Below, piece by piece: positions 1-64,000 of a DNA stretch of 64,000 bases (within the stretch, counting starts at the first letter, position 1; every line of letters starts with the position of its first letter). The position numbers and the translations under genes are program-made. The DNA is from Paracoccaceae bacterium (lineage in GTDB: Bacteria; Pseudomonadota; Alphaproteobacteria; Rhodobacterales; Rhodobacteraceae). The stretch covers positions 1 to 64,000 of the forward strand of contig JAUYQR010000011.1 in assembly GCA_030697175.1 (NCBI GenBank). Direction: 5' to 3'. The notes beneath the pieces were generated by a model. It ran no database searches and had not been told where the DNA came from. It saw only the letters and a list, made by a program, of their open reading frames with translations.

Positions 1-34
1 GGGGGGGGGGGGGGGGGCCCCCCCCCCCCCCCCC
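1..34. repeat. G17C17 homopolymer palindrome at window edge
   Basis: Seventeen G are followed directly by seventeen C, a perfect 34-base palindrome. The next 70 bases are C-runs separated by GTAACAG or GTGGCAG, forming a degenerate repeat of about 13-15 bases. No gene covers bases 1-238. This could be a real low-complexity tract, but its position at the very edge suggests a contig end or a sequencing/assembly artefact. Confidence 0.6.
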
Positions 35-238
35 TGGCAGCCCCCCGTAACAGCCCCCCCCGTAACAGCCCCGCGTGGCAGCCCCCCGCGCAACGTCAGC
101 CGCGCGCGGCGCGGATACCATCAAAGTCCCCTTCGCGGCCGCTGATTGGCGTGAACCCCGAAGCGGCGCAGCCCCCCCGCCAACGCCACCCCGCCGCATG
201 CCCTTTTCTTCGCAGGCAAAACCCGGCATCACTCCCCG

Positions 239-1108
239 ATGCCGCGCCCCTTGCTCCTCGCCGCTCCGGCCCTGTTCCTCATCCTGTGGTCGGCAGGTTT
301 CGCCATCGCAAAACTCGGCCTCGAACACGCGCAACCGCTGACCCTCCTCGCGCTGCGCTACAGCTGCGTCCTTGTCCTGCTGATCCCGCTCGCGCTGATC
401 CTGCGCCCGCCGATGCCCAGGACCGCCCGCGCCTGGGCCGACATTGCCATCGTCGGCTTCCTCATTCAGGTGGTCTATTTCGGCCTGTGCTACGTCGCGT
501 TCAAATCCGGCGTTTCGGCCGGGGGCGTCGCAATCATCGTCTGCCTGCAACCGATTCTCGTCGCCCTCGCCGCTCCGAAATTCGTCGGCGAGGCGACCTC
601 GCCGCGCGGTTGGCTCGGCCTTGCTCTCGGCCTTGCCGGGGCGGCGCTGGTGATTTTCGGCCGCTCCAGCATCGCCGCCGAAAACCTGTTCGGCGTCGCC
701 TGCACCGTCTTTGCACTGTTCGGCATCACCGCCGGCACGCTGTGGGAAAAACGCTTCGGCGTAACGCACCATCCGGTTACCTCGAACCTGATCCAGTATG
801 CCACCGGCGCGGCCTTCACCCTGCCCGCCGCCTGGGCCACCGAAAACATGGCCGTCACCTGGAACGCCGAGTTTGCTGCCGCCCTCGCCTACCTCGTGAT
901 AGGCAACTCGCTTTTGGCCATGACGCTGCTTCTGGCGATGATCCGAGCCGGACAGGTGGCCCGCGTGTCGGCTCTCTTCTACCTCGTCCCGGCGCTTTCC
1001 GCCCTCTTCGCCTGGCCCTTGCTGGGCGAGGTGATGCCCCCCCTCGCCTGGGCCGGGCTGGCACTCGCAGGCCTCGGCGTGGCCATCGTCAGCAAGGCCA
1101 AAACCTAA
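239..1108 (+). CDS. EamA/DMT-family transporter
   Basis: A 289-residue inner-membrane protein of the drug/metabolite transporter superfamily, predicted to export or exchange a small metabolite; the substrate cannot be read from sequence. It shows the usual ten hydrophobic segments in two five-helix EamA repeats. The first begins at the N-terminus with the WSAGFAIAK signature, and the second starts around residue 145. The C-terminus ends in a short basic tail (SKAKT), normal for the family. The start at 239 has only a weak ribosome binding site, but no better start lies upstream because the sequence there is C-rich repeat. The gene converges on hisG with about 70 bases between the stops. Confidence 0.85.
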   Translation: MPRPLLLAAPALFLILWSAGFAIAKLGLEHAQPLTLLALRYSCVLVLLIPLALILRPPMPRTARAWADIAIVGFLIQVVYFGLCYVAFKSGVSAGGVAIIVCLQPILVALAAPKFVGEATSPRGWLGLALGLAGAALVIFGRSSIAAENLFGVACTVFALFGITAGTLWEKRFGVTHHPVTSNLIQYATGAAFTLPAAWATENMAVTWNAEFAAALAYLVIGNSLLAMTLLLAMIRAGQVARVSALFYLVPALSALFAWPLLGEVMPPLAWAGLALAGLGVAIVSKAKT

Positions 1109-1153
1109 CGCGGGGTTAAACGCGCTTCGCAACCCTTTGTTTTTATTGAACCA

Positions 1154-1176
1154 GAAAAGTGTCCCACGGTGGGACA
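1154..1176 (-). terminator. Palindrome and probable terminator of the hisS-hisZ-hisG operon
   Basis: A 17-base near-perfect palindrome, TGTCCCAC-G-GTGGGACA, lies at 1160-1176, five bases past the hisG stop. Read on the minus strand it is followed by CTTTTCTGG, which fits a weak intrinsic terminator. The same palindrome with C in the centre recurs at 4753-4769. Confidence 0.55.
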
Positions 1177-1180
1177 GCCG

Positions 1181-1852
1181 TCACACCCCAAGCCGCGCCA
1201 GCAACGGCCCCAGGTCCGCCCCCGACCCCTTCGCCCGGAACAGGACCGCCTCCGACCGCAGGATCAGCCCGTCCGACAGCACCTTCAGATGGTTCGCCCT
1301 CAACGTCTCCCCCGACGAGGTGATATCCGCGATCGCCTCGGCTGTCAGGTTCTTCACCGTCCCCTCCGTGGCCCCAAGGCTATCGACCAGCTGATAATCC
1401 GCGACGCCGCTTTCGGTCAGGAACTCCCGCACCAACCGGTGATACTTGGTCGCGATCCGCAGCCGAAACCCATGCGCCGCCCGAAACGCCGCCGCCGCCG
1501 CATCCAGATCATCCAGCGTGTCCACGTCCACCCAGACCGACGGCACCGCCAGGATCAGATCCGCCTGCCCGAACCCAAGCCGCGCCACCTCGGCCACGAC
1601 CGCAGACCAGTCCGCCAACTCCTCGCGCACCAGGTCCGTCCCGGTCACACCCAGATCGATCCGCCCCGCCTCCAGCTCCCGCGGCACCTCCGAGGCGGCC
1701 AGCAACACCAGCTCAACCCCCTCCATCCCCTCGACCGCGCCGGAATATTCCCGTTCCGCCCCGGTCCGCCGCATCGCCAGCCCCCGCGCCCCGAACCAGG
1801 CGAAGGTCTCTGTCATCAGACGGCCCTTCGACGGCACCCCGATCTTGATCAT
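1181..1852 (-). CDS. hisG: ATP phosphoribosyltransferase catalytic subunit HisG (short form)
   Basis: First enzyme of histidine biosynthesis: condenses ATP and PRPP to phosphoribosyl-ATP in the cytoplasm. At 223 residues it is the short form, which lacks the C-terminal regulatory domain and works in a hetero-octamer with HisZ; hisZ lies directly upstream. The N-terminus ([12 protein letters not shown]) and the internal ITGTDLV-like stretch (VTGTDLVREE) are typical. Its start codon overlaps the hisZ stop as ATGA (1849-1852), so the two are probably translationally coupled. Histidine feedback would act through the HisGZ complex. Confidence 0.96.
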   Translation of the reverse strand: MIKIGVPSKGRLMTETFAWFGARGLAMRRTGAEREYSGAVEGMEGVELVLLAASEVPRELEAGRIDLGVTGTDLVREELADWSAVVAEVARLGFGQADLILAVPSVWVDVDTLDDLDAAAAAFRAAHGFRLRIATKYHRLVREFLTESGVADYQLVDSLGATEGTVKNLTAEAIADITSSGETLRANHLKVLSDGLILRSEAVLFRAKGSGADLGPLLARLGV

Positions 1853-2949
1853 GCCGCCCCCCGCAACCGTGCCACCAGCCCCGGCCGGATCACGCCCCCC
1901 ACCGCCGGGATCGACGCACCCGCCCCAAGCACCGCCGTCAAGGCATCATACCGCCCCCCCGACGCCACTGGCGGCAGCGAAGGGTCTGCCGCATGAAAGC
2001 TGAACACGAACCCGTCGTAGTATTCGAGGCTTGTCCGCCCGTGGCTCGCTTCAAACGGCAGCGTCGTCACATCCGCACCCCGCGCCGCCAACGCCTCGAG
2101 CCGCAGCGCGAACCGGTCCACCGCCGGACCGATCGCCGGTAGCATCGGCATCATGCCCCGCAGATGCGTCAACGCCGCCGCAGCCGGTGCCTCCAAGGTC
2201 AGAAGATCATAAAGCATCGCCGCCTCAGGGGCCGCGATCGGCTTGGCTTCCGCGTCTTCCAGCAACGCCTCGGCCCTCGCCGTGATCTCCTCGGCCGAAC
2301 GCAGCCCGACGAACGTGCCCGCCTCGACAATCAGCGCTTCCGGCGATCCTTTTGCCAGCCGCTCCAACAGCGCGGCTCGCGCTGCAGGCACCGGGGCCCG
2401 CCCAGCGAACCGGTCAAGAAGCCCGCGAAACCGCTTCGGTCGCCAGATATGCCGCAACAGCGCCGCCCTTCGCCGCGGCGTCGTTTCCAACCCCCGCACC
2501 GCAGCCATCAGGATACCGATATCCCCCGTTGCGGGCCGCAAGCCCAGATCGGCTAGCATCGACTGGAACAGCGCGAAGACCTCGGCATCCGCCGCTTCCG
2601 GCGCGGTCCGATCGAACACCTCGAAGCCGACCTGCAAGTATTCCGACGCCCGCTCCGACACGCGATCCTGCTTGCGAAACACCTCGCCCAGGTAGCAATA
2701 CCGCGCCGGCTCCGCCCCATGCGCCATATGCGCCTGCACCACCGGCACCGTAAAATCCGGCCGCAACATCATCTCGCCGCGCGCCGGGTCTTGCGTCACA
2801 TAGGCCCGCGCCCGGATATCTTCGCCATAAAGATCAAGGAGCGTTTCCGCTGGCAAAAGGATATCCGCCTCCACCGGCACCGCCCCTGCCGCGACAAAGA
2901 CGGCATGCAGCCGCTCGGCCTCGGCCCGGATCGCCGCCTTGGGCGTCAT
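1849..2949 (-). CDS. hisZ: ATP phosphoribosyltransferase regulatory subunit HisZ
   Basis: A 366-residue paralogue of the class II histidyl-tRNA synthetase catalytic core, which has no synthetase activity and instead activates and regulates short-form HisG. Class II-like motifs remain, for example the motif 2-like RPDFTVPVV stretch and a C-terminal SGGRYD. The reading frame stays open upstream to 3024, but the start at 2949 is chosen because its ATG overlaps the hisS stop as ATGA (2946-2949) and gives the usual HisZ N-terminus. The order hisS-hisZ-hisG is typical of Rhodobacterales. Confidence 0.93.
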
Positions 2950-4436
2950 TGCCCCAGCATCTTTCTCACGGCAGCAACAAGACCTGCGCGCGGCACCTCG
3001 ACCTGTGCAGGGCGATCCTTCCATTCCTCAAGCGTGGCGCTTTCAGCGATCCTGGCACCAAGGATCAGGTCCTTCAGAATCACCGTTCCCGCCGCCGCCT
3101 CGTTGCCCCCCTGGATCACCGCGATGGGGGACTGACGCTTGTCGGCATACTTCAACTGGTTGCCAAAGTTCTTCGGATTGCCAAGGTAGACCTCTGCCCG
3201 GATACCCGCCTGCCGCAGATCGCCGACCATTGCCATGTAATCCGCCATCCGCTCGCGGTCCATCACCGTCACCACGACCGGCCCGGTCGTCTCATCCTGG
3301 ACCCGGCCTTTGGCACGGAGCGCGGCCAGCAGCCGGTCCACGCCAATCGAGACACCCGTCGCCGGGACGTCCTGCCCGGTGAAGCGCTTGACGAGGCCAT
3401 CGTACCGGCCGCCCCCTGCAACCGAGCCGAACTGCCGCTTGCGACCCTTCTCGTCGAGGATCTCGAAGGTCAGCTCCGCCTCATAGACCGGCCCGGTGTA
3501 GTAGCCAAGGCCGCGGACGACGCCTGGGTCGATCACGATGCGGTCGGGTCCGTAGCCTTGTGCCGCCAGAAGGTCGGCTATCGACTCCAACTCCGCTACA
3601 CCTTCAGACCCGATGACCGAGGCGCCCACCAACTGACGCAGCCGGGCGACAGTCTCGCCCCCGCTCGCGCGCTTTGCGGCCATGAAACCCATGACGACCT
3701 CCACCTGCTCAGGACCAAGCCCTGCGCCCTTGGTGAAGTCGCCGCTGTCGTCCTTTCGGCCCTCGCCCAGCAGGGCGCGCACACCGGCGTCACCCAGCCG
3801 GTCAATCTTGTCGATGGCACGCAGGACGATGCCGCGTTCGGTTTGCTTGTCGTCGCCAGAAAGGCCCGCGACCTCCATCACACCGTTCAGGACCTTGCGG
3901 TTGTTGACCCTGACCACATAGTCGCCGCGGGGGATGCCGACGGTTTCCAGGGCGTCGGCCAGCATGGCGCAGATTTCGGCGTCAGCGGCGACGGAGGCGC
4001 TGCCCACCGTGTCAGCGTCGCACTGGTAGAACTGCCGGAAGCGGCCGGGGCCGGGCTTTTCGTTCCGCCAGACGGGGCCCATCGCGTAGCGGCGGTAGGG
4101 GCTGGGCAGGTCGTTGCGGTACTGGGCCGCGACGCGGGCGAGGGGGGCGGTCAGGTCGTAGCGGAGGGCGAGCCAGTCGGCGTCCCCCCCTTCTGACCCA
4201 GCTTCCTGCCAGGCGAACACGCCTTCGTTGGGGCGGTCGACGTCGGGGAGGAACTTGCCGAGGGCTTCGACGGTCTCGACGGCGCTGGTTTCCAGGGGGT
4301 CGAAGCCGTAGCGGTGGTAGACCTCGGCGATGGCGTCGAGCATGGCCTTGCGGGCCGTGACCTCGGCGCCGAAGTAATCGCGGAAACCCTTGGGGGTCTC
4401 GGCCCTCGGGCGGCGGGGGGATTTGTCGTTTGCCAT
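2946..4436 (-). CDS. hisS: Histidyl-tRNA synthetase
   Basis: Charges tRNA-His with histidine in the cytoplasm. The 496-residue protein has class II motifs: PKGFRDYFG near the start, the motif 2 region [19 protein letters not shown] with FYQCDAD, the histidine-binding motif [12 protein letters not shown], and [11 protein letters not shown] followed by GVSIGVDRL (motif 3). A C-terminal anticodon-binding domain follows. The start at 4436 ([10 protein letters not shown]) is preferred; the frame is open further upstream to 4793 but that stretch is proline-rich low-complexity sequence and would run through slyX. hisS is the first gene of the hisS-hisZ-hisG operon and is divergent from slyX across 74 bases that must hold both promoters. 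Confidence 0.96.
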
Positions 4437-4510
4437 CGGTGGGGCCCTTCGCCTATCGTCGCGGCCCCCGTGTATCGAATGGCCGGGGGGGCGGCAAGCG
4501 GGGGTGAGGG

Positions 4511-4711
4511 ATGGACCGGACCGAGGCACTGGAGGAAAAGATCGCCCACCTGACGCGGGCGGTGGAGGATCTGTCGGATGTGGTGGCTGCGCAGGGGCGG
4601 GAGATCGACCGGCTGACCCGGCTGGCGGCGATGCTGGCGGAAAGGGAAGCGGAGCGGGAAGCGGGGCTCGGGGATGCCCCGGCGGCCAACGTGAGGCCGC
4701 CGCATTGGTGA
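4511..4711 (+). CDS. slyX: SlyX family protein
   Basis: A 66-residue acidic protein predicted to be almost wholly a coiled coil (residues about 1-45, heptad-like [15 protein letters not shown]). It ends in the PPHW tail that, as PPHY/PPHW, characterises SlyX proteins. The molecular function of SlyX is unknown. A purine-rich ribosome binding site (GTGAGGG) sits just before the start. It is divergent from hisS and ends about 40 bases before the palindrome at 4753. Confidence 0.88.
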
Positions 4712-4752
4712 GGGGAGGCTTTGGGAGGCCGGGGCCGTTGGGCCAGCCGCCC

Positions 4753-4769
4753 TGTCCCACCGTGGGACA
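4753..4769. repeat. Second copy of the TGTCCCAC-C-GTGGGACA palindrome
   Basis: A 17-base palindrome with 8-base perfect arms, differing from 1160-1176 only in the central base. It sits between the convergent ends of slyX and the ATPase gene. No T-run follows on either strand, so a terminator role is less clear here than for the first copy. The two copies bracket the hisG-slyX block. Confidence 0.6.
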
Positions 4770-4820
4770 CTCGGGTGGGGTATGGGATATCAAGGGGTTA
4801 GTGGGTTTGGTAAGGGTTTG

Positions 4821-6629
4821 TTAAGATTCATCTGGAGCTAACGACCGTATCAAATCAAAAATACACGCAAAATGAGCAAAATCAGCTGCAATTCCGTTTT
4901 CGCATAGCCAGTCACAGAGGTTCCGCTTTTCAGCTGAATTTACGGACCATGTTTCAGGGACTACAACTCTTTGCCCTCTTGATGCCTGACCGTGCTCTTC
5001 GATAATATCAAAAAAAGCATTCTTAAACGCCCAAGCGCGATTTACTGTATCGTCAGAAAAAAGGTTCTCAATTCCAGTCGAAACTTTGTTTCGTTGCCTC
5101 GGAATTCTTCGCTTAAAAAGATTGCCGACCTCGTCTTCCTGTTTGTTGGTATCACAATCGTAAAGCAGAATCCAAGGTTGGGAAATCCTGCGGTGGAGCT
5201 GAGCAGCATAGGTATTCCAAATCTTGTCTAGGTATGGCGATCCGTTTACTTCTTCAATCTCAAATTTGCTTAGCAGATCCTCCTCGCCCAAGAGTTCCGC
5301 GGCACGGCGAATGTAACTTAGGTCCGTACTTCCTTCCACAAACAACACTGGCTTCACGAAATCTGACGTCCGTCGCAAAATTTCGCGCTCAAATGTTCCA
5401 GTTTCTTGAATGAACTTGAACGCAATTCCAAATTCTGTGAATCTTTCCGTGTCAATCTCATTTGCAGACGGCAGTTCCAATACTTGCATCCGCTCAGGGC
5501 CAAAAATCAGCCTTGCGCCCAACAGTAGAAGAGGAGAATGCGTTGATAAAACGAATTGTACCGAAGCAAATAGAGAAAGCAACTTGGGTAGAACGTCATG
5601 CTGCAAATCAGCGTGCAGGTGAAGGTCGATTTCATCGACAACGACCAATCCTTTCAACTCTGAAAGGTCCACTATCGCGTTGCCGCTAAAGTCGTAATCA
5701 CGAATTAAACTTAGGAATAAGTTAAGGACTGCAGTTTCTCCCGTTGAAAGCGCGAAGAGATTTCCGATTTCTTTAACCAGATCGTTTCCTTCATAGACAG
5801 AAAGTCCTATACTACGACTATTGCGCATACCAACTGACCAAACCACTCTGACCCTAGGAAAGCGAAGGACATTCTTCACCACCTCTTCTACGGCACTTAA
5901 TATGTTTGTAGCCGGCCCGGCACGATCCGAGTAAAATACCTTGCTCTCTTGGCTTCCGTTAAGAAACAAGTTGACCGGCTGTCGCTCTATAGTGAAGCTG
6001 TTGTAGATCAGGTCAAGCAACCAGTCTTGTATTCCTTTCATCGGAGAATATTGCACCAAGCTTCGCCCTGATGTGTTTGTAAAATTTTTCTTTCGGTGAT
6101 AATCGACTCTTCCGCGCAGGGCAATCTCGTTCAACCAAGCTGGCTCCTCAAACCGATTCGGTGGATAATAGAGATAACTCCCCGATGCTAAAGCACTTCG
6201 AACTTCGGCATTTGCCTGGTCGATATTGCTATCAATATGTGAGGAATCCAAAGGGCCAATTTCGTGCCATTTAGGGTAGTTCGGCGCCTCTCCAGTAAAG
6301 TCCTTTTTCTTTGTAGCAAGTTGAATTTCCGAGAGAAAGGCGCCATTGGTAAACTCCACCATTCCAGTCGAGTACGATCTGCCCTTTTTGATGTAGGCAG
6401 GACTTCGAAGTTTGAAAACCTTTTCAGTGTCCACGTCAGAATCTTCAAAAAAGGCCGACTGCGCACTCGCCATTGCATTGACGATATGGGCAAGGATAAT
6501 GCTCTTTCCAGAGCCATTTTGGCCCACAAGAAAGATCGGCAGCGGAAGTCCCTCTTCCGAGAACCGGGGACTAATATCAGCATACTCGATCGGCCCGTTG
6601 CCGGACACTATAACCTTAGACAAATACAT
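4821..6629 (-). CDS. AAA family ATPase with C-terminal TOPRIM/DUF4435-like domain
   Basis: A 602-residue SMC/ABC-type ATPase joined to a TOPRIM-like nuclease domain, an architecture seen in OLD-family and other phage-defence nucleases. Visible motifs: Walker A GQNGSGKS (residues 36-43), signature-like LSTGE (294-298), Walker B LVVVDEID (328-335) and the switch histidine in STHSP (362-366). In the C-terminal part are LFVEGSTD (429-436), holding the TOPRIM glutamate, and YDCD (490-493), holding the paired aspartates, then GIEN, as in DUF4435 proteins. The frame extends to 6683, but 6629 is chosen because TAAGGG lies just upstream. The gene is strikingly A+T-rich (bases 5041-5100 contain 23 G/C of 60) next to neighbours near two-thirds G/C, so it was probably acquired. 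No partner gene is adjacent. A role in DNA defence is inference from architecture. Confidence 0.85.
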   Translation of the reverse strand: MYLSKVIVSGNGPIEYADISPRFSEEGLPLPIFLVGQNGSGKSIILAHIVNAMASAQSAFFEDSDVDTEKVFKLRSPAYIKKGRSYSTGMVEFTNGAFLSEIQLATKKKDFTGEAPNYPKWHEIGPLDSSHIDSNIDQANAEVRSALASGSYLYYPPNRFEEPAWLNEIALRGRVDYHRKKNFTNTSGRSLVQYSPMKGIQDWLLDLIYNSFTIERQPVNLFLNGSQESKVFYSDRAGPATNILSAVEEVVKNVLRFPRVRVVWSVGMRNSRSIGLSVYEGNDLVKEIGNLFALSTGETAVLNLFLSLIRDYDFSGNAIVDLSELKGLVVVDEIDLHLHADLQHDVLPKLLSLFASVQFVLSTHSPLLLLGARLIFGPERMQVLELPSANEIDTERFTEFGIAFKFIQETGTFEREILRRTSDFVKPVLFVEGSTDLSYIRRAAELLGEEDLLSKFEIEEVNGSPYLDKIWNTYAAQLHRRISQPWILLYDCDTNKQEDEVGNLFKRRIPRQRNKVSTGIENLFSDDTVNRAWAFKNAFFDIIEEHGQASRGQRVVVPETWSVNSAEKRNLCDWLCENGIAADFAHFACIFDLIRSLAPDES

Positions 6630-6686
6630 TGTTGCCCTTACCGATATTACATCCGGATGCGCGGGCCGTGTATACAGTCTCAATAT

Positions 6687-6706
6687 TGTAGACCCGCTGT
6701 GTAGAC
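6687..6706. promoter_or_regulatory. Two direct TGTAGAC repeats upstream of the ATPase gene
   Basis: TGTAGAC occurs at 6687-6693 and 6700-6706, 13 bases apart, within the A+T-rich stretch 58-77 bases upstream of the ATPase start. The spacing and place suggest an operator or promoter element, but no regulator is encoded beside it. Confidence 0.25.
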
Positions 6707-6754
6707 TCTTGTTTATTGTTGGCCCGGAATCAAGGGCGAAGCCCGCCGGGCCGC

Positions 6755-6830
6755 GCTCTCCCTCCCCCCAGGGAGGGCGCTTTTGCGGCGTCGCCAGCAG
6801 AACTTCGGGGGGAGGGGTTGGGGGATAAAG
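6755..6830. repeat. G/C-rich intergenic hairpin repeat
   Basis: GCGCTCTCCCT, a C-rich loop and AGGGAGGGCGC pair with one wobble and are followed on the plus strand by TTTT. Downstream comes a GGGGGGAGGGGTTGGGGG stretch. A similar arrangement of CCCTCCCCC and GGGGGAGGGG occurs at 17748-17801. It lies between the ATPase gene and the ParB-like gene; bases 6630-6899 contain no gene. Confidence 0.45.
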
Positions 6831-6899
6831 TGCCTAGAACTGGCGGGGGGTGCGCCCGCCCGAGGGAGGGCGCGGCCCTGTGTGGTGCGGGGGGTGGGG

Positions 6900-7733
6900 T
6901 CAGCTTTGCTGGAACCAGCGCTCGATTTCGTCCAGCACATCGTCCACGAACCCTCCCCGCCGTGCCTCTGGCCCGGTAAACCGCAGCACCCAGCCTTCGC
7001 GGCAGGCTTCCCTTCGGATCGTCAGGCCTTGGCGCAGGTGCAGGAGCTTGCGGGGGCGGCCGGGGAGGGCTTCGGGGTCGGGTTTCTCGCCCAGTATCGG
7101 CAGCAGGCTGGACCATTGCAGGTCGAGCGCGTGGCCGGCGAGGGGGGTGAGGGTGGCGCGGATCAGATCCTCCATATCGCCCCTCAGGGCTGCGGCGAGG
7201 CGTTCCATGGCTCGAGTGGACAGCCGTTCGGGCGTGGTGAGGAGGCCGGTCAGCGCCTCGACCACCATCGCGAAGGCGCGCAGGCGCATGCGGGCCTGAC
7301 GGGCGAGGGCGGGGTAGAGGGCGGCCACGGCGGCGTCGGGGGTGGGGAAGTGGCCCTCCTCAACGCTCGCGATGATGAGGGCGCCTTTTTCCCACGGGGT
7401 GACGGGGGCGCGGATCTCGTTTTCCGTCACCATCGCGGCCATTGCGGCGGGGAGCGAGGCGGGGGTGCGGAGGAAGGCGGGGATGAGGCCAAGGCCGAGG
7501 GCGCGGGCGGCGGTGAGGCGGCGAAGGCCGGAGATCAGGCCGTAGAGGTGGGGCGGGCCGTCGGTCTGGGGACGCGGGGTGGTGAGGCGCCAGACCTCGA
7601 TCGGCGTGCGCAGGCCGTCGAGGAGGATCGAGGTTTGGAGTTCGGTGAGGCTGGTGGGGTCGAGGGTGGTGCGGTCGCGCAGGAGGGCGTGGGGGTCGAT
7701 CTCGGTCAGGGGGATCTGGATCAGGGGGTCCAT
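6900..7733 (-). CDS. ParB N-terminal domain protein (orphan)
   Basis: A 277-residue protein with an N-terminal ParB/Srx-like domain. Recognisable are the GLRTPIEV stretch, the arginine-rich ISGLRRLTAARALG (residues about 67-80, equivalent to the GxRR CTP-binding motif) and TENEIR (about 103-108, equivalent to ENxxR). A helical, probably DNA-binding segment follows. A strong ribosome binding site (AAAAAGGAG) fixes the start. No parA-type partner is adjacent; the gene lies between dnaE, about 65 bases upstream, and the ATPase island. Chromosomal ParB normally sits beside parA near the origin, so this is more likely a specialised paralogue. Base composition matches the host. Its DNA target and role are unknown. 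Confidence 0.75.
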   Translation of the reverse strand: MDPLIQIPLTEIDPHALLRDRTTLDPTSLTELQTSILLDGLRTPIEVWRLTTPRPQTDGPPHLYGLISGLRRLTAARALGLGLIPAFLRTPASLPAAMAAMVTENEIRAPVTPWEKGALIIASVEEGHFPTPDAAVAALYPALARQARMRLRAFAMVVEALTGLLTTPERLSTRAMERLAAALRGDMEDLIRATLTPLAGHALDLQWSSLLPILGEKPDPEALPGRPRKLLHLRQGLTIRREACREGWVLRFTGPEARRGGFVDDVLDEIERWFQQS

Positions 7734-7797
7734 CGGCGTGCTCCTTTTTCGGCAAGGAGACGCGGGGGGCGTTAAGGGCGGGTGAGGCGGGCGGGCG

Positions 7798-10700
7798 CTA
7801 CACCTCCTCCACCATCACGACGCCCTGGATCGCCTTGATGGCGGCGCGGATCTGGGGGGTGACGGGGTAGGTTTGCGGGAGGGGGATGTCGGCCTCGTGG
7901 CCTCCGTCGAAATGGGCGGTGAGGGTGAGGCGGGCGCGGGTGCGGCCTTCGAGTTTCGGGAGGAGGGTGAGGAGGGACTGGATCGCGGCGGGCTGGTTGA
8001 TGTGGATGCGGAGGTCCTGCGCGCCGGCCTGGTCCGCCACGGCGTCGATGGCCTGAACGTGGTTGGCGAGGAGTTTCAGGGTATCGCCCTCAAGCTCGGC
8101 CTTGACGGTGAGGACGACGTTGCGGCCGGGTTCGAGAAGGTCGCGGGAGGCTTCGAGCGTGTCGGAGAACACGGTGACTTCGTAAAGCCCGGTCGGGTCG
8201 GAGAGCGAGACGAAGGCGAAACGGTTGCCCTTGGCGGACTTGCGCTCCTGCCGGGCGGAGACGGAGCCGGCGAGTTTGGCGATGAGGGGGGCGCGTTCGG
8301 CCTTGGCGGTGAGGTCGGTGAGGGTGTCGACGCCCTTGCGTTTCAGGGCGGACATGTAGTCGTCGAGCGGGTGGCCGGAGAGGTAGAAGCCGATCGCCTG
8401 GTGTTCCTGGGTGAGGCGCTCGATGGCGAGCCAGTCATCGCGGAACGGCAGGCGGGGTTCGGGGATGTCGACGCCAGCCTCGCCGAAGAGGGAGACCTGG
8501 GTGGAGGATTTCGCCTCGTGGATCGCGGCGGAGTAGGCGACGAGGGGATCGAGCGCCTCGAACACGCGGGCGCGGTTGGGGTCGAGCTGGTCGAAGGCAC
8601 CGGCGCGGGCGAGCATTTCGAGCGAGCGCTTGCCGATGCGCTTGAGGTCCACGCGGCGGGCGAAATCGAAGAGGGTGGCGAAGGGTTTGTCGGCGCGGGC
8701 TTGCACGATCAACTGCATCGCGTCGACGCCGACGTTTTTCAAGGCACCGAGGCCGTAGACGAGGGCACCGTCGCGCACGGTGAAGGTGGCGAGGGAGGCG
8801 TTGACGCAGGGCGCGATGGTCTTGATGCCCAGCTTGTCGACCTCGCGCTTGTAGACGGCAAGCTTGTCGGTGAGGTGGAGGTCGCAGTTCATCACGGCGG
8901 CCATGAATTCGGCTGGATAGTTCGCCTTGAGGTAGGCGGTCTGGTAGCTGACCACGGCGTAGGCGGCGGCGTGGGATTTGTTGAAACCGTAGTTGGCGAA
9001 TTTCTCCAGAAGGTCGAACACTTCGCCAGCCTTCCTGGCGTCGATGTTGTGGGTGGCCTTGGCGCCTTCAATGAATTTCGGGCGTTCCTTGGCCATCTCC
9101 TCGGCGATCTTCTTGCCCATCGCGCGGCGCAGAAGGTCGGCACCGCCAAGGGAATAGCCCGCCATGACCTGCGCGATCTGCATCACCTGTTCTTGGTAAA
9201 CGATGATGCCCTGGGTCTCGGCGAGGATGTGGTCAATGGTGGGATGGATCGATTCAAGGTCGCGCAGGCCGTTCTTGACCTCGCAATAGGCGGGGATGTT
9301 TTCCATCGGGCCGGGGCGGTAGAGCGCCACCAAAGCCACGATATCCTCGATGCAGGTCGGCTTCATGCGCCGAAGCGCGTCCATCATGCCGGAGCTTTCC
9401 ACCTGAAACACGGCGACGGTCTTGGCGGCGGCGTAAAGCTCGTAACTGGGCTTGTCGTCGAGAGGGATCAGATTGATGTCAAACTTGATGCCACGCAGCG
9501 CCAGAAGGTCCATCGCGTTCTGGATCACGGTCAGGGTCTTGAGGCCCAGAAAGTCGAACTTCACCAGACCGGCGGCTTCGACCCATTTCATGTTGAACTG
9601 GGTCGCGGGCATGTCGGAGCGCGGGTCTTGGTAAAGCGGCACCAACTGGTCAAGCGGGCGGTCGCCGATCACGACACCGGCGGCGTGGGTGGAGGCGTTG
9701 CGATAGAGGCCTTCGATCTGGGCGGCATAGTCGAGAAGGCGGCCCACCACCTCTTCCTTCGCGGCTTCGCGCAGGCGCGGTTCATCGGCCAAGGCCTTGG
9801 TGATCGACACCGGCTTCACGCCTTCGACCGGGATCATCTTCGACAGCCGGTCCACCTGCCCGTAGGACATCTGCAAGACGCGGCCCACGTCGCGCACGGC
9901 GGCCTTGGAGAGCAAGGCGCCGAAGGTGATGATCTGGCCCACCTTGTCGCGGCCATAGCGGTCTTGCACGTAACGGATCACCTCTTCGCGGCGGTCCATG
10001 CAGAAGTCGATGTCGAAGTCGGGCATCGAGACGCGTTCGGGGTTCAGGAAGCGTTCAAACAGCAAGGCGTAGCGCAAAGGGTCGAGGTCGGTGATGGTGA
10101 GGGCGTAGGCGACGAGGCTGCCCGCGCCCGACCCCCGGCCCGGACCGACGGGAATGTTGTGATCCTTGGCCCATTTGATGAAGTCGGCCACGATCAGGAA
10201 ATAACCGGGGAAACCCATCTTTTCGATGATGCCCAGTTCGAAATCGAGCCGGGCCTGATACTCCTCGCGCGTGGCCGAGGGGGTGATGACGGCAAGCCGC
10301 GCGTTCAGCCCTTCGTTGGCCTGACGGCGCAACTCGTTGACCTCGTCATCGGCGAATTTCGGCAGGATCGGCGCGCGCTTCTTGGCGGCAAAGGCGCAGC
10401 GGCGGGCAATCTCCACCGTGTTTTCCAGCGCCTCGGGCAGATCGGCAAAAAGCGCGCACATTTCGGCTTCGGTCTTGAAATAGTGCTGCGGGGTCAGGCG
10501 GCGGCGGGGCTGCTGCTGATCGACATAGGCGCCTTCGGCGATGCAGATCAGGGCATCGTGCGCCTGATACATCTCGGCCTTGATGAAGTAGACATCGTTG
10601 GTGGCGACCAGCGGCAAGCCGAATTCGTAAGCGAGTTCGACCGCGCCGCGTTCGGCCAGCGCCTCGGCCTCGGGCAACTGCCCGCCGGGGCCGGGGTGGC

Positions 10701-11238
10701 GCTGCAATTCGACGTAAAGCCGGTTCGGGTAGATCGCAGCCAGACGCTGCAACAGGGCGCGGGCCTTCGGCATTTGCCCGGCGGAAAGGAGGCGGCCAAG
10801 CGGGCCATCCGGGCCGCCGGTCAGGCACAGGAGGCCGCCCGACTGCGCGGCCAGTTCATCGAGGGTGACCTGCGGCAGCGCGCCGGTGCCGACGACCGTG
10901 CCGTCGATGTACAGCCGGGTGTTGAGACGCATCAGGTTCTGGTAGCCAGCCTCGTCCTGCGCCAGCAGAACCACAGGAGCCGGGGCGCGCGGGCGTTCGC
11001 CGGGTTGCGCCGGGTCGTAGGCGACCGAGATCTGGCAGCCGACAATGGGCTGCACCCCTGCCCCGGCGGCGGTGACGGAAAACTCCAACGCGGCGAACAT
11101 GTTGTTGGTGTCGGTCACCGCGACGGCGGGCATCGCTTGCGTCTTGCACAGGTCGACCAGCTTCTTCACCGGGACCGCGCCTTCCAGAAGCGAATGTTCG
11201 GTATGGACGCGGAGGTGGATGAATCGGGTCTGGGACAT
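7798..11238 (-). CDS. dnaE: DNA polymerase III subunit alpha
   Basis: Replicative polymerase subunit, 1146 residues, the normal length for DnaE1. The N-terminal PHP domain begins with [15 protein letters not shown]. The C-family polymerase core follows with [13 protein letters not shown] and the catalytic [12 protein letters not shown]. The helix-hairpin-helix and OB-fold regions occupy the last third (QVSLFGEAG, then the OB segment from about residue 950). The final helix MVEEV is the usual C-terminus. It is divergent from xdhA; the 236 bases between carry the promoters of both. Confidence 0.97.
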
Positions 11239-11334
11239 GGGCCAAAGGTAGCGAAGTGCTGTGCCGGGGGAAAGGTCTGCCCGTTCTTTCGGCTATGGGC
11301 GAAACTGCTTCCAAGAATTCAAAGAAGGTATGTC

Positions 11335-11348
11335 TTGCCATGTGGCAA
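11335..11348. promoter_or_regulatory. Inverted repeat TTGCCA-TG-TGGCAA upstream of xdhA
   Basis: A perfect 6-base inverted repeat with a 2-base spacer lies between divergent dnaE and xdhA, about 125 bases before the xdhA start. An A+T-rich TATAAA at 11370-11375 follows it. This would suit an operator for purine control of the xdh operon, but no -35 element with correct spacing is convincing and no regulator gene is adjacent. Confidence 0.3.
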
Positions 11349-11474
11349 CCTTCCGCGCTTCATGGTCATTATAAAAGAAGGGGCAAGAAAGCCCTTGGGG
11401 TGTGTGCCAGCCTTACGCCGCATCGGGCGGGCACACGGGTTGCCTCGACCGGGGAGACCGCGGCGGATTTTGAC

Positions 11475-12869
11475 ATGACGGAGATTTCGTTTCTCCTGAA
11501 CGGCGCGCCTGTGACGGTCGCGGATCAGCCGCCGACGCGGACGCTCCTCGATTGGCTGCGCGAGGTGCGCGGCCTGACCGGCACCAAGGAAGGCTGCAAC
11601 GAAGGCGACTGCGGCGCCTGCACGGTGATGGTCACCGATGCGGAGGGGTCACGGGCGCTGAACGCCTGCATCCTGTTTCTGGCCCAGTTGCATGGCAGGG
11701 CGGTGCGCACGGTGGAAGGCATCGCCGGGCCGGATGGCAGCTTGCATCCGGTGCAGCAGGCGATGATCACCCATCACGGCAGCCAGTGCGGCTTCTGCAC
11801 GCCGGGGTTCATCGTGTCGATGGCGGTGGGCCACGCGCAGGGCCGCCGCGACCATGACGACGTGCTGGCCGGCAACCTGTGCCGCTGCACCGGCTATGCA
11901 CCGATCATCCGCGCCGCCGAAGCTGCGCAAGCCGCGCCGGTGCCAGCGTGGATGCACGCGGACACCTCCTTCCTCTTTGCGGAAATATCCCCGGGGTCCG
12001 GGGGCGGCGCCCCCGGCGCTTTCCACCCGCGCGACAGCGACGCGTTGGCAGAATGGTATCTGGCGAACCCTGAGGCCGTGCTGATCGCCGGGGCGACGGA
12101 TGTGGGGCTTTGGGTGACGAAACAGTTGCGCGACCTGACGCCGGTCGCGTTCCTGAACGGCGTGCGCGACTTGCAGGCCATCGAGGAACAGGGCGGGCAG
12201 TTGCACATCGGGGCGGGGGTCACGATCTCGGCCTTGCTGGACGCGGTGAAGGATCGGTTGCCGTCCCTGGGCGAGCTTTTGCGCCGCTACGCATCGGTTC
12301 AGGTCCGCAATGCGGCGACGATCGGGGGCAACATCGCCAACGGTTCGCCCATCGGCGACGGGCCGCCGGCACTGATCGCACTGGGCGCGACGCTGCATCT
12401 GCGGCGGGGCGATGCGATGCGGGCGATGGCGCTGGAGGATTTCTTCCTGGAATATCGCAAGCAGGACCGGCTTCCGGGCGAGTTCGTGGCGGGGGTTTCG
12501 GTGCCGGGGTCGGCGCCGGCGTTGCGCTGCTACAAGCTGTCGAAGCGGTTCGATCAGGACATCTCGGCGGTCTGCGGCTGTTTCAACGTGACGGTTGAGG
12601 CGGGCGTCATCACCCGAGCGCGGATCGCCTTCGGGGGCATGGCGGGGGTGCCGAAGCGGGCGGCGGCGGCGGAGGCTGCGCTGGTGGGGAAAGGCTGGAG
12701 CCTTGCGACACTCGAGGCGGCGGCGGCAGCAATGGCGGGGGATTTCACGCCGTTGAGCGACATGCGGGCCTCGGCGGGCTACCGGATGCAGACCGCGCAG
12801 ACCATGATGATCCGGTATTTCCATGATCTGTCGGGCGTGCCGGTGTCGGTGCTGGAGGTGACGCCATGA
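11475..12869 (+). CDS. xdhA: Xanthine dehydrogenase small subunit (2Fe-2S and FAD)
   Basis: Electron-transfer subunit of the cytoplasmic molybdenum enzyme that oxidises hypoxanthine to xanthine and urate. The 464-residue protein has a plant-type [2Fe-2S] domain with Cys41, Cys46, Cys49 and Cys65, then a second cluster domain with CGFC (105-108) and CRC (136-138), then the FAD domain with [10 protein letters not shown] and [17 protein letters not shown]. Residues about 164-182 are encoded by a dispersed repeat inserted in frame in the linker before the FAD domain. The start at 11475 gives the standard N-terminus; the frame is open to 11256 but upstream residues do not match the family. It overlaps xdhB by ATGA. 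Confidence 0.95.
11965..12021 (-). repeat. Dispersed GGGATATTT element, copy inside xdhA
   Basis: Read on the minus strand the stretch has a G/C hairpin (CCGGGGG...CCCCCGG), then CCCGGGGATATTTCCGC, then AAAGAGGAAGG. It follows the same plan as copies at 14021-14053, 17881-17910 and 60302-60328. It is translated in frame in the linker of XdhA, adding about 20 residues rich in Gly, Pro and Ser. Confidence 0.65.
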
Positions 12870-15277
12870 GCATGGGCAAACCCCTGCCGCATGACGCGGC
12901 CCCGCTGCATGTGACCGGGCAGGCGCGGTATGTGGATGACATCCCGCTGCCGGGCAACGCGCTGCATCTGGCCTTTGGACTGTCGACCGTCGCGCATGGC
13001 GAGATCACCGGGATCGACCTTTCCGCCGTGCGCAGCGCGCCGGGCGTGGTGGCGGTGCTGAGTGCGGATGATCTGCCGGACATGCCGGATTGCAGCCCTT
13101 CGGCGCATGACGAGCCGCTGCTTGCCGTCAAGACGGTGCATTACGTGGGCCAGCCGGTCTTCCTGGTGATCGCCGGCAGCCACCTTGCGGCGCGCAAGGC
13201 GGCGCGGTTGGGGAAAGTCACCTACCGGGAATTGCCGGCGCTGTTGACGGTGGATGAGGCGCTGGCGGCGGGGAGCCGGTTCGAGCAGGGGCCGGTGGTC
13301 TGGGCCAAGGGCGATGCGGGCCGCGCGATTGCCGGGGCGGCGCATGTGGTCGAAGGCTCGTTCGAGGTGGGCGGGCAGGAGCATTTCTATCTGGAGGGTC
13401 AGGTGGCGGCAGCCCTGCCGCAGGAGGGCGGCGACATGATCGTCCACTCCTCGACCCAGCATCCGACCGAGGTGCAGCACAAGGTGGCCCATGCGCTGCA
13501 TCTGCCGATGAGCGCGGTGCGCGTCGAAGTGCGGCGGATGGGCGGCGGCTTTGGCGGCAAGGAAAGCCAGGGCAATGCGCTGGCCATTGCCTGCGCGCTG
13601 GCGGCACGGCTGACCGGGCGGCCGGCGCGGATGCGCTATGACCGCGACGACGACATGATGATCACCGGCAAGCGCCACGACCTGCGGATCACCTACCGCG
13701 CCGGGGTGGACGCCGAGGGGCGCGTCCTGGGGCTGGAGTTCCAGCACCTGGTCCGCTGTGGCTGGTCGCAGGATCTGTCGCTGCCGGTGGCCGACCGGGC
13801 GATGCTGCATGCCGACAACTGCTATCATCTGCCGCATATCCGGATCGAGAGCCACCGGCTGAAGACCAACACGCAAAGCGCCACCGCGTTTCGCGGCTTT
13901 GGCGGGCCGCAGGGCATGGTCGGCATCGAGCGGGTGATGGACCATGTGGCGCATGTGGTCGGGCGCGATGCGTTGGCGGTGCGGAAGGCGAACTTCTACC
14001 GCGCGGCGGCGCCGGCGGGTGCCTCCGGCGGGGATATTTCAGAACAGAAGAAGCTGGCAGGGGGCGTGGGGGAGGCCGACCTCACCTCGCGCGGGGCGGC
14101 GGGACAAGCGGGGTCGCATGTGTTGCCGCCGGATGGGCCGGTGCAGACGACGCCCTATCACATGCCGGTGGAGGATTTCATCGGGCATGAGCTGGTGGCC
14201 GAGTTGGAGCGGACCTCGGATTATGCGGCGCGGAAGGCGGCGATTGCGGCGTGGAACGAGGGCAGCCCGATCCTGAAACGCGGGATCGCGCTGACGCCGG
14301 TGAAGTTTGGAATTTCGTTCACGCTGACATGGCTCAATCAGGCGGGGGCCCTGGTGCATGTCTATCAGGACGGGTCGATCCATCTGAACCACGGCGGCAC
14401 CGAGATGGGACAGGGGTTGTTCCAGAAGGTGGCGCAGGTGACGGCGGCGGTGTTCGGGGTGGACGCGTCGTTGGTGAAGATCACCGCGACGGATACGGCG
14501 AAGGTGCCGAATACGTCTGCGACGGCCGCGAGTTCGGGAGCGGACCTGAACGGCATGGCGGCGAAGGCGGCGGCGGAGACGATTCGCGGGCGGCTGGCGG
14601 AGTTCATTGCCGAAAAGCATCAGGTGAAGCCTGCGTCGGTGCGGTTCGTTGATGGGCAGGTGCGGGTGGCGGGCGAGGTTTACGGCTGGGCGCAGGTGGT
14701 GGCATGGGCCTATCAGGCGCGGGTGTCGCTGTCGTCGACCGGGTTCTACGCCACGCCGAAGATCGTCTGGGACCGGGTGCGCGGGACCGGGCGGCCGTTC
14801 TTTTACTTCGCCTATGGCGCGGCGGTGACGGAGGTGGTGATCGACCGGCTGACCGGGGAGAACCGGATCTTGCGGGCGGATGTGCTGCATGACACCGGGA
14901 CGAGTTTGAACCCGGCTTTGGATATCGGTCAGGTCGAGGGTGCCTATATGCAGGGCGCGGGCTGGCTGACCACGGAGGAGCTGGTCTGGGACGGCAAGGG
15001 GCGTCTGGCGACGCATGCGCCCAGCACTTACAAGATCCCGGCCTGTTCGGACCGGCCGCGGGTGTTCAACGTGGCCTTGTGGGGCAGGCCCAACCGCGAG
15101 GATGCGGTGGGCAAGTCGAAGGCGGTGGGGGAGCCGCCGTTCATGCTGGGGATCTCCGTTCTGATGGCGCTGTCGGATGCGGTGGCGGCGTGCGGCGACG
15201 GGTCGGTGTATCCGGGCCTTGATGCGCCGGCGACGGCGGAGCGGGTGCTGGCGGCGGTGCGGAGGCAGCATGTTTGA
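12866..15277 (+). CDS. xdhB: Xanthine dehydrogenase molybdopterin-binding subunit
   Basis: Catalytic molybdenum subunit, 803 residues. It carries the N-terminal Ald_Xan_dh hammerhead domain, the [10 protein letters not shown] loop that contacts the cofactor, FRGFGGPQG, the GGTEMGQG molybdopterin motif and the C-terminal [11 protein letters not shown], in which Glu756 is the expected catalytic base. Residues about 380-420 ([16 protein letters not shown] and a Gly/Ala-rich run) form an insertion partly encoded by a dispersed repeat at 14021-14053. The start overlaps the xdhA stop (ATGA) and the end overlaps xdhC by 8 bases. Confidence 0.96.
14021..14053 (+). repeat. Dispersed GGGATATTT element, copy inside xdhB
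   Basis: GCCTCCGGCGGGGATATTTC followed by AGAACAGAAGAAG, read in frame with xdhB. It has the same core and purine-rich tail as the other copies in the window and accounts for part of an insertion between two conserved blocks of XdhB (NFYRA and QTTPYH). Confidence 0.65.
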
Positions 15278-16190
15278 TCTGGGTGCCTTGCAGGCGGCAA
15301 TCGACGCGCACGGGCCGGTGGCGCGGGTGGTGATTGCGGCGCATGACGGCAGTTCCCCGCGTGAGGTGGGGGCGGCGATGCTGGTCTGGGAGAGCGGTCA
15401 GGCGGGCACGATTGGCGGCGGGGCGCTGGAGTGGGAGGCTTTGGCGCGGGCGCGGGCGATGCTGGCCTCGGGCGGGGCGCGGGTCGATCGGCAGGCGCTG
15501 GGGCCGGCCCTGGGGCAGTGCTGCGGCGGGGCGGTGACGCTGTGGACGGAGGTTTATGCAGCGGCTCCGGTGGCGGAGGCGGGGGTTGTGGCGCGCGGGC
15601 CGGGGGAGATGCCCCTGGCGGTGACGCGGATGCTGGCGCGGGCGCGGGGTGAGGGGGTGATGCCTGCGCCGGGGCTGGTGCAGGGGTGGCTCATTGAGCC
15701 TGCGGTGGAGCCGAAGCGGGCGCTGTGGGTCTGGGGCGCGGGGCATGTGGGGCGCGCCCTGGTGGCGGTGCTGGCCCCCCTGCCCGGGCTTGCGATCACC
15801 TGGGTCGATGTCGCGGCGGAGCGGTTTCCGGGCGTGGTGCCGGAGGGCGTGACCGTGTTGCCGGTGGCTGCGCCGGAGGCCGCGGTGAAGATCGCGCCGA
15901 TGGAGGCGGAGCATCTGCTGCTTACCTATTCGCACGCGCTGGATCTGGCGCTTTGTGACGCGCTGTTGCGGCATGGGTTTGCGTCGCTGGGGCTGATTGG
16001 TTCTGCAACGAAATGGGCGCGGTTCCGGTCGCGGCTGGCGGCATTGGGGCATGGGGCTGAGGCGGTGGGGCGGATCGACTGCCCGATCGGCAACCCCGCG
16101 CTTGGCAAGCATCCGCAGGCGATTGCGGTGGGTGTGGCGGCGGAACTGCTGGCGAGACGGGGAACCCTTCGGCGAAAGATCAAAGCATGA
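15270..16190 (+). CDS. xdhC: Xanthine dehydrogenase accessory protein XdhC
   Basis: A 306-residue molybdenum-cofactor chaperone. In Rhodobacter capsulatus XdhC binds sulfurated Moco and delivers it to XdhB without being part of the final enzyme. An N-terminal XdhC/CoxI domain (GALEWEA, QCCGG) is followed by a Rossmann-like domain (WGAGHVGRALV) and the typical GLIGSATKWARF motif near the C-terminus. The start at 15270 is inside the xdhB end (8-base overlap) and the stop overlaps the next gene by ATGA, so it is cotranslated with both xdh and the transporter genes. Confidence 0.94.
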   Translation: MFDLGALQAAIDAHGPVARVVIAAHDGSSPREVGAAMLVWESGQAGTIGGGALEWEALARARAMLASGGARVDRQALGPALGQCCGGAVTLWTEVYAAAPVAEAGVVARGPGEMPLAVTRMLARARGEGVMPAPGLVQGWLIEPAVEPKRALWVWGAGHVGRALVAVLAPLPGLAITWVDVAAERFPGVVPEGVTVLPVAAPEAAVKIAPMEAEHLLLTYSHALDLALCDALLRHGFASLGLIGSATKWARFRSRLAALGHGAEAVGRIDCPIGNPALGKHPQAIAVGVAAELLARRGTLRRKIKA

Positions 16191-17713
16191 CTGGCAAGCT
16201 TCTGTTGAGCGTCGAGGGGGTGACGAAGGCCTATCCCGGCGTGGTGGCGAACAGTGACGTGTCGTTCCAGATCAGCGAGGGAGAGGTTCACGCGCTGCTT
16301 GGGGAAAACGGCGCGGGGAAATCGACGCTGGTCAAGATGATCTACGGGCTGGTGAAGCCGGACAGCGGGCGGATGGTGCTGCGGGGGCAGGCTTATGCGC
16401 CGGGCAAACCCGGGCAGGCGCGGGCCTTGGGCGTGGCGATGGTGTTCCAGCACTTCAGCCTGTTCGAGGCGCTGAACGTGGCGGAGAACGTGGCGCTGGG
16501 CATGGAAAACCCGCCGCCGATGAAGGCGCTGGCGGGGCGGATCAAGGCGGTGAGCGAGGAATACGGGCTGCCCCTGGACCCGGCACGGATGGTGGGCGAC
16601 CTGTCGGCGGGCGAGCGGCAACGGGTGGAGATCGTGCGCTGCCTGTTGCAAGACCCGAAGCTGCTGATCATGGACGAGCCGACCTCGGTGCTGACGCCGC
16701 AGGAGGTGGAGATCCTGTTCAAGACGCTGCGGCAACTGGCGTCGGAGGGGACCGCGATCCTGTATATCAGCCACAAGCTGGAGGAGATCCGCAGCCTTTG
16801 CGACGAGGCGACGATCCTGCGGCGCGGCAAGGTGGTGGCGACCTGCACCCCGCGCGAACGGACCGCGCGCGAGATGGCGGAACTGATGGTGGGGGCGGTG
16901 CTGACGCCGCCGGCGCGGGCCGGGAAGGCCAAGGGCGAGGTGGCGCTGGAAGTGACCGGGCTTTCGGTCGCCTCGCCGATTCCGTTCGGGACGTCGCTGA
17001 AGAACGTCGGTTTCACGGTCCGGAAAGGCGAAGTGCTGGGCATCGCCGGGGTCGCGGGCAACGGGCAGGACGAGCTGCTGCTGGCGCTGTCGGGCGAGTT
17101 GAAGGCCGCGCCGGAGGCGGTGCGGATCGACGGGGTGGCGATGGGCGGCAAGGGGCCGAACGACCGGCGGCGCGCGGGGCTGGTGGCGGCACCGGAAGAG
17201 CGGCTGGGCCATGCGGCGGCACCGGACATGAGCCTGGTGGAAAACGCGCTGTTGTCGGGCGTCGTGCGCAAGGGGCTGACGAAACGCGGCTTCATCGACT
17301 GGGCGGCGACGGAGACGTTCGCGGCCGGGATCGTCAAGGATTTCGACGTGAGGACACCCGGCACCCATGTGGCGGCGCGGGCGCTGTCGGGCGGGAATTT
17401 GCAGAAGTTCGTGGTGGGCCGGGAGTTGAGCCAGACGCCAACGGTGATCGTGATCAACCAGCCGACATGGGGGGTGGATGCGGCGGCGGCGGCGGCGATC
17501 CGGCAGGCCATCCTGGACCGGGCGGCAGGCGGTGCGGCGGTCGTGGTGATCAGCCAGGATCTGGATGAACTGCTGGAAATCGCGGACAATTTCGCTGCGC
17601 TGAACGGCGGGCGGCTGACGCCGACACGGCCGGTGCAGGGTCTGACGGTGGACGAGATCGGCCTGATGATGGGCGGCACGCACGGCATGGAGGTGGCGCA
17701 TCATGGGCACTGA
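16187..17713 (+). CDS. Nucleoside/purine ABC transporter ATP-binding protein (two domains)
   Basis: A 508-residue protein of the fused two-domain type used by BMP-dependent nucleoside importers. Domain 1 has Walker A GENGAGKST (39-47), signature LSAGERQ (about 139-145) and Walker B LLIMDEPT (about 160-167). Domain 2 has the degenerate Walker A-like GVAGNGQDELL usual in this family and the LSGGNLQK signature. Its start overlaps the xdhC stop by ATGA. That direct coupling to xdhC strongly suggests the imported substrate is a purine or purine nucleoside. Confidence 0.9.
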   Translation: MTGKLLLSVEGVTKAYPGVVANSDVSFQISEGEVHALLGENGAGKSTLVKMIYGLVKPDSGRMVLRGQAYAPGKPGQARALGVAMVFQHFSLFEALNVAENVALGMENPPPMKALAGRIKAVSEEYGLPLDPARMVGDLSAGERQRVEIVRCLLQDPKLLIMDEPTSVLTPQEVEILFKTLRQLASEGTAILYISHKLEEIRSLCDEATILRRGKVVATCTPRERTAREMAELMVGAVLTPPARAGKAKGEVALEVTGLSVASPIPFGTSLKNVGFTVRKGEVLGIAGVAGNGQDELLLALSGELKAAPEAVRIDGVAMGGKGPNDRRRAGLVAAPEERLGHAAAPDMSLVENALLSGVVRKGLTKRGFIDWAATETFAAGIVKDFDVRTPGTHVAARALSGGNLQKFVVGRELSQTPTVIVINQPTWGVDAAAAAAIRQAILDRAAGGAAVVVISQDLDELLEIADNFAALNGGRLTPTRPVQGLTVDEIGLMMGGTHGMEVAHHGH

Positions 17714-17747
17714 CGCGGGCGTGGCGCACGGACTGGCGGAAGCTGGG

Positions 17748-17801
17748 GGAGCCCCCCTCCCCCAGCCTCTCCCCCAGCCCCTCCCCACAAGGGGGAGGGG
17801 A
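17748..17801. repeat. G/C-rich intergenic hairpin repeat
   Basis: CCCCCTCCCCCAGCC, then CCAGCCCCTCCCC and GGGGGAGGGG, can fold as a strong hairpin. It resembles 6755-6830. It lies in the 201-base gap that breaks the otherwise tightly packed ABC operon. The rest of this gap is further G/C-rich hairpin sequence leading into the dispersed element at 17881. Confidence 0.45.
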
Positions 17802-17880
17802 GGCATCGGGTCGGCAAGGCTGCGCGCTGCATCGGGCGGTGCAGGGGGGCTGTCTGCCCCCCACGCCGCTGCCCCCCTTC

Positions 17881-17910
17881 CCCCCCGAGGATATCTTGGC
17901 GAAGAGGAAG
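17881..17910 (+). repeat. Dispersed GGATAT element supplying a ribosome binding site
   Basis: CCCCCCGAGGATATCTTGGC followed by GAAGAGGAAG, preceded by G/C hairpin sequence. The purine tail lies five bases before the ATG at 17915 and makes the best ribosome binding site for the ABC permease gene. It follows the same plan as the copies in xdhA, xdhB and before cobJ. Confidence 0.6.
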
Positions 17911-17914
17911 CCGC

Positions 17915-18997
17915 ATGTTGAGGTTGGAAAAACGACCCTCGCCTTCGGCTTTCTGGCAGAAGGCCTCGCCGTTTCTGGCGGTGATCCTGACGATGATCGC
18001 GGGCGGGATCATGTTCGCGGCTTTGGGCAAGAACCCGGTCGAGGCGATACGCACGATCTTCTGGGATCCGCTGTTCGGCGAGTTCGCGTTCTACTTTCGC
18101 GGCCAGCTTCTGGTGAAGGCGGGGCCGCTGATCCTGATTGCGCTGGGGCTGTCGCTGGGGTTCCGGGCGGGCATCTGGAACATCGGGGCTGAAGGGCAAT
18201 ACATCATGGGGGCGATCATCGGCGCGGCGGTCGGGCTGGCGCTTTACCCCACGGAAAACCGGATGATCTATCCGGTGATGGTGATTGCGGGCGCGTTCGG
18301 TGGCTGGGCCTGGGCGATGATCCCGGCGATCCTGAAGACGCGATTCAACACCAACGAGATCCTTGTGTCGCTGCTGCTGGTCTATGTGGCGCAGACGATA
18401 CTGGCCAAGGCCGCAACCGGATTCCTGCGCAACCCGGAAGGCGCGGGCTTTCCGGGGAGCCGCAACTTTTCCAGCTATCCGGCGGCGTCGAACCCGGAAC
18501 TGATCGCCGGGACGGGGATGCATTGGGGCGTGGTGGCGGCGTTCATCGCGGTGATCGCGGCCTATGTGCTGTTGCAGCGCCACATCCTTGGCTTTCACAT
18601 CAAGCTGGCCGGGCAAGCGCCGCGCGCCGCGCGCTTTGCCGGGGTGGCGCCGAACCGGCTGGTGGTGCTGTGCATGGGGATTTCGGGCGCGCTGGCGGGG
18701 CTGGCGGGGCTGTTCGAGGTGACCGGGCCTGCCGGGCAGATCACCATTGATTTCAACGTGGGCTACGGGTTTACCGCGATCATCGTGGCGTTCCTGGGCC
18801 GGTTGAACCCGGTGGGCATCCTTTTCGCCGGGCTTCTGATGGCGCTGACCTATATCGGCGGCGAAATGGCCTCGACCAACCTTGGCCTGCCGTCAGCGGC
18901 GATCCAGGCGTTTCAGGGGATGCTGTTGTTCTTTCTGCTGGCCAGCGACGTGCTGACCAATTTCCGGGTCCGGCTTTCAACCAAGGCGGTGGCATGA
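17915..18997 (+). CDS. Nucleoside/purine ABC transporter permease 1
   Basis: A 360-residue inner-membrane protein of the BPD_transp_2 (branched-chain/nucleoside) permease family. About eight to ten hydrophobic segments are visible, with GLSLGFRAGIWNIGAEGQY near residue 75-95, the conserved NIGAEGQ motif of nucleoside-type permeases. The start is set by the GAAGAGGAAG five bases upstream. Its end overlaps permease 2 (TGA inside ATGATG at 18994-18999). It should pair with permease 2 and the two-domain ATPase. Confidence 0.9.
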   Translation: MLRLEKRPSPSAFWQKASPFLAVILTMIAGGIMFAALGKNPVEAIRTIFWDPLFGEFAFYFRGQLLVKAGPLILIALGLSLGFRAGIWNIGAEGQYIMGAIIGAAVGLALYPTENRMIYPVMVIAGAFGGWAWAMIPAILKTRFNTNEILVSLLLVYVAQTILAKAATGFLRNPEGAGFPGSRNFSSYPAASNPELIAGTGMHWGVVAAFIAVIAAYVLLQRHILGFHIKLAGQAPRAARFAGVAPNRLVVLCMGISGALAGLAGLFEVTGPAGQITIDFNVGYGFTAIIVAFLGRLNPVGILFAGLLMALTYIGGEMASTNLGLPSAAIQAFQGMLLFFLLASDVLTNFRVRLSTKAVA

Positions 18998-19926
18998 TGT
19001 TCGGCAGTATTGATCCGGCCCTGCTTCTGGCATCGGTCATCGTGGCCTCGGTGCCGATCATCCTGGCCGCCATTGGTGAGTTGGTGGTGGAGAAGGCGGG
19101 TGTCCTGAACCTTGGGGTCGAGGGCATGATGATCATGGGCGCGATCTGCGGCTTTGTGGCCGCGGTGGAGACGGGGAGCCCGGTTCTGGGGTTTGTCGGC
19201 GGGGCCTTGGGGGCTGCGGCGCTGGCCTTGGTGTTCGCGTTGCTGACGCAGTATTTGCTGACCAATCAGGTGGCGACGGGCCTTGCGCTGACCTTGTTCG
19301 GCCTGGGTCTGTCGTCGCTGATCGGGCAGGGCTATGTCGGGATCAAGCCGCCGGTGACGGAGGATGTGCCGTTCGGGCCGTTGGCGGACATTCCGTTCTT
19401 TGGCCGGGTGCTGTTCAGCCACGACTGGGTGGCCTACCTGTCGGTCGCGGTGGTGGCGGCGGTGTGGTGGGTGCTGCGCTCGACGCGGGCAGGGCTGGTG
19501 CTGCGCGCGGTGGGCGAAAGCCATGATGCGGCACATGCGCTGGGCTACAAGGTGACGCGCATCCGGGTGCTGGCGATCCTGTTCGGGGGCGCGATGGCGG
19601 GATTGGGCGGCGCCTACATCAGCCTGGTGCGGGTGCCGCAATGGACCGACGGGATCACGGCGGGGGCCGGGTGGATTGCGCTGGCGATCGTGGTCTTTGC
19701 GTCGTGGAAGCCGTGGCGGGTGCTGCTGGGCGCCTATCTTTTCGGCGGCATCACGGTTCTGCAACTGAACCTGCAGGCGGCGGGGTCGGCTATCCCGGTC
19801 GAATACTTGTCGATGGCGCCCTATCTGATAACCATCCTGGTGTTGGTCATCATGTCGTCTGGTCGCGGCAAGGCATCGCTGAACGCGCCGGCCAGCCTTG
19901 GCCAGAATTTCCACGCCTCGCGCTGA
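18994..19926 (+). CDS. Nucleoside/purine ABC transporter permease 2
   Basis: A 310-residue inner-membrane permease, second member of the pair. The motif [14 protein letters not shown] (about residues 33-46) is the counterpart of NIGAEGQ in permease 1, and about eight hydrophobic segments follow. It starts at overlapping ATGATG after permease 1. The periplasmic binding protein gene follows after 52 bases. Confidence 0.9.
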
Positions 19927-19978
19927 GGCACAACACGCCGAAGGTGCATTGAGCCTTCGCACAATGGGGAGACTACGA

Positions 19979-21061
19979 ATGAAGCGCAGAACTTTGCTTG
20001 CCACCGCGGCCCTTGGCCTGTCGGTGGCCTTTGCTGGCACCGCGATGGCGCAGGACAAGACGAAGGCCTGCTTTGTCTATGTCGGCCCGATCGGCGATGG
20101 CGGCTGGACCTACCAGCACCATCAGGGCGCGCTGGCCGTGCAGGCGGAATACGGCGACAAGGTCGAGGTTCAGTGGCAGGAAAACGTGCCGGAAGGTGCG
20201 GACGCCGAGCGCGTGCTGACGCAGATGGCGCTTGGTGGCTGCAACATCATCTTCACCACCTCGTTCGGCTACATGGACGCGACGAATGCGGTGGCGGCCA
20301 AGTTCCCGGACGTGAAGTTCGAACACGCGACGGGCTACAAGCGCGACAGCGCCAACGTCAGCACCTACAACGCGCGCTTCTACGAGGGGCGCGCGGTGCA
20401 GGGCCACATCGCGGGCAGGATGACCAAGTCGAACAAGATCGGCTACATCGCGTCGTTCCCGATCCCGGAAGTGATCATGGGGATCAACAGCTATTACCTG
20501 CACGCCAAGAAGGTGAACCCGAATGTCGAGCTGTCGGTGATCTGGGCCTACACCTGGTTCGACCCGGCGAAAGAGGCGGATGCGGCGAAAGCGCTGATCG
20601 AGCAGGGCGTCGACGTGATCGCCAGCCACACCGATTCGACGGCACCTCTGGCCGAAGCGGCCAAGACGCCGGGCGTGATCGGGTTCGGGCAGGCGTCGGA
20701 CATGGCGGCCTACAAGCCATCGCCGCGGGTGTCGTCGATCATCGACAACTGGGCGCCCTATTATGTCAAGCGCGTTGGCGCATTGATGGACGGGACGTAT
20801 GAGCAGGCCGACGCCTGGGAGGGCATCGCCGGCGGCGAAGTGGAGATCGGCGAGATCACCGATGCGGTGCCGGCCGACGTGAAGGCCGAGGCCGAGGCCA
20901 TGCGCGACGCGATCGCGGCGGGAACCTATCACCCGTTCACCGGGCCGATCAAGAAGCAGGACGGGTCGGACTGGCTGGCCGATGGCGTGACCGCGCCGGA
21001 CGGCGACCTGCTGGGCATGGCGTTCTATGTGGAAGGCATCACCGGCGACATCCCGAAGTGA
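19979..21061 (+). CDS. BMP family ABC transporter substrate-binding protein
   Basis: A 360-residue periplasmic receptor of the basic-membrane-protein (Bmp/PnrA) family, which binds purine nucleosides in characterised members. It has a Sec signal peptide at residues 1-23 ending AMA-QD, with no lipobox cysteine, so it is a soluble periplasmic protein. YVGPIGDGGWTYQHH near the mature N-terminus is the family hallmark. The start is supported by GGGGAGA seven bases upstream; earlier in-frame codons lack a signal peptide. A strong terminator follows at 21088. Confidence 0.92.
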   Translation: MKRRTLLATAALGLSVAFAGTAMAQDKTKACFVYVGPIGDGGWTYQHHQGALAVQAEYGDKVEVQWQENVPEGADAERVLTQMALGGCNIIFTTSFGYMDATNAVAAKFPDVKFEHATGYKRDSANVSTYNARFYEGRAVQGHIAGRMTKSNKIGYIASFPIPEVIMGINSYYLHAKKVNPNVELSVIWAYTWFDPAKEADAAKALIEQGVDVIASHTDSTAPLAEAAKTPGVIGFGQASDMAAYKPSPRVSSIIDNWAPYYVKRVGALMDGTYEQADAWEGIAGGEVEIGEITDAVPADVKAEAEAMRDAIAAGTYHPFTGPIKKQDGSDWLADGVTAPDGDLLGMAFYVEGITGDIPK

Positions 21062-21087
21062 CACTGGCCGCATGACACGACAGGATG

Positions 21088-21120
21088 GCCGCCGTGGCGA
21101 CACGGCGGCTTTCCTTTTTC
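21088..21120 (+). terminator. Intrinsic terminator of the xdh-nucleoside transporter operon
   Basis: A perfect 9-base stem GCCGCCGTG (21088-21096) and CACGGCGGC (21101-21109) with a GCGA loop is followed by TTTCCTTTTT. It lies 26 bases after the binding-protein stop and should end the operon that begins at xdhA. Confidence 0.92.
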
Positions 21121-21179
21121 CGGCGCCCTGTCATGCTGGACGGGTAACCAGGCCTTGGCCCCTATCGGAAGGACGGCTC

Positions 21180-21980
21180 ATGACCACGCCTTCACCGCAG
21201 CGCACTTCGGATGTGAACGGCCGTCTTTGGGGCGCCCGCGCGCGCGATTGGGCCGAGGTGCAGGAAGCCCAGTTCGCCGGTGGCTATGACCATGTGTTGG
21301 CCAGTGCCGGAGTTCGAGTTGGCACGCGGCTTCTGGATGCAGGGTGCGGGGCGGGTCTGGCGGCCCGGCGCGCCGCCGACCTTGGCGCGATCGTCGCGGG
21401 GATCGACGCGGCGCCCCTGCTGTTGGACATCGCGCGCGAACGGTGCCCGGACGGCGACTTTCGCGAAGGCGACCTTGAAGAGCTGCCGCATGCCGACGAC
21501 AGCTTTGACGTGGTGACGGGTTTCAACGCCTTTCAGTTTGCCGCGAACCCGGTCGCCGCGCTGACCGAGGCGCGGCGGGTGACCCGGCCCGGCGGCATCG
21601 TCGCGGTGATGACATGGGGCCGCCCGGACGGCATGGAGGCGGCCTCGGTGGTGGCGGCGCTGCGCCCGTTGCTGCCCGCCCCGCCCCCCGGCGCACCCGG
21701 ACCTTTCGCGCTGTCCGACCCCGACCGGCTTTCCGGCTTTGTCGCCGATGCGGGCCTTGTGCCCCGCGAGGTGATCGAGGGTGACATCTTCTGGACCTAC
21801 CCTGACGAGGCCACCGCGCTGCGCGGGCTGAACTCCAGCGGTGTTGCGATCCGTGCGGCGGGCCTTGTGGGCGAGGCGGCGGTGTCGGCGGCCCACGCGG
21901 CGGCACTGGCGCCGTTCCGGCAGGCCGACGGCGGCTTCCGGATTGGTGCGCGGTATATGGCGGTGCTGGCGCTGGCGTGA
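21180..21980 (+). CDS. Class I SAM-dependent methyltransferase
   Basis: A 266-residue cytoplasmic methyltransferase of unknown substrate. Motif I LLDAGCGAGLAARRA (about 46-60) binds S-adenosylmethionine, the acidic end of strand 2 appears as AGIDAA, and motif II/post I is DDSFDVVTGFNAFQF. The fold is that of the Methyltransf_11 group, related to UbiE. It has GGAAGGAC just before the chosen ATG. It stands alone after a strong terminator. Confidence 0.85.
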   Translation: MTTPSPQRTSDVNGRLWGARARDWAEVQEAQFAGGYDHVLASAGVRVGTRLLDAGCGAGLAARRAADLGAIVAGIDAAPLLLDIARERCPDGDFREGDLEELPHADDSFDVVTGFNAFQFAANPVAALTEARRVTRPGGIVAVMTWGRPDGMEAASVVAALRPLLPAPPPGAPGPFALSDPDRLSGFVADAGLVPREVIEGDIFWTYPDEATALRGLNSSGVAIRAAGLVGEAAVSAAHAAALAPFRQADGGFRIGARYMAVLALA

Positions 21981-22040
21981 CCGGTTGGCCTTACGCGCTG
22001 CCCCTTTCCCTTGGCATGACGGCGTGGCAATGTCCGCCGC

Positions 22041-23117
22041 ATGATGCAAGATTTCCTGATTGTTGGCGGCGGCATTGCCGGCGTGTCTGCGGCGGCGCGG
22101 CTTTCGAAACTTGGTTCGGTTGTGCTTCTGGAGGCGGAGGCGGCACTGGCGCACCACGCCTCGGGGCGGTCGGCGGCGTTGTTCGAGCCGCGCTATGGCG
22201 CGCCCGCCGTGGTCGGGCTGTCGATGGCATCGGCCGCCTTTTTCGAGGCGGCGCCAGGGGTGCTGAGCCCACGCGGGTTGATGCTGGTGGCCAAGGCCGA
22301 CGCGCGCGAGGCCTTCGATCGCGACGTGGTGGCGATGGAGTTCACACCGATTTCGGTGGAGGAAGCGCGCGGGATCATCCCGATCCTGAACCCCGATACG
22401 GTGGCGCTGGCCGGTCATGCGACCCACGCGCAGGACATCGACACCGACCTGTTGATCCAGGGCTTTGCGCGTGAGGCCAAGGCAAACCGGGCCGAGATCG
22501 TGACACGGGCGCGCGTTACCGCCATTCACCGCGACGGCGCCGGTTGGCGGGTGGAGACCAGCGAGGGCAGTTTCAGCGCTCGCATGATCGTCAATGCAGC
22601 CGGGGCATGGGTGGACCAGATCGCCGTGATGGCAGGGGTGCAGCCTTTGGGATTTACCCCCTACCGCCGGTCGATGGCGCGGATCCCGGCGCCGGGTGGC
22701 CATGATGTGAGCCGCTGGCCGATGCTGTTCGGCCCCGGCGAGGACTGGTATGCCAAGCCCGACGCTGGCGCGCTGATCGTGTCACCTGCGGAGGAACACC
22801 TGATGGAGCCGCATGACGCCTGGGCCGATGACATGGTGCTGGCCGAAGGACTGGCCCGCTATGAGGAAATGGTGACCGAGCCGGTGACGCGGCTGATTTC
22901 CAACTGGGCCGGGTTGCGGACCTTCAGCCCCGACCGGGTGCTGGTGATCGGGCGCGATCTGCGCGAGCCGTCGTTCTTCTGGCTGGCGGGGCAAGGCGGA
23001 TACGGCTTTCAGTCCTGCCCGGCGGCAAGCCAGTTGGCGGCCGACCTGATCGGGGGCAGCAGCCCGCAGATCGACGCGGTTCTGGTGGCGCAATTGTCGC
23101 CGGCGCGCTTCGGCTGA
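22041..23117 (+). CDS. FAD-dependent amino-acid/glycine oxidase-like oxidoreductase
   Basis: A 358-residue flavoenzyme of the DAO family (glycine oxidase, D-amino-acid dehydrogenase and sarcosine oxidase relatives). The N-terminal dinucleotide-binding motif FLIVGGGIAGVSAAARL is followed by an acidic residue at the end of strand 2 (LLEAE), and HHASGRSAA contacts the flavin. The C-terminal GQGGYGFQSCPAASQLAADL closes the FAD site. The family oxidises secondary or primary amines of amino acids; the substrate is not predictable. Two adjacent ATGs (22041, 22044) are possible starts. Confidence 0.87.
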   Translation: MMQDFLIVGGGIAGVSAAARLSKLGSVVLLEAEAALAHHASGRSAALFEPRYGAPAVVGLSMASAAFFEAAPGVLSPRGLMLVAKADAREAFDRDVVAMEFTPISVEEARGIIPILNPDTVALAGHATHAQDIDTDLLIQGFAREAKANRAEIVTRARVTAIHRDGAGWRVETSEGSFSARMIVNAAGAWVDQIAVMAGVQPLGFTPYRRSMARIPAPGGHDVSRWPMLFGPGEDWYAKPDAGALIVSPAEEHLMEPHDAWADDMVLAEGLARYEEMVTEPVTRLISNWAGLRTFSPDRVLVIGRDLREPSFFWLAGQGGYGFQSCPAASQLAADLIGGSSPQIDAVLVAQLSPARFG

Positions 23118-23190
23118 CATTCGCCCACGCGCTGCTCGATACTGTTTTACTGGGGCTGACAGGCGAGGCGGATTGCGACACCATCTGGTG

Positions 23191-23994
23191 ATGTTGAAAG
23201 CAGTGCTGACCCTTGGTCTTTGCCTTGCCCTTGTGGGCTGTGGTGGAGGCACACCTGACCGTTCCGCCGCCCGTTCCGACGTGACGGGCGGCGAGATCAC
23301 GGTCACCTCATCGAACTTCACCGATGCCGATCCGACCGATTGGACGGGCCGCGCGCCGGAGCGGTATCCGGTGCATGGCATTGATCTGTCGCGGTTCCAG
23401 ACAGGCGTGGACTGGCCGACTGCGCGGGCGAACGGGGTGAACTTTGCCTTCATCAAGGCCACCGAGGGCGGTGATCTGGTGGACCCGATGTTCGACAGCC
23501 ACTGGCGCGGCGCGGGGGTGGCGGGGGTGAAGCGCGGGGCGTATCATTTCTTCTACCATTGCCGTCCGGCGGCGGAACAGGCGCGCTGGTATATCCGCCA
23601 TGTGCCGCGAACACCGGGCGCCCTGCCCCCGGTTCTGGACATGGAGTGGACGCCGACCTCGCCCACCTGCACCATCCGCCGTGATGGCGCGACGATCCGC
23701 GAGGAGGCACGGATCTTCATCGACATCGTGGCGCGCCATTACGGCCAGCGCCCGCTGATCTACACCACGGTGGATTTCTACGAGGACACCGAGTTGTGGC
23801 GGCTGTCGGGGGTGGAGTTCTGGCTGCGGTCGGTCGCTGCGCACCCGAACGACCGCTACGACGGGCAAAGCTGGAGCTTCTGGCAATACACCTCGACCGG
23901 GTTGGTGCCGGGGATTGCCGGGCGGGTCGATGTGAACGTCTTTGCCGGGTCGAAGGCCGCATGGGCCGAGTGGGTGGGCGCGCGGGCGCTTTAG
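23191..23994 (+). CDS. Glycoside hydrolase family 25 lysozyme-like lipoprotein
   Basis: A 267-residue lipoprotein predicted to cleave peptidoglycan in the periplasm. The signal peptide MLKAVLTLGLCLALVGC ends in a lipobox (LVGC). The GH25 domain starts at GIDLSRFQ, with the catalytic Asp, and contains FIKATEGG, GAYHFFYH and LDMEW, with the catalytic Asp-Glu pair, ending with WQYTSTG and the DVNVF motif. An alternative TTG start at 23173 would add six residues; the ATG at 23191 gives a normal lipoprotein signal peptide. It converges on the following gene with 29 bases between. Confidence 0.9.
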   Translation: MLKAVLTLGLCLALVGCGGGTPDRSAARSDVTGGEITVTSSNFTDADPTDWTGRAPERYPVHGIDLSRFQTGVDWPTARANGVNFAFIKATEGGDLVDPMFDSHWRGAGVAGVKRGAYHFFYHCRPAAEQARWYIRHVPRTPGALPPVLDMEWTPTSPTCTIRRDGATIREEARIFIDIVARHYGQRPLIYTTVDFYEDTELWRLSGVEFWLRSVAAHPNDRYDGQSWSFWQYTSTGLVPGIAGRVDVNVFAGSKAAWAEWVGARAL

Positions 23995-24023
23995 GCTGGC
24001 TGCAATCGGTCAAACAGTGCGAA

Positions 24024-25145
24024 CTACGATTCAAGCTTGCCTTCCCAGTAGAGCGACCAGCGTTTACGCGATCTGGGAGAAAGCCAATCAACAGCGCCAA
24101 TATTATTGGGCGCAAACCGAGCGAAATCCTTTTGCGTAAAATCGAACCGCTTGCGGCATCCGAAGGCTAGCAAATCCAATGCCGTTTCGGAGTACACATT
24201 TGCCAGCGCTTGATCGTCATACGTGTCAAATGCTTGGGCATAGTGACTATATGCGTGGCCGTAGGTGGCGTTACCGCCGCGCTGAATCGTTTTAAAGCGT
24301 CCAAGCACGCGAGATTTTATCCCTAGATGCGGCGAGAGCTGAATATCCGGCAGATTTTCCACCAGTTTTTGAAAGGCAAGTGCGTCGCGCTTGGGATACC
24401 TTTTCTGGAACTGGTAGTGATAATAACCGCTGCTGCGTCCGAGATAGTGGTCGACGACATCGGAGCAAAAGGAGACCATCGTCTTTTCGCGGAACACTAT
24501 CGTTGCGGCTAATTGTTCGGCTGTGAAGACTGGGTCGACCGCGCGCAATGCAGACATCACCGCTATCACGTCATCCAGCAGATCTGCATCCGCCGGATCG
24601 ATGCCGATGATGCCTGAGTTGTTCATCCTCGTGTTCAGGCTCAGGTCATATCCGCAAACACCATCCGGCAAGGCCTTCACAGTATTGGCCCAGCTATCCT
24701 GCATATCCTCGCCCAGTGCCACTTCATCGGAAAACAACGCGGGTCGGCCCGGCCTACCATCGCCAAGTGCGCCTTCATCGCAAAACAATGCGGTTCGGCC
24801 AGGCCCAACGCGCTCGAACAGAAGTCGCGGATCTTTCAGAAAGAAGGTGTCAGTATCAACGAACGCGAGCTTTTCCTTGAGAAGCGTCAGCGCATGTTGG
24901 ACGACAAACGGCTTCAGCGCATGGTTGTATCTTCCATCAAGCTGCCACCTGAAAATCTGCTCCTCGGTTATCAGTATATGCTCGACACCAAGGTCGGGGC
25001 GTTGGTTTCCTTGGTCAGTGACAAGGACGATGCGAAGTTCAGACTGCTTGTGTGCCAAGTGGTGCAGCGCCGACGCAACGCTGAAGGTAAGTTCCGAGTG
25101 ATAACGATCATCCGTCCCGTAAAGCAGATAAAGAAGCACTGGCAT
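24024..25145 (-). CDS. Glycosyltransferase-like protein with internal 17-residue duplication
   Basis: A 373-residue protein with a GT-A-like glycosyltransferase pattern: N-terminal strand MPVLLYLLYGTDD, then LAFVDTDTFFLKD (residues about 103-115), where DTD resembles the metal-binding DxD. The family and substrate are not identified. Residues about 124-157 contain two copies of a 17-residue unit (GRTALFCDEGALGDG and GRPALFSDEVALGED), matching a 51-base tandem duplication in the DNA. Its base composition is lower in G/C than its neighbours, which suggests transfer. The ATG at 25145 has GGAAGGA upstream and a promoter of its own at 25182-25209. Confidence 0.6.
   Translation of the reverse strand: MPVLLYLLYGTDDRYHSELTFSVASALHHLAHKQSELRIVLVTDQGNQRPDLGVEHILITEEQIFRWQLDGRYNHALKPFVVQHALTLLKEKLAFVDTDTFFLKDPRLLFERVGPGRTALFCDEGALGDGRPGRPALFSDEVALGEDMQDSWANTVKALPDGVCGYDLSLNTRMNNSGIIGIDPADADLLDDVIAVMSALRAVDPVFTAEQLAATIVFREKTMVSFCSDVVDHYLGRSSGYYHYQFQKRYPKRDALAFQKLVENLPDIQLSPHLGIKSRVLGRFKTIQRGGNATYGHAYSHYAQAFDTYDDQALANVYSETALDLLAFGCRKRFDFTQKDFARFAPNNIGAVDWLSPRSRKRWSLYWEGKLES
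24722..24823. repeat. 51-base imperfect tandem duplication
   Basis: CTTCATCG...AAAACAA...GCGG.TCGGCC occurs at 24722 and again at 24773, exactly 51 bases (17 codons) apart, inside the glycosyltransferase-like gene and in frame. The copies differ at scattered positions, so the duplication is not very recent. Confidence 0.7.
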
Positions 25146-25181
25146 AATTAATCCTTCCACCGAGGTGACCAAAGCGTCCGA

Positions 25182-25209
25182 ACAATACCGTGGGTTTCCC
25201 TTTTGACAA
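25182..25209 (-). promoter_or_regulatory. Sigma-70-type promoter for the glycosyltransferase-like gene
   Basis: On the minus strand TTGTCA (25209-25204), a 16-base spacer and TATTGT (25187-25182) form a -35/-10 pair with 5 of 6 and 4 of 6 consensus matches. They lie about 40-60 bases before the start at 25145. Bases 25146-25270 contain no gene. Confidence 0.5.
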
Positions 25210-25270
25210 ACTCCAAAGAACCCGGGTCAACCGGTCTGGCCAGGCACCACCACCCATGGGCGGGCAACGA

Positions 25271-25600
25271 TCAGACAGAAGGGTCACTCCGGTGCTTCCA
25301 GCGGCGCCAGAGGATGCTGGCCTTGCTGCGGACGCGGATCATCGCGGCGGCGACCGGGCCGCGCATGAAAGCCAAATCGACTGCGAGGAGGAGGAGGCCC
25401 AGGGGCAGCATCCAGATGCCGAGAAACGGCAGGAAAGATACGACCCCCCCGGCGACCATCAGGAGGGCGAGCGGGATGCGGAGAAGCCTCAGCCGGTCGC
25501 CGCGCAGCGCCTTGATCGGGCCGCGCAGGGCCGGAACGAGGCGGGAGATCGCGTCGAACTGACGGCGGAAGCGGCGGTCTCGCTTGTGTTTGGTGTCCAT
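25271..25600 (-). CDS. Small conserved membrane protein of unknown function
   Basis: A 109-residue protein with a basic N-terminal half and two adjacent hydrophobic segments (residues about 40-60 and 62-80) containing FLPFLGIWMLPLGLLLLAVD. This sentence-like motif recurs in short alphaproteobacterial membrane proteins, some misleadingly annotated as tryptophan synthase beta-like. The C-terminus is basic. AAGGGG lies seven bases upstream of the start. It follows the dimethylglycine dehydrogenase-like gene on the same strand after 61 bases. Function unknown. Confidence 0.7.
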   Translation of the reverse strand: MDTKHKRDRRFRRQFDAISRLVPALRGPIKALRGDRLRLLRIPLALLMVAGGVVSFLPFLGIWMLPLGLLLLAVDLAFMRGPVAAAMIRVRSKASILWRRWKHRSDPSV

Positions 25601-25661
25601 GCCATCCCCTTGCCCGGCCTTAAGTGGGGCCTAGCCGGGGTGGCTTCAAGCAGGCCGCCGG

Positions 25662-28160
25662 TCAGCCGTCCACACGGATGCGTGCGTTCGTGGGATCGAA
25701 GGGGCTGTCCTCGACAACCACGGCGTCCCACTCCTTCAGCAACATCTTGACCTTCAGCTTCGTTCCGACCTCGGCCAGATCGGGGCGGACGTAGCCCATG
25801 CCGATCTGCTTGCCGAAGGCGACGGAATAGCCGCCGGAGGTGAGGCGGCCGATCTTCTCGCCGTTCAGCAGGAGAGCCTCCTTGCCCCACGGATCGGCAT
25901 CGGCCGGGCCGTCGATCAGGAGGGTGCAGCATTTGGAGCGGATGCCGGTCTGCAGCATCGCGTCCTTGCCCTGGAAATCCTTGGAAAGATCGACGAAGCG
26001 ATCAAGCGCGGCCTCAAGCGGTGTGGCATCGCGGCCAAGTTCGTTGCCGAAGGCGCGGTAGGACTTTTCCTGCCGCAGCCAGTTTTGCGCGCGGGCGCCG
26101 ACGAGCTTCATCCCGTGCTTTTCGCCAGCCGCCAGAAGCTGGTCCCAGAGGTAGCGCTGCATCTCGATCGGGTGGTGGAGTTCCCAGCCAAGTTCGCCCG
26201 TGTAGGCGACGCGGATGGCGTTCACCGGACACATGCCAAGCTCCAGCTTGCGGGCGGAGAGCCAGGGGAAACGCTTGTTGGACAGGACGCTATCGGGATC
26301 GGCGTCCTTGACGATCTCGCGCAGGATCTTGCGGGCGTTGGGGCCGGCAAGGGCAAAGACGCCCCATTGCGTGGTGACATCGTGGATGTCGATATAGCCG
26401 CCGCCACGCCCCATGAAATCTTCCGCGCTCTGGCGCAGGTAGTCGGCGTCATAGGCCGTCCATGCCCCGGCGGAGACGAGGTAGTAGTCGTTCTCGCCGT
26501 TGCGGACGATGGTGTATTCGGTGCGCGTGGTGCCGTGCGGAGTGAGCGCGTAGGTCAGGTTGATGCGGCCGACCTTTGGCAGCGCGTTGCAGGTGAACCA
26601 GTCGAGGAAGGCGGTCGCACCGGGGCCGCGCACGATGTGCTTGGTAAAGGCGGTGGCGTCGATCAGGCCGGCGGTTTCGCGGATGGCCTTCGCCTCGTCC
26701 ACCGCATAGGGCCACCACGCGCCGCGACGGAACGAACGGCTGTCATGGTCGAAAGTTTCGGGGGCGTCTTTCGGGCCGTAGTAGGTGGGGCGTTCCCAGC
26801 CATTCACCTGGCCGAACTGTGCGCCGAGCGCCTTTTGCCGGTCATAGACCGGCGCGGTGCGGAGGGGGCGGCAGGCTTCGCGTTCCTCATCGGGGTGGTG
26901 GAGGATGAAGACGTGGTTGTAGCATTCCTCGTTCTTGCGAGCGGCGTATTCGGTGGTCATCCACGAGCCATACCGCTTGGGGTCAAGCGAGGCCATGTCG
27001 ATCTCGGCCTCGCCTTGGGTCATCAGTTGCGCGAGGTAATAGCCGGTGCCGCCAGCGGCGGTAATGCCGAACGAAAAGCCCTCGGCCAGCCACATGTTGC
27101 GCAGGCCGGGGGCCGGGCCGACGAGCGGGTTGCCATCCGGGGTGTAGCAGATCGGGCCGTTGAAATCGTCTTTCAGACCAACGGTTTCCGAGGATGGCAG
27201 GCGGTGGATCATCGACATGTATTCCGCCTCGATCCGTTCCAGATCGAGCGGGAAGAGGTCGGCGCGGAAGCTTTCCGGCACCTCGTAGGGGAAGCGGGCG
27301 GGGGCGCCGTATTCGTAAGGCCCCAGTATCCAGCCGCCGCGTTCTTCGCGGACATACCATTTGGCATCGGCATCACGCAGGACCGGGTGCTGCGGGTTGG
27401 TCTTGCGCCATTCGACCAGCGCCGGATCGGGTTCGGTGACGATATACTGGTGTTCGACCGGGATCGCGGGGATCTTGATGCCCAGAAGGCGGGCGGTGCG
27501 CTGGGCGTGGTTGCCGGTCGCGGTCACGACATGTTCGGCGGTGATCTCGAACCGGTCATCCGAAGGCACGAGGCGGCCGCCGGTTTCCACCATGCGGGTG
27601 CAGGACACGATCCATTCAGCGCCGGTCCAGCGGTAGCCATCGACCTGCACCTTGCGCTCGAAGGTGCAGCCGAAGGCGCGGGCGCCCTTGGCCATCGCTT
27701 GCGTCACGTCGGCCGGGTTGATGTAGCCGTCTTGCGGATGGTAAAGCGCGCCGACGAGGTCATCGGTGCGCAGCAGCGGCCAGCGGTCCTTCATTTCCTT
27801 CGGGCTAAGGAACTCGTGGTAGACCCCGGCGGTTTCGGCGACGGAAGAATAGAGCATGTATTCGTCCATGCGCTCCTGCCGCTGCGCCATGCGCAGGTTG
27901 CCGACGACGTAGAAGCCGGGGTTCAGGCCGGTTTCGGCCTCCAGCCCCTTGTAGAAATCGACGCTGTATTTGTGGATGTGGGTCGTGGCGTAGGACATGT
28001 TGAACAGGGGCAGAAGGCCCGCTGCATGCCAGGTGGAGCCGGCGGTCAGCTCGTCGCGTTCGACGAGCATGGTGTCCCAGCCCGCCTTGGCGAGGTGATA
28101 GGCGATCCCGGTGCCCACCGCGCCGCCACCGACGACCAATGCTTTGACATGCGTTTTCAT
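25662..28160 (-). CDS. Dimethylglycine/sarcosine dehydrogenase-like FAD-GcvT protein
   Basis: An 832-residue enzyme with an N-terminal DAO-type FAD domain and a C-terminal glycine-cleavage T-protein (folate-binding) domain, the architecture of dimethylglycine and sarcosine dehydrogenases, which oxidise N-methyl groups and pass the one-carbon unit to tetrahydrofolate. VVGGGAVGTGIAYHL (10-23) binds the dinucleotide. GSTWHAAG places His45 where dimethylglycine dehydrogenases carry covalent FAD. The GCV_T part spans roughly 430-800, with YTGELGWELHHP and ARAQNWLRQEKSYRAFGNEL. Glycine betaine catabolism is the likely setting, but no other betaine gene is adjacent. Confidence 0.85.
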   Translation of the reverse strand: MKTHVKALVVGGGAVGTGIAYHLAKAGWDTMLVERDELTAGSTWHAAGLLPLFNMSYATTHIHKYSVDFYKGLEAETGLNPGFYVVGNLRMAQRQERMDEYMLYSSVAETAGVYHEFLSPKEMKDRWPLLRTDDLVGALYHPQDGYINPADVTQAMAKGARAFGCTFERKVQVDGYRWTGAEWIVSCTRMVETGGRLVPSDDRFEITAEHVVTATGNHAQRTARLLGIKIPAIPVEHQYIVTEPDPALVEWRKTNPQHPVLRDADAKWYVREERGGWILGPYEYGAPARFPYEVPESFRADLFPLDLERIEAEYMSMIHRLPSSETVGLKDDFNGPICYTPDGNPLVGPAPGLRNMWLAEGFSFGITAAGGTGYYLAQLMTQGEAEIDMASLDPKRYGSWMTTEYAARKNEECYNHVFILHHPDEEREACRPLRTAPVYDRQKALGAQFGQVNGWERPTYYGPKDAPETFDHDSRSFRRGAWWPYAVDEAKAIRETAGLIDATAFTKHIVRGPGATAFLDWFTCNALPKVGRINLTYALTPHGTTRTEYTIVRNGENDYYLVSAGAWTAYDADYLRQSAEDFMGRGGGYIDIHDVTTQWGVFALAGPNARKILREIVKDADPDSVLSNKRFPWLSARKLELGMCPVNAIRVAYTGELGWELHHPIEMQRYLWDQLLAAGEKHGMKLVGARAQNWLRQEKSYRAFGNELGRDATPLEAALDRFVDLSKDFQGKDAMLQTGIRSKCCTLLIDGPADADPWGKEALLLNGEKIGRLTSGGYSVAFGKQIGMGYVRPDLAEVGTKLKVKMLLKEWDAVVVEDSPFDPTNARIRVDG

Positions 28161-28291
28161 TTGACGGACTCCCGGACAAGCTTTGCCCCTATCTGCCAGA
28201 CGGGCGGCAAACCGGGCAAGTCCACCCGACCTTTGGCGTCAGAAAACGACATGGCGTTGTCTTTGCGCGGCGCGGGGGCGGCGTGGAGGCG

Positions 28292-29320
28292 CTATTCGCC
28301 TTCGGCGGGGGGTGGTGCGACCGAGCAGAACTTGCCGCCCGCCCGTTCGCCGCATCCCGCAGCGGCGGCCTTGCCTTGCAGTTCAAGCCGCCCTTCGCCT
28401 TTCAGAACGCTGGCGTCGCTTGCAGCGTCTTCCTTTTGCGGCGTGTCGCCTTGCGCCTCGGCGGCCCTGGCTTCGGCTTCGGCGGCTTGCAGATCGGCAG
28501 CGCGTTCGGCGGCCTCGGCCGCAGCGCGGGCGGCGCGGTCGGCCTCGAACGCCTCGCGGGTGGCTTGGTCGAGTGCGGAGGCCAGCACGATCACCGGCAC
28601 GTCACCAAGCCCTGCGACCTTGTCGACCACCGAGGCGTTCATCGCCTTGACGTGCAGTGTCTGGAAGAACGGCACCAGATCTTCGTCGCCCATCCGCTGC
28701 GAGGCGAGCACGCGGATCTGGATCTGGGCGCCGACATTGGCGAGGAAATAGCGCGCGCGCATGCCCTTTGGCAGCAAGTCTTCGGTCACATCGAGGCCAC
28801 GCACCGTCATGAACGGGGTGGGTCGGAACATGGCGCCCTGCATTTGCAGGTCGACACGCTGCTGCATCGCCCTGAAACTGGTGAAGATCATGTTCGGGTA
28901 GCGGATCGCCTGAAAGATCACCCGGCGTTCACCGCGCTCGTAGGTCAGTGCCGCCTGATCCAGGCCGGAGCCCGACGCCTCGGTGGCGACTGCGGCGATG
29001 TATTTGGCGGCGGCGTCGGTATCGGCGGACTTTGACTTTGCCAGGAACGGTTCGGTGTCTTCGGGCACGGTGGGGCGCACGGTCCAGCCTTCGGGGGCTG
29101 CGGGCAGCATCTGGGCAAGCTCGGTGGGCAGGCCCGAGGCGGAGGAGGCGCTGGAGCCGATGCCGGTCAGCCGTTCGGCAAAGCCGCCGAGGTATTCGCC
29201 GACGGTCAGACCTTGACCGTCAGCAGCACCCGCGTTGCGTTTGGCCGAGGTGAAATCGACGAACAGAAATCCGCCGATGCCAAGGGTCGCCATGCAGAGA
29301 AAGCCGATCAAGCGAAGCAC
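28292..29320 (-). CDS. Hypothetical membrane-anchored protein
   Basis: A 342-residue protein not assigned to a family. It starts with a single N-terminal hydrophobic segment (VLRLIGFLCMATLGIGGFLF), so it is probably anchored in the inner membrane with a periplasmic body. The body contains WTVRPTVPEDTEPFL and many charged residues. The last 90 residues are an Ala/Glu-rich, likely helical stretch followed by a Gly/Pro tail. A GTG start at 29320 is chosen because AAAAGGTG lies upstream; the frame is open to 29458 but that part is basic and unlike a leader. Function unknown. Confidence 0.6.
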   Translation of the reverse strand: MLRLIGFLCMATLGIGGFLFVDFTSAKRNAGAADGQGLTVGEYLGGFAERLTGIGSSASSASGLPTELAQMLPAAPEGWTVRPTVPEDTEPFLAKSKSADTDAAAKYIAAVATEASGSGLDQAALTYERGERRVIFQAIRYPNMIFTSFRAMQQRVDLQMQGAMFRPTPFMTVRGLDVTEDLLPKGMRARYFLANVGAQIQIRVLASQRMGDEDLVPFFQTLHVKAMNASVVDKVAGLGDVPVIVLASALDQATREAFEADRAARAAAEAAERAADLQAAEAEARAAEAQGDTPQKEDAASDASVLKGEGRLELQGKAAAAGCGERAGGKFCSVAPPPAEGE

Positions 29321-29420
29321 GGGATGCGCACCTTTTGTTGCTGTGACCCGCCGTCTAGCGACAGATTCGGGCAACCTTCGGGCAACGCTCGGACAATTTC
29401 CCGATTGATGCGCTTTTGTC

Positions 29421-30209
29421 TCAGCCCCGCATCCGGCCAAGGCTGGCGCTGGCGGCAAACAGGACAGCGGCGGCGACGATGATCGACGGGCCGGCGGGGG
29501 TGTCTTGCCAGAGCGACAGCGCCAGACCCGCCATGGCCGCCGCAGCGCCGATGAGGGTGGCCATCAGGGCCATCGCTTCGGGGTTGCGGGCAAGGCCGCG
29601 GGCGGCGGCGGCGGGGATGATGAGGAGCGCGGCAATCAGCAGCGCGCCGACCACCTTGAGCGACACGGCGACAACGACGGCAAGCGCGAGGACCAGCACC
29701 ATGCGTTCCCGCTGCGGGCGGATGCCGGCGGCGTGGGCGAGGTCTTCGCTGAGGGTGGCGGTCAGAAGCCGCTGCCAGCGCCAGGCGATCAGCGCGGCGA
29801 CAGCCAGCGCGCCGCCCCAGACGAGCATGAGGTCGGCGCGGCTGACGGCGAGGATGTCGCCAAACAGGTAGGCGGACAGGTCGGTGCGCACACCGGGAAA
29901 GAAGCTGACGGCCACAAGGCCGAAGGCCAGCGCGGAATGGGCAAGCACGCCCAGCGTGGTGTCCATCGCCCAGCCGCGCGCGGCGAGGGTGGCGACGGTG
30001 ACCGCCATCGCAAGCGCCACGACGAGGGTGCCGGCGACGATGGGCAGGTCAGTCGCGAGGGCCAGGGCCACGCCAAGGATCGCGGCATGGGCGGTGGCAT
30101 CGCCGAAATAGGCCATCCGGCGCCAGACGACGAAGGCGCCAAGGGGACCGGTGGCGAGCGACAGGCCAACCCCGGCGAGGCCGGCACGGACGAGGAAATC
30201 GTCAAGCAT
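29421..30209 (-). CDS. znuB: Zinc ABC transporter permease ZnuB
   Basis: Inner-membrane permease for high-affinity zinc import, 262 residues with seven or eight hydrophobic segments of the ABC-3 family. VWRRMAYFGDATAHAAILG near residue 30-48 and LSAYLFGDILAV are standard. The ATG at 30209 lies inside the end of znuC (8-base overlap); an ATG two codons earlier at 30215 is also possible. It is the last gene of zur-znuC-znuB. Confidence 0.93.
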   Translation of the reverse strand: MLDDFLVRAGLAGVGLSLATGPLGAFVVWRRMAYFGDATAHAAILGVALALATDLPIVAGTLVVALAMAVTVATLAARGWAMDTTLGVLAHSALAFGLVAVSFFPGVRTDLSAYLFGDILAVSRADLMLVWGGALAVAALIAWRWQRLLTATLSEDLAHAAGIRPQRERMVLVLALAVVVAVSLKVVGALLIAALLIIPAAAARGLARNPEAMALMATLIGAAAAMAGLALSLWQDTPAGPSIIVAAAVLFAASASLGRMRG

Positions 30210-30990
30210 GGTCATGCTCGTGGCGGTCGTGGTCGTGGCGGTCGTGGGCGTGGTGGTCGCGGGCGTGGTGGTCGCGGGCGTGGTCGTGGTCGTGGTCGTG
30301 GTCGTGCTGGTAAAGCGCCAGCGCGCCTTGGGTGCCAAGCCCGAAAAGCGCGCGGTATTCCGGAGCGCTGGATACGACACGCGGCGTGCCTTCGCAGCAG
30401 ATGTGGCCGTTGAGGCAGATCACCCGGTCGCTGGCGGCCATCACCACATGCAGGTCGTGGCTGACCATCAGGACGGCGGCGCCGGTATCCTGCCGAACGG
30501 CCTCGATCAAACGGTAAAAGCCTGCCTCGCCGGGTTGGTCGAGGCCTTGGGTCGGCTCGTCCAGCACCAGAAGCTGCGGGTTGGCCAGAAGCGCGCGGGC
30601 CAGAAGCGCGCGCTGCATCTGGCCGCCGGACAGATCGGTCATCTGCCGTGCGCCAAAGCCGGTCATGCCGACGCGGTCGAGCGCGGTTTCGGCGGCGGCG
30701 TCGGCCACCCGGACGGGAAGCGACAGGAAGCGGCGCACGGTCAGGGGCATCGAACGGTCGATGTGCAGGCGCTGCGGGACGTAGCCGAGGCGCAGGCCAT
30801 CGGCCCGCGTGACGCGGCCTTCGGCCACCGGGACGATACCCAGAAGCGCGCGGAGAAGGGTGGATTTGCCCGACCCGTTCGGTCCGAGAATCGTCACGAT
30901 CTCGCCGGGGGCAATCGACAGCGTCACGTCATGCAGCACCTCGGTTTCGCCGTAGCGGACGCAGATGTGGTCGGCGGCGATCAGGCTCAT
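30202..30990 (-). CDS. znuC: Zinc ABC transporter ATP-binding protein ZnuC with His-rich tail
   Basis: ATPase of the zinc importer, 262 residues. Walker A GPNGSGKST, the signature LSGGQMQR and Walker B LLVLDEPTQGLD are intact. The last 35 residues contain 15 histidines in HD, DH and RDHH repeats. Many zinc transporters have His-rich loops, but usually in ZnuA or membrane proteins; here the tail is on the cytoplasmic ATPase and could buffer or sense incoming zinc (inference). The tail is encoded by a GTGGTC-type DNA repeat. The start overlaps the zur stop by ATGA. Confidence 0.93.
   Translation of the reverse strand: MSLIAADHICVRYGETEVLHDVTLSIAPGEIVTILGPNGSGKSTLLRALLGIVPVAEGRVTRADGLRLGYVPQRLHIDRSMPLTVRRFLSLPVRVADAAAETALDRVGMTGFGARQMTDLSGGQMQRALLARALLANPQLLVLDEPTQGLDQPGEAGFYRLIEAVRQDTGAAVLMVSHDLHVVMAASDRVICLNGHICCEGTPRVVSSAPEYRALFGLGTQGALALYQHDHDHDHDHARDHHARDHHAHDRHDHDRHEHDHA
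30205..30309. repeat. GTGGTC/GTCGTG microsatellite-like repeat encoding the ZnuC tail
   Basis: About 105 bases consist of near-identical GTGGTC, GTCGTG and GGGCGTGGTG units. On the minus strand they encode the His-Asp-rich end of ZnuC. Such a tract can expand or shrink by slippage, changing tail length in 6- or 15-base (in-frame) steps. Confidence 0.75.
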
Positions 30991-31481
30991 GCGGCCACCC
31001 GGCAGGCGGGACAGAGGCCGATCGCCTCGACGGTGGAGCCTTCGATGGCAAAGCCAAGGCCTTTGGCCGCCACATCCAGCGCCTTGCGCACCGGCGCGGC
31101 CTCGGCCTCGGCCACGGTGGAGCAGGTGCGGCAGATCAGGAACACCGGCTGGTGCGCCTCGCCGGGGTGCATGCAGGCGGTGAACGCGTTGAGGCGCTGG
31201 ATGCGGTGGGCAAGACCTTGATCGACAAGGAAATCCAGCGCGCGGTAGACCACGGGCGGCTGGTTGCCGAAGCCTTCGGCGGCAAGCCGGTTCAGCACGT
31301 CATAGGCACCAAGCGCGCGGTGTTCCTCCAGCAAGATCTCCAGCACGCGGCGGCGCACCGGGGTCATCCGCGCACCAGCCTCGGCGCAGATCGCTTCGGC
31401 TCGCGTCAGGGCACCCGTCGCGCAATGGGTGTGGTCGTGATGCGCAAAGGCCAGATCGGCGTTGGGTTCGGGGGTCGGCAT
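30987..31481 (-). CDS. zur: Fur family zinc uptake regulator Zur
   Basis: A 164-residue zinc-dependent repressor. It has the winged helix (MTPVRRRVLEILLEEHRALGAYDVLNRL) and a dimer/metal domain with VYRALDFLVDQGLAHRI and the two structural-zinc pairs CRTC and CPAC. An N-terminal His-rich stretch (FAHHDHTHC) is extra to the core fold. It is divergent from znuA across 99 bases holding a Zur-box-like palindrome and leads the zur-znuC-znuB operon, so it should repress its own operon and znuA when zinc is sufficient. Confidence 0.93.
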   Translation of the reverse strand: MPTPEPNADLAFAHHDHTHCATGALTRAEAICAEAGARMTPVRRRVLEILLEEHRALGAYDVLNRLAAEGFGNQPPVVYRALDFLVDQGLAHRIQRLNAFTACMHPGEAHQPVFLICRTCSTVAEAEAAPVRKALDVAAKGLGFAIEGSTVEAIGLCPACRVAA

Positions 31482-31496
31482 TTTCGCGCCTTGACT

Positions 31497-31511
31497 TGTT
31501 ATGATATTACA
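31497..31511. promoter_or_regulatory. Zur-box-like palindrome
   Basis: TGTTAT-GAT-ATTACA is an imperfect palindrome (one mismatched pair) in the A+T-rich part of the zur/znuA divergent region. It resembles the TGTTATNNNATAACA-type sites of alphaproteobacterial Zur and lies 16 bases before the zur start and 70 before znuA. Confidence 0.65.
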
Positions 31512-31513
31512 TT

Positions 31514-31558
31514 CAATAGCCGATCTGGCAATAGCCGATCCGGCAATAGACGATCCGG
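31514..31558 (+). repeat. Three tandem 15-base repeats in the zur-znuA intergenic region
   Basis: CAATAGCCGATCYGG-type units occur head to tail at 31514-31528, 31529-31543 and 31544-31558, each differing from the next by one base. They are non-coding, begin three bases after the Zur-box-like palindrome and fill the znuA leader. Confidence 0.85.
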
Positions 31559-31580
31559 AAGCAAAGGGAAAGCCCAAGTC

Positions 31581-32510
31581 ATGCGTTATATCATTACGGC
31601 CCTGATGGCCAGCACCGCCCTGCCCGCACTGGCCGAAGTACCAGGCGTGGTGACCGACATTCCGCCCGTCCATGCGCTGGTTTCGCAGGTGATGGGCGAT
31701 CTTGGCAGCCCGGTGCTGCTGCTGGCGAAAGGGGCGGACGAGCACGATTTCCAGTTGCGCCCAAGTCAGGCGGGGGAGGTGGCGGATGCGGCACTGGTGG
31801 TCTGGATCGGGCCGGAATTGACGCCGTGGCTGGAGACGGCACTGAAGAACCGGCCCGAGGGAGCCGCCGCGCTGGCGCTCCTGGATGCGGAGGGGACGGA
31901 GAAGATCGGGTATGGCAAGGCGGAGGGCGACGATCACGCGGGCGAAACGGCGGAAGACCATGCCGGCCATGCCGATGAGCATGACCACGGCGCCTATGAC
32001 CCGCACGCATGGCTGGACCCGGACAATGCGAAGGTCTGGCTTGGGCTGATCGCGGCGGAGCTTGCGCGGATCGACCCTGACAATGCGGCGATCTATGCGG
32101 CCAATGCGGCCACGGCGACGGCAGGGATCAAGGCGCTGGATGCGGACCTGAGCGCACGGCTTGCGCCGATGAAGGACCGCGCCTTCGTGACCTTTCACGA
32201 CGCCTATGGCTATTTTACCGCCCACTACGGGCTTGCGAGCGCTGGCAGCATTGCCCTTGGCGATGCGGCTGACCCCGGCGCGGCGCGGCTGAGCGAGATC
32301 CGCGCGACGCTGGAGGCCGGGTCGGTCGCGTGCATCTTCCCCGAGGTCCAGCATGACCCGGCGCTGGTGGTGCAGGTGGCCGACGGCACGGGCGCGGTGA
32401 TCGGGGGCGCGCTTGACCCGGTCGGGTCGTCGCTGGAACCGGGGGCCGGAGCCTATGCCGCGCTGTTGACCGGGATTGCCGAGACGCTCGTCGCCTGCAC
32501 GGCGCCCTGA
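31581..32510 (+). CDS. znuA: Zinc ABC transporter substrate-binding protein ZnuA
   Basis: Periplasmic zinc receptor, 309 residues. A signal peptide spans residues 1-18 (ending LPALA-EV). The zinc ligands of the family are recognisable: ADEHDFQ (His), the His-rich flexible loop GDDHAGETAEDHAGHADEHD, YDPHAWLDP (His) and TFHDAYGYF (His). The RBS is AAAGGGAAAG. It is divergent from zur-znuCB under the shared Zur-box-like site and stops seven bases before the convergent adenosine kinase. Confidence 0.94.
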   Translation: MRYIITALMASTALPALAEVPGVVTDIPPVHALVSQVMGDLGSPVLLLAKGADEHDFQLRPSQAGEVADAALVVWIGPELTPWLETALKNRPEGAAALALLDAEGTEKIGYGKAEGDDHAGETAEDHAGHADEHDHGAYDPHAWLDPDNAKVWLGLIAAELARIDPDNAAIYAANAATATAGIKALDADLSARLAPMKDRAFVTFHDAYGYFTAHYGLASAGSIALGDAADPGAARLSEIRATLEAGSVACIFPEVQHDPALVVQVADGTGAVIGGALDPVGSSLEPGAGAYAALLTGIAETLVACTAP

Positions 32511-32517
32511 GCGGGCG

Positions 32518-33501
32518 TCAGACCAGGCCTTCCTTGCGGAAAAGCGCCTTCAGGTCGGCCTCGGGGCGCGCGCCGAAATGGCTGATGACCTCGGCGGCGG
32601 CGACGCAGCCCATGCGTCCCGAGGTGGCGAGGCTTTGCCCGGTGGCCATGCCGTAAAGGAACCCGGCAGCGAACTGGTCGCCTGCTCCGGTGGCATCCAC
32701 GGGAACCACGCGGCGGACGGGAACCACGACCTGTTCGTCGCCGCGCACCACGATCACGTCATGCCCCGACCGGGTGCAGACCACGAGGCCCGCGTCGGCG
32801 GCGGCCTGTTCGAGGGCTGCGGACAGGTCGGTCTGATAGAGCGAGGCCCATTCGTGTTCGTTGCCGATCACATAGTCGAGCGATTTGACCAGACGGCGGA
32901 AATCGTCACGGTGCCGGTCGACGCAGAACGGGTCGGACAGCGCGATGCCCGCCTTGCCGCCCTTGGCGTGGCACAGGTCGACCGCACGTTCAAAGGCCTG
33001 TTTGCCCTTGGGCTTGTCGTAGAGGTAGCCTTCGAGAAACAGGATCTCGGCGCTGCCCGCAACGCTGTCGGAAACGTCGTCGGGACCAAGTTCCGAGGAA
33101 ATCCCGAGGTAGGTGTTCATCGACCGCTCGCCATCGGGGCACACGAAGATCATCGAGCGCGAGGTCGGAAGCTCGCCACCGGGCACGGGTGGGTTGACGA
33201 AATCGGTGCCTTCGTCGGCCATGGTGCGGGCGTAGAATTTCCCCAGCGCATCGTCGTGGACGCGCCCGATGAAGGCGGTGGTGAGGCCGAGGTTGCCAAG
33301 TCCCGCGAGCGTGTTCGCCACCGACCCGCCGGGAGCCTGCTGGCGGTTGGTCATCGCGCCATACAGAAGCTCGCCGCGTTCGCGTTCCACAAGCTGCATG
33401 ATGCCCTTCTGGATGCCCATCAGGTCCAGAAAGCTGTCATCGGCGGTGGAGAACACATCCACGATTGCATTGCCGATGCCGACGACCTGATAGGTTTTCA
33501 T
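32518..33501 (-). CDS. Adenosine kinase / PfkB family carbohydrate kinase
   Basis: A 327-residue ribokinase-fold enzyme predicted to phosphorylate adenosine to AMP (purine salvage). Motifs: the GIGNAIVDV N-terminus, PGGSVANTLAGLGNLG (residues about 51-66, nucleoside binding) and the C-terminal VDATGAGDQFAAGFLYG, with the catalytic Asp and anion hole. Alphaproteobacterial adenosine kinases of this type are experimentally known; sugar kinases share the fold, so the substrate is probable rather than certain. Its ATG overlaps the nth stop (ATGA). Confidence 0.85.
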   Translation of the reverse strand: MKTYQVVGIGNAIVDVFSTADDSFLDLMGIQKGIMQLVERERGELLYGAMTNRQQAPGGSVANTLAGLGNLGLTTAFIGRVHDDALGKFYARTMADEGTDFVNPPVPGGELPTSRSMIFVCPDGERSMNTYLGISSELGPDDVSDSVAGSAEILFLEGYLYDKPKGKQAFERAVDLCHAKGGKAGIALSDPFCVDRHRDDFRRLVKSLDYVIGNEHEWASLYQTDLSAALEQAAADAGLVVCTRSGHDVIVVRGDEQVVVPVRRVVPVDATGAGDQFAAGFLYGMATGQSLATSGRMGCVAAAEVISHFGARPEADLKALFRKEGLV

Positions 33502-34142
33502 GCAGTCTTTTCCTCGTATAGGCACCATTCCCGGATCGGGCAGATGCCGCATTTGGGTGTGCGCGCGACGCAGATATACCGCCCGTGCAGGATGAGCCAG
33601 TGGTGAGCGTGGCGCTGGAATTCGACCGGCACGTTGTCTTCGATGGCGCGTTCGACGGCCAGCTCGTCCCGACCGGGGCAGATGCCGGTGCGGTTGCCGA
33701 CGCGGAAGATGTGGGTATCCACCGCCTGCGCCGGATAGCCGTGCCACATGTTGAGAACCACGTTCGCCGTCTTGCGCCCGACGCCGGGCAGGGACTGCAG
33801 GGCGGCGCGCGAGGTGGGGACCTGACCGTGATACACGTCGATCAGGATGCGGCTGAGTTTGATGACATTCCTGGCCTTGTTGCGGAAAAGGCCGATGGTC
33901 TTGATCATCTCGGTCAGGCGTTCTTCGCCCAGGGCGAGCATCTTTTCCGGGGTGTCTGCGATCTGGAAAAGCGCGCGGGTTGCCTTGTTCACGCCGACAT
34001 CGGTGGCTTGGGCCGACAGGGCGACCGCGACAAGAAGGGTGAAATCGTTGACGTGTTCAAGTTCGCCCTTCGGCTCCGGCTCCAGGTCCTGGAAGCGGGT
34101 GAAGATCGCCCGCATCGCGGCGTAGGGAAGCTGCTTGGCCAT
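33498..34142 (-). CDS. nth: Endonuclease III
   Basis: A 214-residue base-excision DNA glycosylase/AP lyase for oxidised pyrimidines. It has the helix-hairpin-helix LPGVGRKTANVVLN with the catalytic Lys, the catalytic Asp in VDTHIFRVGNR, and the C-terminal [4Fe-4S] ligands in CGICPIREWC with an earlier Cys (ICVARTPKC). The start at 34142 gives the usual length; an ATG at 34208 would add 22 residues. It is divergent from the AraC-OGT gene and coupled to adenosine kinase. Confidence 0.94.
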   Translation of the reverse strand: MAKQLPYAAMRAIFTRFQDLEPEPKGELEHVNDFTLLVAVALSAQATDVGVNKATRALFQIADTPEKMLALGEERLTEMIKTIGLFRNKARNVIKLSRILIDVYHGQVPTSRAALQSLPGVGRKTANVVLNMWHGYPAQAVDTHIFRVGNRTGICPGRDELAVERAIEDNVPVEFQRHAHHWLILHGRYICVARTPKCGICPIREWCLYEEKTA

Positions 34143-34242
34143 GGCTTCTTCTGCCAGCCGAACCGGATCTGCGCAAGGATGCGCAACATCCGGGTCGCGG
34201 GGCGGCATGGTGTTGCGTAATGTGCTGGCCAAGGAGACCGCC

Positions 34243-35073
34243 ATGACCGACCAAGCCCCCGCCTATCATTACGCCGTCATCGCCCGCGCGCTGAAGATCA
34301 TCGACGCTGGGGGGCCGGGGCTGACGCTGGAGGGGCTTGCGGCCGAGATCGGGATGAGCCCGGCGCATTTTCAGCGGACGTTTTCGGCATGGGTCGGGGT
34401 CAGCCCGAAGAAGTACCAGCAGTATCTGGCGATCGGTCACGCGCGCACGTTGCTGGCCCAGCGGCACACCACGCTGTCGGCGGCGCTGGAGGTGGGGCTG
34501 TCCGGCACCGGGCGGCTGCATGACCTGTTCCTGACATGGGAGGCGATGGCGCCCGGCGATTATGCGCGGGGCGGCGCGGGGCTGGAAATCCGCTGGGGCT
34601 GGTTCGATAGCCCGTTTGGCCCGGCGCTTGTGATGGCAACGGACAAAGGCATCTGCGGGATCGGCTTTGCCGACGAGATCGATGCGGAAGCGGCGATGGA
34701 GGATCTGGTCCGCCGCTGGCCGAAGGCGGCCTATGTGGAGGACCGTCTGGCGATAGCGCCCATGGTGGACGCGGCCTTTGGCGGGCGCGACACAGCGCTG
34801 CATCTGATCGGCGCGCCGTTTCAGGTGAAGGTGTGGGAAGCGCTGCTGGCGATACCGTCGGGGCATGTGACGACCTATGCAGATATTGCGGGGGCCATCG
34901 GCCACCCCGCCGCACACCGGGCCGTCGGGACGGCGGTGGGGCGCAATCCGATTTCGTTCCTGATCCCGTGCCACCGGGCGCTGCGGCGCGACGGCGGGCT
35001 TGGTGGCTATCATTGGGGCCTGGAGCGCAAGCGCGCGATGCTGGCGTGGGAAGCGGCGCGCAGCGAAGGCTGA
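34243..35073 (+). CDS. AraC-HTH/O6-methylguanine-DNA methyltransferase fusion (Ada-like)
   Basis: A 276-residue protein with an AraC-type helix-turn-helix at residues about 15-105 (LTLEGLAAEIGMSPAHFQR, VGVSPKKYQQYL) and a methylguanine methyltransferase domain at about 115-270, with IPSGHVTTYADIA and the active-site Cys in LIPCHR. It lacks the N-terminal zinc/phosphotriester-sensing domain of E. coli Ada, so it cannot sense damage in that way; direct sensing by active-site methylation is possible. RBS AAGGAGA is strong. Divergent from nth, another repair gene. Confidence 0.9.
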   Translation: MTDQAPAYHYAVIARALKIIDAGGPGLTLEGLAAEIGMSPAHFQRTFSAWVGVSPKKYQQYLAIGHARTLLAQRHTTLSAALEVGLSGTGRLHDLFLTWEAMAPGDYARGGAGLEIRWGWFDSPFGPALVMATDKGICGIGFADEIDAEAAMEDLVRRWPKAAYVEDRLAIAPMVDAAFGGRDTALHLIGAPFQVKVWEALLAIPSGHVTTYADIAGAIGHPAAHRAVGTAVGRNPISFLIPCHRALRRDGGLGGYHWGLERKRAMLAWEAARSEG

Positions 35074-35186
35074 TGCGCGAAAGCCTGCCGAAGTGGCAGG
35101 GGGCTGTAAGTCATCCTCCGCCTTTGCTATAAGATGCGCACGAGCCCGGTGCACGGGCCGACCCATCACCCTGAGGCGAGAGCAAC

Positions 35187-35837
35187 ATGTTCAAGACCCC
35201 CCTTATCCTGGCGACTGCGAGCGTGCTGGCGCTGACCGCCTGCGTCGATCCGAATGCCTACCCCAACGACCCGAACGCACGGTCGCGCAACGGCGCGATT
35301 CTGGGCGGCCTCACCGGAGCGGTGCTTGCCGGCACCTCGGGCGGCGATGACCGACTGGCCAAGGCCGCTGTCGGCGGCATTGTCGGTGCGGCCCTTGGCG
35401 GCGCGGTCGGTGCGTCGCTTGACCAGCAGGCCGCCGAACTGCGCGGTTCGCTGAATTCCAACATCTCGGTCACCAACACCGGGCAATACCTGGTCGTGAA
35501 CATGCCACAGGACGTGCTGTTTGCCACCGACAGTGCCACGCTGCGCCCCGACCTGACGCGCGACATCAAGGCCGTGGCGTCAAGCCTGCTGCGTTACCCC
35601 AACAGCACGATCGAGGTGATCGGCCACACCGACAACACCGGTTCGGCCGCCTACAACCAGGACCTGTCGCAGCGTCGCGCCGTGTCTGTTGCCAACATCC
35701 TGCGCGAAAGCGGCGTACCGAACGGCCGCGTGACCGCCTTTGGTCGCGGCGAAGACGCCCCGATCGCGTCGAACATGACGCCCGAAGGCCGTGCGCAGAA
35801 CCGCCGCGTCGAGATCATCATTCGCCCGACCGCATAA
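35187..35837 (+). CDS. OmpA family outer-membrane lipoprotein
   Basis: A 216-residue lipoprotein: a signal peptide ending LALTAC (lipobox, residues about 14-19), a glycine-zipper segment (GGIVGAALGGAVGASL, about 63-78) and a C-terminal OmpA-like peptidoglycan-binding domain (VEVIGHTDNTG-like IEVIGHTDNTGS, then GRAQNRRVEIII). It probably tethers the outer membrane to peptidoglycan. A TATAAG -10-like hexamer at 35128-35133 lies 54 bases upstream. It is closed by the terminator at 35859. Confidence 0.9.
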   Translation: MFKTPLILATASVLALTACVDPNAYPNDPNARSRNGAILGGLTGAVLAGTSGGDDRLAKAAVGGIVGAALGGAVGASLDQQAAELRGSLNSNISVTNTGQYLVVNMPQDVLFATDSATLRPDLTRDIKAVASSLLRYPNSTIEVIGHTDNTGSAAYNQDLSQRRAVSVANILRESGVPNGRVTAFGRGEDAPIASNMTPEGRAQNRRVEIIIRPTA

Positions 35838-35858
35838 GGTTGGCGTCATCCTTGGAAA

Positions 35859-35885
35859 GGGCCGGGAACGCTCCCGGCCCTTTTT
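35859..35885 (+). terminator. Intrinsic terminator after the OmpA lipoprotein gene
   Basis: GGGCCGGGA (35859-35867), loop ACGC and TCCCGGCCC (35872-35880) form a perfect 9-base stem followed by TTTTT (35881-35885). Confidence 0.93.
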
Positions 35886-35938
35886 CATTGAGATTTGCCC
35901 GAACTGGTCATAATTTCAAACCAATCGGGGGGGGTGGT

Positions 35939-36706
35939 ATGCCATTTTTGAAGGTTCAGACGGAAAAGCTGTCGCACTCCGTGGTCCGCCAGATTGAACA
36001 GCTTATCCTGCGCGGCATCCTGCGCCCCGGCGAACGGTTGCCGTCGGAGCGTGACATGGCCGACAAGCTGGGCGTGTCGCGGCCCAGCCTGCGTGATGCG
36101 ATTGCCGACCTGTGCGAACGTGGGCTGCTGGTCACCCGCCCCGGCGCGGGGGTGTTCGTGGCGGATGTGCTGGGGTCGGCGTTTTCGGAAGCGTTGATCG
36201 AGTTGTTTTCGACCCATGAGGAAGCGGTGTTCGACTACATCTCGTTTCGGCGCGACATGGAGGGGCTGGCAGCCGAGCGGGCGGCGCGGCTGGGGTCGGA
36301 AACCGATCTGAAGGTGATCGCCACGATCTTTGCCAAGATGGAGGCCGCGCACCAGAAGCGCGACCCGTCAGACGAAGCGCAACTGGATGCGGAGTTCCAC
36401 ATGGCGATCATCGAGGCCAGCCATAACGTCATCATGCTGCACATGCTGCGGTCGATGTTCGATCTGTTGCGGCAGGGCGTATTTTACAATCGGCAGGTGA
36501 TGTTCCGAAACCGGATGACGCGGGACCAGTTGCTGGATCAGCACCGCGCCATCAATGCGGCGCTGCAATCGCGCGACCCGGTGGCGGCGAAGGCGGCGGT
36601 GACGGCGCATCTGGATTACGTGGAACAGTCATTCACCGACCAGATCAGGGCGGAAAAGCACGAGGCGATTGCGCGCCAGCGATTCGAGCACGAACAGATG
36701 CGTTGA
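35939..36706 (+). CDS. GntR/FadR family transcriptional regulator
   Basis: A 255-residue one-component regulator. The N-terminal winged helix contains RPGERLPSERDMADKLGVSRPSLRDAI (about 31-58), and the C-terminal FCD ligand domain spans about 90-235 (DAEFHMAIIEASHN, with His and Asp of the usual metal/ligand site). It is most like the PdhR/LldR branch that senses small organic acids. The start is at 35939, with a G-run in place of a ribosome binding site. No obvious target operon adjoins, because it converges on the atp operon. Confidence 0.88.
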   Translation: MPFLKVQTEKLSHSVVRQIEQLILRGILRPGERLPSERDMADKLGVSRPSLRDAIADLCERGLLVTRPGAGVFVADVLGSAFSEALIELFSTHEEAVFDYISFRRDMEGLAAERAARLGSETDLKVIATIFAKMEAAHQKRDPSDEAQLDAEFHMAIIEASHNVIMLHMLRSMFDLLRQGVFYNRQVMFRNRMTRDQLLDQHRAINAALQSRDPVAAKAAVTAHLDYVEQSFTDQIRAEKHEAIARQRFEHEQMR

Positions 36707-36714
36707 CGGTGGCC

Positions 36715-36747
36715 ATAAAGAAACCCGGGAGCCTTGCGGTCCCGGGT
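36715..36747 (-). terminator. Intrinsic terminator of the atpIBEXF operon
   Basis: ACCCGGGA (36723-36730) and TCCCGGGT (36740-36747) form an 8-base perfect stem with a 9-base loop. Read on the minus strand the stem is followed by TTCTTTAT. It lies 25 bases after the atpF stop and could also stop leftward read-through into the GntR gene. Confidence 0.88.
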
Positions 36748-36771
36748 CTGGATCGTGGCGATGCTGACCGG

Positions 36772-37326
36772 TCAGTGGAGCTTGGCATCCACCTGGGCAA
36801 TGGCCGCGTCGATCGACGCCTTGGCGGCGTCTGCGGTCATCTGGCGCGCAAGCACGTCGCCTGCCGCCGCGACGGCAAGGTTGACGGCCTGTTCCCGCAC
36901 CTGACGGACAGCCGCGGTTTCAGCCGAGGCGATCTGATCGGTCGCGGCCGCAAGACGCCGGGCGATGGAGACCTTGAGGTCTTCCTTGGCCTGGGCTGCG
37001 GCGGCAAGCGCCTCTTCCCGGGCAGAGGAAACGATGCGGTCTGCCTGTTCCTGCACTTCTTTCTGACGCCGCTCATAGGTGGCGAGGATCGTCTTCGCCT
37101 CCTCGCGCAGGGCGCGGGCCTCATCCAGTTCGGCCTTGATCTGCACGGCGCGGGCGTCCAGCATCCCAGTCAGCTTGCCCGGCACCTTGAGGTAGACGAG
37201 CAGGGCGACGAAGGCGAGAAAGCCCAGAAGAACCACGAAGTCGGAGTTCTGCATCGAAAAGAACGGACCGGTTGCCGCAAGCGCGGGCGAAGCGGTCAGC
37301 GCCAGAAGAATGGTAAGCCGTTTCAT
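36772..37326 (-). CDS. atpF: F0F1 ATP synthase subunit b
   Basis: Peripheral-stalk subunit, 184 residues. It has an N-terminal cleavable-looking or membrane leader (MKRLTILLALTASPALA), a membrane span (FVVLLGFLAFVALLVYL) and a long charged coiled coil. It is paired with the b' subunit immediately upstream on the strand (4-base gap); photosynthetic bacteria and their relatives use a b/b' heterodimer. Last gene of the F0 operon. Confidence 0.93.
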   Translation of the reverse strand: MKRLTILLALTASPALAATGPFFSMQNSDFVVLLGFLAFVALLVYLKVPGKLTGMLDARAVQIKAELDEARALREEAKTILATYERRQKEVQEQADRIVSSAREEALAAAAQAKEDLKVSIARRLAAATDQIASAETAAVRQVREQAVNLAVAAAGDVLARQMTADAAKASIDAAIAQVDAKLH

Positions 37327-37330
37327 CGCC

Positions 37331-37855
37331 TTATCCTTTCAGCCGGGCAGTAACCGCAGCGGCCACCGTTTTCGCATCTGCCGCGCCACCAAGCGCCGCG
37401 ACAAGTTCGTTCGCCGTGTCGCGCGCCACTTCGGTGATCGCAGCCACCGCGCCTTCGCGGATCTCGACAATGGTCTTTTCCGACTCCGCCACTTTCGCGG
37501 CGATTTCAGCGTCTGCCCGTGCGGTTGCTGCATCCAGGTCTTTCTGGATATCGGCCTTCGCCGCAGCGACGATCTTGGCCGCTTCGGTGCGGGCCGAGGC
37601 AAGCGCGTCGCCATACGCCTTTTCGGCCGCGACCGCCTTGAGCTTCAGCTCTTCGGCAGCGGCGATATCGTTGGTGATGGTGCCCTTGCGTTCCGCCAGA
37701 ACCGCGCCGATGCGCGGCAGGGCGATGCGGGACAGCACGAAGTAGATCACGACCAGCGTGACCATAAGCCAGAAAATTTGGTTCGGCCAGGTCGACAAAT
37801 CAAGCTGGGGCATGCCCACAGCCTTTCCCGCCTCGCCCGTTGCTTCGGTTGCCAT
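37331..37855 (-). CDS. atpX: F0F1 ATP synthase subunit b'
   Basis: A 174-residue second b-type stalk subunit: one membrane span ([19 protein letters not shown], about 28-46) then an Ala/Glu/Lys-rich coiled coil. Residues just before the span (TWPNQIFWL) are typical of b'. It lies between atpE and atpF as in Rhodobacterales. Also named atpG or atpF2 in some genomes. Confidence 0.92.
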
Positions 37856-37923
37856 GTCGTTTCTCCTAAACCCTTGGAACCAGGGCCAGCCCTTGGGCTG
37901 GCCCGGAAGTCAGGTCCGGATGA

Positions 37924-38160
37924 TCAGACTGCGAACATCAGCAAGAGAGCGATGAGGAACGAGAAGATCCCCAGTGCTTCGGCAAAGGCGATGCCGACGA
38001 AGAGGTTCGCGGTCTGCGAGGGGGCAGCCGAGGGGTTGCGCAGGGCGCCGGCGAGGAAGTTGCCAGCAATGTTGCCCACGCCGATGCCGGCGCCGCCAAG
38101 ACCGATGGCGGCCAGGCCGGCACCGATGAACTTGCCCATTTCTGCGATGTCGCCTTCCAT
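37924..38160 (-). CDS. atpE: F0F1 ATP synthase subunit c
   Basis: A 78-residue proton-translocating ring subunit with two membrane helices, a glycine-rich first helix ([17 protein letters not shown]), the polar loop RNPSA and the essential carboxylate as Glu in FAEALGIF. The start at 38160 is fixed by a strong AAAGGAG seven bases upstream; the frame continues to 38235 but that reads into the end of atpB. Confidence 0.96.
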
Positions 38161-38206
38161 TTGGTAGCTCCTTTTCTGGAATTGGCTGAGTTGTAGTGTC
38201 CGACCG

Positions 38207-38965
38207 TCAGTGATGGGCTTCGCCCACCGCGTCACGAAGGTAGACGCAGGTCAGGATGGTAAAGACATAGGCCTGGACGGCCGAGACCAGCACCTCAAGC
38301 CCGTACATGGCCGCGATGGCCAGCACCGGCACGAAAGACGCCACGCCCATCGCCCCGGCAAAGCCCGCGAAGACCTTGATCACGGCATGGCCTGCCAGAA
38401 GGTTGCCGCCAAGACGGACGGAATGGCTGAGCGGGCGCACGAAGTAGGAGATCACCTCGATCAACGCAAGGATCGGGCGCAGGGCCAGGGGTGCCGAGGT
38501 GACCCAGAACATCGCCAGAAACGCCGGGCCCTTGCGGACGAACCCGACGACGGTGACGGTCACGAACACCAAGAGCGCAAGCGTTCCCGTCACGGCGATG
38601 TGCGATGTGGTGGTAAACGACGTCGGGATGAGGCCGAGGAAGTTCGACAGGAACACGAACATGAACAGCGTCATGACATAGGGAAAGAACTTCAGCCCTT
38701 CGTGGCCGACGATGTCCTCGACCATCTTGTGGATGAAGCCGTAGAACAGTTCGGCGACCGACTGGCCGCGCGAGGGAACGATGGCACGGCGGCGGGTGGA
38801 CAAGACCAGCAGCGCGACCATCGCCAGGATGGCGATGCCCATCCAGAGGGTGACGTTGGTGGGGGTATACCATTCGATGGGTCCGTCGCCGAACAGCGGC
38901 TTGACCACGAACTGATCCATCGGCTTGATCTGCAGTCCGCTGCCGTGTTCTGCCGTCGCCATCAT
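38207..38965 (-). CDS. atpB: F0F1 ATP synthase subunit a
   Basis: A 252-residue membrane subunit of the proton channel with about six hydrophobic segments. The essential arginine lies in [13 protein letters not shown]. The ATG at 38965 shares one base with the atpI stop (TGATG), with a second ATG directly after it, so translation is coupled to atpI. Confidence 0.96.
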
Positions 38966-39291
38966 CAGTCCCTTTCGTCCTTGGCGGCCTCAACGGCCTT
39001 TCGTTCCAGTTCCCTTGCGCTGCCGAGCATCGTCCGGACGCCCGCCGCGAAGCCGAAAAGCGAGAAGATCACCAGGAAGACCGGGAGCGTGCCGAACAGC
39101 ACGTCAAGCCCGTAACCGATTGCGGTTCCCAGCAACATGCCGGTCACAAGCTCGATCACCATCCTCCAGGCCACCTCGCCCTGCGAGAAACCCTTGCCCG
39201 TGTTGGTCTTCGGCGGCGGTTCCTGACCCTTCACCTTCTTCAGACGCTCTTCTAGCGCGCGCAGACGGTCTGGATCGGGATCTGACGACAT
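38965..39291 (-). CDS. atpI: ATP synthase assembly protein AtpI/AtpZ-like
   Basis: A 108-residue protein: a charged, lysine-rich N-terminus (residues 1-40) then two membrane spans ([20 protein letters not shown] and [16 protein letters not shown]). AtpI proteins help assemble the c-ring or carry magnesium; in Rhodobacterales this short form leads the F0 operon. Confidence 0.88.
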
Positions 39292-39318
39292 GTCGAAGCC
39301 CCTTCACGTTCGCGGCGG

Positions 39319-39347
39319 AACCTACGGAGGTGGGGTGTCCGAGTCAA
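39319..39347 (-). promoter_or_regulatory. Promoter of the atpIBEXF operon
   Basis: On the minus strand TTGACT (39347-39342), a 17-base spacer and TAGGTT (39324-39319) give a good -35 with a weak -10, 28-56 bases before the atpI start. The rest of 39292-39494 (divergent from the ArsR gene) contains no gene. Confidence 0.5.
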
Positions 39348-39494
39348 GCACAGAGAGGGCAGCTTGGTTTTGGCCTATACGACTGGATTCGCTGTATTTT
39401 TTCTCGCGCCTGCGATCGGTGCGGCAAACGCGCCGTTCGGCCCATATTCAACCATCCGGTTGACGATCAGCCCGGCAGGCGAGATAGAGGGAAG

Positions 39495-39845
39495 ATGACC
39501 GCCAGCCTTGATATCGTCTTTGCCGCCCTGGCCGACCCGACCCGGCGCGCCATTCTGGCGATGCTGCTGGAGGATGACATGGCGGTCACCGATGTCGCCG
39601 AGCCATTCAAGATGAGCCTTGCTGGAATTTCAAAGCATCTGGCCGTGCTGTCGGAGGCGGGACTGGTCAGCCGCGAACGGCGCGGGCGGGTGATCTGGTG
39701 CAAGCTGGAGCCGGATGCGTTGAAGGCAGCCTCGGTCTGGATGCAGGGTTTCGGTCAGTTCGAGGCGATTGACCTAGACGATTTCGAGCGGTTCCTTGCG
39801 ACGGAGCTTTCGGACCCCGAAACCGTCGAACCGCCGCAGGTTTGA
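39495..39845 (+). CDS. ArsR family transcriptional regulator
   Basis: A 116-residue winged-helix repressor-type protein: FAALADPTRRAILAMLLEDD and the recognition helix SLAGISKHLAVLSEAGLVSRERRGRVIWCKL. No metal-binding cysteine pair is present (the only Cys is in VIWCKL), so it belongs to the non-metal SoxR/BigR-like or PF12840 side of the family. GAGGGAAG precedes the ATG. It is divergent from atpI and stands alone; its target is unknown. Confidence 0.87.
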   Translation: MTASLDIVFAALADPTRRAILAMLLEDDMAVTDVAEPFKMSLAGISKHLAVLSEAGLVSRERRGRVIWCKLEPDALKAASVWMQGFGQFEAIDLDDFERFLATELSDPETVEPPQV

Positions 39846-39934
39846 CCAGATTTTGTCACACCTGTTGAGAAAGTCCTGAAATTCGGCCGTTTCCGGGTGA
39901 ATTAGGGGTGGTTTGCCCCCCTGAGGCGGAAACA

Positions 39935-39958
39935 GTTTGTTGAATCAACCCAACAAAC
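39935..39958. promoter_or_regulatory. Inverted repeat GTTTGTTG...CAACAAAC
   Basis: Perfect 8-base arms with an 8-base spacer, plus a nested GTTGA-A-TCAAC palindrome, lie about 85-108 bases before the 57-aa gene in an otherwise gene-free stretch (39846-40041). No T-run follows, so an operator or RNA structure is as likely as a terminator. Confidence 0.4.
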
Positions 39959-40041
39959 CGTCCCGGATTCAACCTTAACGTGCCTTAGAACGGCCCCGCT
40001 TGGCAGCGAAATTGTCCTCAACGAACCAGAAGGGACATACC

Positions 40042-40215
40042 ATGCAAAAGACCGTTGAACTCCTCCACAAGATCGGGCTGATCCGGGCGAAAATGTCGTC
40101 TGACGCTGGTGACAGCACCTTCGAGAAGCGCATGAAGAAGATCGACCGCGCCCGTCAGATGGCGACGAACGGCAGCATGATCTTCAAAAATCGGCCTGCA
40201 CACGCGAAAGCCTGA
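40042..40215 (+). CDS. Small basic protein, unknown function
   Basis: A 57-residue, lysine/arginine-rich protein (MQKTVELLHKIGLIRAKMSS...) without a membrane segment. AGAAGGGAC eight bases upstream is a good ribosome binding site. Its last 32 bases overlap the end of mipZ on the opposite strand. I recognise no family; the length, start signal and ordinary codon use favour a real gene. Confidence 0.6.
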   Translation: MQKTVELLHKIGLIRAKMSSDAGDSTFEKRMKKIDRARQMATNGSMIFKNRPAHAKA

Positions 40216-40987
40216 GGCCCGAAACAAGGTCGCGCAATTCCTGTCGGGCAGCGATGTTCGACAGGTTCAATTGATCGACCCCGGTATCGCGCAGGTCCAG
40301 AAGGGTGAGCCCGCGCGGAAACAGTTCGCGAAAGATCACCCGCTCCGAAAACCCCGGCACCACCCGAAACCCGATGCGGCGCGACAGGTCTTCCAGAGCG
40401 GCGCCCACCTTTTTCTTGTTGTGCATCTGCTGGGCACCCAGCCGGTTGCGCACCACCACCCAGTCGATCGGCTTCAGCCCCGCCTGCGCCCGCAACTGCC
40501 GCGCCCCCCAGACCATTTCGGCATAGATCGACGGGCCGAGCACCTTGCCCGTTTCGGCATCGACGCGGGCCAGAAGGTCGAAGTCGACGAAACTGTCGTT
40601 CAGAGGCGTAATCAGCGTATCGGCCAGCGAATGTGCCACCTGGCTGAGCCGGGTATGGCTGCCGGGGCAATCGATGATGATGAAGTCCATCTCCGGGTCC
40701 ATCGCGGCGACGGCTGCGGTCAGGCGCTGGTCAAAGGAGTTTTCAATGCCCCCGGCCGCCGCAGCGTCGGGAAGCGGGCGGTAATCGGGGGTCGGCAGAT
40801 CAAGACCGGTGCGGGCCAGAAAGGCGCGGCGGTTTTCGATGTAGCGCCCGAAGGTGCGCTGCCTGAGATCGAGGTCAAGCGCGCCCACCCGATGGCCCAT
40901 GCGCGCCAGCGCCGTGGCCACATGCATGCAGGTGGTCGATTTGCCCGACCCGCCCTTTTCGTTGCCCACCACGATGATATGCGCCAC
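40184..40987 (-). CDS. mipZ: Division-plane positioning ATPase MipZ
   Basis: A 267-residue ParA/MinD-superfamily ATPase. It has the deviant Walker A KGGSGKST (about 11-18), FIIIDCPGSHTRL (Walker B region) and the MipZ-typical NKKKVGAALEDLSRRIGFRVVPGFSERVIFRELFPRGLTLLDL block. In Caulobacter, MipZ forms a gradient from polar ParB and inhibits FtsZ; no parB lies beside it here. The gene is convergent with, and overlaps by 32 bases, the 57-aa gene. Confidence 0.93.
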   Translation of the reverse strand: MAHIIVVGNEKGGSGKSTTCMHVATALARMGHRVGALDLDLRQRTFGRYIENRRAFLARTGLDLPTPDYRPLPDAAAAGGIENSFDQRLTAAVAAMDPEMDFIIIDCPGSHTRLSQVAHSLADTLITPLNDSFVDFDLLARVDAETGKVLGPSIYAEMVWGARQLRAQAGLKPIDWVVVRNRLGAQQMHNKKKVGAALEDLSRRIGFRVVPGFSERVIFRELFPRGLTLLDLRDTGVDQLNLSNIAARQELRDLVSGLRLSRVQADF

Positions 40988-41166
40988 GCCACACCCACTC
41001 AGACCCTGCCCGTTTGCCCGCCGGTCTTATCGCGGTCCTGTCAGCCTGTGCAAGCGGGCTTGGGCCGGTTCGTCAGGCAACCTTGTGTGGCCGCGCGCCC
41101 GATGGACCCCACCCCGCTCCGGCAGTTGCGGCAACAGGCCACTTCTGCCGCATGGCCCAAACGCAA

Positions 41167-41191
41167 GACGCCGCCCGAAGGGGGCGGCGTC
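41167..41191 (-). terminator. Terminator of the ffh-rpmE operon
   Basis: GACGCCGCCC (41167-41176), loop GAAGG and GGGCGGCGTC (41182-41191) form a perfect 10-base stem. On the minus strand it is followed by TTGCGTTT. It lies 24 bases after the rpmE stop. Bases 40988-41166 contain no gene. Confidence 0.82.
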
Positions 41192-41214
41192 GAGGCTTTT
41201 GCCGCAGGCGTGGC

Positions 41215-41436
41215 TTAGAAGCCGAGGCCGGCGTATTTGTTCTTGAACTTCGACACGCGGCCGCCGGTATCCAGCAGCTTGGCGTTGCCGCCGGTCCAGG
41301 CCGGGTGTGCCAAGGGGTCGATGTCGAGCGCCATCTGGTCGCCTTCCTTGCCCCAGGTCGATTTGGTCTGGAACATGGTGCCATCGGTCATCTTGACGTT
41401 GATGGTGTGATAGTCGGGGTGAATGCCCTGTTTCAT
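41215..41436 (-). CDS. rpmE: 50S ribosomal protein L31
   Basis: A 73-residue ribosomal protein with the typical N-terminus [14 protein letters not shown] and C-terminal [11 protein letters not shown]. It lacks the zinc-binding cysteines of the CXXC form, as is usual in Rhodobacterales. Last gene of the operon, 12 bases after rplS. Confidence 0.95.
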
Positions 41437-41447
41437 GACGGCGATCC

Positions 41448-41822
41448 TTATTCGGCTTTGGCTTTGTAAGCGGAATCTTCGGCGATACGGGCCGATTTGC
41501 CGCGGCGGGCGCGCAGGTAGTAGAGTTTCGCGCGACGGACCTTGCCGCGACGCACAACCTCGATCGAGTCGATGTTGGTCGAATAGAGCGGGAACACACG
41601 TTCCACGCCTTCGCCGAACGAGATCTTGCGAACCGTGAAGCTGGCCGAAATGGTCGCGCCGCCCTTGCGGCCGATGCAGACGCCTTCGTAGGCCTGCACG
41701 CGCGAACGGGTGCCTTCGGTCACTTTGTAGCCGACTTTGAGGGTGTCACCGGCCTTGAAATCCGGGATGGTCTTGCCGAGGGCAGCAATCTGCTCCGCCT
41801 CGATCTGGGCGATCAGGTTCAT
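41448..41822 (-). CDS. rplS: 50S ribosomal protein L19
   Basis: A 124-residue ribosomal protein at the 30S-50S interface. [30 protein letters not shown] and [24 protein letters not shown] are diagnostic. It follows trmD, as in most Proteobacteria. Confidence 0.97.
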
Positions 41823-41869
41823 CGCATATAACTCCGTTGCGCGGTTTTTTCCGCTGGTATGATGCCGCC

Positions 41870-42733
41870 TCAGAGCTCTCGGTCTTCATTCGGGTCCCTA
41901 CCGTGCGCCGCACAGTAAGCCCGCCAGAGATCAGGCCTGCGTTCCTTAGTCAGCCTTTCGGCCATGACCTTGCGCCAGGAGGCGATGTTCGCGTGATGGC
42001 CGGATTGAAGCACTTCCGGTATCTCGCGGCCTTGCCAGACGGTTGGCCGAGTGTAGTGCGGAAATTCCAAAAGCCCCTCCGAGAACGATTCTTCCTCGGT
42101 GGATTGGTGATTCCCAAGCACGCGGGGTATAAGGCGGACCGTCGCATCAATCAAGGCGGTTGCGGCGATCTCGCCGCCGGTCAGGACGAAATCGCCAAGG
42201 CTGATCTCTTCGATCCGGTGATGGTCGAGAACGCGCTGGTCGACGCCTTCGAAACGGCCACACAGAAGGGTGATGCCGTCGGCATTGGCAAGGCGGCGGG
42301 CGGTGGCCTGATCGAAGGGCTTGCCGCGCGGCGAGAGGTAGATGACCGGCCAGCGCGCACGGTCTGGCAGGGTGCCTTCGGCGGCCTTGGCCAGCGCTTC
42401 GTCCACCACATCGGCGCGCAGGACCATGCCCGCGCCGCCGCCTGCGGGCGTGTCATCGACGTTCAGGTGCTTGCCTTTGCCCAAGGGGCGCAGGTCGATG
42501 GTTTCCAGCCGCCAGAGGCCGTAATCGAGCGCCTTGCCGGTGAGGGAGAGGCCAAGGATGCCGGGGAAGGCGTCAGGGAACAGCGTGATGATCCTGGCGG
42601 TCCACGCGCCTTTGACCACGCGGTCCTCTTCCATCAGGTCGCGCGGCTTGAGGCTGGGCCGCAGCGACAGGCGGCCGTGGCTTCTGGACGGGCTTTCGGG
42701 CGGGTTTTCGGGCGGAGGAGACGGGTCTGACAT
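41870..42733 (-). CDS. trmD: tRNA (guanine-N1)-methyltransferase
   Basis: Methylates G37 of tRNAs to prevent frameshifting. The SPOUT-family motifs [36 protein letters not shown] and [11 protein letters not shown] are intact. The N-terminus (residues 1-40) is a Pro/Ser-rich extension before the catalytic domain begins at [13 protein letters not shown]; starts at 42754, 42733 or further in (MEEDRVVKG) are possible. I chose 42733, giving 287 residues. Confidence 0.94.
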
Positions 42734-42790
42734 GGGCGGCAGGTCTATCCGCAAAGCCCCGGGTTGAGAAGGGCCAGTTCCGCCGCCGGA

Positions 42791-43765
42791 TCAGACCGGA
42801 CTGGGCGCGCCACGCCGGGTATCGGCCCGCGCATCTGGGTCGGAGGTGCCAGACTTTGCCATTGCGGTTTCCACCGACCGGGCCAGCGCCACCAGCCCAT
42901 CGCTGAGATCAACCCACATGTAGCGCGGCACGTCGCTGTCCGGCCCGGCTTCCAGCACGGTCTCGGCTGCCTGCCGCAGGGTCTGGGGCGACGGCAGCCC
43001 CGAGGCCCGGTCCGGAAACGCCGCAACCAGCGCAAGCGCGCGTGGCAGGAACAGGCGCAGCAGATCGGCGTTGCCGTCCGACAGATCGAACGCGACCGAC
43101 AGGGCATTCGGCACACGACCGGGGGCGACAATCTCGGGTTCGGTGGCCCAGATGATCGTTGCGCGGCGCAGGGCGGCATGGCCACGTTCACTGTTGGTCA
43201 GGGCGGAGGCAAGGGCCGCGAGGCGATGCGCGGCGCCGGGACCGGAAAGCACATCTTCCAGCCGCTCGCGCAGTTTTGCCCCGTCGACGTCCTCGGCCAG
43301 CGTCAGAAGCGGCACGATGGCGGCAAGCGCCTTGGCCTCGGCGTAGGAGCCACCGGCGGCCTCGGCGTCTTCGTCAAGAAACACGCCTGCGGCCGCCGCA
43401 TCGCGCGCATCCCACACGATGCGCGACAGGAAGATCCCCGCGATGGAAACACAAAGCGGGACCAGCGGATTCAACGCAAGCTCCAGCCCTGCAAGACCGA
43501 CGAAGCCACGGCCAAGTCCAAGCAGAACCGTGACCAGCAGCACCTGTGACAAGATCTGCGTCAGTGCGGCGCCAATTGCACGACCGGTGCGCCATTCGGC
43601 GGCGCTGGTGGGCCATTGTTCCGGCCGCACCGTCATCAGCCACAGCACGAAGACCGAAACGAAGGGCGCCACCATGCCCCAGCCAAGCCCCGCCATCCCG
43701 GCCGACAAGGGGCCGAGATACAGGACGACATTCGCCACTTTCAGAAAGCGCAGCCGGGCATACAT
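42791..43765 (-). CDS. Hypothetical membrane protein in the rimM-trmD interval
   Basis: A 324-residue protein of no recognised family. The N-terminal 120 residues contain three or four hydrophobic segments (NVVLYLGPLSAGMAGLGWGM, FVSVFVLWLM, LSQVLLVTVLLGLG, VPLCVSIAGIFLS). The rest is a soluble, Ala/Leu-rich helical domain, probably cytoplasmic. It sits between rimM and trmD with about 55-base gaps on each side, so it belongs to the operon. Function unknown. Confidence 0.7.
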   Translation of the reverse strand: MYARLRFLKVANVVLYLGPLSAGMAGLGWGMVAPFVSVFVLWLMTVRPEQWPTSAAEWRTGRAIGAALTQILSQVLLVTVLLGLGRGFVGLAGLELALNPLVPLCVSIAGIFLSRIVWDARDAAAAGVFLDEDAEAAGGSYAEAKALAAIVPLLTLAEDVDGAKLRERLEDVLSGPGAAHRLAALASALTNSERGHAALRRATIIWATEPEIVAPGRVPNALSVAFDLSDGNADLLRLFLPRALALVAAFPDRASGLPSPQTLRQAAETVLEAGPDSDVPRYMWVDLSDGLVALARSVETAMAKSGTSDPDARADTRRGAPSPV

Positions 43766-43820
43766 GGCAATCTCCTCACTGGTATCAGCGGGCAGCGCAG
43801 GTCACCAACCGCCGTGAGCG

Positions 43821-44324
43821 CTATTCCAGCCCGTCCGGCAGATCGGCAATCAAACGTCCAGCCGCAAGATCGACAGTCGGAACAATCGCCATGGTAAACG
43901 GCAAAAGCAGGGCGGATTTGTGCCCCTCGGCGGCGATTTCAAGGATATCTCCGGCGCCGTGATTGTGCACAGCCGTGACCTTGCCGATCAGCGCGCCGCC
44001 GGGATCGCGCACTTCAAGGCCGATCAGGTCGGCGTGGTAATATTCATCGTCGGGCAGCGAAGGCAGCTTTTCGCGGGCGACATACAGGCTGGTGCCGCGC
44101 AGCGCGTCGGCCTGTTCCTTGGTCGAAACGCCCGCGATGCGCGCGCCAAGACCGCCGGCAACCGGACGGGTCAGGGTGACGCGGAACTGGCGCGCGCCGT
44201 CTTCGGTGCTAAGCGGGCCGTAGCTGGCGATGTCTTCGGGCTGGGTGCAGAACGATTTCAGCCGCACCTCGCCCTGCACGCCGAAAGCGCCGGCGATGGC
44301 ACCCACGCAGATAAGCTCGCTCAT
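43821..44324 (-). CDS. rimM: 16S rRNA processing protein RimM
   Basis: A 167-residue ribosome maturation factor that acts on the 30S head near S19. [18 protein letters not shown] and the PRC-barrel part [13 protein letters not shown]...VLEI-like [25 protein letters not shown] are characteristic. The ATG at 44324 overlaps the stop of the 54-aa gene by ATGA; the frame is open further upstream but not family-like. Confidence 0.94.
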
Positions 44325-44485
44325 TCTCGGCCTCCGATGCAGATGCCACGGTCGTTGATCGCGCCGCCGGCGTTGGTGCAGGCGGACGCGTCGCCAAGCC
44401 GGGCGAACTGGATACCGGCCCAGAACGACCCGGCGCAAAGCGCCAGCGTGACCGTCCGGCGCACGAGGCCAAGTCCGGGGATCAT
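44321..44485 (-). CDS. 54-residue small protein coupled to rimM
   Basis: A short gene ([20 protein letters not shown]..., ending ICIGGRE) between rpsP and rimM. Residues about 8-26 form one hydrophobic segment after two arginines, and the C-terminal part has two cysteines (SACTNAG and GICIGG) that could form a disulfide if exported. Its stop overlaps the rimM start as ATGA (44321-44324), strong evidence that it is translated. AAGG lies 11 bases upstream. I recognise no family; a single-pass membrane or exported peptide is the best description. Confidence 0.65.
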
Positions 44486-44554
44486 CGCGCCGATACCTTC
44501 GATTGCGCTGCGCCCCGAATGAGAGGCGCAGCAAGCATTTGATATCGCAGGACT

Positions 44555-44908
44555 TTATTCCGCGGCGGGTTCAGCAGCACGGGCGGCTTTCTTGGCGGCG
44601 CGCTCGGCCATTGCCTTGCCCGGCTTGGCCGAGTTCGGGTTGCTGCGGGCGGCTTTCGGGCGGGCGCCGGCGGCTTCGAGCATGCGGGCGATGCGGTCGG
44701 TCGGCTGGGCGCCCTGGCTCAGCCAGTGCTGCACACGCTCGAGGTTCATCACGACGCGCTTTTCGTCGTCCTTGGCCAGAAGCGGGTTGTAGGTGCCCAG
44801 CTTTTCCAGGAAGCGGCCATCGCGCGGCATGCGGCTGTCGGTCGCGACGATGGAATAGAACGGGCGCTTCTTCGAGCCGCCACGGGCCAGACGGATTTTC
44901 ATCGACAT
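44555..44908 (-). CDS. rpsP: 30S ribosomal protein S16
   Basis: A 117-residue small-subunit protein. [33 protein letters not shown] and the YNPL segment identify it. The Ala/Lys-rich C-terminal tail is longer than in E. coli, common in alphaproteobacteria. The start could be 44908 or 44902. Confidence 0.97.
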
Positions 44909-44967
44909 GGGGTAGTCTCCTTTGGTTTTCTGTTCGCGGCTGCGCCAGATGCGCAGCCAAGGTTTTG

Positions 44968-45261
44968 TTATTTCTGTAGTTTCTCGTGATGCCTGATGAC
45001 TTCGGAGATGATGAAGGTCAGGAATTTCTTGGCAAGGTCAGGGTCGAGGTCGGCCTCTTGCGACAGTTGTTCCAGCCGCCGCATCTGCCGCGCCTCGCGG
45101 TCGGGGTCGGACGGCGGCAGGTCGTGTTCGGCCTTGAGCCGGCCCACCGCCTGCGTCCGCTTGAAGCGTTCGGCCAGCGTGTAGACGAGGATCGCATCCA
45201 GCCGGTCGATGGATTCGCGGTGCTCTTTCAGAAGCGCGGCGGCTTTGGTTGCGGTGTCCAT
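44968..45261 (-). CDS. Chorismate mutase (AroQ type)
   Basis: A 97-residue all-helical enzyme converting chorismate to prephenate for Phe/Tyr synthesis. [37 protein letters not shown] and the final helix match AroQ (CM_2). The ATG at 45261 shares one base with the upstream GNAT stop (TGATG). Its place between ffh and rpsP is typical of Rhodobacterales though functionally unrelated. Confidence 0.9.
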
Positions 45262-45884
45262 CAATCCCCCCTCTGCGACGTCTGCTGGGCGTCTGCTTTG
45301 TGTATGGCAAGCGTATGGCTTGGCGTCTGGCTGGCGGGGCGATGCAGCCAGACCTGCGCGCCGTCGAAGACGCCGTCGAGCACCGCGCCAAGCCGTTCGG
45401 CGACGCGGATCGAGCCGGAGTTGGCGGGATCGATGTAGCTGACCAGCCGGGCCATCCCCAGCGCCGCGAAGGCATGGTCGCGCAACGCGGCGGCGGCTTC
45501 GGTGGCGTAGCCCTGCCCTTCGGCTGACGGGCGGATGAGATAGCCAAGCTCTGGCCCCTGATCGCCGGGTTCGAACCCGATGAGGACGAAGCCGAGGGGC
45601 GCGCCATCGGATTTCGGCTCCACCGTCCAGACGCCGTGGCCGCGCAGGAGCCAGAGGCCGACGGTGGCCGAAAAGTCGGTGAAGGCCGCGTCGCGGGTGA
45701 AGGGGCCGCCAAGATGCGTGCCGGCAGGACCGGTGAAGATTTCGGCCCAGACATCGAAATCGTCAAGCCGAGGTGCGCGGAGGCGAAGGCGGGCGGTTTC
45801 GATCACGGGGACCAGCGCGGCGAGCGTCGCGGCGAAATCCGCGGCGGGGCCGGCAATGGCGCGTTCATGCGGGGCGCGGATCAT
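45261..45884 (-). CDS. GNAT family N-acetyltransferase (RimJ/RimL-like) 1
   Basis: A 207-residue acetyltransferase of the Acetyltransf_3 (RimJ/RimL) type: IETARLRLRAPRLDDFD at the N-terminus, ELGYLIRPSAEGQGYATEA for acetyl-CoA binding and SYIDPANSGSIRVAERLGA near the end. It is a paralogue of the next gene upstream, with ATGA overlap, so the two arose by tandem duplication. The substrate is unknown; ribosomal or other protein N-termini are possible. Confidence 0.88.
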   Translation of the reverse strand: MIRAPHERAIAGPAADFAATLAALVPVIETARLRLRAPRLDDFDVWAEIFTGPAGTHLGGPFTRDAAFTDFSATVGLWLLRGHGVWTVEPKSDGAPLGFVLIGFEPGDQGPELGYLIRPSAEGQGYATEAAAALRDHAFAALGMARLVSYIDPANSGSIRVAERLGAVLDGVFDGAQVWLHRPASQTPSHTLAIHKADAQQTSQRGD

Positions 45885-46426
45885 GTGCGCACCGCCGGAT
45901 TGGGGTGGCGGTAGACCAGATCGGCAGGGTCCATCCGCGGGGCGGTGCCATCACGCACCGCGCCCAGACGTTCGGCCAGCGCAATTGACCGCGCATTCGC
46001 CGGGTCGATGTAGCTGACCGCCGTGTCCCAGCCGAGGGGGCCGAAGGCATGGGAGCGCGCGGCGGTTACCGCCTCGACCATGATGCCACGGCCTTCGGCG
46101 GCGGGGGACCACAGGCTCCACGCGAGTTCCGGTTCGGGCCAGTCGATCGGGTGCCAGGGGCCGCACATGCCGAGGGGGGTGGGGTCGCCCTTGGCTTCGA
46201 TGATGAAGAGGCCGTAGCCGCGCAGCACCCACATGCCGACAAGGTGGCCCATCGCGCGCCAGGCCTTGGCCTCGTCCAGGTCGTCGGGCCGGATGAAGGA
46301 GGAGCGGTCGGAGGCCATGAAGGCCCGCCAATGCGGCCAGTCCGACGCCACCGGCGCGCGCAACACCAGGCGTTCCGTTTCCAGAACGGGCGTGCTGGCC
46401 AGCGTGGGGGTGGCGGGACGGATCAT
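45881..46426 (-). CDS. GNAT family N-acetyltransferase (RimJ/RimL-like) 2
   Basis: A 181-residue paralogue of the neighbouring GNAT. LETERLVLRAPVASDWPHW, ELAWSLWSPAAEGRGIMVEA and SYIDPANARSIALAERLGAV are present. Its ATG overlaps the ffh stop (ATGA, 46423-46426) and its stop overlaps the start of the first GNAT. The coupling with ffh implies constant, growth-linked expression. Confidence 0.88.
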   Translation of the reverse strand: MIRPATPTLASTPVLETERLVLRAPVASDWPHWRAFMASDRSSFIRPDDLDEAKAWRAMGHLVGMWVLRGYGLFIIEAKGDPTPLGMCGPWHPIDWPEPELAWSLWSPAAEGRGIMVEAVTAARSHAFGPLGWDTAVSYIDPANARSIALAERLGAVRDGTAPRMDPADLVYRHPNPAVRT

Positions 46427-47916
46427 CTTTTCTTCATCAGCCCCGACAGGCCCGAGGGCAGCGACATGCCGCGCGGCAGGCCCATGTTGGCAAGTCCACC
46501 CATGCCCTGCTTCATGCCCTTGGCGGCTTCTTCCAACTGTTCGGGCGTCATCTTCGACGGGTCGGGCATGCCGCCCTTGCCCATGAAGGACTTGAGCGCC
46601 TGTTTCATCATGCCGCCCTTGCCCATCTTCTTCATCATCTCGGCCATCTGCTTGTGCTGCTTCAGCAGGCGGTTGAGATCGGACACGTCAAGGCCCGCAC
46701 CGGCGGCGATGCGCTTCTTGCGGCTGGCAGCGAGAAGGTCGGGGTTGGCGCGTTCCTTCCTGGTCATCGACTGGATCAGCGCGATCTGGCGTTTCAGCAT
46801 CTTGTCGTCGATGCCTGCCGCTTCGGCCTGCGCCTGCATCTTGCCCATGCCGGGCATCATGCCCATCAGGCCCTGCATGCCGCCCATCTTGACCATCTGC
46901 TCAAGCTGCATCTTGAGGTCGTTCATGTTGAACAGACCCTTGGCAAAGCGCTTGGCCATGCGTTCGGCCTGTTCGGCCTCGAATGTCTCTTGCGCCTTTT
47001 CGACGAGGGCGACGATATCGCCCATGCCGAGGATGCGGCCGGCGACGCGATCGGGATCGAAGGTTTCGATCGCGTCCATCTTTTCGCCAAGGCCGACAAA
47101 GCGGATCGGCTTGCCGGTGACGGCGCGCATCGACAGGGCCGCACCGCCGCGACCGTCGCCGTCCATCCGGGTGAGGACGACGCCGGTGATGCCGACCTTG
47201 GCATCGAATTCGGTCGCGACGTTGACGGCGTCCTGCCCGGTCAGGCCATCGACCACCAGCAGGGTTTCGCGCGGCTGGGCGATGTCGCGGACGGATTGCA
47301 CCTCGTCCATCAGGACTTCGTCGATGTGCAAACGGCCGGCGGTGTCGAGGAACAGCACGTCATAGCCGCCGAAGTTGGCTTGCGTCTTGGCGCGCCTGGC
47401 GATCTGGACGGCAGTTTCGCCCTTGACGATGGGCAGGCTGTCGACGCCGATCTGGCCGGCGAGGATGGCAAGCTGTTCCATCGCTGCGGGGCGGTTGGTG
47501 TCGAGCGAGGCGAGGAGAACCTTCTTGCCCTGCTTTTCCTTCAGCCGCTTGGCCAGTTTCGCGGTGGTGGTGGTCTTGCCCGAGCCTTGCAGACCGACCA
47601 TCAGGATCGTTGCGGGCGGGTTGTCGATCTTCAGCGCATCGGCGGGGCCGTCGCCCGCCAGCACATGGATCAGCTCGTCATGGACGATCTTCACGACCAT
47701 CTGGCCGGGGGTGATGGATTTCGTGACCGCAGAGCCGGTGGCCTTGTCCTGCACCCGCTTGATGAAATCGCGCGCAACCGGCAGCGAGACGTCGGCTTCC
47801 AAGAGGGCCACGCGCACTTCGCGCAGCGCGGTCATCACGTCGGCTTCGGACAGCGCGCCCTGTTTCGTCAGGCGGTCGAAGACGCCGCCAAGGCGTTCTG
47901 ACAGGCTTTCGAACAT
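46423..47916 (-). CDS. ffh: Signal recognition particle protein
   Basis: A 497-residue SRP GTPase that targets membrane proteins cotranslationally. The N domain (residues 1-90) is followed by the G domain with GLQGSGKTTTTAKLA, DTAGRLHID and TRMDGDGRGGAAL. The C-terminal M domain is rich in methionine and glycine (MGGMQGLMGMMPGMGKM), binding signal peptides and 4.5S RNA. First gene of the long operon running to rpmE. Confidence 0.97.
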   Translation of the reverse strand: MFESLSERLGGVFDRLTKQGALSEADVMTALREVRVALLEADVSLPVARDFIKRVQDKATGSAVTKSITPGQMVVKIVHDELIHVLAGDGPADALKIDNPPATILMVGLQGSGKTTTTAKLAKRLKEKQGKKVLLASLDTNRPAAMEQLAILAGQIGVDSLPIVKGETAVQIARRAKTQANFGGYDVLFLDTAGRLHIDEVLMDEVQSVRDIAQPRETLLVVDGLTGQDAVNVATEFDAKVGITGVVLTRMDGDGRGGAALSMRAVTGKPIRFVGLGEKMDAIETFDPDRVAGRILGMGDIVALVEKAQETFEAEQAERMAKRFAKGLFNMNDLKMQLEQMVKMGGMQGLMGMMPGMGKMQAQAEAAGIDDKMLKRQIALIQSMTRKERANPDLLAASRKKRIAAGAGLDVSDLNRLLKQHKQMAEMMKKMGKGGMMKQALKSFMGKGGMPDPSKMTPEQLEEAAKGMKQGMGGLANMGLPRGMSLPSGLSGLMKKR

Positions 47917-48044
47917 CGCTCTCTCCTACGGTTGCGTGACCCCGATATGGGAGCCTCGGGCGAAAAACCAAACGACCAATGCAGGACTGCACCCGTGGGC
48001 GCAACGCGCTGACGGATGGCGATCCCGGGCATGGCCCTTGGGAC

Positions 48045-48064
48045 CGGAAGCATAAGCCTCCGGG
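48045..48064. other. Hairpin in the ffh upstream region
   Basis: CCGGAAGC-ATAA-GCCTCCGG pairs seven of eight positions. It lies in the 201-base gene-free gap upstream of ffh, after the end of the next gene (48118). No T-run follows, and a minus-strand TTGACT near the gene end could be the ffh promoter. A role is not evident. Confidence 0.35.
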
Positions 48065-48117
48065 GAATTGCGGTGGCGGATACGCCTGATGCGGGGATTA
48101 GTCAAGCCGTGGGGCGG

Positions 48118-49002
48118 TCAGGTGACCGAGGGCAGATCTGCCAGCCCTGTGATCTGCGCCAGCTCGCCGATCAGCCCGTCGAGCCTTGGCCGGGTGATCG
48201 AAGGAAATTCGGCGGCGAGGGCCGCGTCCACCTCGGCGGCGCGCTTCGTCGCCGAGGGGCCGAACCGGTCGGCCCTGTACGATCTGAGAAAGCGGTTCTG
48301 GCGGAAACGGGTGTCGTTGTCGAAATGCATGGCGCGAATGTAGGCGGGAAAGCCGGGGTCCGAAACCACGGGATAATCCATCCAGAGCTTCTGATGCATC
48401 ATGGCGAACGGCGGGCGCAGGAAGTCAGCGTCGGAAATCCAGGCGAGGCCGAGCGCGGTCAGATACTGGTTGATCATGATCGACGCACCGTCGTTGCCAT
48501 CGAAGGCTGTCGGAAACAGCAGGATGCCCTTCGGAAAGCTGAAGTGCGTACGCGGCGGCATGTCGCGCGCAGCCTGACGCAAGCGGGCGATGAAGCTGTG
48601 AGCCAGCGCATCATCGTCATCCAGCCGGAAATGCAGCGGCTGGGCAGAGCGGTCGGGGCCAAGTGCGTCTTCCATGTGGCGCTGGTAGGCATAGATGCTG
48701 CGCCGGGTGCGGGAAAACACCACCGTCGCCTGCGGCAGGCGCGAGGCCACCAGCCAGAGCCGTTCCTTGAAGGCGTCCGGCATCACGTCAGAGGACATCA
48801 CCAGGATGCGGAAATCCTGATCGGTCTGCGCCATCAGGCTGGGCAGGGTCAGGTTTTCGAAAAGGTGGAACCGGCGGGCGATCCGGGTTTCGTCGTAAAG
48901 GGTGGCGAGGGCCTTGTCCTCGGCATCGGGCTGCAGGCGCGTGTCGGTGAGGCCGTAGTAGGAAAACCGGATGTGGCCGATGATCGGACGCTGATCTGAC
49001 AC
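48118..49002 (-). CDS. Putative rhamnosyltransferase-type glycosyltransferase
   Basis: A 294-residue protein resembling the Rhamno_transf family: HIRFSYYGLTDTRL at the N-terminus, RFHLFENLTLPSLMAQTDQDFRILV, then FRLDDDDALAHSFI, where the acidic DDDD run is the metal/nucleotide-sugar site of a GT-A fold. Predicted to add a sugar to a surface polysaccharide or protein. A GTG start at 49002 with AAAGGTGG upstream is chosen; the frame is open to 49152 but that part overlaps the end of the preceding gene in another frame. Confidence 0.75.
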   Translation of the reverse strand: MSDQRPIIGHIRFSYYGLTDTRLQPDAEDKALATLYDETRIARRFHLFENLTLPSLMAQTDQDFRILVMSSDVMPDAFKERLWLVASRLPQATVVFSRTRRSIYAYQRHMEDALGPDRSAQPLHFRLDDDDALAHSFIARLRQAARDMPPRTHFSFPKGILLFPTAFDGNDGASIMINQYLTALGLAWISDADFLRPPFAMMHQKLWMDYPVVSDPGFPAYIRAMHFDNDTRFRQNRFLRSYRADRFGPSATKRAAEVDAALAAEFPSITRPRLDGLIGELAQITGLADLPSVT

Positions 49003-49060
49003 GAGCCACCTTTCACCAAGAAACCCCTGCTGCCGATAAAGCGGGTAGCGGGCCGTCAGG

Positions 49061-50116
49061 TCAACTGCCCGGTTCGGAAACCTGGCGATCGGTGCGGCAG
49101 GCCAGCATGTCGATGGCCAGCGTGGCGGCAGCGAGGCCAGCCACCGGCACACCGGTAGAGGCGGGGCCGGGGCGTGGGAAGCGGGCGTGGCGGACGGCGA
49201 GGTTGGCGTGCAGATCGTCGGGGCCGGGGCCGCCTGCGTAATGTGTGGTGGCCTTGAGCATGGTCAGCGAGGGCAGCGACGGCAGCGCCAGCGCGTCCAT
49301 CGCCGCCTCGGCAGCCTTGGCGAGGTCGGTCAGGGCGGCGGTGGCCGACAGCCACGCGAACCGGCCGGCGCTGCGCAGGATCGCGCCGCCCTCGGTGCGC
49401 AGGGTGCTTGCCGGGCCGGGGGCAAAGGTCAGCACCGCCGACAGGCCCGAGCCTTGGGGCAGCAGGACGCGGGCGGCGGGATCGGGGGTCCAGACATCGG
49501 GGGTCCAGACATCGGGCGGTGCCGTGTCGCCGAACCAGTGCGCGGACAGGAGGTGGCGGGCATCGAGGCCTGCGGCAGACAGCACCGTGTCAGCGGACGC
49601 CGCATCCGGCGCTGCAAGATGCGCCAACCGCAGCGGCCCACCGTCGATCACCGACACCTCTGCATCGAGGCGGCGAAACACGGTCACGCGCGGCGTGCCG
49701 GCGATGGCGTAGAGGTCCACCTCGATCGTCATGCCGGGGTAGTAGAAATGCGGCAAGCGAACCGGGGCGAGCACGGCCAACGGGAAGGCGTCAGCCAGAA
49801 CCGCCAGCATCATCGCCGTCTGCGCGCCGGCATCGGCGGTGTGATAGACCACCAGAAGGGCCGCCTGATGCCCCGGCGGAAGATGCGCCAGCACACCTTG
49901 CGCCAAAGCCGCCACCCGCCGCGCCTGTGCCACCGGATCGCCCGGATCAAGCACGCGGCCTTCGGCATCAAGCGGGCATTGGCCGCAGCTTGCGCCAAAC
50001 CCTCCGCCCTGCCCCAGCGTTGCCACGGCAAGCGAGCAGGCAACCGGCACCGGCATCGACCACATCAGCCCCATCGGCAGATGCAGGACGCCGGGTGTCT
50101 GGTCTGCTGCGGGCAT
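49061..50116 (-). CDS. RidA-fold-like protein (possible chorismatase/FkbO relative)
   Basis: A 351-residue protein. The C-terminal 110 residues (LTMLKATTHYAGGPGPDDL, ARFPRPGPASTGVPVAGLA) resemble the end of RidA/YjgF domains, and the N-terminal part has a weaker similar pattern (QAALLVVYHTADAGAQTAM). Two RidA-like halves are characteristic of FkbO/Hyg5-type chorismatases, so this is a candidate, but I cannot confirm active-site residues. A tandem DVWTPDVWTPD comes from a 15-base DNA duplication. It shares orientation with the rhamnosyltransferase-like gene and is divergent from the LysR gene. Confidence 0.45.
   Translation of the reverse strand: MPAADQTPGVLHLPMGLMWSMPVPVACSLAVATLGQGGGFGASCGQCPLDAEGRVLDPGDPVAQARRVAALAQGVLAHLPPGHQAALLVVYHTADAGAQTAMMLAVLADAFPLAVLAPVRLPHFYYPGMTIEVDLYAIAGTPRVTVFRRLDAEVSVIDGGPLRLAHLAAPDAASADTVLSAAGLDARHLLSAHWFGDTAPPDVWTPDVWTPDPAARVLLPQGSGLSAVLTFAPGPASTLRTEGGAILRSAGRFAWLSATAALTDLAKAAEAAMDALALPSLPSLTMLKATTHYAGGPGPDDLHANLAVRHARFPRPGPASTGVPVAGLAAATLAIDMLACRTDRQVSEPGS
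49487..49516. repeat. 15-base tandem duplication
   Basis: GGGGGTCCAGACATC occurs twice in direct tandem inside the RidA-like gene, giving the protein repeat DVWTPDVWTPD. The copies are identical, which suggests a recent slippage event. Confidence 0.75.
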
Positions 50117-50274
50117 CGGACTGGTTTCCTGATGGCTGGGCTGCAGGCAGTCTGGGTTCCCGCGCGCGCCGGCGTCAAGAGGCGGTTCAGGCCACTTACC
50201 CCTTGCAAACCCGCACAGAACTTTTCTTCATGTGCGCAATCGCACATCGCCGCGACTGGCTTGGGGAGACTGGC

Positions 50275-51159
50275 ATGGACAATTGGGACGAGATTCGCAC
50301 CGCATTTCAGGTGGCGCGCCTGGGCACGGTTTCGGGCGCTGCCGACGTGCTGGGCGTGCATCATGCCACGGTCATCCGGCACATCGATTCGCTGGAAAAG
50401 CGGCTTTCGGCCAAGCTGTTCCAACGCCATGCGCGCGGCTACACCCCGACCGAGGCCGGGCGTGACCTGCTGGCCGTGGCGCAGACCACCGAAGAGCAGT
50501 TCGCGCACCTGTCGTCCCGCATCAAGGGCCAGGGCGAGACGGTCGCCGGGGAGCTTGTCGTCACCTCGATCTCGGGGGTTGCAGATCTGCTGACGCCGGT
50601 GATGGTGTCGTTTCAAAAAAAATACCCCGGCGTGATGGTGCGGTTCCTGACCGACATGCGGGTGTTCCGGCTGGATTATGGCGAGGCGCATGTCGCGATC
50701 CGGGCGGGTGCCGGGCCGGAGGAGCCCGACAACGTGGTGCAACCGCTGGTGCGGGTGCGCACGGCGCTTTATGCCGCGAAATCCTACGCCGACGAACATG
50801 GCCTGCCGACCAGCGAGGCCGAGTTTGCCGGGCACCGGTTCGTCTGCACCGACGCCGAGGCGACGCGGGCGCCGTTCTACCGCTGGCTGCGCGCCTCGGT
50901 GCAGCCCGAGCAGATCACCTATGCGGCGTCGGAACCTGCGGCGCTGGAGGCCGCGGTGCGGATGGGCGCGGGGATCGGGTTCGTGATGGCATTCCGTGCC
51001 GCCGAAGACCCCGATCTGATCGAGGTTCTGCCCGCCCGCCCGGAATGGGAATCGCCGCTGCGCATTGTCACGCATGTCGACCTGCACCGCACCCGCAAGG
51101 TGCAGGCCTTTCTTGCGCATCTGAAGGACGCGGCCAAGGACTGGAAACTGTGCAGTTGA
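50275..51159 (+). CDS. LysR family transcriptional regulator
   Basis: A 294-residue regulator. The N-terminal winged helix (FQVARLGTVSGAADVLGVHHATVIRHIDSLEKRL) is followed by a periplasmic-binding-like effector domain from about residue 90. GGGGAGA precedes the ATG. The EamA exporter gene overlaps its end by 10 bases, so regulator and transporter are a cotranscribed pair; the effector is presumably the exported metabolite or its precursor. Confidence 0.9.
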   Translation: MDNWDEIRTAFQVARLGTVSGAADVLGVHHATVIRHIDSLEKRLSAKLFQRHARGYTPTEAGRDLLAVAQTTEEQFAHLSSRIKGQGETVAGELVVTSISGVADLLTPVMVSFQKKYPGVMVRFLTDMRVFRLDYGEAHVAIRAGAGPEEPDNVVQPLVRVRTALYAAKSYADEHGLPTSEAEFAGHRFVCTDAEATRAPFYRWLRASVQPEQITYAASEPAALEAAVRMGAGIGFVMAFRAAEDPDLIEVLPARPEWESPLRIVTHVDLHRTRKVQAFLAHLKDAAKDWKLCS

Positions 51160-52031
51160 CCGAGGCGCAGCGAGGCCACTTGGCGATGCTGGCGTTTTCG
51201 GCGCTGGTGGCGGGGTCGTTCTCGCTTGGCGCGCTGGCGGCACCGTTTGTCGACCCGGCGGCGCTGTCGGCGCTGCGGTTTTTCATTGCGGCCGTTCTGG
51301 TGGGGATGGCTGCGGCGGCCACCACCGGGCTGCCGCGCCGGGCCTTTGCGGCACCGTGGCGGTATCTGCTGCTGGGCGCGCTGCTGGCCGCCTATTTCGT
51401 GCTGATGTTCGAGGGGCTGCGCACGGCGGCACCGGTATCGGCGGCAGCGGTGTTTACACTGACGCCGGTGATGGCGGCGGGGTTCGGCTGGCTGTTCCTG
51501 CGCCAGCGGATGACCGGACGGATGGCACTGGCGCTGGCGATCGGGGCGGCGGGCGCGCTGGTGGTGATCTTTCGCGGCCGTTTGAGTGCGATGCTGGGGC
51601 TGAATGTCGGGGTAGGAGAAGTCACCTATTTCTGGGGATGCGTTGCCCATGCCGCCTATGCGCCCTTGGTGCGCAAGCTGAACCGGGGCGAACCGGCGAT
51701 CGTGTTCACCTTCGGGATGATGGTGGCGGGGACGGCGCTGCTGACGGTCTGGGCCTGGCCTGCGATACGGGCGACGGACTGGGCGGCTTTGCCCGCGATC
51801 GTTTGGATCACGCTGGCCTATGTCGCCGTTGCGGCCTCGGCGGTGACCTTCGTTCTGCTGCAATACGCCACGCTGCGGCTGCCGGCGGCCAAGGTGATGG
51901 CCTATACCTATCTGGTGCCGGCCTGGGTGATCCTGTGGGAAATCTCGCTGCACGGCGCATGGCCGCCGGGGATCGTGCTGGCCGGGGTTGCGATGACCGG
52001 GCTGGGGCTGTGGCTGTTGCTGAAGGAGTGA
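51150..52031 (+). CDS. EamA/DMT-family transporter, LysR-coupled
   Basis: A 293-residue inner-membrane exporter with about ten hydrophobic segments in two EamA repeats (SALRFFIAAVLVG in the first, KVMAYTYLVPAWVILWE in the second). The GTG start at 51150 overlaps the LysR gene and has AAGGA nine bases upstream; an ATG at 51186 is an alternative. It stops one base before the convergent oxidoreductase gene. Confidence 0.87.
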   Translation: MQLTEAQRGHLAMLAFSALVAGSFSLGALAAPFVDPAALSALRFFIAAVLVGMAAAATTGLPRRAFAAPWRYLLLGALLAAYFVLMFEGLRTAAPVSAAAVFTLTPVMAAGFGWLFLRQRMTGRMALALAIGAAGALVVIFRGRLSAMLGLNVGVGEVTYFWGCVAHAAYAPLVRKLNRGEPAIVFTFGMMVAGTALLTVWAWPAIRATDWAALPAIVWITLAYVAVAASAVTFVLLQYATLRLPAAKVMAYTYLVPAWVILWEISLHGAWPPGIVLAGVAMTGLGLWLLLKE

Positions 52032-52676
52032 TCATTCCGCCGCGACGGGCTGCGCCGCCGTGGCGCGCCGTGCCGCTGCCGGGCCGATCAGGTGATCCAT
52101 CCGCTGTGCCACGCGGGCCAGATGGCGGGCGCGGCTTTCGGGGGTGGAAGCGTCCATCAGGTAATGCGCGGCAAAGGCCACGCGCTTGCCGGGTTTGCAA
52201 AGATACCCCACGCCGCGCATCAGGGTGCGCTTGCCCGGTGCGCCGATCAGGGCGGTCAGCCAGCGGCTGGCCCCGCAGGTGGTAAAGATGCCAAGCCGGG
52301 TGATGTGGCGCAGCCCGGGCCGGATCGTGCGGTTCTGCGCGTCGGGCATGTGGAAAGCGACATCGGGCAGCATCACCCGGTCAAGCCAGCCCTTCAGCAT
52401 CGCAGGCAGGCCATACCACCACGTCGGGTAGACGAAGATCAGCGTGTCGCACCAGCGCAGGTCGGCCACCTCGGACGCGACGCAGGCGGTGTTCGTCGGG
52501 CAATCGAGGTAGCCGTGCCATTCCGGCGCGGTCAGCACCGGCTGGAACCCCTTGGCGTAAAGGTCGCTGACCCTGACCTCGGCACCCGCCGCTTCGAGTT
52601 TGGAGACGACGACATCCCGCACCGCCGCGTTGAAGCTGTCGGGGCGAGGATGGCAGTACACGACGAGTGCGCGCAT
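52032..52676 (-). CDS. NAD(P)H-dependent flavodoxin-fold oxidoreductase
   Basis: A 214-residue protein of the Flavodoxin_2 (NQO/MdaB/KefF) family. The FMN/FAD-binding start MRALVVYCHPRPDSFN, then DTLIFVYPTWWYGLPAMLKGWLDRV and GIFTTCGA, are diagnostic. Predicted to reduce quinones or similar electrophiles in the cytoplasm. It immediately abuts the convergent EamA gene. Two hairpins lie upstream at 52700-52742. Confidence 0.88.
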   Translation of the reverse strand: MRALVVYCHPRPDSFNAAVRDVVVSKLEAAGAEVRVSDLYAKGFQPVLTAPEWHGYLDCPTNTACVASEVADLRWCDTLIFVYPTWWYGLPAMLKGWLDRVMLPDVAFHMPDAQNRTIRPGLRHITRLGIFTTCGASRWLTALIGAPGKRTLMRGVGYLCKPGKRVAFAAHYLMDASTPESRARHLARVAQRMDHLIGPAAARRATAAQPVAAE

Positions 52677-52699
52677 GAACGATGACCGGGTTCGACCGC

Positions 52700-52742
52700 C
52701 ATGCCGCAGGATAGCGGCATGAAAGCGCAGCGATGCTGCGCT
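52700..52742. terminator. Two tandem hairpins after the cob-APH operon
   Basis: CATGCCGC-AGGATA-GCGGCATG (52700-52721) and AGCGCAGC-GAT-GCTGCGCT (52724-52742) are both perfect 8-base stems. They stand between the end of the APH gene and the start of the oxidoreductase gene on the same strand. Neither has a long T-run (TTTC only), so they could act as a Rho-assisted terminator, RNA 3' stabiliser or repeat. Confidence 0.55.
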
Positions 52743-52792
52743 GCCGCGGATCGTAGCATGGCGCGGCGCGGGCGCTCAACAGTCTTGCTGGG

Positions 52793-53746
52793 TCAGACGC
52801 GGAACCGGATCAGGCCGTCGGTCAGGTAGGCGTCGGCCAGATCAAGACTGCCTGCGGTGAAGGCAGGGCCGCCCAATGCTGCGGCAGTGTCGCTGTCGGC
52901 GCGGGTGGCAAGCCACGCGCCAAGGAGGAGGCGGCGCAAGAGAATCATTGCCGGGATCATCGCGCGGTCGGCAGCGTCAAGGCTGCCCGCGCGCGCATAC
53001 CCCTCGCACCACGCGGCGGCGAGGCCGGGGATGCGGGGGTCGGTTTCATAGAACGACACGGCGGCGGCCAGGTCGTAGACCCACCAGCCAAAGCCGCAAT
53101 CGTCGAAGTCGATGGCCCAGAGCCCGAGGTCGTCCCGCATCAGGTTGGCAAGGCGGAGGTCGGCGTGGATGAGGCCGAACACGTCAGGCCCGGTGCCATA
53201 GGCGGCAAGATCGGCGGAGAGTTGGCCCACGGCGCGCGACAGAAGCGCCCTGCCCTGCGGGGTCAGACCCTCGGCCTGCCACCAATGGCCCCAGTGCGGG
53301 CTGGGGCCGAGGATCGTATCGGCATCCCACCGCTTGCGGGTGAAACCGGGGGGCGGCGCCCAGCGAAGGGCGTGGCCGTGCAGGCGGGCGGTGATCTCGC
53401 CCAGGGGTGCGAACCAGTGGGCAAGGTCATCACCGGGGTTCAGCTCGGCGCCTTGGATCGGGGCAAAGCCGACGAGGTGGCGGTCGCCGGCCCGGCCGAC
53501 GAAATCGCCGCCAAGGTCAGCGACCGGGCGCACCACGCGCAGGCCGGGTTCACCTTGCAGCGCGGTAAGCCATGCAAGCTCCGAGGCGATCTCGGCCCTG
53601 GTGTGGTAGCCCTTGCGGTGCAGCCGCAGCACCAGCGCATCGCCCGCACGCCAGGTCTCGTTTTCCGAGCGGTTCAGCAGGGTGAGCGGCGTATCGGGCG
53701 GCAGGCCGTAGCGGGCCAGCGCGGGGCGCAGATCGTCACCGCTCAT
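52793..53746 (-). CDS. APH/ChoK-fold phosphotransferase coupled to cobF
   Basis: A 317-residue aminoglycoside-phosphotransferase-fold kinase. ALVLRLHRKGYHT carries the ATP-site Lys/Arg region, LIHADLRLANLM the catalytic Asp (HxDxxxxN) and AIDFDDCGFGWWVYDLA the metal-binding DFD. It is related to SrkA/ThrB2-like small-molecule kinases; residues specific for antibiotics are not evident. It overlaps cobF by 11 bases, so it is cotranslated with the cobalamin operon. A role as a kinase in cobalamin side-chain synthesis is possible but unproven. Confidence 0.8.
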   Translation of the reverse strand: MSGDDLRPALARYGLPPDTPLTLLNRSENETWRAGDALVLRLHRKGYHTRAEIASELAWLTALQGEPGLRVVRPVADLGGDFVGRAGDRHLVGFAPIQGAELNPGDDLAHWFAPLGEITARLHGHALRWAPPPGFTRKRWDADTILGPSPHWGHWWQAEGLTPQGRALLSRAVGQLSADLAAYGTGPDVFGLIHADLRLANLMRDDLGLWAIDFDDCGFGWWVYDLAAAVSFYETDPRIPGLAAAWCEGYARAGSLDAADRAMIPAMILLRRLLLGAWLATRADSDTAAALGGPAFTAGSLDLADAYLTDGLIRFRV

Positions 53747-54482
53747 CGCCGCGCCGCATCAGGTAGATGTCCATGATCCAGCCGTGTTCGGCACGCAGGC
53801 GCGCGCGGGTTTCGACGATCTGGGCTGCGACCTCGGCCAAGGGGCCGTGGATCAGCGCCTGCTGCGGCATGCCGACATAGGCGCCCCACCAGATCGTCAC
53901 GCCGTGGGGATCAACGGCCTGAAACGCGCCGCCGCTGTCCAGCATCACGCCGACGCTGTTTGCCGCAGGGGGCCAGCCTTCGTCGCGCAACCGCCGTCCG
54001 GTGGTGATGACGACCGGGGCGGCCAGCGCGTTCAGGGGGATGGCATGCGCCGCCGTCAGCACTTGCAGGCTGGTGATGCCGGGGATGACTTCGGTGGTCA
54101 GGCCGGGCAGCCGCGCGGCGATGCGCAACGTGCTGTCATAAAGCGACGGGTCGCCCCAGACCATCAGCGCCACCCGCCCGCCTTTGGGCAGATGCGCGTC
54201 GATGGCGGCCTGCCAGACGGCGGCGATGGCGTCGTGCCAGTCGTTGACCGCGCCGAGGTAGTCGGTCTGGTCGGCGCGCTTTGGCACGTCGTATTCCGCG
54301 ACCGTCACCGGGGCGGTGACGACGGCACCGACGATCTGGCGGCGCAGGTCGGCAAGATCGGACTTGTCGTCGCCCTTGCGCGGCAGAAGGATCAGGTCGG
54401 CGCGGTTCAGGGCCTTGACCGCCTGAGCCGTCAGGTGGTCCGGGTTGCCGGTGCCGATGCCGATCAGCGACAGCGTGGTCAT
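53736..54482 (-). CDS. cobF: Precorrin-6A synthase (deacetylating) CobF
   Basis: A 248-residue SAM-dependent methyltransferase that methylates C-1 of precorrin-5 with loss of acetate in the aerobic cobalamin pathway. LSLIGIGTGNPDHLT begins the tetrapyrrole-methylase fold, and the C-terminal WWGAYVGMPQQALIHGPL and HGWIMDIYLMRR are CobF-specific. Coupled to cobA upstream (ATGA) and the APH gene downstream. Confidence 0.94.
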   Translation of the reverse strand: MTTLSLIGIGTGNPDHLTAQAVKALNRADLILLPRKGDDKSDLADLRRQIVGAVVTAPVTVAEYDVPKRADQTDYLGAVNDWHDAIAAVWQAAIDAHLPKGGRVALMVWGDPSLYDSTLRIAARLPGLTTEVIPGITSLQVLTAAHAIPLNALAAPVVITTGRRLRDEGWPPAANSVGVMLDSGGAFQAVDPHGVTIWWGAYVGMPQQALIHGPLAEVAAQIVETRARLRAEHGWIMDIYLMRRGDER

Positions 54483-55210
54483 GGCAGGCCGTCCGGGTCG
54501 GCCAGCGGGCCAAAGAGGATCAGGCCGGGAAGCGCGCCCGGTTCGCCCGACAGCCGTTCGGCAAGGCTGGCGATGGTGCCACGAGTCAGAGACTGCTCCG
54601 GCTGGCTGACCGCCTCGGCCAGCAGCGCGGGGGTGTCGGGCGACAGGCCGTGGGCGACGAGCGCCCTGGCCAGTGCGGGGAAGGTGCGCTTGCCCATGAA
54701 CACCACGGTTGTGGCCATCGGATCGGCCAGTGCGGCGATGTTCAGTCCCGGCGGCAACTGGCCGGAGGTATCGGCGGCGGTGATGTACTGCACGCGCTGC
54801 GACACCAGACGGCGGGTCAGCGGGATGCCTGCCGCCGCCGCCGCAGCCGAGGCGGAGGTGACGCCGGGAATGATCTCGCAGCCGATGCCGGCGGCGTGGA
54901 CGGCGGCAAGCTCCTCTTCCAGCCGGCCGAAGATGCCGCTGTCGCCGGATTTGAGCCGCACCACCCGCGCGCCGGTCAGCGCATAGTCGACCAGCAGGCG
55001 GCTGACGTGATCCTGCTTTGGCGAGGCGCGGCCTGCGCGTTTGCCGACACCGACGAGGTCTGCACCGGGCCGCGCGAGCGCAAGGATCGGGCCGGAGGAG
55101 AGGTCGTCATACAGGATCGCATCCGCCGCGCCGATGCGCTGCACGGCGCGGACGGTCAGAAGGTCGGGGTCGCCCGGACCTGCGGAAACGAAGGAGACAA
55201 AGCCGGTCAT
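54479..55210 (-). CDS. cobA: Uroporphyrinogen-III C-methyltransferase CobA
   Basis: A 243-residue SUMT that makes precorrin-2 from uroporphyrinogen III by two SAM-dependent methylations. VSFVSAGPGDPDLLTVRAV, GKRAGRAS, VRLKSGDSGIFGR and EIIPGVTSASAAAA are family motifs. The ATG at 55210 overlaps the cobB stop (ATGA). CobA feeds siroheme as well as cobalamin, so this step may be shared. Confidence 0.94.
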   Translation of the reverse strand: MTGFVSFVSAGPGDPDLLTVRAVQRIGAADAILYDDLSSGPILALARPGADLVGVGKRAGRASPKQDHVSRLLVDYALTGARVVRLKSGDSGIFGRLEEELAAVHAAGIGCEIIPGVTSASAAAAAAGIPLTRRLVSQRVQYITAADTSGQLPPGLNIAALADPMATTVVFMGKRTFPALARALVAHGLSPDTPALLAEAVSQPEQSLTRGTIASLAERLSGEPGALPGLILFGPLADPDGLP

Positions 55211-56526
55211 GACGCCTCGGCGATCAGGTGGAAGTAGGTGCCGGTCGACCGCCCGCCGCCGGGGTGAAGGCGATATGAGCCGGTTTCCGGGACGCTTGCC
55301 CCGGTCGCGTCGGTGACAAGGGCAAGGGCGGGGTCGGGTTGGTCGATGATGGTGGAGTAATGGAATTCGTGCCCGCGCAGGCGGCTTGCCTCGGCATGGC
55401 CGGGGATCGGGGTGAGAAGGGTGGCCTGCCGGTAGCCAAGGTGCATCTTGCGGCTGGCGTAGGAGGTGACGAGGCCCAAGAGCCCGGCCATCCGGTGCCG
55501 CGTGCCATCCTTGTCGATCAGCGCCGCACCCATCGCCATGTAGCCGCCGCACTCGCCGTGGACCGGGCGGGTGTCGGCAAAGGCGCGCAGCCCGGTGCGG
55601 AAGCTATCCGCGGCGGCCAGCGCCCCGGCGTGAAGTTCGGGGTAGCCGCCGGGCAGCCAGCAGGTATCGGCGGAAGGATCGGGCGGCTGATCCGCAAGCG
55701 GCGAGAACGGCAGGATTTCGGCCCCTGCCTTGCGCCAGCCATCAAGGAGGTGTGGGTAGACAAAGGAAAACGCGGCGTCGCGGGCAAGGGCGATGCGCTG
55801 GCCGGGTGGACGGACCCGCGTGGTGCGGGTGGTCTGCGCGGGGTGGGCGGCAGCGGCGGCCAGCAGCGCCTCCAGATCCAGCCGCTCGCGCACCAGGGCG
55901 GCGGCTTGGGTGATCAGCGCCTCGAGGGCCGGGTGTTCTTCGGCCTGCACCAGCCCGAGGTGGCGTTCGGGCACCGCGATGCTGGCCTGTTTCGGCAGCG
56001 CGCCAAAGACGATCACTCCAGCCTCGGCCATGCCGACGCGCACCAGTGCCTCGTGCCTTGGGCTGGCGACGCGGTTCAGGACCACGCCCGCGATGGTAAC
56101 CCCGGCGCGGAACCCCGCCAGCCCGCGCGCGATGGCGCCCGCCGTCTGCGCCTGGCCCGACACGTCGATCACCAAGACCACCGGCCAGCCCATGAGTGCC
56201 GCCACATCCGCGCTGGCACCGGTGCCAGCCTCGCCCGGTTTGGCCACGCCGTCAAAGAGGCCCATCGAGCCTTCGGCCAGCACCAGATCGGCCCCCGGTG
56301 CGTCAGCCAGACCGGCGATCATTGCAGGCGACATCGCCCAACTGTCGAGGTTGCGCGAGGCCTGCCCGGACGCCGCGGTGTGGAACGCGGGGTCGATGTA
56401 ATCCGGCCCGCTTTTCAGCGGCTGCACCATGAGGCCCCGGTCGCGCAGGGCGCGCAACAGGCCCAGCATCAGCGTGGTCTTGCCGCTGCCCGAGGACGGG
56501 GCGGAGATGAGCAGGCCGGGCGTCAT
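55207..56526 (-). CDS. cobB: Hydrogenobyrinic acid a,c-diamide synthase CobB
   Basis: A 439-residue ATP- and glutamine-dependent amidotransferase that amidates the a and c side chains. The N-terminal DTB-synthase-like domain has [18 protein letters not shown] (P-loop) and PDYIDPAFH. The C-terminal class I glutaminase domain has the nucleophile in [11 protein letters not shown] and the HEFHYS motif. It is coupled to cobM upstream and cobA downstream. The frame is open upstream of 56526, but the ATGA overlap fixes the start. Confidence 0.95.
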
Positions 56527-57308
56527 GAGCCGGTGCCGGGAAAGCGCGGGTCGGTGCCCACCGGGCGGTAGCGGCGGTCGTAGTCGCCCGCGTAAAGCCG
56601 GCTTTCCTCGAACCCCTCGGCGGCCAGCGCGGGGCCGATCAGGATCAGCGCGGTCCGCTCCACCTCGGCGGGCACGGCGGCAACCAGAGTGCCAAGCGTG
56701 GCGCGGATGATCCGCTCGTCCGGCCAGCTTGCGCGCCAGACCACGGCGACCGGGCAATCGAGGCCGTAATGCGGGGCAAGGTCCGTCACCACCTTGTCCA
56801 GCAGGTGGATCGACAGGTGCAGCGCCAGCGTCGCCCCGGTCGCCCCGAACGCGGCCAGTGTTTCGCGGGGCGGCATCTTGGTGGCGCGGCCTTCGGTGCG
56901 GGTCAGCACCACCGATTGCGCCAGCCCCGGCAGGGTCAGTTCAGCCCCGAGGGTGGCCGCGGCGGCGGCGAACGACGGCACGCCCGGCGTCACGTCGTAG
57001 GGGATGCCCAGCTCACGCAAGCGGCGCAACTGTTCGCCCATCGCCGACCAGACCGACAGATCGCCCGAGTGCAGCCGCGCGATGGCGTGGCCTTGCGCAT
57101 GCGCGCTGGCGATTTCGGCGATGATCTCGTCAAGGCTCATCGGCGCGGTGTTGACGATGCGGCAACCGGGCGGGCAATGGCCGAGGATCGCCTGCGGGAT
57201 CAGCGAGCCCGCGTAAAGGCAGACCGGCGAGGCGGCGATCAGGTCGCGCCCGCGCAGGGTGAGAAGGTCGGGCGCACCGGGGCCAGCGCCGATGAAGTGA
57301 ACGGTCAT
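56523..57308 (-). CDS. cobM: Precorrin-4 C11-methyltransferase CobM
   Basis: A 261-residue SAM methyltransferase adding the C-11 methyl group. [47 protein letters not shown] and [13 protein letters not shown] match CobM/CbiF. ATGA overlaps on both sides (cobE, cobB). Confidence 0.95.
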
Positions 57309-57667
57309 GGCTTGGCCCCTTCGGCAATGGCAGCGGTGGCAGTTCCGTCAGCCGATTGCGCACGCGGCGCGATCAGCCGCGCGCCCGGCCCGGCTGCGGC
57401 CAGTGCCGCCGCCTCGGCCAGCGACCCGGTGCCGTAAAGCGCCGTCACGCGCGCGGACTGCGTGGCGACCGCCTGCCCCGGCAGATCGGCAGATGGCACG
57501 GCGACCAGCGGCAGCCCGAGACTGCGGGCAAGGTCGCGCAGGCCTTCGGCCTTGTCGGCGGCGGTGGCAAGTGTCGTCACGCCGTCCGGCCCGCCCGCCT
57601 GCATCAGCGCGTCGCGCAACGCAGCCTCGGTCGCGCCCTTGCGAAAGCCGAACCCCGCCACCCTCAT
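57305..57667 (-). CDS. cobE: Cobalamin biosynthesis protein CobE (CbiG C-terminal-like)
   Basis: A 120-residue protein equal to the C-terminal domain of Cbi[34 protein letters not shown] and the [16 protein letters not shown] segment are conserved. CobE is required for cobalamin synthesis in Pseudomonas and Rhodobacter but its exact step is unsettled. ATGA overlaps with cobL and cobM. Confidence 0.88.
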
Positions 57668-58839
57668 CGCACCACGCTCCACTGCACGATGGGCATCGCC
57701 GCCCGCCAGCCGCGCTTGGCCCCCAAGGGCGCGGCCTCGGCCAGGTCGATGCGCAACACCTCGCCACCGTGGCGGGCGGACCAGTCAAGCAGCAAGGCCT
57801 CGGTCTCCAGCGTCACGGCATTGGCGACAAGCCGCGTGCCGGCGGGCAGCAGCGCCCACAGCCGCGCCAGCAGCGCCTCGGACGCGCCTCCGCCGACGAA
57901 CACCGCATCCGGGCGCGGCAGGGTTTCAAGGCCAGCGGGCGCGGTATGGCGGGCAAGGCTGTAGCGATGACCGAGACCGAACCGTTCGGCATTGCCGACG
58001 GCACGCGCGGCGCGAGTGGCATCGGCCTCCACCGCATGGCAATGCGCGGCCCCGGCCAGGAGCCATTCGATCCCGACAGAGCCGGAGCCTGCGCCGATAT
58101 CCCACAACACCTCGCCCGCGCGTGGCGCCAGCGCCGAAAGCGTCAGCGCGCGGACCGGGCGCTTGGTGATCTGGCCGTCGTGCTGGAAAAGCGCGTCCGG
58201 CAGGCCCGAGGCGCGCGGCATCCCCGCTCCGACCGCGTCGATCGCCACAGCCACGGGGGCAGCGATATCGGTGAGGTCCATCGCCTGCGCGGTCGTCTGG
58301 CGCACCCGTTCGCGCGGGCCGCCGAGCGCCTCCAGCACCATCAGCGTTGACGCGCCAAAGCCGGTTTCGGTCAGATAGGCCGCCAGTTCACGCACCGCCG
58401 CCCCGTCGCGCAACAGGCAGATCGCGCGCACTCCTCGGCCCAGAACGGGGGCCAATCGGGTCAGGGGCGCTGCGTGCAGGCCAAGGCACAGCACCTCTTC
58501 CAGCCGCCAGCCAAGCCGGTTTGCCGCCAGCGAAAAGGTCGACGGCTGCGGATGCGACACCCATTCGCCCGGCACCAGATGCGGCACCAGCGACCCGCCC
58601 GCGCCGAACCAGAACGGATCGCCCGATACCAGCACCGCCACCCGCCGCCCGCGTTCGGCCAGCACCGGCGCCACGTCGAACGGAACACCCCAGGCGCGCC
58701 CCTGAACCCCGGCGAGGGCCAGATGTCGCGGCCCGCCAAACACCACTTCGGCCGCCGCCAGCGCTTCACGGGTTGCGGGCGACAGGCCTGCCGGTCCATC
58801 CTCGCCCAGACCGATGATGGTCAGCCAGGGATCAGACAT
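57664..58839 (-). CDS. cobL: Precorrin-6Y C5,15-methyltransferase (decarboxylating) CobL
   Basis: A 391-residue fusion of the CbiE-type C-5 methyltransferase (residues 1-200, WLTIIGLGEDGPAGLSPATREAL) and the CbiT-type decarboxylating C-15 methyltransferase (about 210-391, LWDIGAGSGSVGIEWLL). Its ATG at 58839-58837 overlaps the cobK ATG (58838-58840) in the palindrome CATG on the opposite strand. AAGGA upstream of the start lies inside cobK. Confidence 0.94.
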   Translation of the reverse strand: MSDPWLTIIGLGEDGPAGLSPATREALAAAEVVFGGPRHLALAGVQGRAWGVPFDVAPVLAERGRRVAVLVSGDPFWFGAGGSLVPHLVPGEWVSHPQPSTFSLAANRLGWRLEEVLCLGLHAAPLTRLAPVLGRGVRAICLLRDGAAVRELAAYLTETGFGASTLMVLEALGGPRERVRQTTAQAMDLTDIAAPVAVAIDAVGAGMPRASGLPDALFQHDGQITKRPVRALTLSALAPRAGEVLWDIGAGSGSVGIEWLLAGAAHCHAVEADATRAARAVGNAERFGLGHRYSLARHTAPAGLETLPRPDAVFVGGGASEALLARLWALLPAGTRLVANAVTLETEALLLDWSARHGGEVLRIDLAEAAPLGAKRGWRAAMPIVQWSVVR

Positions 58840-59587
58840 GACACGCATCCTTCTTCTCGGCGGCACCACCGAGGCGGGCCTTCTGGCGCGCGCCATCGCC
58901 GAGGCGGGCCTGCCGGGCATCTATTCCTACGCAGGCCGGACGGACGCACCCCTGGACCAGCCGATCCCGATGCGGGTCGGCGGCTTTGGCGGCGTGGAGG
59001 GCCTTTGCGCCTATCTCAAGGCCGAAGAAATCACCCATGTGATCGACGCCACCCACCCTTTCGCGGCCCAGATGAGCGGCAATGCCGTTGCCGCCTGCGC
59101 CGCGACCAAAACACCGCTTCTCGCGCTGGAACGCGCCCCTTGGGTGGCGGGCGAAGGTGACCATTGGCACCATGTAGCCGACATTCCCGCCGCCGTTGCG
59201 GCCCTTGCCGGCCCGCCGCGCCGCGTGTTCCTTGCCATCGGGCGGCAGCATCTGGACCCCTTCGCCGCCCAGCCGCAGCATCACTACCTTCTGCGCCTTG
59301 TCGATGCGCCGACCGGTCCGCTGCCCCTGCCGCAGGCCGAGGTGATCGTGGCGCGCGGGCCGTTCGATGTGGCCGGCGATACCGCGCTTCTGCGCCAGCA
59401 CCAGACCGGGCTGATCGTCGCCAAGAACGCCGGTGGCAAGGGCGCGGTTGCCAAGATCGCCGCTGCCCGAGCCCTCGGCCTGCCGGTTCTGATGATCGAC
59501 CGGCCGCGGCTGCCGAAGCGGCAGGTGGTCACGTCGGTGAAGGCAGCGATGGACTGGCTGCATCACACCGCCCGCCTTGGCGTATAG
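58838..59587 (+). CDS. cobK: Precorrin-6A reductase CobK
   Basis: A 249-residue NADPH-dependent reductase converting precorrin-6A to 6B. RILLLGGTTEAGLLARAIAEAG at the N-terminus, THVIDATHPFAAQMSGNAV and VAKNAGGKGAVAKIAAAR are conserved. It is the only plus-strand gene in the cob cluster: its start overlaps cobL's start on the other strand and its end overlaps the end of cobJ by 25 bases. The frame is open eight codons upstream but 58838 has AGGGA seven bases before it. Confidence 0.94.
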   Translation: MTRILLLGGTTEAGLLARAIAEAGLPGIYSYAGRTDAPLDQPIPMRVGGFGGVEGLCAYLKAEEITHVIDATHPFAAQMSGNAVAACAATKTPLLALERAPWVAGEGDHWHHVADIPAAVAALAGPPRRVFLAIGRQHLDPFAAQPQHHYLLRLVDAPTGPLPLPQAEVIVARGPFDVAGDTALLRQHQTGLIVAKNAGGKGAVAKIAAARALGLPVLMIDRPRLPKRQVVTSVKAAMDWLHHTARLGV

Positions 59588-60297
59588 ACCCAGCGCCCGA
59601 CCCGCCGGGTGGCGGAATTGCCGACGATCACAACGGTGCGCATGTCGGCCATCTCAGGCGTGGCCTCGGCCAGCGTGACGGTGCGCAACGCCGCGTCCGG
59701 GGTGGAGACGGCGCGGGCGAACAGGATCAGCCGGTCTGGCCCGCACGCATCGCGCAGCACGTCCAGCGCCTTGGCAAAGGTGTCGGGCCGGCTGGCCGAG
59801 CGCGGGTTGTAGAAGGCCATCGCGAAATCGGCCTGTGCCGCGTGGCGCAGCCGGGCCTCGATCACCGCCCAGGGTTTCAGGTTGTCCGACAGGTTGATGC
59901 AGCAGAAATCATGGCCCAGGGGCGCGCCCGCCGCCGCCGCCGCCGCCAGCATCGCGGTGATCCCCGGCAACACCCGCACGTCGAGGCCATGCCACTCCGT
60001 CATGCCCTCCATCGCCTCGAACACCGCCGACGCCATCGCGAACACACCCGGATCACCGGACGACACGATCACCACCCGCCGCCCCGCCGCCGCCATCGCA
60101 AGGGCGGCGCGCGCCCGGTCCATCTCTACCCGGTTGTCCGACGGGTGCAGCGTCAGGCCCGCACGCGGTGCCACGCGCGCGACATAGGGAATGTAGCCGA
60201 CAACGTCGGTTGCCTCGGCCAACGCCGCGGTCACCTCCGGCGTGACCATCGCCTCATCGCCCGGCCCAAGCCCGGCTATGATCAGGCTGCCGCTCAT
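59563..60297 (-). CDS. cobJ: Precorrin-3B C17-methyltransferase CobJ
   Basis: A 244-residue ring-contracting SAM methyltransferase. LIIAGLGPGDEAMVTPEV, DVVGYIPYVARV, VVIVSSGDPGVFAMASAV and RVLPGITAMLAAAA are typical. Its start overlaps the stop of the 43-residue gene (ATGA), and AAGAAGGAAG, the tail of a dispersed element, provides its ribosome binding site. Confidence 0.95.
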   Translation of the reverse strand: MSGSLIIAGLGPGDEAMVTPEVTAALAEATDVVGYIPYVARVAPRAGLTLHPSDNRVEMDRARAALAMAAAGRRVVIVSSGDPGVFAMASAVFEAMEGMTEWHGLDVRVLPGITAMLAAAAAAGAPLGHDFCCINLSDNLKPWAVIEARLRHAAQADFAMAFYNPRSASRPDTFAKALDVLRDACGPDRLILFARAVSTPDAALRTVTLAEATPEMADMRTVVIVGNSATRRVGRWVYTPRRAV

Positions 60298-60425
60298 GCA
60301 GCTTCCTTCTTGCAGGAATATCCCACGCGGTAGTCCGTTGATTTCGCCATTGGTTCGAGAAAGCAATGGACTGCGGGGCGTGAAGCCCCCGGTTCTCCGC
60401 CATGACGCAGTGCCGCAGTCGTCAT
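60294..60425 (-). CDS. 43-residue small protein coupled between cobI and cobJ
   Basis: A short reading frame (MTTAALRHGGEPGASRPAVH..., ending SCKKEAA) whose ATG overlaps the cobI stop as ATGA (60422-60425) and whose stop overlaps the cobJ ATG as ATGA (60294-60297). No membrane segment and two cysteines are seen, and no family is recognised. Its 3' half contains a hairpin and the GGGATATT/AAGAAGGAAG dispersed element, so it could be a true small protein or a translated spacer keeping ribosomes moving from cobI to cobJ. Confidence 0.5.
   Translation of the reverse strand: MTTAALRHGGEPGASRPAVHCFLEPMAKSTDYRVGYSCKKEAA
60302..60328 (-). repeat. Dispersed GGGATATT element before cobJ
   Basis: On the minus strand GTGGGATATTCCTGC is followed by AAGAAGGAAG, preceded farther upstream by a GGGGGC...GCCCC hairpin. 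This is the same plan as 11965, 14021 and 17881, with more mismatches. It provides the cobJ ribosome binding site. Confidence 0.5.
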
Positions 60426-61171
60426 TCCGGGATCTCCGGCCGCCGACCGTGGCCATGCACCAGCACGATCGCGAAATACGGGCAGTCCGCCGCATCGACT
60501 TCGACCAGCCGTGCGATGCGCTGGTTGGGCATCGTGCCACGCTCCACCAGCCACGCTGCCTCCAGCCGCCCGGCACGTTCCAGCGCACGGCGCACGCGCG
60601 GCAGGTTGCGCCCGGTCTTCATCACCACCAGCGCATCCGCCGTTGTCATGTGCTGCACCAGATCATCTTCCGGCAATGTGCCCATCAGCACCGTCAGCAC
60701 ATCGTCGCCCCAGGTGATCGGGGTATCGGTCGCGGTCCAGCAGCCGGTCATGCCGGTGATGCCGGGGATCACCTCCACCGGCACGCGACCCTGCAACCGG
60801 CTGTGCAGGTGCATGAACGAGCCGTAGAAGAACGGGTCGCCCTCGCACAGCACCAGCACGTCCTCGGTCTGGCACAGGGTTTCCAGCCGGTCGGCCCAGT
60901 CATCATAGAACCGGGCAAGGGCGCCATTGTATTCCGGGCTGTCGAACGGCAGTTCGGTCGTGACCGGGTATTCCATCGGGTATTCCCTGACGCCCGCCGA
61001 CAGCATCCCCTCGACGATGCGTCGCGCCTGCCCCGGCCTGCCGGCCTTGCGGAAATAGGCCACATGCCGCGCGGCCCCTATCGCGCGGGCGGCGCGCAGG
61101 CTCATCAGGTCGGGGTCGCCGGGGCCGAGGCCCGCGCAGATGACTTTGCCGATCGCGGGGCCCATGGTCAT
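60422..61171 (-). CDS. cobI: Precorrin-2 C20-methyltransferase CobI
   Basis: A 249-residue SAM methyltransferase. VICAGLGPGDPDLMSLRA, VLVLCEGDPFFYGSFMHL and VIPGITGMTGCW identify it. The start at 61171 overlaps the cobH stop (ATGA); an ATG two codons in is also possible. It hands precorrin-3A to CobG. Confidence 0.95.
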   Translation of the reverse strand: MTMGPAIGKVICAGLGPGDPDLMSLRAARAIGAARHVAYFRKAGRPGQARRIVEGMLSAGVREYPMEYPVTTELPFDSPEYNGALARFYDDWADRLETLCQTEDVLVLCEGDPFFYGSFMHLHSRLQGRVPVEVIPGITGMTGCWTATDTPITWGDDVLTVLMGTLPEDDLVQHMTTADALVVMKTGRNLPRVRRALERAGRLEAAWLVERGTMPNQRIARLVEVDAADCPYFAIVLVHGHGRRPEIPE

Positions 61172-61797
61172 TCCTTCCGGCTTGCCAGCGCATTGATCGC
61201 GGCGACGGTGATCGCGCTGCCACCAAGCCGCCCCGCGACGATCAGGCTGGGCACCGGGGGTGCCTCGATCAGCGCCGCTTTCGATTCCGCCGCCCCCACG
61301 AACCCGACCGGACAGCCGATGATTGCGGCGGGGCGCGGGCAACCGGGGTCTTCCAGCATGTTCAACAGGTGGAAAAGCGCGGTTGGCGCATTGCCGATCG
61401 CCACCACGGCCCCGGCAAGATGCGGTCGCCACAGTTCCACCGCCGCCGCCGACCGGGTGTTGCCGATCCTTGCCGCCAGCGCCGGAACGGACGGATCTTG
61501 CAGCGTGCAGATGATCTCGTTGCTGGCGGGCAGGCGCTTGCGGGTGATGCCTTCGCTGACCATGCGCACATCGCACAGGATCGGCGCGCCGCCCTCAAGT
61601 GCCGCGCGGGCGGCAATCGCCATGCCCGGGCTGAAGCGGATCTGCGGCGCCAGATCGACCATCCCGGCGGCGTGGATCATGCGGACGGCAACGACCTCTT
61701 CCTCGGGCGTGAAGCGTGCCAGATCGGCCTCGGCGCGGATCATCGCGAAGGACTGGACATAGATCGCAGCACCGTCGGTTTCATAAAGGTGGGGCAT
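61168..61797 (-). CDS. cobH: Precorrin-8X methylmutase CobH
   Basis: A 209-residue isomerase moving a methyl group from C-11 to C-12 to give hydrogenobyrinic acid. SFAMIRAEADLARF, VRMIHAAGM (with the catalytic His), APILCDVRMV and IGCPVGFVGAAESK are conserved. It overlaps cobG by 17 bases and cobI by ATGA. Confidence 0.96.
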   Translation of the reverse strand: MPHLYETDGAAIYVQSFAMIRAEADLARFTPEEEVVAVRMIHAAGMVDLAPQIRFSPGMAIAARAALEGGAPILCDVRMVSEGITRKRLPASNEIICTLQDPSVPALAARIGNTRSAAAVELWRPHLAGAVVAIGNAPTALFHLLNMLEDPGCPRPAAIIGCPVGFVGAAESKAALIEAPPVPSLIVAGRLGGSAITVAAINALASRKE

Positions 61798-62941
61798 GGG
61801 GGGCCTTCAGAAGATCAGGTAGGTCGGCTGGCGACAGCCCGGTTTGCATCGGGGTATCGGACGCGGTTCCGCCGCGCACAAGGCCGAAACCCCGTGGCGA
61901 GGCGATCAGCGTCAGGTCGGCTGGCCCCGGATGGGCGCAGCCCTTGGCGCAACCGGAGACATGCAGCACGCTGCCCGCAGGCACCAGCGCGGCAAGGCTG
62001 CGGGCAAGGGTTCGCGTCTGGCCCAGCGCCTGCGGACAGCCCGGCGCTCCGGTGCAGGCGGTGACGCGCAGGAGCGGCTCTGCCGGATCGGTGACAAGTT
62101 CCGCAATCGCCGGGATTTGCGTGGCCGCAGCGAGGAACAGCATCCGCCACGGCGTCGGGCGGAGTTCGTGGCCTAGGGCGGCCAGCGCGATCAGCGTCTC
62201 GGCGCGCATCTGCCCGAAGGCCAGCGCGACCAGAACCCCCTCGGCGTGCGGGCCGGGGGCGGGCTGCGGCAAGGGCTGCGGCAAGGGCTGCGCGGGCGCG
62301 GTGTCGCAGCCGGGTGGCACGACGCCCCGACCGATCAGCGCGGCCATCCGGCCACGGCCATCGGTCACGCCGCCGGATGCCGCGAACCACTGCGCAAGGC
62401 TGACAGCATCCTGCGCCAGATCGTTCACGACGCGGCCCAAGCCATAACCGTCAGGCCGCAGGATCAGTTGCCCATCCGCCGCCCGCTCCACCCGGATGTC
62501 CGCCGAAGCGCCCGACAGCACCGGACGCGGCCCGCAATCGAGCGCAAAGCCGAACTTGCCGGGCAGCGGCGGCATCTGTGCCAGCGCCGCGGTCAGCACG
62601 GCGGTGAGGGCATCAATGTAGGACGACGCCGGGCGGAACGGCGTCACGATCAGGTTGCGAAGCTGCTCGGTTTCGATATCGGGGTCGATCAGGCCGTGGG
62701 CGCGCAGATCCGCGATCAGCGGGCCATGCGAGGCTTCGGTGACGCCGCGCAATTGCAGGTTGGCGCGGGCCGAAAGGTCGATGATCCCGTTGCCATGCGC
62801 CAAGGCGGCCCGCGCGATGGCTTCGGCCTGCGCGGGTGACAGCCGCCCGCCGGGGGGGCGCACCCGCACGATCAGCCCGTCGCCCGAGGCCATCGGGCGC
62901 AAGGCACCGGGGCACCAGCCCTTGACCTGCCACGCGGTCAT
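61781..62941 (-). CDS. cobG: Precorrin-3B synthase CobG
   Basis: A 386-residue monooxygenase of the nitrite/sulfite-reductase-like fold that hydroxylates precorrin-3A using O2, marking this as the aerobic pathway. The [4Fe-4S]/siroheme-type Cys motif appears as TACTGAPGCPQ and SGCAKGCAHPG. A Pro/Gln linker (LPQPLPQP) near residue 225 comes from a GGCTGCGGCAA DNA repeat. The start is fixed by the ATGA overlap with cobN. Confidence 0.92.
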   Translation of the reverse strand: MTAWQVKGWCPGALRPMASGDGLIVRVRPPGGRLSPAQAEAIARAALAHGNGIIDLSARANLQLRGVTEASHGPLIADLRAHGLIDPDIETEQLRNLIVTPFRPASSYIDALTAVLTAALAQMPPLPGKFGFALDCGPRPVLSGASADIRVERAADGQLILRPDGYGLGRVVNDLAQDAVSLAQWFAASGGVTDGRGRMAALIGRGVVPPGCDTAPAQPLPQPLPQPAPGPHAEGVLVALAFGQMRAETLIALAALGHELRPTPWRMLFLAAATQIPAIAELVTDPAEPLLRVTACTGAPGCPQALGQTRTLARSLAALVPAGSVLHVSGCAKGCAHPGPADLTLIASPRGFGLVRGGTASDTPMQTGLSPADLPDLLKAPHAPPL

Positions 62942-64000
62942 GCCAGCACCGCCGCGATGGAATTGCGCCGGGTCAGCCACAGCCCGGCATCGCGCAGGCG
63001 GCGGAACAGGTCTTCCATTGCCGCAAGGGCGGCAGGGTTTTCGCGGCAAAGAAACTCGCGCACGTCGTCACGGCCCAGCGTCGCGTCGTGGTAAAGGTCA
63101 AACAGATGCGGCGGCACCACCTGGGCCAGATGCGCGAAGGCGGCCATGTGGTCGAGCGTTGCGGCAATCTCGGCGGCCCCGCGGTAGCCGTGGTTCATCA
63201 TGCCCGAAGCCCAATCGGGGTTCGCGGCACGGGCGCGCACCACGCGGGCGATTTCCTCGGTGAGGGTGCGGGCGCGCGGGGTGTCGGGGCGCGTGGCGTC
63301 AAGGTGATAAAGCGTCGGTGCCTGCCCGCCAAGCCGCGCCACGGCGGCGGCAAAGCCTGCCTCGTGCGCGGCGTAATCGGCGGCCATCAGCACGTCGGTT
63401 TCCGGCAGGTCTTGCGGGTGGACGAAGGCATCCGCCGCCTTGACGCGCGCCTCGATGCCCGCGCGGTTCAGGGTGGATTGGCCGTCCGTCCCGATCGACC
63501 AGGCCGAGGCGCGCAGCCAAGCCTCGCCCGCCTCGGCCCGCGCCGCATCGGTGAAGGTGTCGGCAGCGGTGCCCATGCCAAGCCCGTATTGCCCCGGCTG
63601 CGGGCCAAACACCCGCGCGGCACGGGCGGCATAGGGATTGTCCTCGGCCGCCTCGTCGCGCAGGGCGAGCGCCTCGGCCCCCGCCTCGAACAGTTGCGCG
63701 AGGCCGGGGAATACGTCGCGGAACAGGCCCGAGACTCGCAAGGTAACGTCGATGCGCGGCCGCCCGAGCAGCGCCAGCGGAACGATCTCGAACCCCGACA
63801 CCCGCGCCGAGCCTTCGTCCCAGCGCGGACTGAGGCCGGCAAGGTGCAGCGCCATCGCGAACTCCTCGCCGGCCGTGCGCATGGTGGCCGAGCCCCAGAG
63901 ATCGACCACCAGCCCGCGCGGATAATCGCCGTGATCCTGCAGGTGGCGGCGGACCAGCTCCTCGGCCAGCTTGACGCCCTGCGCATGGGCATTGCGCGAT
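62938..64000 (-). CDS. cobN: Cobaltochelatase subunit CobN (C-terminal part, runs off the window)
   Basis: About 354 C-terminal residues of the large subunit that inserts Co2+ into hydrogenobyrinic acid diamide together with CobS and CobT. VVDLWGSATMRTAGEEFAMAL, FRDVFPGL, YAARAARVFGPQPGQYG and GMMNHGYRGAAEIAATLDH are typical. The frame is open to base 64000 without a start, so the gene is cut by the window edge. Its stop overlaps cobG's ATG (ATGA). CobN is normally about 1100-1250 residues, so roughly 70 percent lies outside. Confidence 0.95.
   Translation of the reverse strand, partial: SRNAHAQGVKLAEELVRRHLQDHGDYPRGLVVDLWGSATMRTAGEEFAMALHLAGLSPRWDEGSARVSGFEIVPLALLGRPRIDVTLRVSGLFRDVFPGLAQLFEAGAEALALRDEAAEDNPYAARAARVFGPQPGQYGLGMGTAADTFTDAARAEAGEAWLRASAWSIGTDGQSTLNRAGIEARVKAADAFVHPQDLPETDVLMAADYAAHEAGFAAAVARLGGQAPTLYHLDATRPDTPRARTLTEEIARVVRARAANPDWASGMMNHGYRGAAEIAATLDHMAAFAHLAQVVPPHLFDLYHDATLGRDDVREFLCRENPAALAAMEDLFRRLRDAGLWLTRRNSIAAVLA

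Follow-up and report, generated by a model that had tools for sequence, protein, structure and literature searches.

We report a gene that joins an N-terminal ABC-type ATPase and a C-terminal Toprim nuclease domain in one protein, found in a 64-kb stretch of alphaproteobacterial DNA (hereafter the window). Because the gene looks foreign, encodes a defence-like ATPase and nuclease and lies at a site of variable cargo, it probably acts on its own as an anti-phage suicide switch; our preferred reading, to which we give a probability of about 0.6, is an abortive-infection system in which an ATPase-restrained Toprim RNase would respond to phage and which was acquired as cargo between a ParB-like gene and slyX. 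The observations behind this reading are the kinship of the two domains, a complete set of acidic and lysine motifs, indications of mobility, different cargo at one site in two relatives, and the absence of a reverse transcriptase match in the assembly; from these we infer defence, autoinhibition, an oligomer, a trigger, and RNase rather than DNase activity. A defence role as such appears very probable, and RNA as the substrate, given defence, appears probable.

The gene and its A+T-rich island

The protein and its motifs were located on the minus strand as follows (positions are those of the window).

4821 to 6629, minus strand: ATPase-Toprim gene, 602 amino acids, ATG at 6629, stop codon included (4821)
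5415 to 6629, minus strand: predicted ABC/SMC-type ATPase domain, PtuA-like, residues 1-405 (AAA_21; PADLOC PtuA; VIA Z 25.1)
6501 to 6524, minus strand: Walker A GQNGSGKS, residues 36-43, with K42 (motif search)
5736 to 5750, minus strand: ABC signature LSTGE, residues 294-298 (motif search)
5625 to 5648, minus strand: Walker B LVVVDEID, residues 328-335 (motif search)
4824 to 5360, minus strand: predicted Toprim domain, retron I-C (Eco2)-like, about residues 424-602 (profile and fold comparison; model pLDDT 91.1)
5322 to 5345, minus strand: Toprim motif 1 LFVEGSTD, residue 429 on, with E432 and D436 (aligned to Eco2 E374/D378; 15/15)
5151 to 5168, minus strand: Toprim DxD motif LLYDCD, residue 488 on, with D491 and D493 (aligned to Eco2 D460/D462; 15/15)
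5058 to 5075, minus strand: GIENLF, residue 519 on (G519, E521), probable counterpart of Eco2 metal-B residues S513/E515 (E521 in 15/15)
4926 to 4928, minus strand: K568, probable counterpart of the Eco2 catalytic lysine (K in 15/15)

The original prediction, made from the sequence letters, had described a 602-residue protein fusing an ATPase and a Toprim domain in an A+T-rich block, and in these respects it stands: the open frame on the minus strand gives exactly 602 amino acids, both motif sets are intact in the one protein, and the Walker A, LSTGE, Walker B, STHSP (first residue 362), LFVEGSTD and YDCD motifs are all present, with GIENLF at residue 519 as an additional motif absent from the earlier list. 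The protein's sole match in its own 3.67-Mb assembly is itself. The gene has a GC content of 0.456 versus 0.670 for the window minus the gene and 200 bp on each side, and in a scan of the whole 64 kb (500-bp windows, 250-bp steps; mean 0.663, s.d. 0.052) only seven windows, with starts from 4751 to 6251, fell below 0.5, making this the only such stretch. The gene thus shows signs of foreign, horizontally acquired origin.

The surroundings of the island comprise the following elements, with hisS and dnaE (the latter recognised from its sequence) as further neighbours.

4511 to 4711, plus strand: slyX, one border of the cargo site (SlyX 70.7 bits)
4753 to 4769, no strand: 17-bp palindrome, a copy of a genome-wide repeat, outside the island
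4770 to 4820, no strand: intergenic stretch just past the stop codon, the downstream cargo boundary, partly conserved with the related locus L002
6900 to 7733, minus strand: ParB_N-like gene, the other border (ParB_N 25.6 bits, slightly under the 26.3 cut-off), whose homologues adjoin A+T-rich cargo

Two details of the earlier description needed amendment. The block had been placed between slyX and dnaE, and slyX is indeed one border, but the ParB_N-like gene (6900-7733) intervenes before dnaE. The palindrome proposed for the block's edge does lie at 4753-4769, but a search of the genome finds 62 exact copies when the centre is C or G and 65 when any three bases may form it, versus none for a reversed-pattern control and none in 40 other genomes; as a genome-wide repeat it marks no insertion edge, and its tie to the island is lost. 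The view of a lone gene, perhaps a single-gene system, is supported by the neighbourhood, in which SlyX and the ParB_N-like protein are the adjoining products and neither a PtuB HNH gene nor a GajB helicase gene adjoins. The ParB-like gene was also considered as an obligate partner and rejected, its homologues at 14 other loci (L133-L146) occurring without an adjoining ATPase-Toprim gene among the ORFs listed.

Kinship of the two halves

Sequence and modelled fold mark the N-terminal domain as an ABC ATPase of the PtuA type. Two Pfam families pass their cut-offs (AAA_21 at 58.4 bits; AAA_15 at 36.7 bits, cut-off 32.1), PADLOC PtuA models score best (79.9 bits, AriA 52.5 bits), and PtuA models match all eight members of homologue set A3 at 1e-8. 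An AlphaFold2 model was built from eight sequences (pLDDT 78.4, below 50 at residues 158-198 and in three shorter stretches); in VIA fold comparison the ATPase was nearest to PtuA of retron Ec78 (9nnb_F; Z 25.1 over 327 residues, rmsd 4.0), followed by Ec83 PtuA (25.0), Septu PtuA (24.3) and AriA (16-17). PtuA of the type I-A retrons (Ec78, Ec83) and of Septu is therefore the best sequence and fold match for this half, whereas the PtuAB systems differ from the present gene, which has no adjoining PtuB HNH gene, no reverse transcriptase match and a Toprim fused to the ATPase.

For the C-terminal domain, profile and predicted fold agree on the Toprim effector of type I-C retrons (Eco2) as the closest counterpart. 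Each of six PADLOC RT-Toprim_I-C models was matched by 8-9 of the 12 C-terminal domains examined (best E 6.3e-9), with a modest match for the window copy itself (best E 6.6e-4), and when PDB sequences were searched by profile, Eco2 came first at an E value of only 0.037. Foldseek returned retron Eco2 as the sole match to the Toprim model at E≤0.001 (6.7e-5), and VIA likewise placed Eco2 first (Z 10.3, 162 residues, rmsd 3.4, 24% identity), ahead of OLD and GajA (both Z 8.2) and PARIS chain 8ux9_A (Z 8.0), which from its length we take to be AriB; the lead of Eco2 is thus only about 2 Z units. With hhalign, the Toprim profile matched a profile of four RT-Toprims at 95.9% (E 5.7e-9), and the comparison with one sequence for each family, which we take as the fairer, gave 90.1% for RT-Toprim (E 1.6e-6), 16.6% for OLD (E 0.0015) and 0.9% for AriAB.

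The presumed active site points the same way. E432, D436, D491, D493, E521 and K568 are identical in 15/15 sequences (11 homologous domains and four RT-Toprims), and HMMER aligns E432, D436 and D491/D493 with Eco2 E374, D378 and D460/D462. E521 and K568 probably correspond to Eco2 E515 and K562, a match made by family because Eco2 itself lies outside the 15-sequence alignment. A serine at the Eco2 S513 position is not conserved, the residue being G519 here and D, A, C or T in the four RT-Toprims. The gene therefore shares with Eco2 (Ec67) six catalytic residues and the best profile and fold match, but has an ATPase in place of the reverse transcriptase and no serine at the S513 position. A retron as such was rejected: Pfam finds no reverse transcriptase domain in the protein, and RVT_1 has no match at E≤0.001 in the whole assembly. 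In a look for an msr-msd non-coding RNA within 4400-8000, the single Rfam match at E≤1 was whalefall-1, with 17.1 bits against a gathering score of 37.

Residues 420-602 had been expected to resemble TOPRIM, DUF4435 or OLD nucleases, with the whole protein likened to OLD and GajA. The DUF4435 identity was rejected, PF14491 giving no match at E≤1 to the whole protein or to any of the 12 C-terminal domains. The ATPase-Toprim layout of OLD and GajA is there and the region matches RT-Toprim_I-C, but the Toprim is nearer to retron I-C (Eco2) than to the OLD, GajA and PARIS domains compared, and OLD-like_TOPRIM stays below its cut-off of 23.2 bits on the window copy, reaching 18.8 with the full protein and 21.3 with the domain by itself.

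Among other readings, a one-gene ATPase-Toprim DNase of the OLD/GajA type, whose target for degradation or nicking would be phage DNA and not the RNA of host or phage, survives best, and we consider it rather unlikely. OLD class 1, GajA and the effector of retron I-B (Eco8) also carry ATPase and Toprim in one chain; class 1 OLD proteins are described as single-gene nucleases (PMC10568477), and the present gene resembles them in standing alone with an AAA_15 ATPase and no partner among its neighbours. At E≤1, 7 of the 12 homologous C-terminal domains match OLD-like_TOPRIM (best 6e-5), and the fold scores of about 8 for OLD and GajA are close to that of Eco2. Against this stand the failure of the window copy to reach the Pfam cut-off and the one-sequence hhalign values. 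The present gene differs from these systems in a Toprim nearer to Eco2 and in having no GajB-like or reverse transcriptase neighbour.

A diverged one-gene PARIS, in which AriA and AriB would be fused to sense an anti-restriction protein such as Ocr and cut tRNA, is improbable. PARIS shares the logic of an ATPase sensor with a Toprim nuclease, a fused form is reported (PMC9122126), and the AriA bit score, the AriA fold scores and the Z of 8.0 for the presumed AriB chain are in its favour; however, PtuA beats AriA in both sequence and fold, DUF4435 gives no match to the protein or to the 12 C-terminal domains, the hhalign value for one AriAB Toprim is only 0.9%, and each half is nearer to another family. 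The AriAB model matches one of the 12 C-terminal domains, a homologue's rather than the window's, at 0.0023, and the AriAB fusion model has no match in the genome at E≤1e-40, a search that scored only 3 of 59 candidates.

Signs of mobility and a probable ParB-slyX exchange site

The homologues are distributed patchily across phyla. Full-length or nearly full-length relatives occur in Rhodobacteraceae, Rhodocyclaceae, Pseudidiomarina, Alcanivorax, Methylovulum, Sulfuricurvum and Nitrospirota, and a verrucomicrobial MAG carries one interrupted by an ORF that we take to be a transposase. Six copies (L003-L007 and L009), presumably spanning three phyla, are 64-78% identical. In sparse samples, the gene was found in 4 of 398 genomes from the phylum (counting its own; E≤1e-30) and in 1 of 385 from the class (its own; E≤1e-25). 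The gene is lower in GC than its flanks in 15/15 copies measured, a comparison made without the interrupted L008, the partial L013, and L010, which has just the C-terminal domain. In L010 the same Toprim type follows a TIR domain and a TPR-like segment that scores under the Pfam cut-off, and in the more distant L011-L013 the C-terminal domain is larger and carries different acidic motifs.

Some homologues lie on plasmids or predicted prophages. Plasmid copies at 80% cover were found in Acetobacter, Leptolyngbya and Acinetobacter (3 of 72,556 records), and two IMG/VR contigs carry copies of 594 and 591 amino acids, one directly adjoining a phage integrase gene. A collection of 50,697 phage records yielded four partial matches, none covering 80%, and a whole-protein alignment search of viral contigs yielded seven partial relatives; the eight PHROGs families matched are all of function unknown and fall mostly on the ATPase, with phrog_4747 covering residues 306-510. 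The expectation of defence neighbourhoods around homologues was borne out at some loci only, conflict-type genes lying near two homologues: an OLD gene in L006, and PRTase-CE, NADAR and kinase genes in L004 (neighbours were annotated by profile in L004, L006, L014 and L085, and by eye from ORF lists at other loci). That the gene serves not defence but an accessory housekeeping, repair or addiction role, and owes its spread to mobile elements, is the least probable reading, for although many copies are solitary, the defence role is our own deduction and an archaeal OLD-family ATPase is reported to act in the cell cycle (PMC12796447), the patchy distribution in class and phylum, plasmid and prophage carriage, exchange of cargo and the TIR fusion all speak against it.

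The site itself varies. The gene is not a fixture of normal composition shared by all close relatives, as none of 20 relatives carries it within the stretches fetched around slyX; slyX lies near dnaE in 14 of them (16-5,800 bp apart, three under 70 bp), dnaE falling outside the stretch fetched in the other six. In one Rhodobacteraceae MAG (L002), a copy of 55% identity that is just as rich in A+T sits between ParB and slyX, in the same order as the window (ParB, ATPase-Toprim gene, slyX, hisS, hisZ), and no dnaE adjoining ParB was found there within 17.8 kb. Genome G580 (L133) matches L002 at 86.8% DNA identity over 983 bp before the cargo and 84.0% over 3,559 bp after it, yet these shared flanks enclose the ATPase-Toprim gene in L002 and, in L133, two ORFs of GC 0.47-0.50 unrelated to it. 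The interval between ParB and slyX thus holds different A+T-rich cargo in two close relatives. Vertical descent from one insertion shared with L002 is doubtful because the third-codon identity of window and L002 is 0.34 for the ATPase-Toprim gene (parB 0.59, hisS 0.64), figures also affected by base composition, and because G580 carries other cargo.

The ParB-like family was sampled at 14 loci in 13 genomes (L133-L146; 14 of the 15 best places outside the window, G458 on a short contig being left out), with ORFs from a crude gene caller and with 10 of 11 cargo proteins annotated (the L143 gene left out). Downstream of ParB-like homologues lie HEC-06 (1e-160) in L134, GmrSD_N/NsnA in L136, SocA/Panacea in L141, an OLD gene in L145, and A+T-rich ORFs without matches in L133 and L135. 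These six loci with low GC downstream, counted besides the window and L002, thus comprise three PADLOC matches at 1e-8 (HEC-06, NsnA, Old), a Panacea antitoxin (Pfam) and two without any match. A 500-bp stretch of GC below 0.53 lies within 2.5 kb of ParB downstream at 8 of 16 loci and upstream at 2 of 16 when the window and L002 are included (Fisher p 0.054, Wilcoxon p 0.018), and at 6 versus 2 of 14 without them; the enrichment is exploratory because the 0.53 threshold was set with the pattern already known. The findings support, rather than prove, a cargo hotspot for defence genes linked to ParB, of which we found no description in open-licence PubMed Central papers.

Proposed mechanism and significance

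Most likely, by analogy with PARIS, whose AriA sequesters AriB, and with Eco2, whose Toprim is a restrained RNase, the ATPase restrains the Toprim until infection and RNA is then cleaved. The PtuA/AriA-type ATPase would oligomerise, hold the C-terminal nuclease inactive and sense a sign of phage infection; once triggered, the Toprim would cut RNA, perhaps tRNA, at a two-metal active site formed by E432, D436, D491, D493, E521 and K568, so that translation would stop and growth and phage be halted. No reverse transcriptase, HNH or helicase partner would be required, and the gene would have been gained as cargo at the ParB-slyX exchange site.

Published systems supply the elements of this model. 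On infection, AriB of PARIS is released. The AriA hexamer is reported to sequester this tRNase until then (PMC12409363). The Eco2 Toprim is described as a restrained RNase that is toxic as an isolated domain, with RNase activity strongly reduced by alanine at E374 or D378 and with catalytic residues, S513 included, needed for defence (PMC12405507). In Eco7 a PtuA-type ATPase is reported to serve a tRNA-depleting effector, whereas PtuAB of Eco4 reportedly leaves tRNA levels undiminished and that of Septu reportedly acts on DNA (PMC11555353), and the Toprim of YbjD, a stand-alone OLD of E. coli, is reported to be dispensable (PMC13261556). The substrate here is not fixed by kinship, because Eco2 scores only about 2 Z units above OLD, GajA and PARIS, and the Toprims of OLD and GajA cut DNA (for GajA, PMC12405507).

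One-gene ATPase-Toprim defence is itself known from OLD, PARIS fusions and HEC-04/IbfA (PMC10568477, PMC9122126, PMC12111858). The gene may prove to be a branch of the IbfA/HEC-04 group, judged here by published description; it shares their one-gene architecture, reported active against phages (PMC12111858), yet differs from IbfA in length (602 versus 518 amino acids). HEC-04 is not among the best 25 of 35 PADLOC matches at 1e-8. For IbfA, early phage transcription is reported raised and late transcription reduced, and the available parts of the paper claim no RNA cleavage (PMC12111858). We found no description of a PtuA-type ATPase fused to an Eco2-type Toprim without a retron in open-licence PubMed Central papers. 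The broader reading, which we hold at a little under even odds, is that of a retron-free family combining the I-A/Septu ATPase and the I-C Toprim RNase in one 600-residue protein that rides a ParB-linked hotspot of defence-gene cargo in Rhodobacteraceae-like bacteria; retron effectors would then be interchangeable modules under protein-only control, the ATPase sensing where msDNA does in Eco2.

If this is right, the killer domain of Eco2 would be in use without a retron, under an ATPase switch. Its trigger could then be studied apart from msDNA, and the case would have a bearing on why some Toprims in immunity act on RNA and others on DNA. In related alphaproteobacteria, the site linked to ParB offers a concrete place to seek further unknown defence genes.

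The ParB_N-like gene and its A+T-rich cargo

Among the relatives of the solitary ParB_N-like gene (loci L133-L146), several carry A+T-rich cargo on its downstream side, including HEC-06, GmrSD_N, OLD, Panacea, and unknown ORFs, and this side is a possible defence hotspot.

Window 6900-7733: solitary ParB_N-like gene
L135 5771-7546: A+T-rich ORF at the ParB site
L133 4036-5324: A+T-rich ORFs, likewise beside ParB

The L135 and L133 ORFs, which had no matches in Pfam at 0.001 or in PADLOC at 1e-8, are candidates for unknown defence genes.

Toprim and ATPase halves in other combinations

In a Poribacteria MAG, a Toprim of the same type as that of the window ATPase-Toprim gene follows a TIR and a TPR-like stretch.

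L010 7260-8546: TIR-(TPR-like)-Toprim protein, 429 aa

Three relatives of the window gene's ATPase half (L011, L012, and L013) end in a longer, different C-terminal domain that carries FDFDD or FDRDE plus SIEHYF/Y motifs; in them the same ATPase appears to be joined to a Toprim of another type.

Palindromes of the window genome and past slyX

The window's genome contains 62 exact copies of a 17-bp palindrome (8-bp arms, centre C or G), which had no copies across the 40 other genomes searched.

Window 1160-1176: 17-bp palindrome
Window 4753-4769: 17-bp palindrome
L108-L123: further sites
L002, about 9890-9910: palindrome past slyX
L133, about 5440-5460: palindrome past slyX

Using a crude ORF caller, 12 of the 18 sites read lay outside called ORFs, with converging ORFs flanking six of these 12, and by eye many of the 18 had an AACCC-N-TTGA-like motif ~20 nt to one side. 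The palindrome resembles a terminator-like or repeat element specific to this lineage. In the related genomes of L002 and L133 (G580), the palindromes at the homologous place past slyX differ, and the core of the L002 palindrome has 11 copies in its own genome and three in G580; each lineage may therefore replace its palindrome as a whole family.
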